Origin: Ilex aquifolium
Taxonomy: Eukaryota > Streptophyta > Magnoliopsida > Aquifoliales > Aquifoliaceae
Assembly (NCBI GenBank): GCA_951799425.1
Contig: OX637409.1
Coordinates: 19,952,460-20,016,459 of the forward strand
Length of the DNA stretch: 64,000 bases
Direction: 5' to 3'
In this document: positions 1 to 64,000 of the stretch, piece after piece
Numbering within the stretch: the stretch's first letter is position 1
Layout: each line of letters opens with the position of its first letter
Translations under genes and position numbers: made by a program
The notes under the pieces: generated by a model
Told to the model about the DNA's origin: nothing
Seen by the model: only the letters and a program-made list of their open reading frames with translations
The model's database searches: none

Positions 1-510
1 AACGATAAGCTTCAAAGCTTATAAATGCAAGATGAGCTCTTCAGCTCATAAACAAACGATAAGCTTCAAAGCTTATAAATGCAAGATGAGCTCTTCAGCT
101 CATAAACAAACGATAAGCTTCAAAGCTTATAAATGCAAGATGAGCTCTTCAGCTCATAAACAAACGATAAGCTTCAAAGCTTATAAATGCAAGATGAGCT
201 CTTCAGCTCATAAACAAACGATAAGCTTCAAAGCTTATAAATGCAAGATGAGCTCTTCAGCTCATAAACAAAAGATAAGCTTCAAAGCTTATAAATGCAA
301 GATGAGCTCTTCAGCTCATAAACAAAAGATAAGCTTCAAAGCTTATAAATGCAAGATGAGCTCTTCAGCTCATAAACAAAAGATAAGCTTCAAAGCTCAT
401 AAAAACCCGATGAGCTCTTCAGCCCATAACAAAAAGAATGGGCTCTTCAGCTCATAACTACAGGATAAGCCTCAAAGGCTTATAAACAAAAGACGAGCTC
501 TTCAGCTCGT
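1..510 (+). repeat. 54-bp tandem repeat array made of two 27-bp hairpin halves
   Basis: About seven near-identical 54-bp units run from the window edge to about 390, then decayed units to 510. Each unit has two related 27-bp halves. One half begins ATGAGCTCTTCAGCTCAT and the other ATAAGCTTCAAAGCTTAT; each is a 7-8 bp stem with a tiny loop, followed by a 9-nt A-rich spacer. Decayed units at 465-483 and 493-510 carry paired changes that keep the stem. Because 54 is divisible by 3 the array is an open frame of 18-aa repeats, but nothing indicates that it is translated. Confidence 0.92.
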
Positions 511-512
511 AC

Positions 513-587
513 AAAGTTCAAGGCTGAACGCTTCTTGGAGACACCAACAGTCAAGTTCAAGGCTGAACGCTTCTTGGAGACACCAAT
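513..587 (+). repeat. Two-copy 39-bp direct repeat with a short hairpin
   Basis: The segment starting near 513 recurs 39 bp later, near 552. Each copy contains GTTCAAGGCTGAAC (516-529 and 555-568), a 5-bp stem around a 4-nt loop. It follows the 54-bp hairpin array directly and repeats the same design on another sequence. Confidence 0.8.
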
Positions 588-899
588 GGTCCTCCCCCCA
601 GGACCAGATACCCTTGTGCACTGCCTACACACCCAAAGACCTCGAAAGGTCCAGAACAACAGAGAACACCTATGAGGTCAGATGAGAAGTAAGGTCAGAG
701 CAGACATGATCTTCTGTTTTCCATCTACGTTCGTGTTTCGAACGAGAAGAGTAAGCTGAAATAACCTAACAGAATTCGAGATGAATGAAAAGTCTGGCAT
801 TCGAAATATCCGACAGTACAAATATTCAGACAAATACAAAAAGAGTCATAGTCTGATATCGCTTAAGAAAAGAAAGAACGATACAAGGAAACAAAGATC

Positions 900-1283
900 C
901 TAGTCTTTCTTAAGTTCAGTTTTCAGCTCAGCAATCTCTCCCTTCAGGCTAGCATTCTCTTTCTTCAGCTCATCCCTTTCCTGCTCAGCCTTTTGAAGCG
1001 AGTTAAGGAGCTTCTGACCAATAGAGGTAAGGAAGATGGTGGACAGAGAGTCAGGAGAAGGGGAATCGTCCCTTTTACGCTTCCTCGAACTCGTGACGGT
1101 GTTTCCATCCTTGTCAGAATCCCCATCCTCATCAGAATCAGAGAAAGAGGTCCAGGAAGAGTAAGGAATAGTGGAAAACTCAAACTCAGTAGCCTCAGCC
1201 CCAAGCAAATAGAGGTTTGCGCTCGTCATCAGCTCGGAATAAGTCTTAGACTCCACAAGCAACAACTCGTTGATATTCACCAT
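900..1283 (-). CDS. Antisense ORF in the retroelement: acidic linker and C-terminal coiled coil
   Basis: A 127-aa reading frame on the strand opposite to the retroelement. The middle is acidic (a run of D, E and S near residues 50-60) with a basic KRKR patch. The last ~40 residues are a heptad-like coiled coil rich in E, K and L. It lies 45 bp downstream of the 1329-1988 frame on the same strand, and the sequence before it ends in a pyrimidine-rich stretch plus AG, so the two may be exons of one antisense transcription unit. Function unknown. Confidence 0.5.
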   Translation of the reverse strand: MVNINELLLVESKTYSELMTSANLYLLGAEATEFEFSTIPYSSWTSFSDSDEDGDSDKDGNTVTSSRKRKRDDSPSPDSLSTIFLTSIGQKLLNSLQKAEQERDELKKENASLKGEIAELKTELKKD

Positions 1284-1328
1284 CCCTGGTAAATCCAGGT
1301 CAGGTGGACCTACACAGCAAGGGCATAA

Positions 1329-1988
1329 TCAGAGCATATTTTTAAAAGGAAAGTACTCAAAAGAGCCATGATCGAGCTTACCAATACGAGAGAAGCTCTT
1401 CCAGGACCGAGGAATCCTGGCTTTACGACAGCGATCCTCAGGAGACCTCCAAGCCTCTCCAGAAGCGAAGAAGAAACGCTCAGACCACCCTTCAGGGTTG
1501 GAGGGAAGATCTAGAACCAGAGGGCGTAAATTGAAATCCCTCCAACGGAAGAAACTGAAGCAGGGGGCATCATCTTCCTCAATCTCAAAGAAATACAGGA
1601 ACTCAGAGACAAAGGGGAACCTGCCAAGAGCATGCAAGCGGCAGAACAAGAAAAAGCTTATCATAGCAGCCCATCCTCGTGGAGAGAGGCGAGAAGGGCA
1701 CAGGCCATAATAGGCAAGAACTCGCCCAATGGCCGGATGAATGGGAAGGCGAAGTCCCATGCCCATAGCACCTTCGAAGAAACAGACCTCCCCTCGGGGG
1801 AGGTAATTGCAAGGCTCGTCGGAGGAAGAGACTCGCAAAGGCAAATCAAGATCAGGAAAAAATCGTTTCTTGATGTCCACTAAATCAGAAGATTCAAGTA
1901 TTGAGGGGGACAAATAGCGACGATGCCACTTCCATTTGATTCCAGAGGAGGATCGTTCATGGAACAGAGAAGAAGCAGAGGCAGCCAT
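1329..1988 (-). CDS. Antisense ORF in the retroelement: PF04195-like 'putative gypsy type transposon' domain, copy 1
   Basis: 219 aa on the minus strand. Residues ~75-160 (GMGLRLPIHPAIGRVLAYYG, then LSPRGWAAMISFFLFCRLHA) align by eye with the same region of the 4838-5662 frame (NGLRFPVHPFIKAVLQHFHV, then ISPNFYGVMVGLLVIFKKHK). The spacing of hydrophobic residues is also shared, including the FFF near the end. The family is common in plant gypsy elements and has no established biochemical role. A 19-bp repeat block and a minus-strand TATA-like site (2277-2283) lie upstream. Confidence 0.6.
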   Translation of the reverse strand: MAASASSLFHERSSSGIKWKWHRRYLSPSILESSDLVDIKKRFFPDLDLPLRVSSSDEPCNYLPRGEVCFFEGAMGMGLRLPIHPAIGRVLAYYGLCPSRLSPRGWAAMISFFLFCRLHALGRFPFVSEFLYFFEIEEDDAPCFSFFRWRDFNLRPLVLDLPSNPEGWSERFFFASGEAWRSPEDRCRKARIPRSWKSFSRIGKLDHGSFEYFPFKNML

Positions 1989-2134
1989 CGAAAGCGCTGG
2001 TAAGGAAAAAGACGCAAGAAATCAAGAAGAAAGTCAAGAATATGTCACACACTTGGGTGCTTTTCAGGAAACAAAGAGCCAAAAAATAGGGAATCAGGTC
2101 ACCTGTTTGGTTTCCTAATCAATGAAGGTAGGGA

Positions 2135-2210
2135 CGGTTGTGGAAAGTAGTAGCGGTTATGGAAAGGGGCTACGGTTATGGAAAGTGGTTGCGGTTATGG
2201 AAAGGGGAAA
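2135..2210. repeat. Four 19-bp repeats each with a CGGTTA/CGGTTG core
   Basis: Units start at 2135, 2154, 2173 and 2192, each reading CGGTT(A/G)TGGAAAG plus a variable tail; one more CGGTTATA follows at 2218. CNGTTR is the classic plant MYB-binding core. The block lies 147-222 bp upstream of the antisense ORF that starts at 1988 and about 70 bp beyond its TATA-like site as seen from that gene. Confidence 0.7.
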
Positions 2211-2276
2211 GACGTGACGGTTATAGGAAGATGTTGAGAGAAAAACGCGGGAAAAGAAATCAGATACTACCCCCCT

Positions 2277-2283
2277 CCTTATA
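2277..2283 (-). promoter_or_regulatory. Candidate TATA box for the antisense ORF at 1988
   Basis: The minus strand reads TATAAGG here, followed by a purine-rich stretch; it lies about 290 bp before the first ATG of the 1329-1988 frame. TATA-like motifs are common in AT-rich plant DNA, so this is only a candidate. Confidence 0.3.
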
Positions 2284-2461
2284 TTGCATTCAAAACAACG
2301 AGGAAACATTCTGACCCCGTCAAGCCACATATCCTCCGTATTTGAGCCTAGCCCTGTCGAAAAAGCACTCCTTAAAGCAAGGCAGGGGAAAAGAAATATG
2401 AAGAGTAGAAGAAAGTATTCTCTTCTCAGAAAATAAGAGCAATGAAATTTGTTATCCTTCT

Positions 2462-2462
<1 letters not shown>

Positions 2463-2493
<31 letters not shown>
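2463..2493 (+). repeat. 31-bp poly-A tract
   Basis: Uninterrupted run of 31 A within the retroelement internal region, between the two antisense ORF clusters. It may mark the tail of a small retroposed insertion or a slippage tract; no target duplication was recognised. Confidence 0.85.
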
Positions 2494-2498
<5 letters not shown>

Positions 2499-3011
2499 GA
2501 GTTCAGACAGCAGAGCCAAAAAGCTCAGTAAGAGCTTTTATGGTTCATAGGAAGAATTGTACAGCTCGGGAAGAACTCACAGCCTAACATACTCGAGCTA
2601 TATAGCTCAGGAGGAGCACGCCAGTTCAGAATACCAAGTCAAACAGCTCAGAACAAAGAAGAAGAGGGAAGGGATCCCCAAGATACTCTTTACCGAACTC
2701 AAAAACACAGGAAAATCAGTTGAGCATAACACCAAGTCTCCCTTACTATTCAATCTAGTATTTTTGCTTCAAGAAGTGCACGGCCCCACTCAAAGCAAAA
2801 GGGGGCAGGGGAATATATACTGAGCAAATAAAGCAAAGCAGGTAAGTGAGCAGTTGAAGTCCAAATTAAAAATCAGAGATATGTATACGCATATGGATGC
2901 TAAACCAACAAAAGAAAAGAAAGATAAGGTTCACAAAGTAACACGAGGACCAAGCCCAAATTAGGGGTACATCTCAAAAATCCTTTACAAAGAAATTACA
3001 ATTAAAAAGAT

Positions 3012-3836
3012 CTAAGTTCCTGAAGGAGGAGTAATTGGGGAATCTCGCAGCTCAGCAGAAGGGCCTTCAGCAATAGGAGCTAGGGGAGAGCTTCCAGGAA
3101 TGTCTTGGGACCCCGCTTCCGTTGATTCAGGATTTTGGGCAAGGGTTTCAGACACCAAGTTTGCAGAAATTGGTGCAACAGCAGGATCTACACCAATGAG
3201 CTCAGGGATCGCTGTTGAAGGCTCAGGAAGCACGACAAGAGCTCTAGAGGTCCCAGGGGCAGGTATGTCCTGACTCGAAGCAGCAGCGGGGGAAACTGAG
3301 GCATCCTCCTCGTTATCAGAGCTAGACTCCTCCAATTCTTCTGTGGTAGGGGTAGAAAAATTGAAGTTAAGGTCTGGAAAAGTTTTGATAGCCTTGCGCC
3401 TGAAAGCAAGCCATCCGGTAGCCCACAGGGTGATGGCCTCGTCTCTCAGCTCGGCGATCTCTTTGTCCTTCTGTTGGACCAAACTTTTCTGCTCCTCGAG
3501 CTCCTCACAGAGTTTGCCGTTAGCCTCGCTGAGGGTAAGATAGTCTTGATTGGCCTGGATGAGCTCTTTCTTGGCATCGAAGGCCTCCTGGTTAGCCTTG
3601 GACCACGCCTCGACCTTAACCTGCAGGTCTTCCTTAACCAACTTCAGCTCATCCCGAGCCTTCTTCTCCCCCTCCTCAGCTCTGACCTTGACTGTCAACG
3701 TATGCTTGAGATCAGAAGCTTGCTTCATCGTCTGCTCGTTGAGGCCCTCCATTTGTACTTTGAGGCTCTCCACCCGAGCCCTGAGGTCTTCATTCTCGAG
3801 AGACAGTTCAGAAACCTTGGTCTTAAACTTCTTCAA
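3012..3836 (-). CDS. Antisense ORF in the retroelement: long coiled coil with Ser/Pro/Ala-rich tail
   Basis: 274 aa on the minus strand. Residues 1-135 are almost continuous coiled coil (E, K, L, Q-rich heptads) and residues ~165-274 are an acidic, P/S/A-rich low-complexity tail. It follows the 3919-5067 frame on the same strand. Coiled coils next to the PF04195-type domain are usual in these plant ORFs. Function unknown. Confidence 0.5.
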   Translation of the reverse strand: MKKFKTKVSELSLENEDLRARVESLKVQMEGLNEQTMKQASDLKHTLTVKVRAEEGEKKARDELKLVKEDLQVKVEAWSKANQEAFDAKKELIQANQDYLTLSEANGKLCEELEEQKSLVQQKDKEIAELRDEAITLWATGWLAFRRKAIKTFPDLNFNFSTPTTEELEESSSDNEEDASVSPAAASSQDIPAPGTSRALVVLPEPSTAIPELIGVDPAVAPISANLVSETLAQNPESTEAGSQDIPGSSPLAPIAEGPSAELRDSPITPPSGT

Positions 3837-3918
3837 GACCTGAAAAGAGCTCTCTTGGGACCTAACCCGATGCAGCAGACCTTTTACATGGAGGGCAGCC
3901 TAAGAGAATAAGGAAAGC

Positions 3919-4782
3919 TCAGCAGGTTGCAACAGACCATGAAACTAGAATGGACAAACAAAGAAGGGAATTAGCACTTACAGCGGCTGCTCCTTGAAGA
4001 GCTGAGTCGATGGACTCCTCCAGTGGCATGGAAGCGGCCTTCAAGACATCAGCCTCAGAAAATATAGAAGACAGAGCTCCCGCAGCAAGATCCATGTTGT
4101 CGAAAAAGGAGTCCTCATCTTCCTCCGCAGATTTTCTCTCTTTCTCAATCACCTTCCCAGAAGCGCTGTATTTGAAACTCTCGGGCTGAAGGTCGGGAAC
4201 CAATTTCAAAGCCTCCTCGACCTCAGAAGAAGAAGGGGAAGCTTGACCCCCCTCTTGAGCAGACGTCAACCTAGAAGGGGCCACTGGAGGAGAAAAGGCG
4301 GTTGCAGTTTGTGGAGTCCCAGAGGAGGAGAGTGGAGCCTTACTTGGAACCTGTCCCTCCGCTGCAGAGGGGGAGGAAGATACCTCCAATCTGGGGATTT
4401 TGGCCCGGGTACCTGGACCACTCCCAGTACTAGCCCGGGCCTTGCGCTTGCTAGATCTACCACCTCTCATTAGCTCATCCACCTTGGCCTGGATCTCTTC
4501 TGGGGTAGATTTCATGGTAGAAGGACCCGGAAGATCTGGAAGAAATAGGATAAGGTAAAGGAAAAGAGAAGAGAAGGGAAAATGATGAAGAAAGGAAAAG
4601 TTGAAATTACCTTCGTCAGCCCCTAAAACAGATAATGGGATCGCTAAAGTCGCCACAGGAAGACTCAGACCTAGCTGTACTAGGTTCCTTGACTCAATCA
4701 AGTCGGCGTACTTCTCTGGCTTGATCTTTTCCAACTTGGCTAGCACCTTTTTGTCCTCAGGACTGAGCTCGTAGCGTTCACC
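3919..4782 (-). CDS. Antisense ORF block in the retroelement: basic/Ser-Pro-rich linker region
   Basis: Minus-strand open frame, clearest from about 4782 down to 3919. It begins with a charged helical stretch (YELSPEDKKVLAKLEKIKPE) after a CT-rich, AG-ended stretch that looks like a splice acceptor. It continues with a basic KRKARA patch (around 4440) and a low-complexity S/P/A-rich part. It sits between the PF04195-type frame and the coiled-coil frame. Exon boundaries are inferred from local GT/AG signals only. Confidence 0.4.
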   Translation of the reverse strand, partial: GERYELSPEDKKVLAKLEKIKPEKYADLIESRNLVQLGLSLPVATLAIPLSVLGADEGNFNFSFLHHFPFSSLFLYLILFLPDLPGPSTMKSTPEEIQAKVDELMRGGRSSKRKARASTGSGPGTRAKIPRLEVSSSPSAAEGQVPSKAPLSSSGTPQTATAFSPPVAPSRLTSAQEGGQASPSSSEVEEALKLVPDLQPESFKYSASGKVIEKERKSAEEDEDSFFDNMDLAAGALSSIFSEADVLKAASMPLEESIDSALQGAAAVSANSLLCLSILVSWSVATC

Positions 4783-4837
4783 TGAGAGAAAGAAAGTAGG
4801 CAAGTGAGAAAAAGGTGAGGGGCCGGCGAATGTCAGA

Positions 4838-5662
4838 TCAGAGCTCGGACTTAAGTAAGGACTCACGTAAATTATCTGGTTCAGCCCAGGCCGTAGGAAT
4901 ACCGAGTGTGTCTGTTTTATCAGCAGGGTTGTACTCCCAATTGGCGCCCCCGACAAAGAAGAAATGTTCCTTCCAGTGTTTATGGGAGGTCGGAATATCA
5001 GAGATGAGCTGCCTAATGCTGGCACGCTTGGAGGCGTACAAGAAGCCTCCGGAGGTCGGTTTAACATTGAAGAGCTCTAAGAACAAAGGAATGCTAGGAA
5101 TCCCAAGTTTATGCTTCTTAAATATGACTAACAGACCAACCATGACGCCATAGAAGTTGGGGGAAATCTGGGAAGGGCACACATGAAAATGCTGCAGAAC
5201 GGCCTTGATGAAGGGGTGCACAGGAAAGCGAAGGCCGTTGTCAAAAACGGCAAGGAAAAAGCAGACCCTATTGTGCACCTTTTCTACATAGTAGACGGAT
5301 TGGTCTGGACACCAGGGTTCGACCCCAGGAGGAAAACCATACCGAACCTTATAGGTTTTCATTAGCCCAGGGGCCTCTTTACTGTACCCCACCGATTCAG
5401 CATGCTTAAAAGCAAGCCCCAAGTACGAGGTTTTTTCCTCAACCCCGACTCCGCTAACCTTGCCCTTGCCTTTGTTGGGCTTGGAGGACACAGGAGAAGG
5501 CTGGGAAGGAGGTCCCTCAGTACCGACCTCGGTTTCTACAACATCCACCCCAGGGAAATTATCTATCTCCTCACCTACCTCCCCTAATTCAGTATCTTCC
5601 TCGGCTGACCTAGACCCTAAAAGTGAAACAGAGGAACGCGTGGCTCCAGAAGAGGCAGACAT
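4838..5662 (-). CDS. Antisense ORF in the retroelement: PF04195 'putative gypsy type transposon' domain, copy 2
   Basis: Minus-strand frame with its likely first ATG at 5662 (MSASSGATRSS); the frame is open further upstream, but that part is not protein-like. Residues ~1-75 are acidic and S/P-rich. The conserved domain follows (RFPVHPFIKAVLQHFHVCPS ... GLLVIFKKHKLGIPSIPLFL ... HWKEHFFFVGGANWEYNP). This is the second, better-preserved member of the pair; copy 1 lies at 1329-1988. Role in the element unknown. Confidence 0.65.
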   Translation of the reverse strand: MSASSGATRSSVSLLGSRSAEEDTELGEVGEEIDNFPGVDVVETEVGTEGPPSQPSPVSSKPNKGKGKVSGVGVEEKTSYLGLAFKHAESVGYSKEAPGLMKTYKVRYGFPPGVEPWCPDQSVYYVEKVHNRVCFFLAVFDNGLRFPVHPFIKAVLQHFHVCPSQISPNFYGVMVGLLVIFKKHKLGIPSIPLFLELFNVKPTSGGFLYASKRASIRQLISDIPTSHKHWKEHFFFVGGANWEYNPADKTDTLGIPTAWAEPDNLRESLLKSEL

Positions 5663-6281
5663 GGTCGGGCAGGAAAAAGGAAGGATAAAAGAGCGATAGA
5701 GAGGGGGAACACTGATCAAACTCTCCCTAATAACCCTAGGGTCAGCACAGTAACTCCCGACTGCAAGGATGTGGATTATAGAGCTCCAATCGACGAAATG
5801 AGGAAGGGGAGCTAAGCAATGGTCGCGATTCCAAAAGTAAAAGAATCGAAAAGCCCAAAAATGCAGCAACCACCTCGAATTCGAGGGATCCAGAGCAAAA
5901 GGAAGAGGAAAAGGGGGGCAAAGGACGTACCTAACTCAGAAATGGCAGCGAACGGAAACCTGGGGCACTATCGGAGGAAGGAGGCGATGCGAGTCTTCTA
6001 AACAAGGGCTGGAAATGCGATTTCAAGCAAGAAAACAGAAGGGTACCACGGTCCGAAGTTGCAGAGAAAATAGGGAGAGCAGTAAAGAAGATGAATAGTG
6101 CGAAGAAGCGGTTTAGATAGCCGTTTTGAGCATTTAAAGCTGGGGAGACGTGGGCTGAGACATGCGCGGGAATCGAGGAAAGTCATGATGACTACAAACC
6201 GTCAGAAATCCTCCAGTCACGTGTTAGCCACGTGCATGTGTAACTCGTCTTGTGCAGGTCATCCCCTGCCTGAGCTAACTC

Positions 6282-6303
6282 AAGGCAAGGGCTGGGGGGC
6301 AAC
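6282..6303 (+). promoter_or_regulatory. Polypurine tract of the gypsy element
   Basis: A purine-rich stretch ending GGGGGGCAAC abuts the LTR start TGATGATACC. This is the usual plus-strand priming site of LTR retrotransposons and fixes the element's orientation as rightward. Confidence 0.7.
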
Positions 6304-7019
6304 TGATGATACCTAAAGTAAACCCCAGATCTGAGCTCAGGAAAAGAGCTCAGTTCGGGAGTTTATGGAGAACTAAGCTGAGCTCATCCAGCAAGGTCTG
6401 AGCTCGCCCAATCGGAACTTATATTCCCAACTAAAGACATGAGCTAAGAAACAATGAGAGGGCAGTAAAAAGGCAGTAGATACCCGAACAGGGGGAGTTA
6501 AGTCAATCCAAGGCAAGAAATCCGCTACCAGCCAGGATCCTATCCTAAAACCAAGGAGAGAATCCCCTAACACAAGGCAGAGAACTCGCCATCCGCGGTC
6601 AGCCATAAGGGGTTTAGGAAAGCCCGAGATTATAGAAGAAGATAGGGACGATCCCTACAATAAAGGAAGTAACCCCGAATTAGAGGTAAGCATGAGGCTA
6701 TAAAGAGGAGGGGCAGCTTCCATTGAGAGGGGGAAAAAAACTTGAAACCCTAATACCTTGAGAATTCTGTTGTAACTTATTGAATTAGATCAATAAAGAG
6801 ACAGGAGCAAGAGCCTCCATTAGAGAGTGGACTAGCCGAGCTCATCAGCCGGTGAACCACTATATTTCTATTGTATTTCACACATTACACACGACTAATT
6901 AGAGCTTTCATTCCCCACTTCACGAGCCTTGTAGCTCAGATGCCATATTAGTCCCCATGCAAACTGCTCACGCCAATTAATTTGGTCCTATAGCTCGTAT
7001 CCGAAGGTTTACGCCATCA
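6304..7019 (+). repeat. 3' LTR of the gypsy element
   Basis: 716 bp with terminal TGATG...CATCA inverted ends. It contains a TATAAAG box (6699-6705) and an AATAAA signal (6792-6797), both rightward, and several GAGCTC-type motifs in U3. The 5' partner LTR lies outside the window, so neither target duplication nor age can be measured. The right boundary is inferred from the CATCA terminus. Confidence 0.7.
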
Positions 7020-7587
7020 AAAACATTTAATAAACTTATTAGGCTTACTTTTAGGTTTATAAAAATTATAAGGAGTCAAACTGTAATGGACACAATATAA
7101 TCTATCTTTAATTGGGGTAATTTAGTCGTTTAATAGATTATGTTAATTCCATAATTAATAAGGGGTTTAAGGGTAATATTTTAAATTTGAGCGGTCTAAG
7201 TGTTATACGTCTATAAACTTCAAGGGATTTGAGTGTAATTTATTAATTGATATACAAACGGATTGGCGACAGGGGCCTAAGTATTATGCTCGTGCAAACT
7301 TCAGGGGGTTTGTGTATAATATTCTAAATGTTAGGGGTCAAAGTGATTAAGTGACAAATTTCAAGAAATTTAAGTGTTCCCATCCATATATATAAAACAA
7401 TCAATTTCTTGGGAATAAGGCTTGAGAAGTTTTTCCTCATTTTTAAGAATTTTGAATTATTAAATTTCTCATCTTTCAATCATATTCTACCAAGTGCCTC
7501 AAATAATTATCCTAAATAACTATTCATATAAAAACCTTTGTGGAATCGGTTGCACATTATCAAAACCGTTAAAATAAAAAAAGAATA

Positions 7588-7761
7588 AATTCTTTACAGT
7601 CAGCCTGTAAATTAACCAATTGTTTACAGGCAGCCAATCAAAATTTGATACCTACACAAACTTATTGGGAATCCTCAACATTAGTTTGTGTGTTTGTGCA
7701 ATTATCAAATTTTGATTGACTGCTTGTAAACAATTAATTTACAGGCTGACTGTAAAGAATT
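7588..7761. mobile_element. 174-bp foldback MITE
   Basis: The two halves are almost perfect reverse complements for more than 60 bp, starting AATTCTTTACAGTCAGCCTG and ending with its complement. It is flanked by TA at 7586-7587 and 7762-7763, which suggests a Tc1/mariner-type TA target. It sits inside an older repeat that continues at 7764. Confidence 0.85.
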
Positions 7762-7763
7762 TA

Positions 7764-7935
7764 GTATAGACCTCTCGAATAGAGAAATTCAAATTTAATT
7801 GAGGATAAATCCTAATTTATAATAAAATAAAATATGACAATTAGATCTTTAAAAGATGATGAAATCTTATCATTAAAGATATGGATATGCATTTGAGTCT
7901 CTCTTGATTTGAGTGAAAAAAATGAGTCTCACTTG
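7764..7935 (+). repeat. Diverged copy of the repeat family at 29862-30230, interrupted by the 174-bp MITE
   Basis: Shares a long run of similarity with 29940-30120, including the start ACCTCTC(G/T)AAT(A/G)GAGAA, an internal AGATCTTTAAAAGAT, and ATTAA(A/G)GAT followed by TTGAGT. The part left of the MITE (about 7568-7586) also matches. No coding content. Confidence 0.6.
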
Positions 7936-8026
7936 ATTTGATAGTTATCAAAACCCTTCTATTTTAATTTTATCCTTTACTTTTAGTTATCAAAACCCTT
8001 CTATTTTTTACTTGTATCACAACACC

Positions 8027-8134
8027 GATGGCACAGTGGAGGCTTTTCAATTGTCATTTGTTCCCTTGATCAACTACGGTGATGACACAATGGAGGCTTT
8101 CTTAATTGTCATTTGTTCCATTGCTCAACTACGG
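8027..8134 (+). repeat. Two-copy 54-bp tandem duplication
   Basis: 8027-8080 and 8081-8134 are about 85% alike, each running from GATGRCACARTGGAGGCTTT to CAACTACGGT. The rest of 7936-8960 is AT-rich and holds nothing else that I recognise apart from a T/A-rich palindrome near 8581-8604. Confidence 0.8.
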
Positions 8135-8959
8135 TAACGGGTTTACTTCTGACCACAACTCCTAATTGTTACTTCGACTAAAGTATTATTTATGTATTGT
8201 AGATTCTATTGAGACATTATCTTTGTGGTTTGGGGTTATTGTATAAATTTAGATTGAATATAACGTAATTAGTTTGCTTAGTAGAGTTTTTTTGCCCTTT
8301 TATTCTCACTTTATCCGTGTTGAAAAATTGTTAGAGCTAAGGATAAATTAAAACACAAGAAGTTGGGGGTATTTATGAATAAAAAAAATACTATTTTTAT
8401 ATCCACTAATACCTTAAGTGACTATATTTTTTAAGACAGTGATAAAATTAGAATAAAATATAGTATTTATGAAGTTTTGGACTTCATTGACATAAAATAT
8501 CAAAAATAAGACTTTAATGATATAAAACAAAAATAATAGGGTTTAATGAATTTTTGTGGAAAAAAATAATACTTATTAGTAATTTTTTTTTTTAAAAAAA
8601 AAAAAGACCACCAAAAACGACAATGACTAGTCAGTAGGAAAGTCATCTTATTGAACATTTGATTATATACAACCTCGTAAACATTACAACCAATCAATCG
8701 ACGGTATTCTATACATTTATATTTTAAATTTCTATTTATCCCCGAACACACAAGAAAAGGTAGAAATGAGCTTCCTAAAGTTAGAGTGAGGAAGAAATCT
8801 TAGCCATCAGTGACCGTAAAACCATTCCACTTTCTACTCTTGACTTTTTAGTAACCTTAACACTTGATCTTTTTCTTGATTTATCCGTTTAAGATCGTCA
8901 CAAACATACAGGGTCCCCAAGTTATCCAAAATTGTCCTCCCAGCTCCCTTTTATTGATG

Positions 8960-9172
8960 TCCTTTCATTGATTTTTCATAAATTACATTGATTTATTCTA
9001 AAGATTTTATTTCAATTGAAATTTAGTTATTCATCATGTACGAGGATCCCCGTTAAACATTCATGGTTGAATGGTTAATGCGCTCAACTCATAATTGACG
9101 AATTGTTAAGTTCAATTCTTACTGGATGCACGCCAATGACACCCTCCAGTAAGTCTATTGGAATTGGCTACT
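8960..9172 (+). other. Nuclear copy of plastid DNA (NUPT) around trnI-CAU
   Basis: From about 9030 the sequence follows the chloroplast rpl23-trnI-CAU spacer and tRNA region from memory: TACGAGGATCCCCG, then a tRNA-like stretch, then CACGCCAATG and AAGTCTATTGGAATTGGCT. Differences are mainly C-to-T and G-to-A, as expected of methylated, decaying organelle DNA in the nucleus. The left limit is approximate. Confidence 0.75.
9057..9130 (+). pseudogene. trnI-CAU: Degenerate plastid-derived tRNA-Ile(CAU)
   Basis: 74 nt aligning to plastid trnI-CAU, with CTCATAA at the anticodon loop (CAU) and ACTGGATGCA at the 3' end. Several stem positions are altered (TTAATGCG for TTAAAGCG, ATTGACG for ATTGGCG, TTGTTAAGTTC in the T arm). 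Plastid trnI-CAU needs plastid lysidine modification, so a nuclear copy would not function as tRNA-Ile. Confidence 0.75.
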
Positions 9173-9346
9173 TTCTTCTTGGAGCTTCTCTGGCCTTATG
9201 GGCTTATAGTTTGAGGCTAATGCAAATCTATACTACTCTAAAAAGCCACTATAAGTGAAAAACTTTTAGTTTCCCTTTTCATCCTTCAATAATGTAATTA
9301 ATCCATTTTAATACCTAAATGTGAATGAATAAAGATAAACCTCCTA

Positions 9347-10215
9347 CACCTGAAATTTTAATCAATTACATGTAAGCTCAAGAGTTTGTTATTAATTACA
9401 TTCTTACCACTTTCTCCACTACTTCAAATACAAAAGTTAGAGAGGCAAATGAGCATAACTCCTAATTAACCCTATAGTTATTGTAAATAATTCTGATTTT
9501 AGTGTGTATAATGTAACTTATTTTTCTTTAACTTATGTAGTGTGTCTCTACCACAGATTGTGGAAAAAATTTGAAAAAACTGTGAAAGGGAAATGTGACT
9601 TTACTAATATTGGAAGTTGAATCACTGTGACTATCAAGTTTAGTGGATGATCCATACTAATCAACCTCTCTATTGACTCCATTGTCAAAGATTTCAATTC
9701 TTTCTTTTAACCCCTCACCAACATCCTCACTTACGGGCAAACACTCGTCTTCATAGGTGTTCTATAACTCACACCTGAAAGTGCCATTAATTACATGTCA
9801 GCTCAAGAGTTTGTTATTAATCACATTCTTACCACTTTCTCCACTACGTCAAGTACAAAAGTTAGAGAGGCAAAGAAGCATAACTCTTAATTAACACAGT
9901 AGTTATTGTAAATAATTCTGATTTTAGTGTGTCTCTATAATAATTAATGTAACTTATTTTTCTTTAACTTATGTAGTGTGTCTCTTCCACAGATTGTGAA
10001 AAAAAAAAACTGAAAAAATGGTGAAAGGGAAATGTGACTTTACCAATACCAATACTGGGAATTGAATCACTGTGACTACCAAGTTTAGTGGGTGATCCAT
10101 ACTAATCAACCTGTCTCTTGACTCCATTGTCAAAGACCTCAATTCTCTCTTTTAACCCCTCACCAACATCCTCACTTATGGGCAAACACTCATCTTCAAA
10201 GGTGTTCTGTAACTC
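9347..10215 (+). repeat. 425-bp tandem segmental duplication
   Basis: 9347-9771 and 9772-10215 repeat the same sequence with roughly 90% identity and small indels. Both run from CACCTGAAA through GGGCAAACACTC to GTGTTCT(A/G)TAACTCA. No reading frame is conserved between copies, so it is non-coding local duplication. Confidence 0.9.
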
Positions 10216-11682
10216 ATTTTGTATGAATGTGTATGGATACCGATATCTAACATTGAAATTATTAATTCTTGATGTTTTTGTTGTTTTAAGTGTTATTTTT
10301 GGTTGATTGCATAAGAGAGAGGTCATCAGGACTCGAATGTCACAATGGGTCCGAGATCATGTTGATGGCTTCTTAGGGATTTACGAAGGGGTATTCTTTA
10401 TGGAAGGGTGATTCTAAATTCAACTTTGTTTGTAGTACTTGTATCAATATGGGTCAGATGTAAGACATGAAATCTAAAGTTTTTGATCATAACATAGTGT
10501 CAATTTGAGAAAAAAAAATGAAAATTTCTAACTATATCTAACAAAGATTAAGTTCAAAATAAGTTTGCAAAATTTGAAGTAGTTTTGGTTGAAGACAAAA
10601 AAGTTTTGTGATGGTGGTAGTTTTTGAAAGGAAAGTGTAGTTTTACCCTTTTAAGTCTTGAATGGTTTTGAAAGTAGAAGATTGGAAAATGGTGGAATAG
10701 CCTTTGTCATTCGATTTTGAATTCTAATGAGTTGAAAATTTCTAGTGATTGAAGTTGTTGTTATTCGATTGATAGTAGATTTTATTCATTGTACTGAGAC
10801 CCATTATCAATCTAATGAACATAATGAATTAGATAATTAAATTAGATCCCAATAGTATTGTCCATTAAGCAGTGTTATAACAAATTTCTTAATGATTAAT
10901 GTTTTTATTATAGAGTGCGTTGACGTTGGGAACATTGGAGAGTATATATGGTTTGACACCTAAAATAATCCACGTGCAAGACACGTGTGCAGCAACTAGT
11001 CATATACAAATATGTTGATAAATAAAACAATCATGTATTAGTATAAAATTTCTTGGGAAGTTGATTATCTTATGGGAGTAATCTTGTTTGTTGTAAGGTC
11101 AATTTTTAATTACTCTCACATGATTCGACTTAACCTAGACAAAATGACAGCATAGTGATTAATCTAACTTGTGTTTTACTTATTTTCTTCGAAAACAAAC
11201 TCGTGTTCATAACATGACGAGTCCAGTCACCCACATCAAGTCAGCAACACATAGAATTAGTGGGATCTACTTTGTCTATTTGTTGTCTTCTAATTAGATG
11301 GTGACATCATGTGATAGTAATGATATGATATCACCGTTGCAATGAATATTTTCTCGATTATGAGATGGTGACCCCTAATACCTTTTGATCTTGGTTATCT
11401 TCACCGGTTGTGATTAAATTCTAGCACCTAGATCTACCCACTTTGATTAGTATCTTTGGCACGTACGTATGCTCTAAGTGATACCCAACTAACACACGTA
11501 GACATTGAATGTGGAACTCTTGTGATTTTCAAATTCTGATTCTCAGACCCGAGGAACCAAACCCTGTTAAGAATTAACAAAGCAGTTGTTTTATTTACTT
11601 GATAGGGCATTCTGGGTATAGAGGAATGTGAAGGATCCCGGGTTTTAAGGGTTTATAGACATATAAACTGCAAAATTATATT
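10216..11682. other. Gene-free AT-rich stretch
   Basis: No coding pattern, RNA gene or clear repeat boundary was recognised. A short segment near 10795-10920 resembles one near 13740-13860, suggesting an old shared repeat. Confidence 0.5.
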
Positions 11683-11960
11683 AAAGGAAAAATTATATTT
11701 TTACCCCCTTAACTATGACCTTGATCTCAATTTACCCCTTTGACTATTGAATTTCTCACATTCGCTCTTTAACTACTTGAATTGGTTTCATATCACCCCA
11801 AAAGCAAACGGCGGTTCTCTTTTGGACAGAAAATGTGTCCATGTATAGAGAAAAGGTAAAACATGGATGTTAATTATTGGAGAAAAGTGTACCTAATGAC
11901 TACAGTTAAATGTGCAATGTGAAAAATATGATAGTTGAGGGGAAAATACAAGATAACGAC
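11683..11960. mobile_element. Decayed foldback repeat
   Basis: The left side (TTACCCCCTTAACTATGACC) is loosely complementary to the right side (ATGATAGTTGAGGGGAAAAT). The general layout matches the long-TIR elements at 28091 and 28479. Target duplications not found. Confidence 0.4.
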
Positions 11961-12619
11961 AATAGGGGAAGGGCCAAAGTGTAGTTTGCTATGTATACAC
12001 ACTCCTTCACTTCACCTAGGGTTTGGGGTTAAGGGACATCTAGGGTTCTGTGTGTGAATGTATTCACTTTTAAGGGATCGAGAAGAGTTAAGAAAGAATC
12101 CATATGGTTCAAGTATTAAGCTCCGAATGCTTAATGCCAAAAGTTGTTGAGTAAAAGATAAGGCCCACTATTTCTTTAATCAACAATTTCTACACATATC
12201 ATATTTGTGTACAACTTCAATATGAACCATTAGATTAATAGGTCCTTTCAATTTATTGAATATTTAATGGCTGAGATCATTGTCATATTAAATAGTGTAG
12301 ATGAGAAGGTGCACAAAAGTGGTGTACTTATCATTATTTTTCTTTTATTTGTAGCAGGAGACTTGGAGCAAGTGACAGAGGCACAAGTTGGTTACACCAT
12401 GTGGAAAATCAACCAATTATGAGATTACATCTGGAGATAGTTATCTATACTTGTGCCCGTTATATCTAGAAAAAATAGTGTGCGTAACCGTTACACCACG
12501 TCAGCAGTGTCACGTGGTGTAATCGTCTACTAATAATTAAATAAATCTGTAAGTGAGCCCTACTAAAATTTATAACCACTCAGACATGTAATACATAATC
12601 ACCTTCATGATAAGAAGTG

Positions 12620-13155
12620 TACCCTATGATAATGTACAAAACGGTCTTATGCAAGATCAACAGTCGAGTGTGTGATAAAGTGTAATTAATAGACAATTAA
12701 TATAGCAATCAATGACAATAATGTAAATATCGAGTCAAGACGCAGATATATAGTGGTTCGGTCCGGGTGACCTACTCTACTCTAGAAAATGGCAACGGTG
12801 GCCAAGGGATTTTTTATTGATTAAGTAAGGTGAACGAGAGAGAGAGAACAATGGTTAGCCCCTAGAGGGATACAATAGCTTACAATTTATAGGCATGAAG
12901 CCTTTGTTAAGGCAGTGACGTGAGGCCAAAGACACTAATTCTCCGGAGATGATAGCTTCAAAAGATAAGTACAATTAAAGGGTGTCTTGATCTTCGAGAG
13001 TGAGTATCCCGATAATTGCTCCCCACGTGTTCTAATCCTTCTTGGACTCCTTGGGCATTGGGTCAGATTCACGAATTGGGTGGGTCAGATTCACGAATTG
13101 GGCTTGACCTGCCTTTTAATTGATTTGGGCTTACTTGATTAATTGGGTCTGACCC
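12620..13155. other. Insertion of unclassified, possibly LTR-derived sequence
   Basis: This stretch splits the MITE. It contains a phrase (GTGGTTCGGTCCGGGTGACC) of the kind seen in plant retroelement remains and a 22-bp direct duplication at 13060-13102 (copies of GGTCAGATTCACGAATTGGG). Ends and family are not determined. Confidence 0.3.
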
Positions 13156-13239
13156 AGTAAAATATGAGTTCATCAACCTATTTTATCTATTTTATTATTT
13201 CTTTATTGGATGGGTACACCATGTCAGCATTGTTGACAT

Positions 13240-13637
13240 CAAGGGCAGCTCAAGGTAATTTAAGGCCTAAAGCAGAAACACTAAATGAAACATTTTTATT
13301 TTTAGTATTGAAGAAGGATGTGCTATTAAAGGTTTTAACTTTTGTTTTTGTCTTTTATTGGAAAGAGAGAGTTTTGATTTCAATTTTTGTTTCTATTTTT
13401 TTTATTTTTTTAACTTCTGATTTTTAAGATTTTAATGTTATGAATTGGATTATGGACCCAAATTATTACAATAAAAATTTTGATTGGACTTAATTTTTTG
13501 CGACTTTTTTTAGGGCTTAAAATTTAATAGATTTAAATTGTTTTTGTGGACTAGTAATGTATTCAAAATTATGGGGCTTCTAAAAACTTTGAACCTAAAG
13601 TCCAAGTTTTATTTTTTAAACTATTGGGTCTGCCCTG
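13240..13637 (+). mobile_element. Non-autonomous hAT element, 398 bp
   Basis: Ends CAAGGGCAGCTC and GTCTGCCCTG form imperfect inverted termini (CA-GGGCAG core). It is flanked by 8-bp duplications GTTGACAT (13232-13239) and ATTGACAT (13638-13645), with 7 of 8 identical, and 8-bp duplications are diagnostic of hAT elements. It is inserted in the right half of the MITE and related in inverse orientation to 32557-33014. Confidence 0.75.
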
Positions 13638-14309
13638 ATTGACATTATGTAACTGTTACATCTAATATTTACTAATCTATGCATAAACCCAATTAATTAA
13701 TACTAACACTATGTGAACTCAATTTATAATAGTCATTGTATTGATAGCGAGTTCTAATTGATACTGAGACCTACTCTTAATTTGATTGTAATTTATTAGG
13801 TCAATAAATTAGATCAAAAAATAGATTCAGAAAGCGTTGTTGCATAATTAAAGGTGAATCTAGTGTTGGGTGTGATCACGTGGGGTACCTTAAAACTTTA
13901 ATAAAATTGTCTGCAAACACATTGTCTCTAGTCACGAGCTTCTTTATGAGTACAAAAATGGAGAAATTTAGTTGATTCTACCAATTAGTAGGCTTCAAGA
14001 GGGGAAACGAATAGGGTATATATAGAATTAAGCTTTTTAGTCATTGTTATGCATGGAGGGTGAGCGCCAAAATCCATCGTATTGCGAATTCAGGTAGAAA
14101 CCAGAAAAAAAAATACTTGCAAATGCTAATTGATGGTGGGATGAACAGAGTAAGAAAAATTACCGTTTAACCCACACCGGTAATCCGGTGGTATAGAATT
14201 GGATGCGGGGCGAATCATAAAATCAGACTTTTTGAGTTTGACTCCCGTTTTAACTAATATTATGAGTTAACGGGTGATTGTATGCATCTAAAATTTATTT
14301 TTTTATTTT

Positions 14310-14470
14310 TTTAGTTCAATGATTAGAGGTGTTCGAGCCAATTTACGTGCATCTCGACTAATCTCTTTCTCGGTCTAATCAAAGGCAGACCATCTACACC
14401 GAGACTAATGTACTCATCAGATTTTACAACTTATCCTCATTACCACTTAAGTTATCTTTGGAGTTTAAAA
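14310..14470 (-). repeat. Dispersed repeat, copy 1 of 2 (other at 25345-25575)
   Basis: Shares AGTTCAAYGRTYAGAGGTGTTCGA-type sequence, a TTACG(T/C)GCATCTCGACTAAT-like core and a CCACTTAAG(T/C)TAT motif with 25345-25575. The reverse strand has a tRNA-like A-box suggestion, so a SINE origin is possible but unproven. Confidence 0.5.
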
Positions 14471-14474
14471 TTTA

Positions 14475-14772
14475 CTCCTTCCGTTCCTAAATATCTGTTG
14501 TTTTACACAATTTTTTTTGTTCCATAATATCTGTCGTTTAATGAAACCAAAGCATAATTAATATTTTTTCTTCCAAATTTACCCTTAACTCTTCAATGCA
14601 TCAGATTAGGTGTAGGCTAAGTGTCTTTCATATTCCTTTCCTTCCCAATACGTATTGAATAAGGATATTTTAGTCTTGTGTAATTATTTTTTACTCATAT
14701 TAAAGCTATTTAATAGCTTCCTTAATCCTTGTGCAAAAACCTTAAACGTCACTTATTTAGGAACGGATGGAG
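14475..14772. mobile_element. Stowaway-type MITE, 298 bp
   Basis: Termini CTCCTTCCGTTCCTAAATA and TATTTAGGAACGGATGGAG are near-perfect inverted repeats matching the Stowaway pattern (CTCCCTCCGTTCC). They are flanked by TA at 14473-14474 and 14773-14774. Tc1/mariner superfamily, non-autonomous, no coding capacity. Confidence 0.93.
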
Positions 14773-15124
14773 TATTTTATAACATTAATGATTGCCATTT
14801 TTGGAGCACTGTTGGGAGTAATTAGACAGGTTGCCCAGCTTTGTAAAAGAAAAAGAAATAAATACAAGTTGCATTACATATGCATTATCATTTATAAGCT
14901 ATGAACAGAAAAGGAACCCTAAACTCCCAAAGAATCCTGTTGCCGTGCAGAAAGATTCTCTACAAATTCTGGTAGGCCCACGCGCAACCCAACCATCTGT
15001 TTGAGATCAAATTTCTGGAATAACACATATTGTTCTTGTTCGGCTGTCTCGTGGGCTGGCTGACATATCCAGAAGTACCAGCCACCTCTTGTCTTCGTAT
15101 TATCAACTTCATCACCCACTACCC

Positions 15125-15127
<3 letters not shown>

Positions 15128-15158
<31 letters not shown>
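15128..15158. repeat. (TA)n microsatellite
   Basis: About 15 TA dinucleotides in a row. The Ile/Tyr-repeat open frames read through it are artefacts of the repeat. Confidence 0.95.
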
Positions 15159-15159
<1 letters not shown>

Positions 15160-15287
15160 GTATGACTATGATACTCTGGTGGGTCCCCACCATACCCACT
15201 GCCCTTTCCCCTCACCCTCCCAACTCAGCCCATTTAGAAGAGAAATTTCAATGAATTTTACGTATCACGTGACAATGTTAATGTGAA

Positions 15288-15523
15288 AAAAATATTAGAT
15301 ATAACTATTACACTATTTTAGCAGTGTTATGTGGTGTAATTAATAATAAATAAACAAGTTAACAAGTGAGTCTCACAAAAATTCATAACTATCCAGCAAT
15401 ATAATACATAATCACCTTCATGATAGGAAAAGAGTTCTATTTTATCTATTTTAAAATTTATTTATTGGATGGTTTTATCACATCAGTATTACTGACATGA
15501 AATGAACGTTATACCTAATATTT
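15288..15523. mobile_element. MITE, about 236 bp
   Basis: Inverted termini AAATATTAGATATAAC and, at the right end in reverse, AAATATTAGGTATAAC. Sub-terminal motifs are also inverted (GCAGTGTTATGTGGTG versus CAGTAATACTGATGTG). An interrupted second copy lies at 12475-13673. Superfamily not assigned. Confidence 0.7.
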
Positions 15524-15536
15524 ACTCATCAATGTG

Positions 15537-15771
15537 TTGAATAAATGAATGGGTGGGGGCAAAAAAGTGTGCCCAACGACCACTCCGTTAGTCCCTTATC
15601 GGTGGGATCATAAGGCTCCTGACCATGCCTAGAACACCATTTGGGACCAAACCTAACTAGGCTAGCATAGTAGTCAACCATCAAACCTTAATGGAGACTC
15701 CAGGACTCGAATTTTCAACCTCTAGGCGAGGAGTAAGGTAGGTACCCCTACTAGACCACCCTACTCGATGG
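15537..15771 (-). mobile_element. tRNA-derived SINE with 11-bp target duplication
   Basis: The minus strand begins with Pol III-like boxes: A box TGGTCTAGTAGG and B box ATTCGAGTCC about 35 nt apart. The element is flanked by perfect TCATCAATGTG copies at 15526-15536 and 15772-15782. Its 3' end on the minus strand is AT-rich. It sits at the right edge of the MITE at 15288. Confidence 0.75.
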
Positions 15772-15782
15772 TCATCAATGTG

Positions 15783-16825
15783 ATCTACATTATCAATAAA
15801 TATTTAGCATATATCTGTTTGTTAGATATTTTTTTTTAAAAAAAAAAAAATAACTTACGTATCTCACAAACTATTTTTATGGCAGTCTCTTATTGGATAC
15901 CCAATCACTCAAAAAAAATTCCATTTTCAAATGGGGACATCGTTCACGGACTGCACCTTGAAGGTAAGATTCCATCACTCTTTCACACTCACACGCGTTT
16001 TGGTCCAAAAACAATTATGTTATAATCATTTTCACCTGATGAATGGTTGGTTGTAAAGGTAAATCACTTTTCTCCCTCGCACACCTTTTTGACATCTAAG
16101 ATTGATTCAACCTTTTTAAACTTTATTTCACAATTTTGTTTTTTCCATCTTTTCTTTTCCTTTCTTTAACAATGCAAGTTTGCACTACATAAAATTGATA
16201 ATAACACCGGTGAAAGGCAATTTAAATCTTATAACACATGGAAGACACACTTGTTTGGGGATTGTATTTTATGTATGGGATTAGTTAATGTATTTCATAT
16301 ACTTTTAATACAGAGGAAAGTTAATACTGATAATAAAAATAAATGCAATTTTCATATTTGTTTGAACAATATGTTTTATTGTGAGAGTCACTAAAAAAAT
16401 ATATTCTATCACATCTCATATAGTAAATAGACATGTTTATCCCTAATATCATCTTAAAGAAAATGGGTATTATAGTCATTTAGCTCTCTTATACCATTAG
16501 TGTCCTTTCTCCCACCTTCTAATACCACCTCTCAGGTGGTATTAGATATACCCATGTAGATGGATTTAGCACAACTGTTCATATCGGGTCGATATTAAGA
16601 TTCGAAAATTAGTATTTTATTAAAAATAGTTAACAACCAAAATATTCGTGTGAGTCATGTACTAATAAATACTATCCTACCTCCTTATACCCCACTTATC
16701 TCTCAAACAAACACACCCATAATGTGTAACATTTGCTCATAACATTGTAACAGCTCATATTCACTTACCATTAAATTACAATTTACAGCATGTGAGAGAA
16801 ATTTGCAGATGTGTATATATATATT

Positions 16826-16868
<43 letters not shown>

Positions 16869-17005
16869 TGGTCCACGCGGGTCTATGGCTGACCAACTTT
16901 AGAAAGGAGCCGTGTAAGATAAGGAATTCTTGAGAGAGACATAGAGAGTGGAAAATATTCTCTTCAGCTAGCTTTCAGGGTATATTGTATTTTCTTCCAA
17001 ACAAG
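15783..17005. other. Gene-free stretch upstream of the IDD gene
   Basis: AT-rich. It contains an A/T homopolymer pair near 15830-15850 and microsatellites at 16814-16870: (TA)n then (GA)n. The latter probably lie close to the IDD transcription start, but no start site can be read. TA/GA microsatellites are common in plant core promoters. Confidence 0.5.
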
Positions 17006-17050
17006 ATGGGGGAGATCTCTCTAAGAGCTAAGCAAGAGGTGGAGTTTTAG
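17006..17050 (+). promoter_or_regulatory. Upstream ORF 1 in the IDD leader (14 aa)
   Basis: ATG at 17006 opens a 14-codon frame (MGEISLRAKQEVEF) ending in TAG at 17050, 193 nt before the IDD start. Its context AAGATGG is good. It is present in the mRNA only if transcription starts upstream of 17006, which is likely but not shown. Confidence 0.45.
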
Positions 17051-17054
17051 ACTA

Positions 17055-17105
17055 ATGGAACCAAGTTCTACTCCAGTTTCACTTTGCTTTGGGGGAAGGT
17101 GTTAG
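17055..17105 (+). promoter_or_regulatory. Upstream ORF 2 in the IDD leader (16 aa)
   Basis: A second short frame (MEPSSTPVSLCFGGRC) starts 4 nt after uORF 1 stops and ends at 17105, 138 nt before the main ATG. Its context TAATGGA has G at +4. Two consecutive uORFs would be expected to lower translation of the main frame. Confidence 0.45.
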
Positions 17106-17243
17106 GCTAATTTCGAGGAAACATCTTTTTGATTATCAGCAAGTCTTCGTTTGTTTCTTTCTCTGTGTTACTGTCTCAGACTCAGCTTTTGAGTTGGTTC
17201 TTCTAATCCCACTACCCCAGTTACCTTCAAAGTCAGTTTCACG

Positions 17244-19074
17244 ATGATGTCTGATGATGGGTTTTCTTCAGTTCCTTCTTCTATTGGAGGGTTCATTCAG
17301 GAATTGAACCCAAACCCAAACCCTAACCCTAGTTCAAATCCTGCCAAGAGGAAGAGAAGTCTACCAGGAACACCAGGCGAGATACACTTCATCACTATTC
17401 ATCACACCTTGTTCAACTTTTCATCTCTCCAAGTTTGAATTAATTTCAATGTTTTTTTTATTGGTTTGATGCAGATCCAGATGCAGAAGTGATAGTTTTA
17501 TCTCCCAAGTCTCTCATGGCCACAAATCGATTCATATGCGAAATCTGCAACAAGGGTTTTCAGAGAGAACAGAACTTGCAGCTACACAGAAGAGGCCATA
17601 ACCTTCCATGGAAGCTTAAGCAACGAAACAACAAAGAGGTGATCAGAAAGAAGGTGTACATATGCCCTGAGAAGAGCTGCATCCACCATGATCCGTCGAG
17701 AGCTCTCGGCGACCTCACCGGAATAAAGAAGCATTTCAGCAGAAAGCATGGAGAGAAGAAATGGAAGTGCGAGAAATGTTCCAAGAAATATGCAGTTCAA
17801 TCGGATTGGAAGGCTCATAGTAAGATTTGTGGGACTAGAGAGTATAAATGCGACTGTGGAACTCTCTTCTCCAGGTACTGTACTTCAGACATCTCTAAAA
17901 TTCTGTGGTTTATATGATTAGTTAGTTGAAGTAATAAATGATCAATCTTGAGCATTCATGGCTTTCATATCTGAATTCAATGAGATTTTCGATCAAACAT
18001 TACAGGGATATTTTTTATTTAATTGAGTTGGGTTTGTTTATATCAAACAGAAAGGACAGCTTCATCACCCATAGAGCCTTCTGTGATGCTTTAGCAGAAG
18101 AAAGTGCAAAATTCACTTCAGTTCCAGCACCAAATTTGAACTTCAGAAATGAACTGATTGATGGAACATTTGGCAATTATCTTCAATCTTCCGGAATACC
18201 ACAAATTCCGGCAGTGTTTCAGCCTGAATTCTCCAGCCTAGAATCAGCTCCGGCAGGCCAATTCAACATGGATGGGCAGAAACCTAGGCTACCACCTTGG
18301 TTGGACAATGCCAATTCTCATCTAAATCTAAACCCCATTGGAATTCCAGTAAATTCTAATGCTTTCTTAGCATCAAGCTCCACCGGCTTGCCGGAGATGG
18401 TGCAGATGGCACCGGAAAATATGTTGGGACTCTCATCTCTCCAGTGGTTCAAGAGGGGCTATGAAGCGTCATTTACAGGTGCCAATCTTTCATCATCGTC
18501 AATGCCAAGAGTATTGAAAGAGGAAGAAGAGAATAAAGGAAATTTGTGTCAAAGCATGAGTTCATTGTATTATAGTCATCAGAATCATCAAGAAACAATT
18601 CATACTCCTATGTCAGCCACTGCACTTTTGCAAAAAGCAGCCCAAATGGGATCTACAAAGAGCAACTCAGCTCTTTTTGGCAGTGGGTTTGGACTCATGA
18701 GCTCATCTCTCTCTAGTCTTTCCAGCTTCAATTCTTTGAAACAAAATAGAAATGAAGTTCAACATTCTATGAACCAAGGACAAGCTCAGAACTTGAATGG
18801 ATTGATGAATTCTACGACTGATTCAACACGGGCCATCAACGGCGAAGATGGGTTGTTGTTGGGTGATATGAACTCGACCTCATTTGTGGGTAGCATAAAG
18901 AATTCAGACCCTAGGATGAATTTGAAAGGCAATGGAGTTGAAGGTAGTTTGACCAGAGATTTTCTAGGTGTGGGGGGTAATGAAGGCAGACGATTCTTGC
19001 AACAAGGTCAGCTAGCCAACTTTGATCCTTTGGGTCCAGCCATGGACTTAAGCCAGTACAATAGATGCCACTGA
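17244..19074 (+). CDS. IDD: INDETERMINATE DOMAIN (IDD) C2H2 zinc-finger transcription factor
   Basis: Exons 17244-17376, 17475-17874 and 18051-19074 give a 518-aa protein. Residues 35-39 are a basic AKRKR signal followed by the family's LPGTPDPDAEVI. Four fingers follow: C66/C69/H82/H86, C108/C113/H131/H136, C143/C146/H159/C163 and C170/C172/H185/C189, the last two C2HC as in all IDD proteins. The C-terminal part has the family motifs MSATALLQKAAQMG and TRDFLGVGG. IDD proteins bind DNA in the nucleus and partner GRAS proteins (DELLA, SCARECROW, SHORT-ROOT) in development and gibberellin response. The first intron starts with GC instead of GT (17377-17378); exon 2 starts at AT|CCAGAT, which restores the conserved GTPDPDAE. 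The N-terminus resembles the GAF1/IDD2 side of the family, but the exact paralogue is uncertain. Confidence 0.95.
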
Positions 19075-19126
19075 ACTCCATAGATTGTAATTATTCCCCT
19101 TTCACGTGGCATAATCTGAGCATTAT

Positions 19127-19184
<58 letters not shown>
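19127..19184. repeat. (TG)n-(GA)n compound microsatellite in the IDD 3' UTR
   Basis: About 11 TG units followed by about 18 GA units, starting 52 bp after the IDD stop codon and before its likely polyadenylation signal, so probably transcribed. Confidence 0.95.
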
Positions 19185-19188
<4 letters not shown>

Positions 19189-19370
19189 TGTGAATTGTCA
19201 GAGGTAGGAGGGAGGCGAGGCTACTGCACGTTGGAAGGGACTTGACAAAAAGCGACTTGGCAATCACAAGGCAGAAAGTTGTCTGCATTTTTTAGGGGTG
19301 AGGGTTGTCTACTGTGATCCTGTGACTATTTTGAGTTGCACCTAAAGTGGGCACATAGACTTTGGAGTTG

Positions 19371-19376
19371 AATAAA
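19371..19376 (+). terminator. Candidate polyadenylation signal of the IDD gene
   Basis: AATAAA 297 bp downstream of the stop, followed by a T-rich region. Plant poly(A) signals are loose, so this is a plausible choice rather than a firm one. Confidence 0.45.
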
Positions 19377-19399
19377 GCACTGTATTTGTATCAGTAAGG

Positions 19400-20159
19400 A
19401 CCTGCTTGACATGACTTTCACTGGTGTTGAAATTACCCAGAAAAATCAAACAATGAAGAAGAGAGTTACTTACCAATAATATAGTCATCATTTGAACTCA
19501 TCCCTAGGCATTTATGAGTTTGGGTTTGATCTTTTACTTTTCTTTTTTTGATCAGTTTGAGTTTGATCAAGCATTCCAATTCTGAAGTTTATTTCAGTAT
19601 TTCATGTTTTCCCATAAAAATTTCAGGTATGAAGCGATAACCTAATTTCGATGTGAAATTCATACGCATGCAATATTCAAAAAATTCATTCGTGCAATAT
19701 TATATTTGTCAGAATTAGAGAAGTTAACCATTCAAAATGGAGATAAGTTTTATTTTCTCATGAAGGATACTTCTGACCAAGCTCAAAGATATAGGAACCA
19801 CTTTATGGTGGTTTTCTCCTCATACGTATGTAATTTGGTTGAAGTTGTTTAGAGCTAATCATTTGACTTAATTTGCTAATCTCGTATACTAGCTATCATT
19901 GAATATGTAGTGGACCTGATCCAATAACATCTTCTCGTGAATCTAAACTATTGAAAACCTAGTTACAACTCTAAATAATTTTTGAACCAAAAAAAGGAAT
20001 CAACCATACCCTTTTCTATAAAGGCCACCTAAAGTATAGTTGCATACTTAGACCTAATCACCTCTCATAAATTTTGTTGATATGATCCTCTACTATTGCT
20101 AGATTAGACTGTAGCTCATCCAATACAGTTTCTCAAATAGATCGACACAAATGAAAACT
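19400..20159. other. Gene-free AT-rich stretch
   Basis: No coding pattern, RNA gene or repeat boundary recognised. Confidence 0.5.
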
Positions 20160-20800
20160 TAATTATAACTGAAGGGGCACTACATTTTTGACACATGTAG
20201 TGGCATTTAATATTCTCACGTGGAAGTGATCAGACCAGTCACGTGAGAAAATAATAGAATCACAGCCTTACCAAACTCTTGGATCATTACTTCGGCAGAG
20301 ATGTGATGAACTGTTTAATAGCTCGGTAAGGAAGGGATAACACTCGGCTCCAACAGGACCGAGCTCCTCGTATAAACAAGCATTTGGAAAATGCTTATAA
20401 CTCAGACATTCTGGTACAACAATAGAGCGAGATCATCGGCTCGGTGAGAGCGATTCGATCAAGGAAACTTTTAGAGAGATTTCAGCAAATCCCTAACAAA
20501 ATTCTCAGATTGAAGGAAGGTGTGCCACCTTGTATCATCAATCAGGAAACCCTAACGGAAGGAGACTCTATAAAGGAAGCAAGAACTCAAGGAGAAAGGT
20601 ACACACAATTCTCCCAGCATAGCAAATCATCTCATTCAAGTACTGACTTAAGCATCGAAGTGTCTTCGACCGAAGCACTTCGGTCTTGGGCAATTTGCTC
20701 GTTTTGCAGGGATAGAGAAAGGGAATATACATCCTCAATTCACATATTCTTTGAAGGAGGTAAACTCATTTCTTGTCTCTTACAATAACCTAAGAATATT
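20160..20800 (+). mobile_element. Fossil LTR-like sequence, probably Ty3/gypsy, solo
   Basis: Shows the order typical of plant gypsy LTRs: CACGTG-containing upstream part, CTATAAAGGAAG TATA box (20569-20574), then TACTGACTTAAGCATCGAAG and a GTCTTCG/TTTTGCAGG phrase before the end. No internal domains are adjacent. Exact ends and target duplication were not found. Decayed. Confidence 0.45.
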
Positions 20801-20851
20801 TCAGAACAAGTGAGAGATGAACCATGATATTCTAACTGTGGAGACCACCTA

Positions 20852-20880
20852 AATTACAATTACAATTACAATTACAATTA
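20852..20880. repeat. (AATTAC)n microsatellite
   Basis: About five hexamer copies of AATTAC/ACAATT immediately after the LTR-like region. Confidence 0.9.
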
Positions 20881-22221
20881 ATTCTAACTCTGGGATATGG
20901 AGGAGTTATTGTCGCCCAACTCCCTAAGTTGGGAAGACCAAAAAAGACAGCATTGCTCGTTGATGTTGACGCAGTTGAATAAGAAACACAAAAAACATTA
21001 CAATTCTTTATGTATCGAACTAAAAGGAACATTTTGAATCCACTGAGAAAGTAGAGAAAAATTCTGAAATATAATGTTATTCAATGAATAATTTGTTATA
21101 CAAAAGAGCAATATAAAAATAGGAACGGTCAAAATCCTAATTGTTCTCAAAACGGAATCAAAATCCCTAAAATTATGCAAAATACCAAAAACAAAAATAT
21201 GCAATTTTTCTAATTTACATAAAAACACGTGTCATTTGAAGTCTAACGAGACTGACGACGTTGAATTCAGAATCTCTTATGATTTATTATTAAATTTTAA
21301 TTTTTTTTCCTAAAACAGAGTTTTGAGTGTCTAAACGAAATAATTTAGTCCAAAATTGAAAGAGCTCATCGCAAAAGCGATAATTCTTGATCGTTGGCCT
21401 AATCCGAATTAATTACCATTGGTCCCACTGATGACCCATTTTGCCTTTATTATTACTTTTTATTCTTTTGTTGTGCTTTGAAAACACGACGATCAGCCAG
21501 TTCTAAGTATTATGTTGTTCTACATCATATGTGAATCAAATTTTAATTGATCATGGGTCTGTATTTTGCCAAATTGCAAAAAAAAAATACTTTGTTAACG
21601 GACAAAGAAATTAAAAGGTCAAACAAACTTGGGTCTGGCTACCCCAGAAAACTGTCTTTTCATGGTTAGTCCAGACCAGTGGTCGAGGGAAGCTGGTCGG
21701 TCTATTATATGTTGTTGCTGCTTTTTTCATTCTTAAAAGAAGGAAGAGTGAGTCTTCATTTTTTCATTTAGGGATTGGGCCAAGTACTGTGGCCCATGGG
21801 CAGTGTGTCAGAATATTTGAAAAATATTAAAAACAAGGCCAAGAATACTGGGCCAAATAATCTGGCCCATCGGTTGGATTTTTAGCTATGGTCCGAACCA
21901 ACCCATGCCAACAATGTCCTAACCAAAATTGTGATGTGCATGATCAGATTATCCATTTTCGGGCCGAAATAAAAACACATAATACTATTTATATCTGATT
22001 TGTTGACTTAATTTATCACAACTGTTGGATTGGTTATGGGTTCTGATATATACTGGGTCCCTGTCTATCTAATGATTATGAATGATTAGGCAATAAATTA
22101 GGTCCAAATAACATTAGTCATAAAAATAACATTTATATTTTAAGTTGATCCGGACTATTTTAATTCTTTTTTGTTATTGTTGAGCATTTGGTAATGATAT
22201 TCGAACATGAGCGTCCACTCA
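20881..22221. other. Gene-free stretch
   Basis: AT-rich, with short duplicated phrases such as GGGCCAA/TGGCCCAT near 21777-21870. Nothing recognised as a gene or a bounded element. Confidence 0.5.
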
Positions 22222-22230
22222 ATGAAATAT

Positions 22231-22396
22231 GGGTAATGCTATATAGACCTTATTTAGTGATCCTATTTGTTGACCTTATCATTCTTTACCATTAGAATGA
22301 CAATAGATCTCACTATTAGTTGGGACCCATTATCAATTCAATGGCTATGATCCATCATATATTTGGTCACTAAATTTGTTACACAAAGCATTTCAC
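22231..22396. mobile_element. Mutator-type MITE, 166 bp
   Basis: Termini GGGTAATGCT... and ...AGCATTTCAC are inverted, and the inner motif TTTAGTGAYC is inverted too. The 9-bp flanks ATGAAATAT (22222-22230) and ATGAAATCT (22397-22405) match at 8 of 9 positions. A 9-bp duplication fits the Mutator superfamily. Confidence 0.65.
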
Positions 22397-22947
22397 ATGA
22401 AATCTATAATATAAAACATGACAGACTTCAATAAACATATCCGACAGTCTTAAATAGATCGACTCATCCAACGGTCATCAACATCCTTTTCAAAAATTAA
22501 AAAGTACAAGTTATTCATAGTATATCACTATGTTAAGGCACTAGTTATACTAATTTGATTTTGCATACAGTTCCTTTGATTCTTCTTGTTATTAATTAAT
22601 GCCTTAGGATGGGAGAAATACACATAGGTCCCCCTTTCGATGTGTTGTACTCGTTGCAATATATAGTAAGTGTACTTGTTCAAGACAATTAACAAATGAA
22701 ATCTTCGGCAAAATGGTACAAACTTTCAACTTGATACATCCTGGGAAAGAACTCAAACATTAACAATAGAAAAAATAGAAACAAAAAAAAAGAAAAAAAG
22801 AAAAAAAAAACCAATATAATTGTCTACATTTTCTCGTCGCAATGTGCTTGAGAGAGAGATGGGAGAAGGGATGGAATTATTCAAATGCACTCAATCCAAC
22901 TCAACAAAATCGACTCGATCAGAGTATGCAATCATGCCCATCTATTA

Positions 22948-23679
22948 TTACAAAAAGAAGGGTGCAATCAAGGTAACTCCAATGGACACCACCATCACCA
23001 TGCCATGCATTATGAGACTAGCTGCACCAGAGGCATCAACTGAAGCATTACCAGTTGGAGTGTCCGCCACCGGCAACTTCTTCTTAGCCTTCGTCGGAGC
23101 TGGTGCCGGTGCCGGCGGCAGAGGAGCAAATATTTTTATAGGGAGAAGGACCTTGTCAACTGAATACACGGCAAGTTGACCGTCTGTGTAGATTGTGCTA
23201 CCCACTGTGGTATCAACGAGGCCGCTCGACACGTTCACTTGGTTACCAGAAGTCGTCACATTTAGCGGGAACTCACCTAAGACGGTGTCTCCGGCTTGGG
23301 TCCTCACCGGATTACTCACAGTTTGGAACTGTGACACAGTGAAAAAAGAGGGTATGACATGAAATTGCACGAGCTGGACTTTTTGCTGATCGGTGAGAGA
23401 ATTTAGGGTTCCGGATTTGAGACCGGCAAAGGCGTTGTCCGTCGGAACAAAGATGGTTAAACCTTGGTTTGAATTGTTGAGTTGGGTGTTCATTTGGTCT
23501 CCCACTTGGGTGATGCCTAGAAGGCGAATGAAGGTGGTGAATTGACCGGCTTTTTCAAGGATTTTGGTAATGTTGGTTGGACCAGATGGTGCAGGGGGCT
23601 GCGCTGGTGTCTGAGCTGAGGTTGTGGTGCAGTGGAGGAGAATTAGGAGTGAGAGAGAGAAGAGAAACTGGTTCCTCAT
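22948..23679 (-). CDS. FLA11: Fasciclin-like arabinogalactan protein, group A (FLA11/12 type)
   Basis: Intronless, 243 aa, start chosen at 23679 (MRNQFLFSLS), where a signal peptide of about 22 residues begins; the frame is open further upstream, but that part is leader. A short Pro/Ala-rich stretch (23-35) precedes one fasciclin domain (~37-182) with H1 LTIFVPTDNAF (74-84), the FH centre (106-107) and H2 QLAVYSVDKVLLP (168-180). A Pro/Ala AG glycomodule PPAPAPAP (188-195) and a hydrophobic C-terminal tail (~220-243) for GPI anchoring follow. Close by eye to Arabidopsis FLA11/FLA12, which are secreted to the plasma membrane and wall and affect secondary-wall fibres. The lysine-rich KAKKK after the glycomodule is a local feature. 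The subgroup is clear; the exact orthologue is not. Confidence 0.95.
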   Translation of the reverse strand: MRNQFLFSLSLLILLHCTTTSAQTPAQPPAPSGPTNITKILEKAGQFTTFIRLLGITQVGDQMNTQLNNSNQGLTIFVPTDNAFAGLKSGTLNSLTDQQKVQLVQFHVIPSFFTVSQFQTVSNPVRTQAGDTVLGEFPLNVTTSGNQVNVSSGLVDTTVGSTIYTDGQLAVYSVDKVLLPIKIFAPLPPAPAPAPTKAKKKLPVADTPTGNASVDASGAASLIMHGMVMVVSIGVTLIAPFFL

Positions 23680-23710
23680 CTTCTTAGTTTTCCTCGGGTT
23701 TAGTGGCCTA

Positions 23711-23758
23711 GAGAGAGAGAGAGAGAGAGATAGAGAGGAGGAGGAGGAGGAGGAGGAG
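23711..23758. repeat. (GA)n/(GAG)n microsatellite in the FLA leader
   Basis: GA repeats followed by seven GAG units lie 32-80 bp upstream of the FLA start codon, so the mRNA leader is CT-rich. CT-rich leaders are common in plant genes. Confidence 0.9.
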
Positions 23759-23849
23759 TGGTCCTTGAAGGTTGTAGGATGCATGGAAGGGGAGATCTGG
23801 AGAGGGGTTTTATGGAGGTGGAGAGAGAATGAAGTTAGGTTAGAGGGAG

Positions 23850-23856
23850 CTATATT
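23850..23856 (-). promoter_or_regulatory. Candidate TATA box of the FLA gene
   Basis: The minus strand reads AATATAG 171-177 bp before the start codon, the only TATA-like site between the ATG and 23900. A candidate only. Confidence 0.35.
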
Positions 23857-23899
23857 AGTTGGAAAACCAATTAGCATCCATATCAATGAAGGTTGGTGA

Positions 23900-25344
23900 G
23901 AGGTTACACTTTTAGTCAGAAGAAGTAATCAGCATCCATTCTTTTTTGAATCAATCTTGAGAGAGAGAGAGAGAGAGCTAATAATTCATGAGAATTCTCG
24001 TACACAAAAATTGGCTTGTAAAAGAAGAATGATCAAAAGTTCATACTTTATTTTTATTTTATTTTTTTGGCAATATAATGTCTTGGTTAAATCAACTACT
24101 ATCTTGAGTTCATTGGCTGGTCACCGTGACTTGAATTAGTCTAAAACATGTCCTCAAATGAATAAGAGTGACTAACTCTTAAGGGGTGTAGGAATAAATT
24201 GAACCTGAGACTTCTAAATTACCAAAAAACAAGCCTAACTGCTGAATACCCGTATTGGTTATTTATACTTTATTCATGTGGGACACGTCTTTCCAAAAAA
24301 TTCATGTGGGACACTTGGGGCCATAACAGAAAGAGAAAGGGAGAGAGATTTTTTCAACTACAGCTGGTTTACTATTACAACTGATAGTTTGCTTAAGAAG
24401 GCAGGAAAAACAGAAGAGATCTCAAGTGGGAGTGGACAAAAAAGGTTGGATCTTATGATTCCTTGGCTTTTACTTGTATCTATTTCTGAGCATACAGTAC
24501 TTTGCTTGCCACAAACTTAAGAAAGCAGCTTTTATATATAATGGATGGCAGATTTTTTTTATTTTTGCCATCCTCCATTCTAATGTTTTGGTTTGGATGA
24601 GACAGTGCTTGCCCTTGTGGGTTTGTTTGAGTAGCATTTAAAGATATGAAATAGCACAAATAGATAGAGTCCATAATTGACACCAGAGATATTGTTAGCA
24701 AAAATAACGTTGATCTATTTAATAGGACAATCGATATCGTCTTACTTAGTTAGGAACACCTCTGCTATTACAGCAGAGGATCCGTAACCGAGTCCATATA
24801 CATCTAGCTAATTCTATATTATCTATGCACGGTTATTTAAATTTCTGACTAAGTGATTGTTGTCATTGAATTAATAGTGAATCTCCTCCAATATTAATAG
24901 CTACAATTAATTAGATTAAGAAATCAAGTTGAAGTAACACTACTCCATTAATTGATATGATTCATGCTAATGCCAAAAACATAATGACCATGAGGGCACT
25001 CAATGAGAGATATAGGAAGAGCTTAGTAACTTTGGGCCCTTGAGTCCACTTTGGAGATTGGGAACCCACAGTCCTCTCGACCTCTTGGTTTTGGGTGGTG
25101 GAGGAGGGCACTCGAATTTATACAATTGTAATCATGTAAACCCCATCCCCCCCACCACTTGAAAAACTAGGAATAAAATCCACTTTTGAGTCATTTTTTA
25201 TCTTAAGAGATTAATTATCGTAAATTTAAGTGAGACTCATTAGATATATGTTAAGTCTTTCACTAATAACGGTGGGTGATCACAAAGAAGAAAAATAGCA
25301 ACAACAAAAAAAAAAGGTATTGGATAGAATTTGAATCTCTTTTT
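23900..25344. other. Gene-free stretch
   Basis: Contains a (GA)n run at 23959-23977. No gene or bounded repeat recognised. Confidence 0.5.
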
Positions 25345-25575
25345 TTTTGGAGATCAACGGTCAGGGGTATTCGACCTAACTTACGCGCATCTCGACTTAT
25401 TCTCTCTCTGATTAGGTCAAAGACAAGTCATATATGCTGAAAGTAAAGTATTCATTAGAGATAAATTTCTTATGATTTTGGCTCAAAAAATTATTAAAAT
25501 TTAAATTTAGAAAGCTTGAGTTTACAACTCATTCCTAATATACCACTTAAGCTATAGTAGAGTTGGAATTTGAAT
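25345..25575 (-). repeat. Dispersed repeat, copy 2 of 2 (other at 14310-14470)
   Basis: Matches 14310-14470 across the TTACGCGCATCTCGACTTAT core and the CCACTTAAGCTAT motif. Longer at its right end, where GGAATTTGAATCTC could be a reversed B box. Confidence 0.5.
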
Positions 25576-25645
25576 CTCAGGGGGAAAAAAATTGCAAAAC
25601 GGTAGCTTGACTGGTCAGGAAGTAAGATAACCTCATGTTTTGATG

Positions 25646-26040
25646 AGAGAGAGAGAGAGAGAGAGAGAAAGAGCAGTACTTTTTACTTTTACCGGAAGTG
25701 TATGGACCGATGTGGACATATATCATATTGGGCTAATGGGCCTGTATTATATAAATATATAATATACACACCTAAATAATAAAAAATAAAAAAATTGAAA
25801 GGGACACTTGCCCACCCGACCATAGCTGCCTCCAACCGTGATATCACGATCACTAATTAGTTCCCCCATCATGGTTATCCTTTTTACTTTTACCGGAAGA
25901 TAGATAGAGAGTAGTCTACTTTTTACTTTTACTGGAGAGAGAGAGAGAGACAGAGCAGTACTTTTCACTTTTACCGGAAGTGTATGGGCCGATGTGGACA
26001 CACAGATCTCTCATATTGGGCTAGTGGGCCTGTATTAAGG
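25646..26040 (+). repeat. Imperfect duplication with GA microsatellites
   Basis: 25646-25740 and 25935-26037 both read (GA)n, GAGCAGTACTTTT, CACTTTTACCGGAAGTGTAT, GATGTGGACA, then CATATTGGGCTA and GGGCCTGTATTA. A shorter third echo with TTTTTACTTTTACCGGAAG lies at 25880-25900. Confidence 0.8.
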
Positions 26041-27132
26041 TTCAAGCTCAACCATCATGTTTATCCTTTTTACTCTTCTACACTTGACTATTCTACTGTC
26101 TCTCTTTTTTTTTCACCCTCTATTGGTATCAAGATACTTTGAGATGTAGGTAGCATTTGATAATTTTCTTATATACATTTTTTATTTTTCAGGCACAAAA
26201 AACGAGAAATTATAGTTGTTTTGCACAAAAATTACTCTCGGAATTGTAATATAAGTTTTTTTAGCTGAGATAAACAAAAAATCTTTTTTTTTTTTGTTTA
26301 AGTTCTGATTTGCTCTCTCTTTCAAACTTAATTCTTGTATAGTAGTTCACATATAAAAATACTAGAAATAATCCCGTGACTGAGGACACTATGAACTACC
26401 AAATATCAAACATTAATCATGCAAATAAATATTTTAAATAGTAATTTATATTTTTCTTTAATTATGCAATTTAAAATTAAAATAGGCCGAGAGAATTAGT
26501 GGGATTGTCTAACATTAAAAAGTGTGTTGATTAAGTTGTATGGTATTGAGGGCCTTTCAGAAAAAATGATATTTTTTAGAGGAAATGAATAGATGGTAAT
26601 GGAATCCTGGTGTTTGCCTGCAAAGAAGACTTTCTATCACTACCTGGGCATCGAATCTCTCTAGTCTATCTCTTGTACTAAGCCTCATTCTAATAGCCGA
26701 CCAAAATGATGAAGCTCATTCTAGGGATTGAGTGTGCAAACCACACCAAGTGGTGCCAAGGTACATTTTGGGGCAGTTTCTATGAGAAGCTTCCAAGCAG
26801 AGTTGGTTGAGAAAAAGACCACTTTCTGATGGGAGCCATTTAAATTTGTCATCCATCTGCTGCATAGGAGTATAGTTTTGGCATAGAGAGATATTTGGGA
26901 CCACATATTTGGAGAATTTAATCTATTCTCTATTCTATTTTTAATGAATAAAAAGATTATACATATATATTATTCATTACATATTCTTAATTACAAGACT
27001 AATTTTCTATTAGAATAGAGAGTCCATTGTAATTGACTAAAAAAATGTTCTTTATTTAAAAAAAAAATGCTCTTTATTTAAAAAAAAAATGCTCTTTAAA
27101 ATAAAGAGTAATATTAGAGATGTTCTAAAACT
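26041..27132. other. Gene-free stretch
   Basis: 26570-26910 is less AT-rich than its surroundings but no frame in it looks like a known protein. Two tandem copies of an A/T-rich TGCTCTTTATTT phrase lie near 27047-27098. Confidence 0.45.
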
Positions 27133-27141
27133 AGTAAAATC

Positions 27142-27458
27142 ACCACTAGGGTGGTAGCCTAGTTGGCTTCAGTAAAAAGTGAAAGTCTCACCCTCTTTTA
27201 ATGGTCATGAGTTTGAAACTCAATTGCAATAATAGTCCTTGTAAACCAAATATTACTGGAGGGATTGAATATCCAGCTTACCCTCGAAAATGCTGTGCTG
27301 ACGAACTCGACCATCTCAGGTCAGTAACTATGACTGAAACTGAACATTCTACAACTGGTGAAAAATTTAAGATAACATCATTGGGAAGTTGCTACGTTTG
27401 GTCGCCACTGATGATCCTTTTCTTTCTCCATCAGCCCAAAAAAAAAAAAATAACAGTA
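27142..27458 (+). mobile_element. tRNA-derived SINE, about 317 bp
   Basis: Begins with A box TGGTAGCCTAGTTGG and B box GAGTTTGAAACTC, and ends with a 13-A run plus TAACAGTA. Flanked by AGTAAAATC at 27133-27141 and 27459-27467. Open frames inside it are not proteins. Confidence 0.75.
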
Positions 27459-28090
27459 AGTAAAATCGATGTGCGCACTTGCCTCGATCCTACCCTGGCC
27501 AAATGGCCCACGGATCATGGGCTAGTTTGATTAAAGCCATGAAAGGCGACCCAGCAAAATTGCTGACCAACAGTCCACTTTTTGAAATTTGAACTGTTGG
27601 ATTAGATCTAATCTTTGGGGATATACAACGATCATAATAGAATAATTATTTAGTTTTCATGAAATGTGTAACTTATTTACAAAACTTCATCTAAGAAATT
27701 TTAAATAGATCTCCAAATCTTTTATCTTTCTCCAACATAAAACTCTCTTGACTCTTTTTCTCGAAATAATTTTCAGATCTCATCCAAAGGCTTTCGTACC
27801 AAAATTATCCCAATCAAAAAATAATACGTTGAAGAATCGGAATAGTCATTGATTATACAATTCTAATACTTGGGTTTTTTATCAAATATATAACGAGTGC
27901 GTGCTTGCATATTGGTAGAGGTTTTTTTTGGTGAAAATTAGTATGATGGTCACCTAAAAAAAGGTTATAATTAACTTTGAATGTAAAATATATAAAAAAA
28001 AACGTGTTTATGATTTCTCTTGCAAATTTAGAAAAAAAAAGTTTGATTTTATACCAGAGGTGTAAATTGTCAGTTTAGATAAAAGATATA

Positions 28091-28398
28091 GGGACGAATT
28101 GCACTTTTGTATATTGAAAGATTTAAGAATTTTTATTTTGTACCCTTAAATATAAATTTTTTTACATTATACCATCAATGTAATAAAAGTATTGTAATGT
28201 GGCATTTCTGTTAACTTCCATTATTTTTTCCGTCAAAAGCCTCCCTAGCGACACTAACGAAAAAAATAACAAAATCTAATAGAAGGGTCACATTATAATT
28301 ACTTTTGATACACTGAGAGTGTAATGTGAAAAAATTTAATCATTGAAAATACAAAATGAGAATTCTTAAATTTTTCAGGGTACAAAGTAAAATTCTCC
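28091..28398. mobile_element. Long-TIR foldback element, Mutator-type, 308 bp
   Basis: Left arm GGGACGAATTGCACTTTTGT and right arm (complement GGAGAATTTTACTTTGTA) pair over more than 100 bp. The 9-bp flanks AAAGATATA and TAAGATCTA agree at 7 of 9. Non-coding. Confidence 0.7.
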
Positions 28399-28478
28399 TA
28401 AGATCTAATATGCAAACTGGCCTAATTTAAATTCTTGTTTATCGGATTTTCAAGTTGATACGGACCAAGAAGGTTTTA

Positions 28479-28999
28479 GGATAAATTACACTTTATCCCC
28501 TTGAACTATTACATTTATTTTACTTTACACTCTCAGCTATAAAATTTTTTATATTACACCCTAAAGTATCAATTTTATTTCATATAACTCCAATAGATAG
28601 TGATTGTCAATTTTTTGATGGTAAATGCGTATGTGGGTGGTCTGTACTACCAATAAACAACTATCTATTGCACAGATACAAGTCCAAAATCAAGAAAAAT
28701 ACTTATCCATGACTTTGCCCTTCCTAAGCTCAAAATTTTCTTTCTCCGGCCGACTTTCTTTTTCTTTTCAGCAACAATTTAATTGCAAAAGAGATAAAAT
28801 AAAGTGGTACTAGACACTTGAAATTCTCTCTCATTTGACAGATTTTCAAGTTTGTCATTTTAATCCATCAAAAAATTAACAATTATTATCTATTAGAGTG
28901 ATATAAAACAAAATTAATAATTTAGGATGTAATGTGAAAATTTTTATAGTTGAGAGTACAAAATAAAATAAAGGTTAAGGGGTAAAATAGAATTTACCC
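28479..28999. mobile_element. Long-TIR foldback element, Mutator-type, 521 bp
   Basis: Arms of roughly 170 bp start GGATAAATTACACTTTATCC and, on the other strand, GGGTAAATTCTATTTTACCC. Perfect 9-bp target duplications AAGGTTTTA lie at 28470-28478 and 29000-29008. Younger-looking than its neighbour at 28091 by its intact duplication. The 62-aa frame at its centre is not recognisable as a protein. Confidence 0.88.
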
Positions 29000-29072
29000 A
29001 AGGTTTTAATAAAGCTGATTCAAGGTCCCTTACGGTGTAGTTATAAAAGAAACATAATCAAAGGACAACCAA

Positions 29073-29249
29073 ATGGAATGCAAGAGGGATGAATCAGACA
29101 AAGAGGATGAAGTGGACAACTTTGTCTCGTACGAATTAGAGCAATCGATGAATGAATATTGCATGGAATTGGCCTGGGCAAAACTTGTAATAACCAAGAT
29201 GTTACAACAAGGATATGGAACAAGATTTTGCAAATCATCAATAGGGTGA
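29073..29249 (+). CDS. Unrecognised 58-aa ORF, possible gene fragment
   Basis: Frame with a coding-like composition: acidic start (DESDKEDEVDNF), then a helical stretch (SYELEQSMNEYCMELAWAKL). It stops at 29249. I do not recognise the family. It lies directly after the Mutator-type element with no other exon nearby, so it may be an isolated exon or chance. Confidence 0.25.
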   Translation: MECKRDESDKEDEVDNFVSYELEQSMNEYCMELAWAKLVITKMLQQGYGTRFCKSSIG

Positions 29250-29519
29250 AAGTCTTTTGCAATGATTGTCATTAGACGATGTAAATGATGGTAGTGAAAG
29301 CGGGTGAAGCAAACATTTTGGTTTTTTGTTTGCCTAGCCTTGAATTTTGGGTTCAAAGTTCTTTCCTTTCTTTGTTATCTGCCTTCTTAGCATTTGTTTG
29401 TTTTGACTAGGTTGAGAGTTACCTTGTATGGCTTTTAGGCGAGTGTCAAGCCTCGGAGCTTGATTTTTCCTTTGTCCTCCTTTGAGTGTGGGTTCAATTG
29501 GATGAATCTATCAAGTCAA

Positions 29520-29815
29520 GGTCAACGTACGTAACAGTAAGGATGGTGCATCGCCTATTTCTTGTTCTTGCTCGGGAGCTAAAACGAACATGCCTGCTAC
29601 CTACCATACTAGACCTTCGACCAGGCATTCTACCTTTGCCGAAAAGAAACCAACATCACTGCATTGCGCTCGAACAATTGAGCGGCCTATCTTTTCCATT
29701 AATCTCAATTTCACTTAGCAAAAAGAAAAAAAAAAGGCTCTTCCTTGGAGCGACAGCCGGTGGCATATGGAATCAAAATTATCAAATGTTTCGAATGTTG
29801 TACCGGCGTTGACTT
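29520..29815. other. Stretch of unusual composition, possibly organellar in origin
   Basis: Noticeably more GC-rich than its neighbours (phrases such as CTACCATACTAGACCTTCGA and GCATTGCGCTCGAACAATTG). It has the look of plant mitochondrial spacer DNA, but no mitochondrial gene is identifiable. Confidence 0.25.
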
Positions 29816-29861
29816 GTTGCTGGCACGTGATGAGTGGGGGACGCACATGGATTAATACACT

Positions 29862-30230
29862 ATTAGAGTATCTTCGATGAAAATTTAAATCCGCACTTAA
29901 ATTTGAGTTAAACAAAAAAAAACTTGACTTGGTATATACCTCTCTAATGGAGAATTCAAATTTAAAGGAAGAGAAACCCAAATTTAAATAATAACAAATC
30001 TAAATTTAAAATAAGATAAAATATAACTACTAGATCTTTAAAAGATTGTGTAATCTCACCATTAAGGATTTGAGTTTTAAAAAGGATCTCCCTTAATTTG
30101 GGTTTAAAAAAGAGTTTTCTTTCATTTGGTATAAGTATGGATCTAGCATTGGAGAAGTATTTTAGATCATTTTTACTCAAATTTAAATTTGGGTATAAAA
30201 AAAAATAAATACTGGAGATGCTTTTAGTTC
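29862..30230 (+). mobile_element. MITE-like repeat, about 370 bp
   Basis: Left end TTAGAGTATCTTCGATG and right end (reverse) CTAAAAGCATCTCCAGTA are diverged inverted copies of a terminus common in plant MITEs. A diverged relative lies at 7764-7935. Superfamily not assigned. Confidence 0.55.
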
Positions 30231-30463
30231 ACATAATTTAAGAATATAATATAAAAAGGAAAATTTGGAGGCTGGTCCCCCTATATGGACTTATTTCAAT
30301 TTAAATCCGCAAAAAAAACTTATTTGTTATGAAATCTGTTTTTTGTCAATTTTACCAGACTATTCATTCCCTTTAGAAGTGAAGTAAAACTAAAAATTAA
30401 AAACTCCTAAATTTTAGGAGTTTGACTAATATTAAAAATTTTTATCTCTCATATCTATCTATA

Positions 30464-30800
30464 TCTATATAATAAAGTAGAACGATTTTGAATTTTGGAG
30501 AGCGGCTCAGATCGTTTCGTAACCAAAAAAGTCATCATCCAACGGACGGCGTTATCTCAAACTGTCTCAAGTTATTGACGTCTCAGATCGTTTTGATCCG
30601 ACATACCACATTAACTCTTTTGAAATATTTTTGCTGCTCAAAATTTTTAGTTTCCAAAATTGACACCCCTACATTGAATTCGCCTCTCAATCTCGCCCAA
30701 AATCAATGTCATTTATATCTAAAATTCTCTCCAAATCTAAAATTAACGTCCATATTTAAATTTTGACTCCCGCTCATGCTGCTCTAATAATATCATTTCT
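30464..30800 (+). mobile_element. Helitron 5' end (third copy of the local family), rightward
   Basis: A|TCTATATAATAAAGTAGA starts at 30464 and is followed by sequence homologous to the 5' regions of the Helitrons at 39038 and 43812 (GATTTTGAATTTTGGAGA, CAGATCGTTT, CATCCAACGGAC). No matching 3' hairpin/CTAG terminus was found on this strand, so the right end given is only where homology fades. Confidence 0.6.
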
Positions 30801-31143
30801 ATATCAGAGAAATCACTTTTTAAAATAACAGCTTCAGAATATTCAATATAATGATGATACTATACTATTTACTCCGCTTTCATTTATCACCTGCATCCAT
30901 CTCGATCTTTTCACCCAATTATTTCTGATATCCCATTTCTCCCCTGTCTCCCTCTCTTTCTCTCTTTGTTCCTCCTCTCGATCTTTGCTCCCAACGAATA
31001 GCCACCCAGGGTGATTAACCCTAATTAATGCATAATTTAATTAGGGTTAATAGGACAATTGTGTTAGTTAAACTAGTCAAAATAAGTCAAATTAGGGTTA
31101 GTATATAAATTAATGATAATGCATTAATTATTGTTCTTTTCAG

Positions 31144-32398
31144 GATTTCTTTGTGCCAAAGCTACAAATTACTGGAAAGCCGATTATCAAAGTAAATGGC
31201 ATCTTTTAGGATATACTCTCTTGGGATATTTGCAAATGACATCTTTTAGGATATACTCTCTTGGGATATTTGTAAATGGCATCTTTTTAGGATATACTAA
31301 GGGCATATTTTGAATGCCTATAAATACCACCTCTTGGGGCTTGTAATCTAAATCTTTCTTTCTTTTATTTTTCATGTAAAGAACATCAAATTTTTGCTAA
31401 AGCTCTTGGTTGTAGAAAACCCTCCAAGTTGTTATTTTCTTTGTATGCTTACTAGATCTCTCTTGGTTGTGGATTATACACCAAGTAGTTATTGTTTTCT
31501 TTTGTATTATTGCTTTCTTTTATGGTATTATCATCTCTTGGTTGTGGATTATACACCAAGTAGTTATTGCTTTCTTTACTTTCAAGTAGTTATTGCTTTC
31601 TTTTATGGTATTATCATCTCTTGGTTGTAGAATACCCACCAAGTAATTATTGTTTTCTTTAATTTAAGTATTGTTTTATGTTACTTTCATTGTTGGAACT
31701 CCCTTCTTCCCTTAGAAGAGTGAAACTCTTCCACTTTTCTAGAGCTTTACCAAAGCCGTGAAGGGTGGAACGTGATTCACTCATTCTTTAGGAAGAGGTG
31801 GTGTATAAATTCTCCCAAAGTTATATTGATGCATTTCTTTTACGCTTAGCTCTAATCTTTATTTCTTTATAATATCTTCTTGTTATATTGTTGTATTTAC
31901 CTTAAGCCTGAGTAGCTAAGCTTTTTAGTTGGCTAGTCCAAAAGGAGACCTCCATTTGGAAATGCTATTTCAACTCTTTTTCTCTCCTTCCCTCAGAGTA
32001 CGGTGGTTCGGTTTGACTGGGTAGAGAGTGGATGAGATAGTGAGTTTTTGATATTCCGTAGACTTGTCACGGTTTATGCTTAGATCCTCACTCAATCTCG
32101 TCCCTAACTTCCCACAAATCAATCGTTCACTTATGCTCTATTAGAGGAATGATTTGAGTTGAATTGGTATTTCCATTGGAGTGACCCCTAGGACTAGCCA
32201 ACACTTATTTCCCATTCAGATTTCACTTCAAGACAAACCACAAACCCAACTTCAAACAACAAAAGATTTTCCACTTTCTTTTGCACCAAAATCACCTTCA
32301 TGATGATACAACTCCTTCCCTGAAGAGACGACCTTGGAATACCACCAAGTAAAACACGACACACAAAAGTCTTCTTGCGCTTGGGAAGTATTTTTGTT
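31144..32398 (+). mobile_element. Fossil gypsy-type LTR sequence with internal short repeats
   Basis: Reads like a long plant gypsy LTR: TATA box CTATAAATAC (31320s), then at the right end GAGACGACCTTGGAATACCA, AAGTAAAACACGACACAC and TCTTCTTGCGCTTGGGAAGT. It contains ~41-bp repeats at 31191-31300 (GGCATCTTTTAGGATATACT) and copies of CTCTTGGTTGTGGATTATAC near 31460 and 31538. No internal coding region is adjacent; ends are approximate. Confidence 0.4.
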
Positions 32399-32420
32399 CA
32401 CACACACACACACACACATT
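32399..32420. repeat. (CA)n microsatellite
   Basis: About ten CA units at the right edge of the LTR-like region. Confidence 0.95.
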
Positions 32421-32556
32421 TCATTGATTCCACCATTCCGTTGTCCTTTCTTTTGACATCATTCCAAGAGAGAGTGACACTCCCCTCCACACATAAACTT
32501 TATGCATTGAGGGATGATGACCGGAGGATAGGAACAACAACGGTTTTAGTCAAGCA

Positions 32557-33014
32557 CAGGGCCGACCAAACAGTATGGAAAAAAAAGCATGGGCTTTAGG
32601 CTCCAAATTTTTAGAAGACCCCATAATTTTAGGTACATCACTAACACACACAAAAAATTAAATCCATTAAATTTTAAGCCCTACAAAAAAGCTCCAAAAA
32701 ATTAAATTCAATCAAAATTTTTATTGCAATACTCAAAAGTCAACTCATATTTACTCCCTCCCACTTTTTTTTTTCTCTCTCTCTCCATCCAGTAAAAAAA
32801 ATAAAAAAACAAAAACAAAAGTTGAAATTAAACACTCTTTTTCCTTCTCTATAGTAAAAAACAAAAACAAAAGTTGAAATCTCTTTCTCGACAATATTAA
32901 CACGTCCTTCTTTTGTCTCCCTTTCACATAGAAAATTAAAAATAATACTAAAAATAAAAAGACCTCCATTTAATATTTCTGTTTTAGACCTCAAATTGGC
33001 TTGAGCCGCCCCTG
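32557..33014 (-). mobile_element. Non-autonomous hAT-type element, 458 bp
   Basis: Ends CAGGGCCGACC and (reverse) CAGGGGCGGCTC. The body is the reverse complement of the 13240-13637 element: shared CTAAAGC..., TTTTGATTGAATTTAATTTT and GCTTAAAATTTAATGG-type phrases. The 8-bp flanks no longer match, so only the termini and homology support it. Confidence 0.65.
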
Positions 33015-34089
33015 TAGCAACGACGCCCATTTCTCTTCTCTCTTTTTCTCTCCTCACCGAAACCCTCTCTCTTCACAACACTATGGAGGCACCATCGGAG
33101 ACACAGTGATCAACCATCGACAATCTTGAAGCCTCACCCAAGTATCCCTCCCCCGTCTCTCTCTCTGCGTATATATCCCCTTACCCAACCACTCATTCCT
33201 TCCCTCTCCCCTCTGCCACCGAAACTCATAACAGTCCACCAAACACCTTATATATCCAAAGTCAAACTCTTACCTGCAGCCAACCAGCACCTCCACCCCC
33301 TTTCCTCCCCAGTCCCAATCACTGCCACCGAAATCTCCCTAGCCAACAAATGCCTCCCCACCCCCACACGCACACATTGCTACCGAAACCCACTACAATT
33401 ACCGAAACACCAAGTGTTTGTATTATTGCTTCAATGAGCGGGCCAACATTATCCTTATTTTTTAGCGAACTTACTTTGTCTGTTGCAGCGACCATCTATA
33501 GCACGACGGCGCAGCTCCAGCGATCAACAATGACACAACTCCAGCGGGACGATGATCTCCTAAAAAAGTGGTTTATTGGTTTGAGTTTGTTATTTTTTTT
33601 AGTTTTACATATTTTTAGGTTATTTACAATCTTTTTTAGTACGTTCTAGGATATGAGGACCTGAGAGTGGTTCAGGCTAAGTGGTTCTTTGTGAACAAGG
33701 ATGAATTCATCTATTTTTTGAGTTTGTTTTGTCCAAAAACTACAAAGAATTTCGGAAGAACCAAGGAGCCCTTTTGATCAAGAGCCAAGCATTTTGTTTT
33801 TTTGGCACATTTGGGAATGGTTTGCATCAAAAGAAAGCAAAAATGATAGGTACCACTGTGAGGTGTTTGCACGATGTTTAATGAGTTCTCCATACTGCTA
33901 TTCAAGGTTCTTTAGGTTGTAATGTCTATATTTTTAAATATTATTTTCTCTCTAAAAAATTTCAAATCTTGACTTCAATTTAATGTTTTGTGCACATTCA
34001 TAAATTTTGCAAGTTATACAATATTCCTACAGTATACTGAAATTCAACTTGATTTGTTGTCAATATATCTTATAGTTCATTTGATTTTT
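33015..34089. other. Gene-free stretch
   Basis: 33050-33450 is C-rich and low in complexity, giving a long Pro/Leu/Ser frame that is not protein-like. The remainder is AT-rich with nothing recognised. Confidence 0.45.
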
Positions 34090-35215
34090 GGTCGACTTTG
34101 AGCCTAAATTAAAGTGGGACCCGATTATTATTTTGAATAATATTTCGTGGGTTCATATTCTACTCCAGGAGGAGAATAATGTAGTATATTCATTTGCTCA
34201 AATCGAGTAAGAAATGAATGAGAAAATAGGCTCCAAAGTGACCCTCTTGAAGAGTGAAAAATAAAGCAAAGTGCAATATGGGATTTAACACCAATCCCAC
34301 ATTGGTTGAGGAAGAGATCCAACATGGGCATATATAGACCAAGTTTGCTCCATGGGTTGGGCCCCAAGGGGTACCACAATTTTATGAGCGGAACGAGCAC
34401 CTACATGCCTTCGGTTCGACCACACGCGCGCGCGCCGCCAGCCCGCCACGACCCGACCGGGCCGGGCCGGGTGTGGGTGTGGTTTAGACCAAGCCTAATT
34501 TTTTGGACAAAATTCGTTTAATTAAATGGGTTTAACCCGAAATTGATTTCGGTATCCATGGATCGCACTGATGTTATTCTCTTGGTGTCTACTGGTTGTT
34601 GATTTATTCCTAGGTTGCGTCTATTAGAGTGGTGACTGTCCGAAAAGTCACCAAATGGCCAACAACTGCCCAGGATCATTACCATTCATATTAACTTAAT
34701 TCATTCGGTCCTTAGTTAGAGAATTTTAGGCAGACAGTACATTGCATTAAGGCAGTCTGCATTTCGGCATTAAGGCAGTGCATTTGGAGAGTACACAACA
34801 CAAGTTTGGTTCACTGGACAGATAGATTGGAGTGATACTTCTATCTGTGAAAAGATCATTGTATCCTGGGAGGCAGACGCTTGATATTCCATAAGCACCG
34901 TGTGTGGGGGCGAAATCTGTCTTAAGGACATAGTGTCAAACACTAGCCTTGATCTATCTAAATTCAATATCAGTTCCTGTTCTGCAATCGGGTTAGTAAT
35001 CGGATTGGATTATACAAATAGTTACTGTTTTGATTAGTGCATCTCTTTACTGCATCTCTTTACTGTATCTCTTCCGTGTAACTATTTCGTTTCTGTGTAA
35101 CTCCTTACTGAATCTCTTTCGTGTTACTCTTTCCTCTCTGTGTAACTCTTTACTGTTACTGTTTTGTTAGAGTAACTCTTTACATGTTGTAAATCAGAAA
35201 GTTTAAACAAGTGAT
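34090..35215 (+). mobile_element. Fossil copia-type LTR-like sequence
   Basis: Contains phrases typical of plant LTRs of this kind: ATCCCACATTGG before CATATATAGACC, a GC-rich island (34425-34480), then GTATCCTGGGAGGCAGACGC, CCGTGTGTGGGGGCGAAATC and CTTAAGGACATAGTGTCAAA, then GTTCCTGTTCTGCAATCGGG. No coding region is adjacent. Ends approximate; decayed. Confidence 0.45.
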
Positions 35216-37208
35216 TTTACTATATTAGAAATACCACACGTTCAACAAAACCCAACTAACATTTACCAATCACTGACTTTTTCAAGATATTTCAATTTGT
35301 TACAAAACATTTGACCTTTATTCAGATTCAATCAAAATCACGAACTCCATTTACTAATACTCTAAAATCATGAAATTCAAATAAATCTCCATATTTTATT
35401 GTGTTCCCAACTAAATCAAATGAAATAGATCAACATTTTCCAGTGTACAACTATAAAAACAAAAATATTCCGTTACATTCATATGCAAATAAAGATAAAT
35501 AAAACAAAATTTAACCGAGACTAATTAGATTCAAAATTTTGCATCTTAAAAAGCCGCATCCTACACCCTTATATGCTTTGTGGCAAGTATGTATGCCCCC
35601 TACCTTAAATTCATAACCAATCATAAACCAAGCTGAACTCATCGGCATGCTACAATGCCTACCTAAACACAATCATTCATCAAGTACGACAACATAACTG
35701 GTTTTCATAACCACACGACTGAACTCTACACTCACAGAGCAAACATGACCATGAAAAAAAGTCAATATAATTTGTTTGAGATGCTAGTTCATTCGCAAGA
35801 AATTTAGTAATGTAAAACAGAGGAAAAAGACTTTGCAGCCAACTAAAGGCAGTTAGAATAATTAAATGTTACTTCAGGACCTCAAGTATAAGAATCTATC
35901 AATTAATAGAGGAGAATACTTTGTGTGCTAGTGGAAATTCTTCTAAAAGATCATTCATATATATTTGCATCCTGATTAGTAGCCTTCGGATAGTTGCATC
36001 AAATAAAAATCAAAGAATTTATAAGAATCATGCATATTAAGCATAATCAAGTCAATTCAAAAAAAAAAAAAAAGTCCAAACAATACGAAAGCTTTATCAT
36101 TTTATCCAAAAACTAACCACACTACCAAAAAACCAAATTCCAAAAATTCAACCACGTAAAAGTAATAAAAGCTAACTTCATTTTCAAAAAATAAAATCAG
36201 ACCTAACCCAAAACAACTAATCAGAAATCCCCAATCATGCGAAGCATAGAACCTTAGCTGCCACAAAAACCATAAATAGCTATGCTTGTCGGCACATCCA
36301 CGAAGCATAAAACCTTTGCTGCCACAACAAAGTTCACTTCTTATACCCAATTTACTGTAAAATACTTCATTCAATTGAAACTGAAATGACAAGAAATGAA
36401 CAAAAATAGAAATATTAATAACCATCTTAACCAAAACTTAGCATCAAAAGAGTATAGTGTTAGAAGTTTTTGGATGGTGTATGGTGGATGGGAGAAAATC
36501 TAAAGAAAAAAAATCACAGTTCACTTTTCATGTCACCCAATTTTATCAGCTACTAAATAGAGATCATGCTATCAAATACATAAATGGATCCTAAGAAGAA
36601 CAAAAAAAAAAAAAAAAAGGGAATGGGGGTTTAATTACCTACTTGTCTAAAATACCATTTATGAAGTTGACAAAAAAGAAAGCTTCATTTTTATAGAGAA
36701 CATAGTAGCCAGTGGAGAGAATTGTCCCTTGCACTAAGCCCGAAAGTGCCTTCTATCAACAAAAACCAAGCAAAATATCAAACTCCAATCAATGGCATAG
36801 AGTGAAATTTGAGAAAGAATTAAGAACCTATTAGTTAAAAGCACCAACTAAGAAAAAAAACCCAGGATTATGTACTGTAAAAATATTGTCACTTCGCTTT
36901 TACATAATTTCTTGTTTCAAGAAATTAAATACAGTTTGGTTAGGAAAGAAATAGCAAAAGCATTTGTTGTCTTGTCCATAGCACTAATGGTTCTTGAACG
37001 AAAATGGTCTAGACAATATTGAAACCAAAAATAGTGGCACACAGCAAGAAACCTTTTCACCCATTAGAGACCCCAAAAGCAAAGACCCAACAAAACAAAT
37101 CAATCTAAGTCAAAAAGGAATGCTCCAGAATCAACTTATAAGCTAGCAATCAAACTAATACACGAACATCGAAATTGAATTTAAATTAGCTTACTACAGG
37201 AGACACAT
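35216..37208. other. Gene-free AT-rich stretch
   Basis: No gene or bounded element recognised. A small two-copy phrase with GAAGCATA(G/A)AACCTT(A/T)GCTG lies near 36240-36320. The 110-aa frame at 36102-36434 is AT-rich hydrophobic noise. Confidence 0.5.
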
Positions 37209-37558
37209 GGTGGCTGTAGGCCTGTCAAAATCCGACACGACACGATTAACCGACACGAATTAAGCGAGTTTGGGTGAGATCTTAACGAGTTTGGGTGGTA
37301 AACGGGTTGACTCGCCAAACACATTTAATAAACATGTTGTGTTCGGGTGAGACATGTCAAACCGTTTATCACACGTTTACCTGTTTAAATAAAATTAATA
37401 TAATAATAAATTAATAATTATTTTAAAAAATTAGCCAGAAAAAAAAGAAGTTAAGAAATCAGTGCAAAAAAAAAAAAAGTAAATCAATAGTTCAAAGACA
37501 AAGGAGGGGAGATGGGGAGCAATTCAAAGACAAAGGCAAACCAATGCCTTTCGTTTTT

Positions 37559-37609
37559 GTCTCACATCGGCAAATAAGGGGAGATGGGAGGGTTGGCTTG
37601 CTTATAAAA
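37559..37609 (+). promoter_or_regulatory. snRNA-type promoter elements: USE-like motif and TATA 33 bp apart
   Basis: GTCTCACATCG (37559-37569) differs at one base from the plant snRNA upstream sequence element RTCCCACATCG. TATAAAA follows at 37603-37609 after a 33-bp gap, the spacing known for Pol II-type plant snRNA genes. Lies in the centre of the hAT element. Confidence 0.4.
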
Positions 37610-37635
37610 GGCAGTGGTCTCTTGCCTTTTTTTTT

Positions 37636-37699
37636 AGAGCCTTCAAGTCTGATTTTTATGTGAGATTTGACTAGAAATTCCTCTTTTTGGAGGTAAGTA
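37636..37699 (+). ncRNA. Hypothetical short RNA between an snRNA-like promoter and a 3'-box-like motif
   Basis: If the USE/TATA pair works, transcription would begin about 30 bp after the TATA box near 37636. CA-ATGGGC-AGT-AA-AA at 37700-37714 fits the plant 3' box CA(N)3-8AGTNNAA. The enclosed ~64 nt matches no spliceosomal RNA that I know; it contains ATTTTTATG and a CCTC-TTTTT-GGAGG hairpin. Purely a prediction. Confidence 0.25.
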
Positions 37700-37936
37700 C
37701 AATGGGCAGTAAAAAAAGTTGAGTATTAAAATTTGTTGATATAATTTTTTTAAAATTAAACAGGTTAAACGAGTCGTGTTATGTTACCCGTTTATTAAAC
37801 GGGTCGTGTTCGTGTTGAAATTGTTCAGCTGTTTATTAAACGTGTCAGGTACGTGTTTACATGTTTTTCACCCGTCACCCGTTTAACCCGACACGTAACC
37901 GTTTAACCCGACATGTTTGACACCCCTAGGTGGCTA

Positions 37937-38840
37937 CCATATTTTTCATTCCACTATATTGTCGTGACCAAAATGAGCATACAGTCATCTTATTGCGATA
38001 AAGATATAGATAGTACTAGAGCTCAAAAAATCCCCCAAAATGAGTTTGTAGAAACTTGTCTCTACAATCATCAAATTGCATTGTGGAAATAATTAGTCAG
38101 TATAAAAAATTTAAGAAACTGATGCCAGTCGGAGTGACTTTTCCCCTCCGACTCTGCTTTCGTCTCCACCAATCGGAGTCGGAGCGAAATTTTAGAAATT
38201 GATAAAAAAAAAAAAATCAGACAATAGAGAGAGACACACAATATATACCAGACAAAAAATAACACATAAATATAAAAAATATTTATAGAGAGAGAGAGAG
38301 TTACTGTGTGAAATAGCTTCAAACGGAGATCTAGTTCTCAGATCTGAGATCTAAGACTATCGCAGGTGAGAACTTCAATCGCAAATGAACCCATCGTTGG
38401 CTATGAGACCGTCACTAATGAATCATGGGTGCCTCGTTGAGACCTCAGATCTAAGGATCTGTGCATCGTTGACTGAGAGGGAGAGGGAGAAAGATGGAGG
38501 GGTAGGTGGCTTGGGTCAACTGGGTGTGCGACGTCTGAGAGAGAGAGAGATGATTTGGGATTTGAGGGGCTTAAGGGTTGGACTTAATAAGATAGGATTT
38601 TTGGTTTTATAATAATATAAGCATTGCTCATAATATAATTTATAATTTATCTAAAATCAGTAATAATATTTGTTGACTTGGTGAAATAAGAACTGAATTG
38701 AACCTAAGAATTAATAACATAACAAAGTGGAGATACTGGTTGGCAGTGGATTTAAAATTTGAAATTTTTAGTCGTATGTGTTTTGAGAGAGAAATAAGGT
38801 ATATGAGATATAGGAGTCTTGAGTTCTATATAGGATGAAA
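37937..38840. other. Gene-free stretch, probably the body of the second Helitron
   Basis: Includes a palindrome-like pair of CGGAGTCGGAG phrases (38130-38180) and GA runs (38288-38300, 38538-38550). No gene recognised; the Helitron starting at 39038 may extend through it. Confidence 0.4.
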
Positions 38841-39038
38841 GACTTATTCAAATTTTTAGGTGGGAAAAAAATTATGAGCATCAATTAGGATCATTAGATC
38901 AAAATTTTTGAGATGATCTGAACCGTCTTTTATGTTGGGATTACGTTGTCCGTTGGATGTATCTATATTTTGTCTCAAAACGATCTGAACCTCTCTTTGT
39001 CTCCAAAATTCAAACTCAGATCTACTTTATTATATAGA
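38841..39038 (-). mobile_element. Helitron B: 5' region, leftward
   Basis: On the minus strand A|TCTATATAATAAAGTAGA begins at 39038. The next ~190 bp is homologous to the 5' region of Helitron A (TTTGAATTTTGGAGACAAAG, AGGTTCAGATCGTTTTGAGA, TTTTGATCTAATGATCC). Its 3' end was not located, so the left limit marks only recognised homology. Confidence 0.7.
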
Positions 39039-39919
39039 TATACTAGTAATTGCCCGTGCCTAAAAGCACGAAATAACGAAAAATTGAATTAAAACTTGAA
39101 AAAAACTATCGTGCCTACGGACACTTTGCAACTTAAATAAACCATCAATTTGAAATAATGTTTACATCATTTGCTTCAATTAAATAAATTGAAATCAATA
39201 TAGTCCCCACTAATTTTTCAGAAATTTCGACCAAACTTCCTCTAAAAATAGGAGCCAAGAAGATTTCAACATGTCTACAAAACTCACAATCATACATAAC
39301 AATCATAATAATGACTCGTATCACTACAATTCAATTCTATTTCTACCACAATCATCATACATCACAACTCAATTACATACCCAACTATTAATTTAAATCA
39401 AAACCAAACATATCCTCATAACCATGTGTAATTACTTCGCCGTATTAAACACGGAATAAACAAAACACATGCAAATTGCACACAAAAAATACACACGTGC
39501 ACAAATACATAAAGAACTTCCTTCATCATCATCTTCTTTGGAGCTAGGAGTTACATTCTTTAAGAAGCTTACATGTTCTTAACTTTTGATTTCTCACTTT
39601 CTTCCCATGTTCTGACTAATGACGGCCTCTGATCTAAAGTAAAACTCAAGGAAATTACTCAAGTGATAGGCAATAAATTTAATCACGGAGTACAATGTGA
39701 ATGAGTAAATAAAGTGACAGAGTCTACTCTTTTGATTGCCTTGGATGTAAACAATGGTGTGTTTTTACACACAATTGACTGGAGAAGAAGGTTCCATGTA
39801 ATCCCCTCATGAAGTTTTAGTTACTGAGCATGGAGAAGAGTTGACTTGGAAATAGCAATTTTTTTTTTTTTTTCAAAAATAGCAATTGGAAGCAATAAAA
39901 ACTTGCTAAATAAGCATAC

Positions 39920-40006
39920 TTGATCAGAGATGTCGCCGATCCAATTTCTGTAGGTATCTCAAGTATCGAGTTAAATGAAACATCTAATGATTTTAGCAAG
40001 TGAAGC
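39920..40006 (-). pseudogene. Captured exon of an LRRC40-like leucine-rich-repeat gene
   Basis: On the minus strand an 87-bp segment reads LHLLKSLDVSFNSILEIPTE then IGSATSLIK. It is flanked by AG (40008-40007) before and GTATGC after, i.e. a clean exon with phase-1/phase-2 ends. The motif matches the N-terminal LRRs of plant LRRC40-type proteins. No other exons of that gene are clearly identifiable, so it is a fragment carried by the Helitron. A T-rich run (39858-39875, A-rich on the minus strand) follows shortly after. Confidence 0.7.
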
Positions 40007-42343
40007 CTGCCAAATGAGAATAAGAAGTATACAATGATGTAAGAAAGAGAGAGAAGGAGAGAAAGACCTTAAAGAAAACCAATTAACAGTTTAACAGTTA
40101 ATTAAATGAATATCAACACACAATCAATTCAAATCCATAAGTTGTCTAAAACAAAAGGATAACTTGTTCACAACCTTATCTCTGATCATCCAAATGACTT
40201 ACAGAATGGCTCATCATATTGGCAACAACACTCAAGGCCTTATTATGCATTGGAGATACCTAGGTTCTTCTGTTTGGCAGCCTGTTCAAATCTGCTGGAA
40301 TATCAAACAGTTAAATAGATGGGCCTGCACGAATGAGTAAATAAAGAGGCACTACCGGACACAAAAAAATCAAGTAGTTGAATATGAATATCTCTAGCCA
40401 ATAAGAAAATTATATTTTCTTCATAGTTTACTATAACTCATACTTTTAATTTTCCAATTGAAGTGCTATCTTTCCATTCATTATAAATCAAGTGAGACTC
40501 ATTATTTGAGATCCTTTATACTAATAACCAAATGTGTCCAAATATCAAGAATTCACACCTCAACATCATATTTAATCATGCTTCAATGTCCCTAAACCAC
40601 AACAATCATCCATCAACCCTAAAATATCTCCACTGCATTCTAGAAGTATGAAAAAAAAGCATCATGTAAGATAATAAAACACCTCACGATGAATGAATGT
40701 CTAACTTAATATTGTTTTCAACAATTAAACAAACTTTAAATTTAGAATAAGTAAAGTCGGGTTAGTAAGACAGTTAGAACCAACATTTTACACATTAAAA
40801 TGAGAATCCACCAAAAGGAAACTTTTTCTTAAACATAGAAACTCGACCAGTTGTTTAATTGGTACAATAACCTGGTACAATGCAATCTGGTACTGCTGCT
40901 TTGACTATATCTTCAATTCCTAACCCACATCAGAAAACACAACAATCAGAATATCCATCCATAGAAACACAACATGCTACCACAATTGCACTGTCATTTT
41001 ATCATAATTTTGAGTCATTCGATATCACCACCTAGTCAATTCTAGTAAATTCATGTTAAATTTAGACTAAAAACATATAAACGTATTCCAAGATAGTGCT
41101 CATGCCTAAAGGCATTGTGTAACATAAAAAAGTTATGCACTACATGAACAATGACATTTAATCAAGTCAAATATATTTTTAATAGACTATTAACCACAAA
41201 AAAAAATTATCAATACAAATAAAATACAAAAAAATCTTATTATCAGCAGTCCTATGTACTAAGAAAGCAATCATTATCCTCTTGTTTAAGTTAATGACAA
41301 ATGTAAGCGAAAAATCTTAATTAAATAAAAATGAGCACATTAAAGATCTCACTTGAGACAATTGTGTGATATCTTCAGAAAATAAACTTTTTCCTTTAGA
41401 ACACCATGAATTTCCTCTAAAGGAAAAATATCAAAAAATTGGTACTATGAAAATTGAATCCAAGCAATAGAGATGGCCTTCCTTACCACCAGTAATGCCA
41501 ACATTAGTTATAGTTGGGAGTAATTCAATTAGTATACTTGAACTTGGTGCCCGATATGAGATACTACTACTCATTCCTATGCAAGGCAAGTTGACAATAA
41601 AAAAGGCGGTGCACAATCAAGGGAAAAGAACCATTGCCAAGGATTCATATATTCGCTAAAATATGAAACCAAAAAATAAAAAATAAAAACAAACACAAAT
41701 TCACTACCAGATTGAATGTCAGAAAGAGACATGTAATAAAAAATCCATTGCTAAGTATTCCACAAATCCAAAAAATTTAACACACTATTTAACAAACTTA
41801 CACATACATGTGTAGGAAAAAATCCACAACAAACATAGAAACACATGAAAATTAAAAGCCCAAAACAACAAACCAATTTGGTCGTCATTGCCATTGCTAG
41901 CTGGAGAAGAGGTCACCTATTTTCTAATTTTCTAATGGATAATCAGGAGTAAAGACCAAATAGATACAAACATCATTTCATTTGGTTCATATTGCTTCCC
42001 ATCATCCACTAAAAAAGTAAGTGCAGCTTCTTGAAGGTAGAAGAACATCACACATACACTCTTCATGAAGGTAGAAGAACTTACTTTCTTGGCCTTTTGC
42101 GGGCAAGAAAGGCTTTGGCAGAACTTCTCCGAATTTCGAGGCTTATGTTTATCTAATAGTCCTCCCGTGTGCACATTTCTCTTCTTAAGTATTCTTTGCC
42201 TGACAGACTAACCATAGAAATCATCACGATTTCTTGAAGTTTCAAGGAAAATAGAGCACCTACCCAACTTTCTAGAAATATTAGGCATGAGTGAGGGCAT
42301 CCTTCAATAGACTTCACCGACTAATGATCAAATAGATTGAAAA

Positions 42344-42720
42344 TTCCCATTCACTATCAAAATGAAGAAAGAAAAATAAATCATTGATTCACCATAGAAA
42401 AATAAACTTGTACATTTAAGTTGTTGAACCCATGAATTTGCCCATTGAGTGGTGGAGTAAATCTAAGACCACCTGCAAAATTAATACAAAAATTAAGCAC
42501 AACCACTAACTTTTCTCCAACCATATACATAGATTAAAAATCCCTATTCACTATCAAAATTAAGAAAGCAAAATAAATCATTAATTCAACACAGAAAATT
42601 CAACTTGTACCTTTACATTGCCAAAAGGCATGAATTTTCCGCTTGAGTGGTGGAGTAAATCTGAGACCACCTACAAAATTAATGCAAAGATTGAGCACAA
42701 CCACCGACTTGTGACATCCA
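42344..42720. repeat. About 190-bp tandem duplication inside Helitron A
   Basis: Both copies run from TCACTATCAAAAT(G/T)AAGAAAG through CTTGTAC and GAGTGGTGGAGTAAATCT to AAGCACAACCAC or GAGCACAACCAC. They are ~80% alike; the second is slightly shorter. Confidence 0.75.
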
Positions 42721-43499
42721 TGGTACACTGCTTCCTCGATTGTCGTCAATAAACTTATTTTAGACATTACAACAAACACTTCATGTGCGTTATTCAAATA
42801 GATGTAGTGTGGGACTCGGGGGTGTTTGTGGTGGGCTGGTCTGGGTGTATCTGACCAAAATCATTATTTAGATTAGTGTTGTTTTTGCCACACTAATGGA
42901 CAGTCAAGAATGAAGACGAAACAATAACAAAAAATCATGGCAACAAAAAATGGCGAACATAGAGTTTTACCATTTTTGTTCCGCTAAATTGTTGTAAAAT
43001 TGGATTTATCGAGTTTGTCACCAATCTGATCTTCACAAACTGTTCAACTTTCATTCCACTGCTCAATGGTGTAGCAAATAATCACTTGCATTTCATCAAA
43101 CAGGTTATGTGCAAGAAGGGGGTTGGGTTTGTTGCTTCGAATCTATGGCTGAGGGTGTTCGATATACTTTTTGTTGTGGTCGTTGCTAGTTTTATTCTGG
43201 TCATTGGTCACCAGTGGTCTGGTGTAGAGTGATGATTTTCGTGTTGCTGGTGACGGTTAAGGAAGGGGGTTTCGAGGTTGAGAATAGTGAGAAAGGCGTG
43301 AGAGACAGATGGGTCTGAGAGATATGGGTCTCAATAAGATACACATATAAGAATGTGAAGCGTACCTGAAACAGAGGATCTTCTTTGTGTGCCTTTCTCC
43401 TCTCCTACTCTCTCTATGCATTTCTTCTGTCTCTCTCTATTGTAACCGTCCTAATGCCCACTATTATGAGTGAGATTTGAGAAGATTTGAGATGGATTC

Positions 43500-43620
43500 T
43501 ATGTGATAGAGGCGTGATAGATTGGGAGAGAGAGGCGTGGAAGAGAGGGGCGTGAGAGAGAGAGGCAGAAGTGAGAGAGAGAGAGGCGTGAGAGAGGTAG
43601 TCTGTTTTGAGATAAGCTTC
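43500..43620. repeat. GA-rich minisatellite with GGCGTG(A/G) motif
   Basis: Repeated AGAGAGGCGTG units in a GA-rich background near the 5' end of Helitron A. Confidence 0.7.
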
Positions 43621-43814
43621 TTCATGGGCGGGAAAAAAAATATTTAGGACTAATCGTAGACCATTGAATCAAAATTTTTGAGATGATCTGAACTGTTTTT
43701 CATTTCAAAATGATCTGGACCTCTCTTTGTCTTTTAGATTTTGTGTCAAAACAATCTGGACCTCTCTTTGTCTTTTGGATTCAAACTTCGCTCTACTTTA
43801 TTATATATATATAT

Positions 43815-44300
43815 TAACATTAAAAATAAAAAATAGTAACATTCAAATTAAAAAAAAAGTTATCATTTAAATACAAAAAATAATACCATTTAAATACAAA
43901 AAAATAGTAACATTTAAACATAAAAAAAATAGTAACATTCAATATTAATATTTTTAAAAAATAACAATAATAACATGCTTAACAAAAATAGTATCATATT
44001 CAACAAAAATAGTAATATGCTTAACAAAAACAATAACATGCTTAACAAAAACAGTAACATGTTCAACAAAAAAAAAATAACAATATGGAACATTGAACAA
44101 AATTGAAAATAAAAATATTAACATTCAAACCCATAACCAGAGGAAGAAGCCTCCAATTCTTTAGCATAGAAAAAAGTAACATTGAAAAAGTAATAACATA
44201 CTCAATAAAAAATAGTAACATGAAAAAAAAAAAGAGTAACATGGTCAATTAGAAAAAATAGTTGTCAACAAAAAACGTAGTAACATAAAACATTGAAAAA
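43815..44300. repeat. Degenerate 18-22 bp minisatellite, AACAAAAATAGTAACATGCTT type
   Basis: About 20 imperfect units of ATAGTAACAT plus an A-rich spacer begin exactly where Helitron A ends. Early units have ATTTAAATACAAAAA spacers and later ones GCTTAACAAAAA spacers, suggesting stepwise expansion. Confidence 0.8.
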
Positions 44301-44996
44301 ATTTGGGTATTATTTTATCAAAAAAATAAAAATAAAATTGGGGATTAAACTAATAACACATTGAGCAAGTTTTCAATATTTTTTCCGAAAACCAACGATA
44401 TAGAAGTTCATGATGACCATAACGCATTAGAAGATATGGTGTTGATGATGTTCCAAAGCCTACTGATTTTGATGCTATGGAGAAATAAATGATATCTAAG
44501 GAGAAAAATTTGTTGTACTGGAGTGATGATTTTCTTCTAACAAGAGAGAGAGAGAGAGAGAGAGTTTAAATTTGAATTTCAATTTAGGAGTGAATTAAGG
44601 AATAATAATTTCTAATTTAAGAAATTAATTTAAAGCTACTTTCAATGTCTTTAAGGTTTCTATAATTGAACATAATAACACTGTTAAGAGTATTTTTAAG
44701 ATTTAAAAAAATAGTGAATTTAAGTACTTATCAGTATGATAAAAAACGGACTTATCACCAAATAAGTTTCATTGACGGACTCAAGTTATTATAAGTCCAT
44801 CCATTAGGACTCATCCCTAATTTTCACATTTAAAAACTTAATACATTATGACTATTGAATTCATAATAGAGTGCATTTAATGTTATGACTCACTAATAAT
44901 TTAATGGTTACAATCATTCTAAATTATGACTCAATAACATTACTCGGATTAATATGTGGTGATTGCACTGTATATCAGCTCTCCAAATCAAGAACC

Positions 44997-45038
<42 letters not shown>

Positions 45039-45250
45039 AAATATTTGTCGAGAGTTTACTTATTTATTTAAAAATTGCTAGTATATATATATACGAATCG
45101 AATCCAATAATAACAACTTGATGGGAGTAGGAGGTGTAGAAGTAACCGGAACCGGTTAATCAGGAGGCGGTTGAATCCGGCTGCTATAGTTAATGTGAAA
45201 AAAATAATTTTAAAGGTAAAAATTAAAAGATTTTAAAATCTTTTCAGGTA
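44301..45250. other. Gene-free stretch with microsatellites
   Basis: Holds (GA)n at 44543-44564 and (AT)n at 45001-45035. The remainder is AT-rich without a recognised gene. Confidence 0.5.
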
Positions 45251-45384
45251 TAAAAATATAGGGCTAATTGTATTGGAGATCCTCAAAATATAGAGTTTGT
45301 CTCATTTAAGTCTCTAATATTTTAATTACATCATTTTGGTCTCTAAAAAATTGAATATGTTTCTATACGATCCCTTAAGCAGAT

Positions 45385-45695
45385 AATATCTAAATTGTTA
45401 ACGATTTTTTATTATAAACTTATCACGTGATACCTAAATATGAACAAAAAATAATTTGGATAGCTCTTGACCAAAATTTGAGTAGTTCTTGACAAAAAAT
45501 GTGTAATATGTGTATTTTTTGATTAAAATTTGAATTGTTCATGATCAAAACTGTATAATTTGAGTAGCTCTTTTACCAAAATTTAGGTAAAAATTTGGTA
45601 AAGAATTATTCAAATTATTTTTTTTATCTATATTTAGATATTACATGACAAGTTTATAATAAAAAATCGTTAGTAATCTAGATAATGTTAGTAAT
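45385..45695. mobile_element. Foldback repeat with ~90-bp inverted arms
   Basis: 45385-45475 and 45606-45695 are inverted copies (shared CGATTTTTTATTATAAACTT, then ATCTAAATAT or ACCTAAATAT). The loop has several CTCTTGACCAAAATTTGAGT-like phrases. Its right arm abuts the truncated transposase gene. Confidence 0.6.
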
Positions 45696-45697
45696 CA

Positions 45698-46576
45698 TGC
45701 CCATTTTGGATATATACCATCAGCAAGGTAATATCACATTGTATAATCATTTCCGTTAATTGAGAAATTGACTGGAGGAGCCCGACCTTCTGAAAGAAGA
45801 GCAAAAACAGAAGAATATTCTAGTACGTTGATATCATTATGAGATCTAGGTAACCCAAAAAAGGCATGTCAAATCCAGAGATCATATGAAGCCACCGCCT
45901 CCAAAATAATTGTTGGTTCATGGACGTGACCAGAATACATACCTTTCCATGCTGTTGGACAATTCTTCCATTTCCAATGCATACAATCAATGCTACCCAA
46001 CATCTCAGGAAACCCACGATTGGTACTCATTGCTAATAATCTAGCAATGTCATCGTTGTTTGGTGACTTGAGGTATTCATCGGAAAAAATTGCTACTATC
46101 GCCCTTACAAATCTTTTCAAACTTTCTATTGCGGTACTTTCGTCAATCCTCACATAATTATCAACAACATCTACTACAACTCCATAAGCAAGCATCCTTA
46201 TAGCGGCTGTCATCTTTTGAAGGAAAGACAAACCAGTAATTCCAGCAGCATCTTTTTTTTGGACAAAATATGGATCATAATCTTCCACCATTGATAGAAT
46301 ACAAAGGAAAATGACTCGATTCATTCGAAACCTTCTTCAAAATAAATTTGGGGGATAGATAGGCGGTTCAACAAAATAATCACGATACAGTCTCTCGTGC
46401 CCTTGAACTCGATTGCGAAAAATAACTGAATGATCTTGAATGGAATCACGACGTACACCAGAACTTTCCGCGCTATTGAGTTTGTTCATTTCGATAGCAC
46501 AAATTGTTACCATCTCCAATTCATCATTGGAGTCAGAATCATTAAAAATCATCTTCATTGTAGGATGACGAACCAT
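45698..46576 (-). pseudogene. PIF/Harbinger-type nuclease (HARBI1-like transposase), dead
   Basis: Reading leftward from 46576, the plant PIF nuclease is recognisable. The N-terminal part ends PPIYPPNLF/RRRFRM, then comes GSIDCMHWKWKNCPTAWKGM with the first catalytic Asp, then FFGLPRSHNDINVLEYSSVF with the second. In-frame TGA codons interrupt it at 46337-46339, 45869-45871 and 45734-45736. The third acidic residue region is absent because similarity ends at 45698, against a foldback repeat. Plain DNA-transposon fossil; terminal inverted repeats not found. Confidence 0.85.
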
Positions 46577-46667
46577 AACATAAACACAAAGAAGAGTGCA
46601 ATACCAATAAATAGATTTGAGGTGTATGACAATGAAAGATTGAAGATCCTATTTATACATATAAAAA

Positions 46668-46726
46668 AATATGACCGTTGCAGATATGACCGTTATAAAT
46701 ATGACCGTTGTAAATATGACCGTTAT
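46668..46726 (+). repeat. Short tandem repeat, ATATGACCGTT(G/A) type
   Basis: Four units of AAATATGACCGTTGTA-like sequence, period 17-18 bp, about 90-150 bp upstream of the dead nuclease frame; possibly once part of its promoter. Confidence 0.75.
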
Positions 46727-46739
46727 TAATAAAAATTTA

Positions 46740-47199
46740 AAATTTAAAATTTTAATGACGTGGCGTAACACGTTAATATGTGATGTCATTAATATGGTGA
46801 TGACATGACATACTACATAGTATTTTAGATTTTAATAATTAATAGTTAGTTAAAGTTAGTTGAGGTGATTAGATAAAATAAATAACATGATTGGAGTGAA
46901 TTTAAAAAAATGATTAACTAAAATAAATAATGTAATAAAAAAATATATTTTTACTAACAAGTTTGCATAGCCTCCTTGGAGTTCTAATACAGCACAATCG
47001 CAGAAGGAAAATGTTGTACGAAGGGATGAGCCAGCAGCCAAACACAAAAGACACCAACCATACAAAGTCTCCATGTATAACGCTTACTCTCAGTAAATCA
47101 GTTTGGTTGTTGAAAAAAACACTGTTCTTAACCTCAACATCCATAGAAATCAAGATTTCAAACTAGGGATCAAACAAGGGGTTTGAGACTACTTTGAAC
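46740..47199. other. Upstream region of the beta-galactosidase gene
   Basis: AT-rich to 46950, then more balanced. No firm TATA box or start site can be chosen. Any residue of the PIF element may end here. Confidence 0.4.
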
Positions 47200-50100
47200 A
47201 TGATGGGAAAAGGGTTTCTCATCGTTTTGTTTTTAGTGATTGGAGTTCTGGCAACGACGCCGTTTGCCGCAAATGTGACGTACGATCACCGAGCGTTGGT
47301 CATCGACGGAAGGCGGAGGCTCTTGATTTCCGGCGCCATTCATTATCCTCGCAGCACCCCCGACGTTTGTCTCTCTATCTCTCTCTCTGTGCACACAATT
47401 TCTCTCTCTGAATGTGTTTTCTCTGTGAATATATATTGTATGTATGTACAAATTGATGCAGATGTGGCCGGACCTTATTCAGAAATCAAAAGACGGAGGC
47501 TTGGATGTAATCGACACTTACGTTTTCTGGAACTTGCATGAACCAGTTCGAAACCAGGTTTCGTTTCACATTTGTGGCGGATCGCTTAATTTTGATTTTA
47601 GCTTTGTTTCGGTGCCGATTAAATGAGGAAAAGAAAACAAAAATGGAGTTTTTAATTTTGTCTGATATTTTACTATGATTCATAAATGGAGCAGTAAATT
47701 AAAAGCATAAATTACTTTTCTTAGCCACCCAAAAGGAGCAAGAATTTGAAAACAACGCTACATTGCTACTCTTACCAAGCTTAGCTTATCGAATCAATGT
47801 GGATTATCTCATTAACTTTTTTCAGTACAACTCACCGATCCAACTACTCGTGTTCCTTTGGTAAATAAAATTTTGTAAGGGTTTTGGTATAAGCATTGTT
47901 ACTCTTTAAAATGTGCCCTGTTTTCTTCATGTTAGCAATCTTGAATTTAATTATTTTAAATCAATTCAATGGTTGAGTACTAGTCAACATGACTGTTGGT
48001 AATTGCTGATATGCCAAGAAATTTTGCAGTATGATTTCGATGGTAGAAAAGATTTGGTTAAGTTTGTGAAATTGGTTGCGGAAGCTGGTCTTTATGTTAG
48101 TCTGCGGATTGGTCCTTATGTCTGTGCTCAGTGGAACTACGGGTAAATTTTATATGGATTTCCACAGAGATTAAGTTATATGCTGCTTGTGTAATTTCAT
48201 TCTTTCATTATATAGAAAGGAAGAGTTGATTAATGTTACATAATTTTACCATACACAGTTAATTATGTAGGAATCTAAGTTTCTATTTCTGAACAGTGGA
48301 TTTCCGCTGTGGTTGCGTGATATACCCGGAATACTGTTTCGAACTGATAACAAGCCTTTCAAGGTTTCTCCCGATCAGTCTTTTGTTGCTCTTAGTTTGT
48401 AAGTTGATGGTTCCATATTTGAAATCATCCATAAGCTTTCTTTTTTAGGCTGAAATGACGCGATTCACAGCCAAGATTGTAGACATGATGAAGCAGGAAA
48501 ATCTCTATGCCTCGCAAGGTGGACCCATTATCTTATCTCAGGTTCATTTCTTGTGTTTTTTTGTGATTCATTGTAATTGGCTGTTAACACGAGATTCTAT
48601 ATTGGTTTCTCCATATCATCACCTTATTGATTTGTAGAGGATAATATATTTGATTTTCTTGTCATGGAGTAATGAAACGGCACTCGTCATTTTTTAATGT
48701 CAGGTTGAGAACGAGTATGAAGTCCTTGAAGCAGCATTTGGGCCACCTGGAAAAACTTATATTAAATGGGCAGCAACCATGGCAACTTCTTTGGATACAG
48801 GGGTGCCCTGGGTGATGTCCATTCAATCAGATGCCCCTGATCCTATGGTGAGAGTTTCACTCTTCCAATATGTATGATAGTTTGTTAACATCAAAATCTA
48901 AATTTGTTACTTCCTAATCTTTGGTAGAGTTGCCAACTTCTTGTAGGATATGTCTTCTTACCAAGTAAACTAATAAACATGCATTTTATTCTTATATATA
49001 ATTGTAGATTAACACTTGCAATGGGTTTTACTGCGAGACATTCACCCCAAATTCTGACGAGAAACCAAAAATGTGGACTGAGAATTATAGTGGCTGGTAA
49101 AGTGGGCTACTTGGTCTCTCCAAAGTTCTAATTGTTCTTTGATTGTATACGTCTTTGCTTTCTTATCTCTGCTTCCACATTTTTAACCCTTGTCAGTATT
49201 TGAAATATTAGGTCTGTTTCATTTGGAAGTGCTGTGCCCTACAGACCTGTGGAAGACCTTGCTTTTGCTGTGGCGCGGTTTTTCCAGCGAGGTGGAACCT
49301 TACAGAATTACTATATGGTACTATATTTTTTTTTTTAATTTTTTTTTTTTTGGGGGGGGTGGGCTTGAATCCTTGAGCCTTCATAAGGCAAGGAGTACCA
49401 TTAGACTAAAGGCTCGTTGGTTACTATATGGTAGTATATCTGTTCATTTTTAGGCGTTTTACAAGTTCTTTTTATGATAGTAAATGTTGATATATTCTGA
49501 ACTCTAAAGACTGTAAAGTTCCATGTTCTGGTTGCCTTTTAACAGTACCATGGTGGAACCAACTTTGGCCGGGTTACTGCTGGGCCTTTTTATGCTACAA
49601 GCTACGATTTGGATGCTCCAATAGATGAGTATGGTATGCTTTGTTCATCAACCAAGTATTTAATTTTTCAATTACATTCGTCAATTAATTATTTTATTTG
49701 TTTACTTCTCGATACAAGAGGATGAGCATTAGCGTAACCGTAAGGTTGACTCATTGTAATTCGGACGTCAAAAGTTCGAGTTATGAAATTAGCCTATATG
49801 CATATGCATGTAAGGTAAAGTTGCATATATCTAGTCCTCCACAGTTCGTGAAATAATGGGAGCCTTGTGGACTTGGCTAACCTTTTTTTTTTTAACTTCT
49901 TTATATTGTCGGCCTTACATTTATGGTACCCAAATGCAACTCCAGTTATTAGTTGTCACTCATGCAAAACTGGACTAATATTTCTCGGACACAGTTTAAC
50001 TTGTTCTTAAGTTTTCTTTGGAAAACAGGGATATCCACATGACTACTAAATTCCTAAAATATTCATCCATAAGGGAAAAACATTTAATAAATCTGCATCA

Positions 50101-53100
50101 TACCTTATATCTCTAAAAGGGATTTACACTCTCATTCTGTTGCAGGACTTCTTAGACAACCTAAGTGGGGCCACCTAAAAGATTTGCATAAGGCCATAAA
50201 GCTTTGTGAAGAGGCAATGATGGCAACTGATCCAACTATTACTTCTCTTGGTTCAAATGTTGAGGTATACGGTTCACATTTGACCTTTGGTTCAATGGTA
50301 CTCCTTGCGCTTTACCGAAGTCAAGGGTTCTAGTCCCCCTCCCTCTCCCCCCACCACCCCCCAAAAAAAAAAGGTATACGGTTCACCTCATGGACAGGGA
50401 TGACTAATTTCTTCTTCTTTCGAAGAAGCAGCACAGGACATCGCCTCCTTTGCTATTTTATTGGTATAGATAGGGATGTGTCTCAAGGTTTTTGCATCTC
50501 CCATCATCTATCTTTTTCAACTCATATTTGCCCATGCATAACATAAGTCCTACCTCATGAGAGAGAGAGAGAGAGAAGATTCAAATTGTAGGTGTTTTAT
50601 TATGTAAAGCGTTTTAAAGTTGTATGGGACTACCCCAAAGTAGACAAATTGTACAATGTGAGTTCGGTGCATTATAAATGGTATTAGAGCTAGCACCACA
50701 AGAACTATGGGATTGATCAGGAGAATGTGTGGTTCAAAGAGGAGGATTGTGGGCATTTGATGCATTTGATACTGGAGTTAAGACTCCTTAAGATTAGGGT
50801 TAAAATGGATGAGGTGAGGTAAAGGTACCAAGCACATGTACTATGGCCCCTATTGCTTAGTGAAGTGTGTTTATGTGCTTTGTATAACTACGAACATTCA
50901 TTACGCAATGCGTAATGAATTTACAAAATTTTGAGGAGGCTTCAAGCCATGCCCATTCCTCCTTATGTTGGTTTGGACCATGGATCCACTTTCTACTCAA
51001 CTATTTGGCATGCGTTATCACAACACATTGGTTGAAATATCCCAAAATATATTGAAACATTCTAAAACATCACGAAATACAGAAAATTTGATATTCGATT
51101 ACTGATTCGTTTCCATTTCTATGGAAACCGAAGCGTTTCGATCATTTTGCTAGAAAACAGAATGAGATTTCGATCCTTGCCAATACTATATTTATGAACA
51201 ATTCCTCCTCCTTTCATAATGTGTTTCTTGAAACTGTAAGTTGTAATTTACTTTGATTCTTGTCTATTTTTGTGTAAACAATACAACCACTGGTACTCTT
51301 GGAGATTCCATAACCTGACTTATAACACTAACCACAAAAGAGATATCTGGTCTTGTAATATTCAAGTAATTCAATTTTCCCACTAGTTTTTTATACCTTT
51401 CTGGATGATTAAATAACTCCCCTTGTTCTGTGGTCAGTTTTGTATTAGATTCCATGGGAGTATCAATTGGTGTTGTACTAGTAAGTCCCATTTTAGCAAG
51501 TAGATCCAGTACATACTTGCACTCCACACTTGGATGTTGCCACTTCAATTACAGGAAAGTACCATAACTTACCCAGATTTTTAATATGAAACATCTGCTG
51601 CAAGAATGTTTTTAGAGCAATAATACCTTCACTACCACTCCCCATAATAACAATATCACCAACATAGACAGCTAAAACGATCATGCTAGATTTATAATTC
51701 TTACTAAACGCTGAGTGATCTACTTGACATTGTTGAAGTCTGAAGTCTAATACAACTTCACTGAATTTGTCAAACCACTCTCGAGGTGATTGTTTTAGGT
51801 CATATATCACCTTCTTAATTTGCATATCTTTCCACTAGACTCCTCTTGAGCAACAAACTCTGGTGGTTGCTCCATATAGACTTACTCAATCAATTTACCA
51901 TGTAGAAAAGGATTTTTGACAACTAACCAAAACAAGGGCCACCCAGGATGAGCAAGAGCTTCGTGAATAGTGTGAGGAACAGAAGGAGACAAGACAGATG
52001 ATGTAAAACAACGAAAGGTAGGAGATAAGCTATCATAAGAAAGAAAGTGGTCAATAGGATGAGCAATAGAACTCATAAGGAGGGTACATAAGTGCTTACC
52101 TTCCCGAAGTGAAACAGGAAGATTGGCATCTAGAGATGGTTGGAGAGCAAGACCTTTAGACAATATAGAGGGTAGCGGAGGCATTTGGACAACAGTCTTT
52201 TTGCGACGGGAGTACACCAGCGTAATAGAAGGTTTTGCAATATGCGAGAAAGTGGGCGAAGACAAAACAGAAAGGGATAAAGGAAGAAAAGACTGATGAA
52301 ATGCAACATCAATTGTAGCCTCAAAAAAGAAAGGAATAGACTCGAAGAATGTAACATCAGCATAGACAAATTGACGATGAAGGGTTGGATTATGGCACTT
52401 ATACCCATAGTTGTTAGTATTGTATGATAATCGATACAATACATACGATATGTTGCGATACATGAAGAAAATGATATGTATCGCTTAAGTGTATTAGTTT
52501 GCATCGTATCATGTGATACACGATACAATATACTCGATATACCAGACAATATGCACGAGTTGTTCGATACGGGACGAAACAGATTAAGAAAATATCGTCT
52601 TTTCACTTGGAAGTAATTTTTTCAAATACTAGGTAATAAAAGGATGTCGTTTCACCATCGACAGTTTTTAAGAAATAAAAGTCTTCTTTTTATTCATTCC
52701 ATCGAATGAGTAAATAGTTTGATCGTTAAAAATGTCCTCCTTTTGCTACTTTAGATGTTAGAACTAGAACTCACTAAATTTTGATATTAATGAATTATGT
52801 TAAAAACTTCAATATTTAGATTGTTAATTTTTTTTGTTTTAGTCCTTGTAGTCTCTTTAAATTATTTTATGTGAGAAATTTGTGGTGCAATGGAATGTAA
52901 ATATGATATTTTGTCATATATATATATGTATTTTTTAATATCTTTTATAAAACTGCACGTATTGTTAGATACGCGATACCCTGTTTTTAAAAAACGATAC
53001 GCCTTCGGATACACGTTTTGACAACTTTGCTTATACCTTTTTCGTGTACGAGAATAACCCAAGAAAAGACAATTGATAGATTTAAGATCAAGTTTGTCTA

Positions 53101-56100
53101 TGTCTGGACCTAACTGATAAACAAAGGCTACGCAACCAAAGACACGTTGTGGAATAGAGAATAAAGGACGATCAGGAAATACAATTTGATTATCAAGAAT
53201 AAACGAATGCATACGATTAATTAGGTGACATGCAGTAAGTACAACATCACTCCAAAAAATTTTAGGTACTTTCATATGAATCAAAAGAGTACGAGTAACT
53301 TCAATGAGGTGACGATTTTTGCGTTCAACCACTTCATTTTGTTGTTGGGTGCCACTGCATGAAGTGCAATGAAACAAACTATGGGTAGTGAAAAAAATCA
53401 TGAAATGAATTAAAGACATTCCTTTGCATTATCAGATTGTAAAATATGTACAAACACACCAAATTTGAGTCTTTATTTCCATAACAAAGGCTTTGAAAAT
53501 AGAAAACAATCCAGAACGATCTTTCATTAAGAATAGCCAGGTCATCCTAGAAAAATCATCTACAATGGTAATAAAATACTTAAACCCTAAATAAGAAAAA
53601 ACACGACTAGGACCCCAAATATCCGAATGAACAATTTCAAATAAACTAAAGACACGATTACAAACTCTAGGAGTAAATGAATTCCGAATATGTTTACCTA
53701 ACTGACATGACTCACAATCTAAATACGACAACTGAGGAATTAACTTCTGAAGACTTCACAAAGATGGATGTTTAAGTTAACAATGCCACTGATGTGAGGA
53801 ACATGAAGTGTGTAAAATAGAGCAGCAAGCAAGAATTGCATCAAGATAGTAAAGACCGTTGTTTTCATGATCTCCATCAATCATTTTCCTCGTCTAGAGG
53901 TCATGAAACACATAGAAAGAAGGATAAAATGTTACTAAACAATTTAAAGATTTAGTGAGTTGGCTCACAAATATTAAATTGAATGAAAATTTAGGAACAT
54001 GCAAGACTGAGGATAGAGACAGAGGAAGTAGGATTCACAGTGCCAACACCAGTTACTAAATATGAAGATCCATCAACTAATGTGACATATTGGTTAGTAG
54101 AAATATGATTAAAATTTGAGAGTGTGCTCATATTACTTGTCATATGATCAGAGGCCCCAGAGTTAATGACCCATAGAGATGAGGTAGACGAATTGGACAT
54201 CAAACATGCTTTACTTGAATAGGCCGCTGTAGAAGTAGAAGTAGGAGCACCAGACTTAGAAACAAGTCGATTATATTGCTCGTTGGACATAAAAATAATC
54301 TTTGATGTGGATGTAGGCTCACCAATAGCAGACTGTCCGAAACCCAAATCATCTGATAAAGATATAACATGAGCATAAGAGGAGGGTTTGTCATGTAGAT
54401 CCAAACTATAGTACACTGTATGACCTTTTAGTCCACAATAAGTGCGAAACTTCACAGATATGCGGCCTCTACTACTGTGGTTGACGGTTGGCCGTCGCCC
54501 ACCTCCTCTTCTCGCACTGCGATTTTCTCTGCCCCCACGAGGGAAATTGTTACTCCCTTTATTAGACAGTACAGCTAAAGCCGAGCGTTCAAGTACATGA
54601 ACACCACTATCACTGAATAAAGCTCGTTGAATATGAGAAAAAACTTGTCATCGAAGAAATTTCCTTACTAGCCAAAATCTGAGCATGAACAGGTTCCAAT
54701 TCTAATTTTAAACTTCAGAGGAAGCGAGCAACTATTAATTCCTCACGCTGCTTTTTCTGGACTTTCAAATCAGTAGAGAATGACTTATAAGCATTGAGAT
54801 TATTCATAATATTTTGCAGCATAGAGTAGTATTCTTCAATGATCTTATCACCTTGTTCCAGACTGAACAAATCTTGAAATAACTAATAAATTCTGGTAAT
54901 ATTATCTTCTCCAGAAAACAAACTACTAATCGCAATTCATATCTCCTTAGCAATTTCAAGAGACATGAGATGAATACTAATTCGAGACTCCATACTATTC
55001 CATAATAAAGTCATCACTTGTGCATTCTTTACTTTCCACTATTTAAGCTTTGAATCAAATTCGCTAGGCTTATCCTCTGTAAGATATTCAACTTTATTTT
55101 TTGCAGTAAAAAGCACTTCATCAAAGCAAGACCATGACACTTAGTTATTGCCATTCAGCTTAATAGAGGTAATAGATAAACCAGTAAAGTCTTGGCTCAC
55201 CACAGACCTAACAACACTGGAATTGGACTTATTTTCATCCATAATACCAGAACCAAGCAGAAGAAAAATAGAGGAGAGAAATCCAGCGCAGTAGTACCCT
55301 TGTACGCTGAAACAGGCACAAATAAAAAATCAACAAATATGATTTATTTGGGCAGAACCGGTCTGGAATCACGATGAACCGACTTGAGATGGATTGAATC
55401 GGATAGAACTAAAGCTGAACCAGTTTGGAAGGCGTTGAACCAGACCGATTTAAGTGTGAAACTGTTTGAACCAGGTTTGAAAGATGTCAAACCAGTCTAG
55501 TCTGGACTGAACCGGCTGGTTTGGACCTAACTTCTAAAGACGTGCTTCTGAAGATTGGGCTTGGGTTTCTGAAATAAATGTCCGAACTAGAAAGAAGGAT
55601 CTGGACCCTTTCTTCAACCTTTGGAGTATTTTGAAACCCTAGGATCCGATTAAATCTGGAACCTCTAAACTGCAACAACCTCTGGGCCTTTTCGAAACCC
55701 TAACCCTGATATGCAACAACCTCTGCCACCCAAAAAATGAATCAACCAACAATGAATCCGATTTCATTTAAGAACTGAACGACGATACTTGGACATTCGA
55801 TATTTAGCTCTTTTAACATCTTCACTCCACTGTGGTACATTCAATCACCCACATCAACGATTCTTGGACATTCAATGATCAATTTATTTGATCAACAACA
55901 TCAGCGACTTCGGTGGTTAGCAAATAGCAACTCCACCTTGATAACAAATAACAGCTCAACGGTGGTCGGCGAACAGCGACTCTACCTCGACGACATACGA
56001 TGGTTAATAGCGGTGAACAGTAACCTGCTTTGAACCATGCAAACAATACAACCAGAGAGAGGGAGAGAGAGACATAATTGAATGGGGAATAGAACACACA

Positions 56101-59100
56101 TCTTCCATTGACTAAAGAAAGATATATATAGTTACACATATGAGAACAAAAGAATGACTCAATTACCCCTCACTCACTAACATGCATCTTTTTAGAGCAT
56201 CTAAAAACCAATTAGCAATGGACAGGGTGGCTCATTACCATATAAACAAATTTTAGAGTGCCATAATCATTCAATGTGGAATACAACCTCTCGTTATATC
56301 CTCCCTCATGTGAGATTAGGGCTCACGCATGATAATTAATAAATGTAGTAATATGCATACCGGATAATTCAAATGGGTAAGAGACTTGGATCACTGACCG
56401 CTTAATACTCTATTCTGATACCATGTCAGGACATCCAACTCAAAACTAGTTGGGAATGAGTGGAGAGGGGCCTTAAACGTATAAACCAATCAGAGGTAGC
56501 CCTAGTCGTTCGACTCAGGATACAAAATCTCTTTACAAATATATGGCATGCTTTTCTTTTCCTGAGCATTCTGTGTGTAACAAGTTGCTCCCTGTGGCCT
56601 TTGACTTGTCATTATTTTGGTTTTCAAATAGATGTGCTTGAAATTTGCATTACTGTCATCTTTCCCTACACATCACAGGGAAGTGGGCTTGTTTTATTCC
56701 TTCCCCCATAGTATTGCATGTGGGTGAGCATTATTTAATCACAAGTTTCATTAACATGAATTTGTGTCTGTTTCAGGCCAGCGTTTATGAAACTGGATCA
56801 GGTTTATGTGCTGCTTTTATTGCCAACATTGATACCCAATCTGATACAACCGTGAATTTTAATGGCAATTCCTTTCACTTGCCTTCATGGTCTGTGAGCA
56901 TCTTACCTGACTGCCAGAATGTAGTCTTTAACACCGCAAAGGTTTGCCTCCTCAGCTTGTGTTCTCTCTTTTTGGAAGTTCAGTTTCCTTTTCTCTATTA
57001 AAAGAAAAAGAGCAACTCAGATATGGTTTCTATTGTTGATTCGTTGCACCATAGTTAACTGGCTTAAGGAAGTTTGAAATCAATGATGGATTTTGGGGCA
57101 GAGGGGAAAAAACTCCAAAATCCGTTAGTTTAAAACCTTGTTTGCTTAGTGAACTTCACAGTTATAAGCAGTTTACACCCCAATTTTTTTTCTAAAATGG
57201 TTTGCCCCAAGGCGGCCTAATTTCTGCATATGTCCTGTTCACAATAGGATGCCATTCTGTGGACATTAGAAAGTAACGGAAATAAATAACTGACAACACA
57301 AAAAGATTAATGTATTACCGATGTGGGCAACATGATATTCAATGACCGTAGTGAAAATTATCAATGTCTTATAGCAACTGCTGACTTACATTCCACTTCA
57401 TCATAAAAGATACCAGAACATATTTTTAAGGTACTTCTTGAGGGTCAATGTGGCATTATGTGGTAAAGAAACAATTATCTCAGTGTTGTGCTCGATTTGA
57501 CTTTGTGTTTTCTTCGAGATTCGATGTGGTGATACTGCCACTCCTATCTGATAGGTTCACGTGGGAACTGGATGTCAGCACTGATTTATGTCTGGTCTAA
57601 TGCAAGAATTAATTTTCTTGTTATTTGAGATGGTTCATCTTTAACTCTTCTCTCGAAGACTGATATGTCTTTGATAGTTTATATTAAATCACTGCGATAG
57701 TCCCACAAGAAGCCAAAATGAGTTACTATGCTTGGTTTGGCTCTAGGATTTCTTTCCGTTGGATTGACTGAATATAGGATCCTGTTTACCTTATTTGCAT
57801 GCTCTTAGATACTGTTCTAGATGCCTAAACGTTTGTGTTTTGACAGTCATACTCATCTACAAATCTCTTTGGTATCTTAAAATTGTTTTTCCCCTTATCC
57901 CAATAATGCTAGTTTTTTTTTTTGTCTGCCTAATGGTTTAGTGGTTCCACTTTCTAATTCACAAATAACTTGATTAGTTCTTGTTATTTTTTTGACACGT
58001 GTTTGCACGAGCGTGAATGTTTTTTGCTTGACTTACATCTTCTCTCAGTCAAACTGGAAATAGAAGAAACTTCACCTCACAGGCCTGTTCAACTAAAGTT
58101 TGTTGATGTTGGAATAGGCTGGGTTTGTCTAACTGTTATTGATTTGTAGTTGATGAATAGCATTATAATGATTTCTGAAGTATTCTAGTTGTCTACAGAT
58201 ACCTTGTCCTCAATTTCTCTCGGGGTCATTCTGAATTGGTTTTTTTCCCAATACAAATCTTTTGCTTCATTTGGATAGTAGCATAAACTAATTTGCAGCT
58301 TTCTTGTGACAGATTAACTCTGAGACCACCATTCCACGATTCGTCAGTCTATCGTTGAAAGATGGCATTAATTTTGAAGCATTCCATGCAGATTGGAGTT
58401 GGTTTAATGAACCAGTGGGTATCTCAAGTAACAACACATTCATGAAAGTTGGATTATTAGAGCAAATAAATACTACATCAGATAAAAGTGATTATCTGTG
58501 GTATTCACTTAGGTACCAGTAATCTACTCATAGCTTGGTTGCTGTGCAAGGCTTGACCATTTCCCCCCTTCTGATTTTTTTTTTTTTTGGGATTTCAAAG
58601 ATTTTCCTGGTTACTTTTGGCAGCACTGAAGTTAAAGGTGATGAACCTTTTCTTCAAGATGGATTTCAAACAGTTCTCCATGTGGAATCACTTGGTCATG
58701 CCCTTCACGCTTTTGTTAACGGGAAGCTTGCAGGTGATGGAAAATGGAAGATGGTTGCAAGGAAATTATTATCTTGGATGTTGCTATTCTCTTTCTAATT
58801 TATGTTCCATTTCCATTTAATCTCCTCTCGAAGCTCTTTTTCCCCAATTTTTTAGAAGCACTCCACTGCATTTCTCTTCCTCTTTACAATGAAAGGAACA
58901 TTATTAAATATTATTTGAATTGAAACCATTAAAGATAGTGTCACTTGGGAAAGCTTATAATGATTCATCAATAAGTAGCTGGTTGTTAGGACTAGGAGAA
59001 ACCATCAATAGATAATTAGATAAATTGCCATGAAAACATATTGAAACACGAGCTGCATGTCAGAGTTTTCAGTAGAGGCGGTCACCAATTCTGAGTTGGA

Positions 59101-61277
59101 ATTTGGAACATGAGACTGATTCCTGCTATTTCTTAGCTGTCCTCATCATCCCTTGTGATGTTAAGATGTATTGTTGCGAAATGAAATATGGATTTTGCTA
59201 GGACAACATATGTGTGAATTTTGAGCAGAAACACAATTATTTTTGGCATTAACTTTTGCATTTTTGGTAGAATTTTATAATTCATATGATCACAAATTTT
59301 GGAGTTGGTTCCACTAAGCTAGTCTTTGCAATCTATGTAGGGAGTGGAAAAGGCAGTGGCAACAACTTTACCAGTCTCAACAATGCTTCATTTTCCTTGG
59401 AGATTCCTGTCACACTAATACGTGGAAAGAACACAATTGATCTCCTAAGTTTGACAATGGGACTTCAGGTTCGACCTTAGTGATTATGATGTATGCGGGA
59501 GTCTTAAAAAGTGACGGCAGTATCTGCATTATATTCTTGCTGGTGGTTTCATATCGAGTAACCATCAAAATGTCGCTATGAAGATAGTGCAATCTAATGC
59601 AATTCTATAATTGTCTGCAGTATTTTGGAGTATTCTTTGAAAAGTGGGGTGCTGGAATCACTGGTCCGGTGCAGCTGAAAGGCTTAAAAAACCGTTCTAC
59701 TGTTGATCTCTCGTCACGGCAGTGGATGTATCAGGTCGATTTGATTTCACAAATATGTGATATATATCATCGAACAATGGAGTTAATTAACAAGAAATTG
59801 GCAATTACATTTACATGGCAAACTGTCTTATTTGAATTTCACAACTATTTTCTCCTGGAGAAGGTGTGCCTTTGCGTAGCGGTAAGGTTGCTCCTCGGTG
59901 ACTTGGGTGTCACTGGTTGGAGGATGTTGGTGTACAACAATGTACGTTTGACTCTCCCAGAGAGTGTGGGCCTAGTGCAATGGCGGAGCCTCTTGCACTT
60001 GGCCGTCATATTTTCTCCTACAAATCACTCCCAATGTAAACAAGGAAGTAAAAATCCCCATTGTAGATTCTAATTGACGAGAATATGATAGAAGGAATGC
60101 AGATTTTCTGCCTTGGATAGATTACATGTTTAATTGTAATTGCAGTAATCTTGGTTTCCTCCCTCTCATCTTGGTTTCTATGGTTGCAGATTGGACTTAA
60201 AGGGGAAGAATTGGGTCTGTCTCGTGGAAGTTCCTCACTTTGGGTATCACAACCTAATTTGCCAAAGAAGAGACCCCTGGTATGGTACAAGGTAATATCA
60301 AATTCTTATTATTTCAGTTACAATTAAGAAGATTATAAGGAATGAATCAGGAACATCTGCAATAGAATTGTCAAGTATTTGATTCCAAGTAGCCGCATTA
60401 CGATGTAATTGTGCTATTATATTTGTAAGCTTTTACATATAATTAAAAAAGAGGGGGGGGGGAAACAATCTTAGCTCAGACATTTGTCGTGGATGAAGGT
60501 AAATGAAGCACTGTTTATGAAGTTCCGATATTTCCTGTTCAGATTTATGTGCATAGCTTTGCACAATATATGTATTTCTTTGTATTTTTTGGGTCCAAAT
60601 GCACTTTGTCCATAATATATTGTGACCTTTGTCTATGACAGGTCCACTTTTTTCTAGGATAGGGTAAGGGCCATACATTTTTTAAATAGATAACTTGACC
60701 ATTGCCCAGGTTTTGTTTTCTAGTGACATGCTTAACCATTTGCTCATTTGGTGGACTCCAGTAAGGCTGAACTAATAAAAATGATTTTAAGAAAATCAGT
60801 GGTTCCTTCAGTACTAACAGAGTAAGCTTTCTTGTTAACTCAGGCAAATTTCGATGCCCCCACCGGCAATGATCCAATTGCCCTAGACTTAACAGGCATG
60901 GGGAAGGGTGAAGCCTGGGTAAATGGACAAAGCATTGGGCGTTATTGGCCAGCTTATATCTCACCGACTGGTGTATGCACTGACACTTGCGATTACAGAG
61001 GATCTTATAGACCAGACAAATGTCTCAAAAACTGTGGGAAACCATCTCAGCAACTGTAAGTGCTGGAGTCTCTGCTAAGATAAATTTATTGTTGTAACTT
61101 TGGTTCTCATCTCGTTGATCCTGCAGGTACCATGTACCTCGTTCATGGTTACAAACAAATGGAAACGTTCTCGTGTTGTTTGAGGAAATAGGCGGGGATC
61201 CAACACAGATATCTTTTGCCACCAGACAGATAGGAAGTTTGTGCTCGCAAGTATCAGAGTCTCACCAAAGCCTATAG
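47200..61277 (+). CDS. BGAL8: GH35 beta-galactosidase, BGAL8-like, 18 exons, C-terminally shortened
   Basis: Exons: 47200-47364, 47462-47557, 48030-48142, 48297-48363, 48449-48541, 48704-48847, 49008-49096, 49212-49317, 49546-49633, 50146-50264, 56777-56941, 58313-58512, 58624-58733, 59341-59468, 59621-59734, 60190-60291, 60844-61055, 61127-61277; all GT-AG, total 753 aa. Signal peptide ~1-24, mature start near NVTYDHRAL. The GH35 signature [14 protein letters not shown] is at ~169-183 with the ENE acid/base pair E180/E182, and the nucleophile is E251 in [10 protein letters not shown]. The secreted enzyme removes terminal beta-galactose from wall polysaccharides. Last residues [10 protein letters not shown] then QSL and stop; relatives continue for about 100 residues with a SUEL-type lectin domain. 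The stop follows what looks like a one-base loss near 61265. Also [13 protein letters not shown] has Ser where relatives have Cys. Intron 10 is 6.5 kb because of a copia insertion. Confidence 0.93.
49327..49420 (-). mobile_element. Short tRNA-derived SINE in intron 8, target duplication over the splice donor
   Basis: On the minus strand: A-box-like TTTAGTCTAATGGTACTCC, B-box-like GGATTCAAGCCC, C-run, poly-A. Flanked by TTACTATATGGTACTATAT (49308-49326) and TTACTATATGGTAGTATAT (49421-49439), one mismatch in 19. The left copy contains the exon 8/intron 8 junction (ATG|GTACTA), so the 5' splice site is duplicated. Same family as 50278-50371. Confidence 0.85.
49724..49876 (+). mobile_element. Au-like tRNA-derived SINE in intron 9
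   Basis: Similar in order to 59857-60008: TAGCGTAACCGTAAGGTTGA, then AGTTCGAGTTATG, then TGTAAGGTAAAGTTGCATAT and GGGAGCCTTGTGGACTTGG. More diverged than the intron 15 copy; target duplication not clear. Confidence 0.65.
50278..50371 (+). mobile_element. Short tRNA-derived SINE at the start of intron 10, target duplication over the splice donor
   Basis: A-box-like TTTGGTTCAATGGTACTCC, B-box-like GGGTTCTAGTCCCC, C-rich stretch, 10-A tail. Perfect 15-bp duplications AGGTATACGGTTCAC lie at 50263-50277 and 50372-50386. The first spans the exon 10/intron 10 junction (GAG|GTATAC), so a second intact-looking donor lies 109 nt downstream. Confidence 0.9.
50560..51245. other. Intronic stretch with a possible LTR-element scrap
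   Basis: ATTATAAATGGTATTAGAGC (near 50680) resembles the end of a plant LTR followed by a tRNA-Met primer site, but no element body follows. (GA)n at 50561-50576. The rest is unremarkable. Confidence 0.3.
51250..56423 (-). mobile_element. Ty1/copia retrotransposon fossil in intron 10 of the beta-galactosidase gene
   Basis: Antisense to the host gene. In the element's own order (right to left): primer site complementary to tRNA-Met (TGGTATCAGA, ~56413-56423), gag-like and zinc-knuckle region (~54460-55200), protease ([12 protein letters not shown], ~54140), integrase zinc-binding and core (~52860-53760), reverse transcriptase with the YVGDI box (~51264-51825). One LTR edge starts TGTCAGGACATCC at 56424. 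Clearly old, with many breaks. A hAT element (52406-53029) is inserted in the integrase/RT part. Confidence 0.88.
52406..53029. mobile_element. Non-autonomous hAT element nested in the copia element, 624 bp
   Basis: Termini CATAGTTGTTA and TGACAACTTTG are imperfect inverted repeats. Perfect 8-bp duplications CTTATACC lie at 52398-52405 and 53030-53037. The body is rich in CGATAC/GTATCG motifs. Non-coding. Confidence 0.88.
56424..56776 (-). other. Copia LTR edge and remainder of intron 10
   Basis: From 56424 (TGTCAGGACATCCAACTC) the sequence resembles plant copia LTRs (GAGTGGAGAGGGGCC, CGTATAAACC). The far edge of the LTR is not evident; ordinary intron sequence runs to the acceptor at 56776. 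Confidence 0.4.
59857..60008 (+). mobile_element. Au-like tRNA-derived SINE in intron 15
   Basis: TGCCTTTGCGTAGCGGTAAG (A-box side), GTGTCACTGGTTGGAGGATG (B-box side), then a body ending GGCGGAGCCTCTTGCACTTG, as in a SINE family found in many eudicots. Flanked by TATTTTCTCCT at 59846-59856 and 60009-60019. Confidence 0.8.
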
Positions 61278-61598
61278 ACATGTGGACCTCAGACCAAAAC
61301 AGAGGAAGGGAATCAGGAGCAACTCTTTCCCAAATCAGGTCATTTCATCAATTAAGTTTTCCTACCCTTCTCTACCTCTATAAGTGCCAGTAAATATGCC
61401 ACTATATTGACTCTTTTTTGGAAGGCAAGATACTTGTGTAGGAGAAACAGTAATTTAACGGGCATATGTATAACCCTTATTTAAATTATCTAACTTGCAT
61501 TATTAATCCCAAGAAGTAGCTCCAAACATGTTTTCTTGAATCATACTTCTAGGTGAATGCTTGGTCAACAAAGAAGAATACAATTTTATTAATTATCA
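61278..61598. other. Convergent intergenic gap (beta-galactosidase and root-cap gene)
   Basis: Bases 61278-61338 continue the beta-galactosidase coding pattern in another frame and end at a possible donor (CAAATCAG|GT). No lectin-domain exon is present before the antisense stop codon at 61599, and no clear poly(A) signal can be singled out. Confidence 0.6.
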
Positions 61599-63189
61599 TC
61601 AGTATTGAGATAATCCCATTGTAGCAACTCCAGGTGGTCTCTGAAACCTGCAGGCCTTGCAGAGAGGTGTATAGAGAGATGGAGTCTGGTACTTGTCCTC
61701 CCCACCCATCATAGGCATTGGAACTCCTCTCTTGACTGGGCTGACATAGCCTGGTCTGTAAGTCTTGCCCAGAACTCCCTCCACAAGATCTGATAGATTG
61801 AAGAACCTGAACTGTGTCTCCAAGTGAGCAAAAGCATCATCGGCCGGTAACTGGTAACTGTGAATCCGGTTGTCTTCTTCTCCTATCGGTGTCACTTTCA
61901 CATCCAATTCCACCAGCCCCGTGACTGTCACTCTTACAGAGTTAGTGTCATCTGTTCTTTCTATAACGACTTCTCTCTCTCCACTGCTAATCCTCCATTC
62001 GGCCTCGCCATCCATAGGGACGTTAACTGTCTCACCATTCCACTTCACAACAAGAGCATCAAGGTTGTCATCCCAGTGTGAGATTTTCTTTGCTGCAAGG
62101 ACAAGAGTGTGAGTGTCGAACATAACTGAGAGGGCTTGAACCCATGTAAAGTCACGAGTCCTCCCCTCCGGTCGGATTCCAATGAAGTGGGCATTGATGT
62201 GTAGGTTATCATCTGAGACAATAGCAAAGTCTCCCCCCTTGGCTCCATGGAAGTAGAACATCACACCATCACCACCAACAAACCTAGGATCATAACACAG
62301 AGAGCCATATCCATGGCAATTGGGCCTTCTCCCTGACAAGGAATTTGAATTCTCTCTCAAGATCAGAACATTTTTATATTCTCTCACTTTCGGAAGCTAG
62401 AAAACATTCTTCTTTAGGTTATGGGAAATCGCACATATCTTAAACAACACAGGTTTTATGCTCCTCAAGACGTGTGAACTTATGTCTTGCCCATTATTTG
62501 ACTACCCGTGCAAGTTGTTGTTAGAATGTATTAAAAGGTTAACTTCAAGAGGACTTGGAGCCAATTCTTTTTACAGCAGTTCTACTGTATCAACTTTTAA
62601 CCTTACCGTTCATTTCAATTTCTATTCCTTTTTTCTGTGATTTTTCATGTTCGTGTTTGCCTTTTGGACCTGTTTAGTACGTCAATCATGTATGGGTTGA
62701 ACTAGTTTTGACATGAAACGAACGGGTTGGCACGATACGATTGTCAGACATATTAAATATGAAGTCCAATAATGAAAACGAGAGGGTTTAGGCCAGGAGG
62801 TATTAAAATGAGTAAGTAGACTTACACTTGCAAGTGACTTCACACCTGCTGCTGCAGTCAACAAAACATCCCTTTCTCTTCCTGTTGTTCTTGGGCTTCC
62901 TTTGAGGACACTGAGCTGGGCACGTTAGGGTCGTGTTGTAACAAGCCCCTCTAGCTCCGCAGAGAGCTCGTTCCTCCTCCGTCCCTGGTAGCGGTTTCAA
63001 ATTGCGGTAATGGGTTGAAGCAGCATCGTTAGGCAGCTTCTTTCGATTATTATTATTATTGTTGTTGTTGTTGTTGCCGTTTCCGTTCCCATTGTTACCA
63101 CCATTGCCTTGACCTTGGACAAAGGTGGCTTCCATGGAGATGAATATAAGAAGGAAAGCCACGAAAATGCATGATTTTCTCTTATCCAT
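61599..63189 (-). CDS. Secreted root-cap domain protein (PF06830 type)
   Basis: Two exons, 62826-63189 and 61599-62332 (minus), with a 493-bp intron, giving 365 aa. Start chosen at 63189 because a signal peptide follows (MDKRKSCIFVAFLLIFISME, cleavage near residue 26). A Gly/Asn-rich tract (residues ~27-48, ten Asn in a row from an AAC/AAT microsatellite) leads to a Cys-rich region (GCFVDCSSRCEVTCK) ending at the splice junction, then the root-cap domain (NCHGYGSLCYDPRFVGGDGV, GAKGGDFAIVSDDNLHINAH, GKTYRPGYVSPVKRGVPMPM, CKACRF). The family is named from root-cap-expressed genes and its biochemical function is not established. Length is typical and the gene looks intact. Confidence 0.93.
63046..63075. 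repeat. (ATT)n/(GTT)n coding microsatellite
   Basis: Trinucleotide repeats coding the poly-Asn tract of the root-cap protein; in-frame length variation would only change the Asn count. Confidence 0.9.
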
Positions 63190-63760
63190 CTCTAAATTGC
63201 TGCGCTTCTTCTTTGTGTTGCCCCTTCTTGTGTTGATTTGTGGTATGAAGGGAAACATGGATATAATGGGACTAGAGTGTCCTTTAGAAAGCACGACTCT
63301 GGTGATTAGGCCTTGGAGTTCGGCTTAATTCTTGTGAGTTTAACTTGCTCTGATGAATAAACAGCTAAGAAATACTTCACTTTCTGTTCTTGGGGCGATG
63401 GGTTTGACTTTATGGGTATGCCTTTTTTGAATTGAAATTCTCTCTATTACATTTTTTTTTCAATTTCTTTTTTTTTTTTGGTTCAATAGTTAGGGTATCC
63501 ATATCACTTTTTCTCAATTTCACTCAAATGATAAAATCATTCACTGTGTATGAGTGAAAGACCCACTAGTAAATGGTGGGTTTTATGAGTATTAAGGATA
63601 GAAGATTTATTATTAAATGAAATTGAATTAAAGTATAATGAAAATGGTCTAGATCTGCTTTTTTTATTTTGAAATGTTGGAAATCGTCAAACTTTAGTTT
63701 TAGTATTTGGTTGAGTTAATAAGAAGCAAAGTTCTTGGGACACTCAGACTTTGTCAATTG
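63190..63760. other. Upstream region of the root-cap gene
   Basis: A minus-strand TATA-like site (ATTATATCC, about 63259-63267) lies ~75 bp before the start codon and is the best promoter candidate. T-rich runs at 63450-63480 follow. No gene recognised. Confidence 0.4.
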
Positions 63761-63764
63761 AAAG

Positions 63765-64000
63765 TGATTTTTTTTCCAGGCGAAAGCTAAGTCTAGGAAT
63801 AGGGTATGCTTTATGCTTAAAAGAGGCCGAAGCAAAGGAATTCATTTGATTCTAGGTCGATGGGTCAAGTAGAAAAATAGCAGAAGAATTTGATTAGAGT
63901 GTTCACTCTGGAAGAATCCTTGGTCTTAAAGGGAAGAAAACAGGCAATAGCGCGATACCAAAAAGAAAGCTAAGCGCGCAGATAGAGAGCAAAGCAGAAA
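63765..64000. other. Possible mitochondrial-DNA insertion (NUMT) running off the right edge
   Basis: Composition shifts to more balanced GC, with phrases such as GGCGAAAGCTAAGTCTAGGA and AAAGCTAAGCGCGCAGATAG that resemble plant mitochondrial spacers. No mitochondrial gene is identifiable, so this is a suspicion only. Confidence 0.3.

Follow-up and report, generated by a model that had tools for sequence, protein, structure and literature searches.

Two copies of one family of tRNA-like SINEs lie just inside introns 8 and 10 of a GH35 beta-galactosidase gene of the holly Ilex aquifolium, and the target duplication of each spans the exon/intron junction, so that both introns carry two donor sites. 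In all likelihood these are two separate, ordinary insertions, whose repair copied the splice donors incidentally and whose position is coincidental, with no targeting of splice sites. "The window" below denotes the whole stretch of 64,000 nt that was analysed.

The host gene and its duplicated donors

The coding exons 1-18 of the beta-galactosidase gene (47200..61277, forward strand, as are all features below unless stated otherwise) were delimited by stop-free spliced translation, intron lengths and Pfam and PDB matches. Spliced translation yields an open frame of 753 aa in which all introns are GT-AG, and the numbering of exons 8 and 10 in the initial annotation agrees with this 18-exon model. 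Pfam identifies the 415 aa of exons 1-11 as GH35 (7.8e-114), with PF01301 (381 bits) followed by the beta-sandwich domain PF17834 (88 bits), the domain order of plant-type GH35. The best solved relative of the same query, aligned over 25-414 at 3.2e-183, is 3w5f_A, which we take to be from tomato. The ratio dN/dS against the closest paralogue is 0.28 (dN 0.097, dS 0.352; exons 8-11). Judging from its sequence the gene is apparently in working order; a pseudogene that tolerates insertions is ruled out by the open 18-exon frame together with the dN/dS ratio over exons 8-11.

Exon 8 (49212..49317) ends in ...NYYM according to spliced translation, and the closest paralogue has an identical exon end. 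The direct repeat at its junction with intron 8 occupies 49308..49326 and 49421..49439, the copies being 113 nt apart, and reads TTACTATATGGTA[C/G]TATAT with 18 of 19 nt identical. The duplication is thus present where the initial annotation had placed it, with a length of 19 nt rather than the 13 given there. The upstream donor GT lies at 49318-49319 (TATATG|GTACTATAT) and the second at 49431-49432 (TATATG|GTAGTATAT). Between the two copies a SINE is inserted in antisense (49327..49420, reverse strand); its T tract, the complement of the A-tail, adjoins the upstream donor, and it has a gap of 15 nt relative to the family consensus. Exon 10 (50146..50264, 119 nt, ending in ...GSNVE by spliced translation) is followed by intron 10 of 6,512 nt. 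Here the direct repeat AGGTATACGGTTCAC occupies 50263..50277 and 50372..50386, identical at 15 of 15 nt with the copies 109 nt apart, and the donors lie at 50265-50266 (GAG|GTATAC) and 50374-50375 (AAG|GTATAC). The intervening SINE is in sense orientation (50278..50371) and consists of a tRNA-like part, a C-rich part and an A-tail.

Pattern search and family consensus bear out the membership of both SINEs in one family and their opposite orientations, as had been proposed from the letters alone. Their internal deletions and variants differ, which indicates separate insertions, as also claimed earlier, and rules out the derivation of one SINE from the other. The remark that the distances of 113 and 109 nt are both indivisible by 3 likewise holds: use of the downstream donor would shift the frame, and translation gives a premature stop at codon 7 (113 nt added) or codon 23 (109 nt added).

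The closest paralogue (L069 on contig C4, exons 8-11) has introns 8-10 at identical positions, and both junctions are single-copy. The SINEs thus entered pre-existing introns, and their creation of these introns is ruled out. Empty sites were aligned using one cheap long gap. Intron 8 aligns to its counterpart with a single gap of 113 nt, whereas the empty site of intron 10 is less clean, since the paralogue diverges just beyond the junction over about 28 further bases. In further paralogue pieces a GT donor was seen by eye at the matching place in six out of six for each junction. The ends of the SINEs match the borders of the repeats, with the A-tail against one repeat copy and the head against the other. 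Given this fit at the SINE ends and their single-copy state in the closest paralogue, the repeats are target duplications, and chance direct repeats are ruled out.

The SINE family

Within the window, a head pattern of 20 bases, allowing for 3 mismatches at most, matches two sites only, which are the two SINEs (shuffling expects 0.00). A 23-base head pattern, again with up to 3 mismatches, finds 1,901 matches (control 1) and a box B pattern 1,125 (control 1), a dispersed high copy number as is characteristic of tRNA-derived SINEs. From among the matches listed, 30 plus 60 places were sampled for the head pattern (100 of 1,901 listed) and 60 for box B (100 of 1,125 listed); removal by script of duplicates and of copies without a recognisable head left 173 copies, the two window SINEs included. 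The consensus of internal polymerase III boxes A and B served to recognise both boxes in the family. The majority consensus of the 173 copies has them as TGGTCCAATGG and GGTTCAAGTCC, 41 nt apart as counted by hand. This is in line with the 25-50 nt between the boxes of tRNA-derived SINEs in the relevant passage of PMC8825457.

A C-rich stretch followed by an A-tail is found in both window SINEs and in most of the family copies inspected, and the target duplications of 19 and 15 nt fall within the range of about 8-20 nt. A duplication with a score of at least 9 is present in 124 of the 173 copies (both window SINEs included), where shuffled pairs expect 3.7. The nick motif is TT|AA-like, with T at -2/-1 in 50% and 52% and A at +1/+2 in 69% and 52%, and TA is 1.73 times as frequent as in the flanks. 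A scan of the window with ARAGORN yields no tRNA gene, so that the SINEs are tRNA-like and their identity as tRNA genes is ruled out; the same applies to Rfam RNAs, with no match at E 1 in 47000-64000. LTR-like direct repeats of at least 25 nt were not found in 50400-56760.

Origin of the duplicated donors

Two target-primed insertions of this family into two old introns would account for the arrangement. Each SINE would have landed within about 18 nt inside its intron, where repair of the staggered cut copies the exon/intron junction as well. The upstream donor would retain the exon together with the first 9 (intron 8) or 13 (intron 10) intron bases, for which reason the upstream copies most likely still serve in normal splicing, as judged by the reading frame alone, while the SINE and the second donor would remain within the intron. 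The position of both SINEs at donors is most likely coincidental, given the short introns and a family sample in which no donor targeting is visible. Intron 8 without its SINE is only 115 nt long, and at approximately 16% of the points within it an insertion would duplicate the donor. If insertion points are assumed to be equal, the double hit is improbable, which counts against coincidence: the joint probability for two insertions into introns of this gene is 0.0005 to 0.002, and the simulated probability of two such insertions in at least one gene of the genome is 1-5%, with gene and intron numbers being assumptions.

One suggestion of the initial annotation was that the preferred target overlaps with the donor consensus. 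A partner LINE endonuclease that favours such sequences would lead the family onto donors, as both SINEs of the beta-galactosidase gene might suggest, and it could be reflected in a mild bias on the nick side of the duplications, where GT (56/732 vs 626/12,477, ratio 1.52, p 0.003) and AGT (ratio 2.0, p 0.002) are enriched among 13 motifs tested in two zones. Motif counts are based on those 122 other copies whose duplication is credible by the score cut alone, i.e., excluding the window SINEs and the 49 of the 173 copies without such a duplication. The longer motifs AGGTA/AGGTG likewise exceed the flanks (4/1,332 vs 24/12,114, ratio 1.52, p 0.35), more so in an earlier, smaller sample of 85 duplications from which three low-complexity ones were taken out by hand (5/1,000 vs 90/42,661, ratio 2.4; one of the five is the window copy). 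With the window SINEs counted, strong donor-like sites (score at least 8) are 2.5 times denser in duplications (4/3,460) than in flanks (11/23,645). The duplications of the window SINEs themselves contain none of these four sites. Against these figures, AGGT is not enriched, with 2/732 positions near the nick and 4/974 further in compared to 46/12,235 in the flank (ratios 0.73 and 1.09). Donor-like sites at a score of at least 4 by an approximate weight matrix number 28/3,396 in duplications and 182/23,257 in flanks (ratio 1.05), so that both densities stay near flank level and the suggested preference is not borne out. The antisense motifs AC (0.79) and ACC (0.26) show no enrichment near the nick either, although the intron 8 SINE needs this direction. 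The two putative nicks moreover differ in strand and offset: that of the intron 10 SINE would lie on the antisense strand before the last two exon bases, that of the intron 8 SINE on the sense strand after intron base +9, an offset of 11 nt between them with respect to the junction. Finally, among the 26 of 28 donor-like sites with enough upstream sequence, a fully open frame of 24 codons or more precedes only 6, where about 11 are expected from the 42% of the flanks (993/2,377), exons below 24 codons escaping this test. Pfam matches none of the six frames at E 1, in a test that caught one of two known exon ends (E 0.043), and by this weak exon test no recognisable exon end was found at the checked donor-like sites of other copies. 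We therefore consider targeting of donors very unlikely.

Selection for a working donor, the other suggestion of the initial annotation, would act if insertions near exon ends last only where the duplication leaves such a donor. Insertions that break donor or exon would indeed be lost, and the frame of the gene is intact. However, insertions deeper in the intron spare the donor too, so that survivorship does not favour donor-overlapping over other intronic positions and accounts only for the absence of copies in exons, in a gene with no more than two copies of the family. As every insertion within about 18 nt of the intron start copies the donor while keeping its upstream version intact, selection explains nothing extra, and we regard it as improbable, both as a cause of the pattern and as a filter on survivors. 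Repair of breaks by copying of nearby DNA can likewise yield short direct repeats around an insert, here without any retroposition. This origin is contradicted by the membership of both inserts in a SINE family whose head pattern matches 1,901 times, by the A-tail and head bordering the repeat copies and by the duplication in identical layout in 124 of 173 family copies, and it is extremely improbable.

The inverted SINE pair and its parallels

A new aspect is that the SINEs are inverted around exon 9 (49546..49633, 88 nt; delimited by spliced translation and included in the fold) and exon 10, with a predicted duplex of -101 kcal/mol. In numbers, the two blocks of SINEs plus duplications would pair at -100.9 kcal/mol, compared to -50.4 on average (sd 5.3, lowest -68.1) when the intron 10 block was shuffled 200 times. 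Folding of 1,351 nt gave a minimum-energy structure with 66 pairs, and about 65 pairs are expected in four window sizes, though predicted folds of long RNAs are unreliable. A functional pair, in which the intron 8/10 duplex would promote a circular RNA or in-frame skipping of exons 9-10, or would switch the donor balance towards a nonsense transcript, is compatible with these energies, with the combined length of the two exons (207 nt, a multiple of 3) and with the stops that the downstream donors give at once. Yet such a duplex is expected of any inverted pair from the same family, and reverse-complementary sequences are rare in the introns flanking circular RNAs of tea, as in other plants, according to the part of PMC9861842 that concerns them. 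Local folds without the partner leave the downstream donor of exon 10 more open than the upstream one (0.74 vs 0.62) and both exon 8 donors closed (0.08 and 0.12), which also speaks against this role. In the predicted fold with the intron 10 SINE, the upstream donor of exon 8 is 0.55 open, vs 0.09 without it. On balance a function of the pair appears rather unlikely. Slightly more doubtful still is the wider notion that the stem would loop out exons 9-10 and also sway donor openness, making transposon debris a two-way splicing switch in the gene of a cell-wall enzyme.

Inverted Alu pairs and the young repeats associated with circular RNAs are reportedly, as in the holly gene, repeats of the same family in opposite orientation within one transcript. 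Excerpts from the literature describe splicing that is altered by Alu elements inverted to one another in introns, and circular RNAs linked to young repeats (PMC2533698, PMC8516420). Those are primate or other vertebrate repeats, in contrast to the holly pair, whose effect is a prediction from sequence. The Merle SINE of the dog PMEL (SILV) gene is likewise tRNA-derived and lies at an intron/exon boundary with a target duplication of 15 bp at the splice site, as the pertinent section of PMC7349775 has it; it differs in affecting the acceptor of one intron, with altered splicing and coat colour, whereas in the holly gene two donors are duplicated. Among plants, Au SINEs of wheat are found in genes, in introns in 35 of 40 studied cases, and some transcripts contain them; they are another SINE family, and the portion of that report at hand describes no duplicated splice sites (PMC5787218). 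Among the matches listed from open-licence literature on splice sites, SINEs and their target duplications, none is, judging by title and opening of the abstract, a plant SINE with a duplicated donor.

The case of two SINEs alone is no demonstration of splice site targeting. It illustrates instead how a retroposon may settle beside an exon without evident harm, because repair copies the donor instead of destroying it, and how the insertion would leave a spare donor and an exon fragment within the intron. With RNA reads the gene would offer a natural experiment on the choice of a plant spliceosome between near-identical donors 113 or 109 nt apart, with a U-rich or a C-rich insert between them, and the pair of plant SINEs yields a definite prediction of a circular RNA.

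SINE insertions with target duplications across two exon/intron junctions

The window, located on contig C19 of an 800 Mb genome and of plant origin judging by its genes, contains a GH35 beta-galactosidase gene (47200-61277, plus strand) with 18 coding exons, an open frame of 753 amino acids and GT-AG introns. The gene seems to be still under constraint, since the dN/dS ratio to its closest paralogue (locus L069 on contig C4) over exons 8-11 is 0.28 (dN 0.097, dS 0.352). Of a short tRNA-like SINE family, only two copies were found in the window, both in this gene: one in intron 8 (49327-49420, antisense), the other in intron 10 (50278-50371, sense). Direct repeats across the exon/intron junctions accompany both, at 49308-49326 and 49421-49439 for exon 8 (18/19 nt identical) and at 50263-50277 and 50372-50386 for exon 10 (15/15 nt identical). 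The 13 nt given for the exon 8 duplication in the initial annotation are too short; everything else that it observed there holds.

Exon ends and introns 8-10 are common to the window gene and L069, in which both junctions are single-copy (ATTACTATATG|GTCCTGTATCTGTTCAG at exon 8, TTAGAG|GTATACTGGAATT at exon 10). When long gaps are made cheap in the alignment, the window's intron 8 shows a single 113-nt gap against L069; the comparison is less clean at intron 10, where about 28 further bases differ beside the junction, and a fragment on contig C7 is consistent with L069 there. By eye, a GT donor is present at the same position in 6/6 further paralogue pieces at the exon 8 end and likewise in 6/6 at the exon 10 end. 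Both SINEs are insertions into older introns. Locus L070 (C7:23038850-23039400), a piece of the same lineage, matches exon 10 alone among exons 8-11 searched; it differs by eye from the C4 copy in one small deletion and one small insertion, and is perhaps a pseudogene piece.

The head pattern of the SINE family (23 bases, up to three mismatches) gave 1,901 matches and its box B pattern (up to two mismatches) 1,125, with a single match in each control. The majority consensus of 173 copies consists of tRNA-like boxes A and B, 41 nt apart, followed by a C-rich stretch and an A-tail. Divergence of the window copies from this consensus (12% and 15% against a median of 9%; ranks 127 and 163 of 173) and their different internal deletions speak for two independent insertions, from different source copies. 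Such pairs within 1 kb are uncommon, though not unique, because a second copy occurs in the flank at 2/64 loci with a recognisable head (from 66 other loci with 1.5 kb flank, at least two of the 66 being places fetched twice). Two copies about 102 kb apart, L114 (C7:34010064-34010396) and L115 (C7:34111999-34112331), have target duplications and flanks identical over the stretch compared, which points to a putative duplicated segment rather than two insertions.

Other apparent repeats occur in the same gene. Intron 9 carries a tRNA-like SINE of a second kind (49712-49895, by eye), presumably resembling the Au family, which ends in ...GGGAGCCTTGTGGACTTGG..CTAACC and a T run; a 5' part resembling its own occurs near 59860, and a typed pattern for this kind gave no match. 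Intron 10, about 834 nt long in the paralogue, extends over 6,512 nt here, and apparent remains of a Copia-type retrotransposon on the reverse strand were seen by eye at about 51250-56300, with no direct repeats of at least 25 nt in 50400-56760.

Target preference and the odds of a double hit

A target preference overlapping the donor consensus, one of two explanations offered in the initial annotation, is not supported by the other copies of the family. A duplication at the score cut was found in 124/173 copies, compared to 3.7 from shuffled pairs. In copies aligned on the nick, i.e., the inferred tail-side cut, T is favoured at -2 (50%) and -1 (52%) and A at +1 (69%, partly an effect of the A-tail) and +2 (52%). 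Among 13 motifs counted in two zones, the 122 copies outside the window have TA near the nick more often than the flanks by a factor of 1.73 (p 1.7e-8), GT by 1.52 (p 0.003), AGT by 2.0 (p 0.002) and GGT by 1.12, and no excess of AGGT (factor 0.73). GT is thus mildly preferred immediately behind the nick when read in sense orientation; no preference for the donor consensus is shown. Inside duplications, AGGTA/AGGTG occupied 5/1,000 positions vs 90/42,661 in an initial set of 85 that contains a window copy; for the 122 copies outside the window the figures are 4/1,332 vs 24/12,114 (ratio 1.52, p 0.35). Scored with an approximate weight matrix and with the window copies included, the density ratio of donor-like sites is 1.15 at score 4 (31 sites, to which the window copies contribute three), rising to 1.52 at score 6 and 2.49 at score 8 (4 sites vs 11); without the window copies, it is 1.05 at score 4 (28/3,396 vs 182/23,257 in flanks).

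Upstream sequence was sufficient at 26 of these 28 sites, and 6 have an uninterrupted frame of 24 codons or more, where about 11 would be expected from flank donor-like sites with an open 33-codon frame (42%, 993/2,377). None of the six matched Pfam at E 1, a search in which only one of two true exon-end controls matched, and none of the other copies checked clearly adjoins the end of an exon. Within this gene, the two nicks differ from each other. Judged from tail positions under target-primed reverse transcription, the established route of LINE and SINE insertion, the sense SINE of intron 10 would have its tail-side cut before the last two exon bases, with the antisense strand nicked, and the antisense SINE of intron 8 after intron base +9, with the sense strand nicked.

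Under uniform insertion points, 16% of 19-nt duplications would include the donor in intron 8 without its SINE (115 nt), and 1.7% would do so in intron 10 at its paralogue length (834 nt, own count); taken across all introns of the gene, the joint chance of both hits is 0.0005 to 0.002. In a rough simulation based on assumed inputs (30,000 genes with a mean of 4.5 introns of mean length 400 nt; 1,900 or 4,000 copies, 15-30% of them intronic), each genome received 11-45 insertions that cover a donor, and the chance that any gene carries two was 1-5%. The double hit is uncommon, was spotted after the fact, and requires no special mechanism.

Predicted consequences for splicing

An insertion within one duplication length of a donor leaves the upstream donor intact and places a second one beyond the insert. 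With nine and thirteen bases of the intron retained, the upstream copies cover the U1 region (-3 to +6). Full protein results from the upstream donors only; downstream donors add 113 or 109 nt and lead to a stop at codon 7 or 23 past the junction. The two copies score nearly equal in the approximate matrix (4.4 and 4.5 for one pair, 6.9 and 6.7 for the other), so that the surrounding sequence must decide between them. Because plant splicing favours a transition from exon to U-rich intron, the upstream donor would be favoured at exon 8 (60% T in the following 50 nt), and mis-splicing appears likelier at exon 10 (after its upstream donor, 40% T and 22% C in the first 50 nt, 28% T and 38% C in the first 100). 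At 50356-50378, the sequence leading into the downstream exon 10 donor runs from a C-rich tract through the A-tail to AG|GTATAC. Since an acceptor-like AG directly precedes the GT, recursive splicing is conceivable, in which the SINE unit of 109 nt would be spliced out like a small intron and the donor recreated.

The SINEs are inverted around exons 9 and 10, which together measure 207 nt and are in frame; this arrangement yields a definite prediction, namely in-frame skipping or a circular RNA of exons 9-10. The predicted duplex of the two blocks reaches -100.9 kcal/mol (200 shuffles of one block: mean -50.4, sd 5.3; z -9.6), with about 65 expected pairs between them in four folds of 1,201-1,601 nt. 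Against this prediction, reverse-complementary sequences are reported to be few in introns flanking circular RNAs of tea (PMC9861842). In our folds the upstream donor is somewhat more open than the downstream one at exon 8 (0.55 vs 0.34) and exon 10 (0.62 vs 0.48). Without SINE 10 both exon 8 donors are closed (0.09, 0.12), and without SINE 8 the exon 10 downstream donor opens (0.67); in local folds neither exon 8 donor is open (0.08, 0.12) and the exon 10 downstream donor is more open than the upstream one (0.74 vs 0.62). Such predicted folds are weak evidence.

Searches of titles and abstract openings in the open-licence literature revealed no study of donors duplicated by plant SINEs. Plant SINEs in introns, some contained in transcripts, are described for wheat (PMC5787218). 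In the dog merle allele (PMC7349775), the target duplication of a SINE contains the splice site of the junction where it lies; the site there is an acceptor, whereas two donors are concerned in this plant gene.
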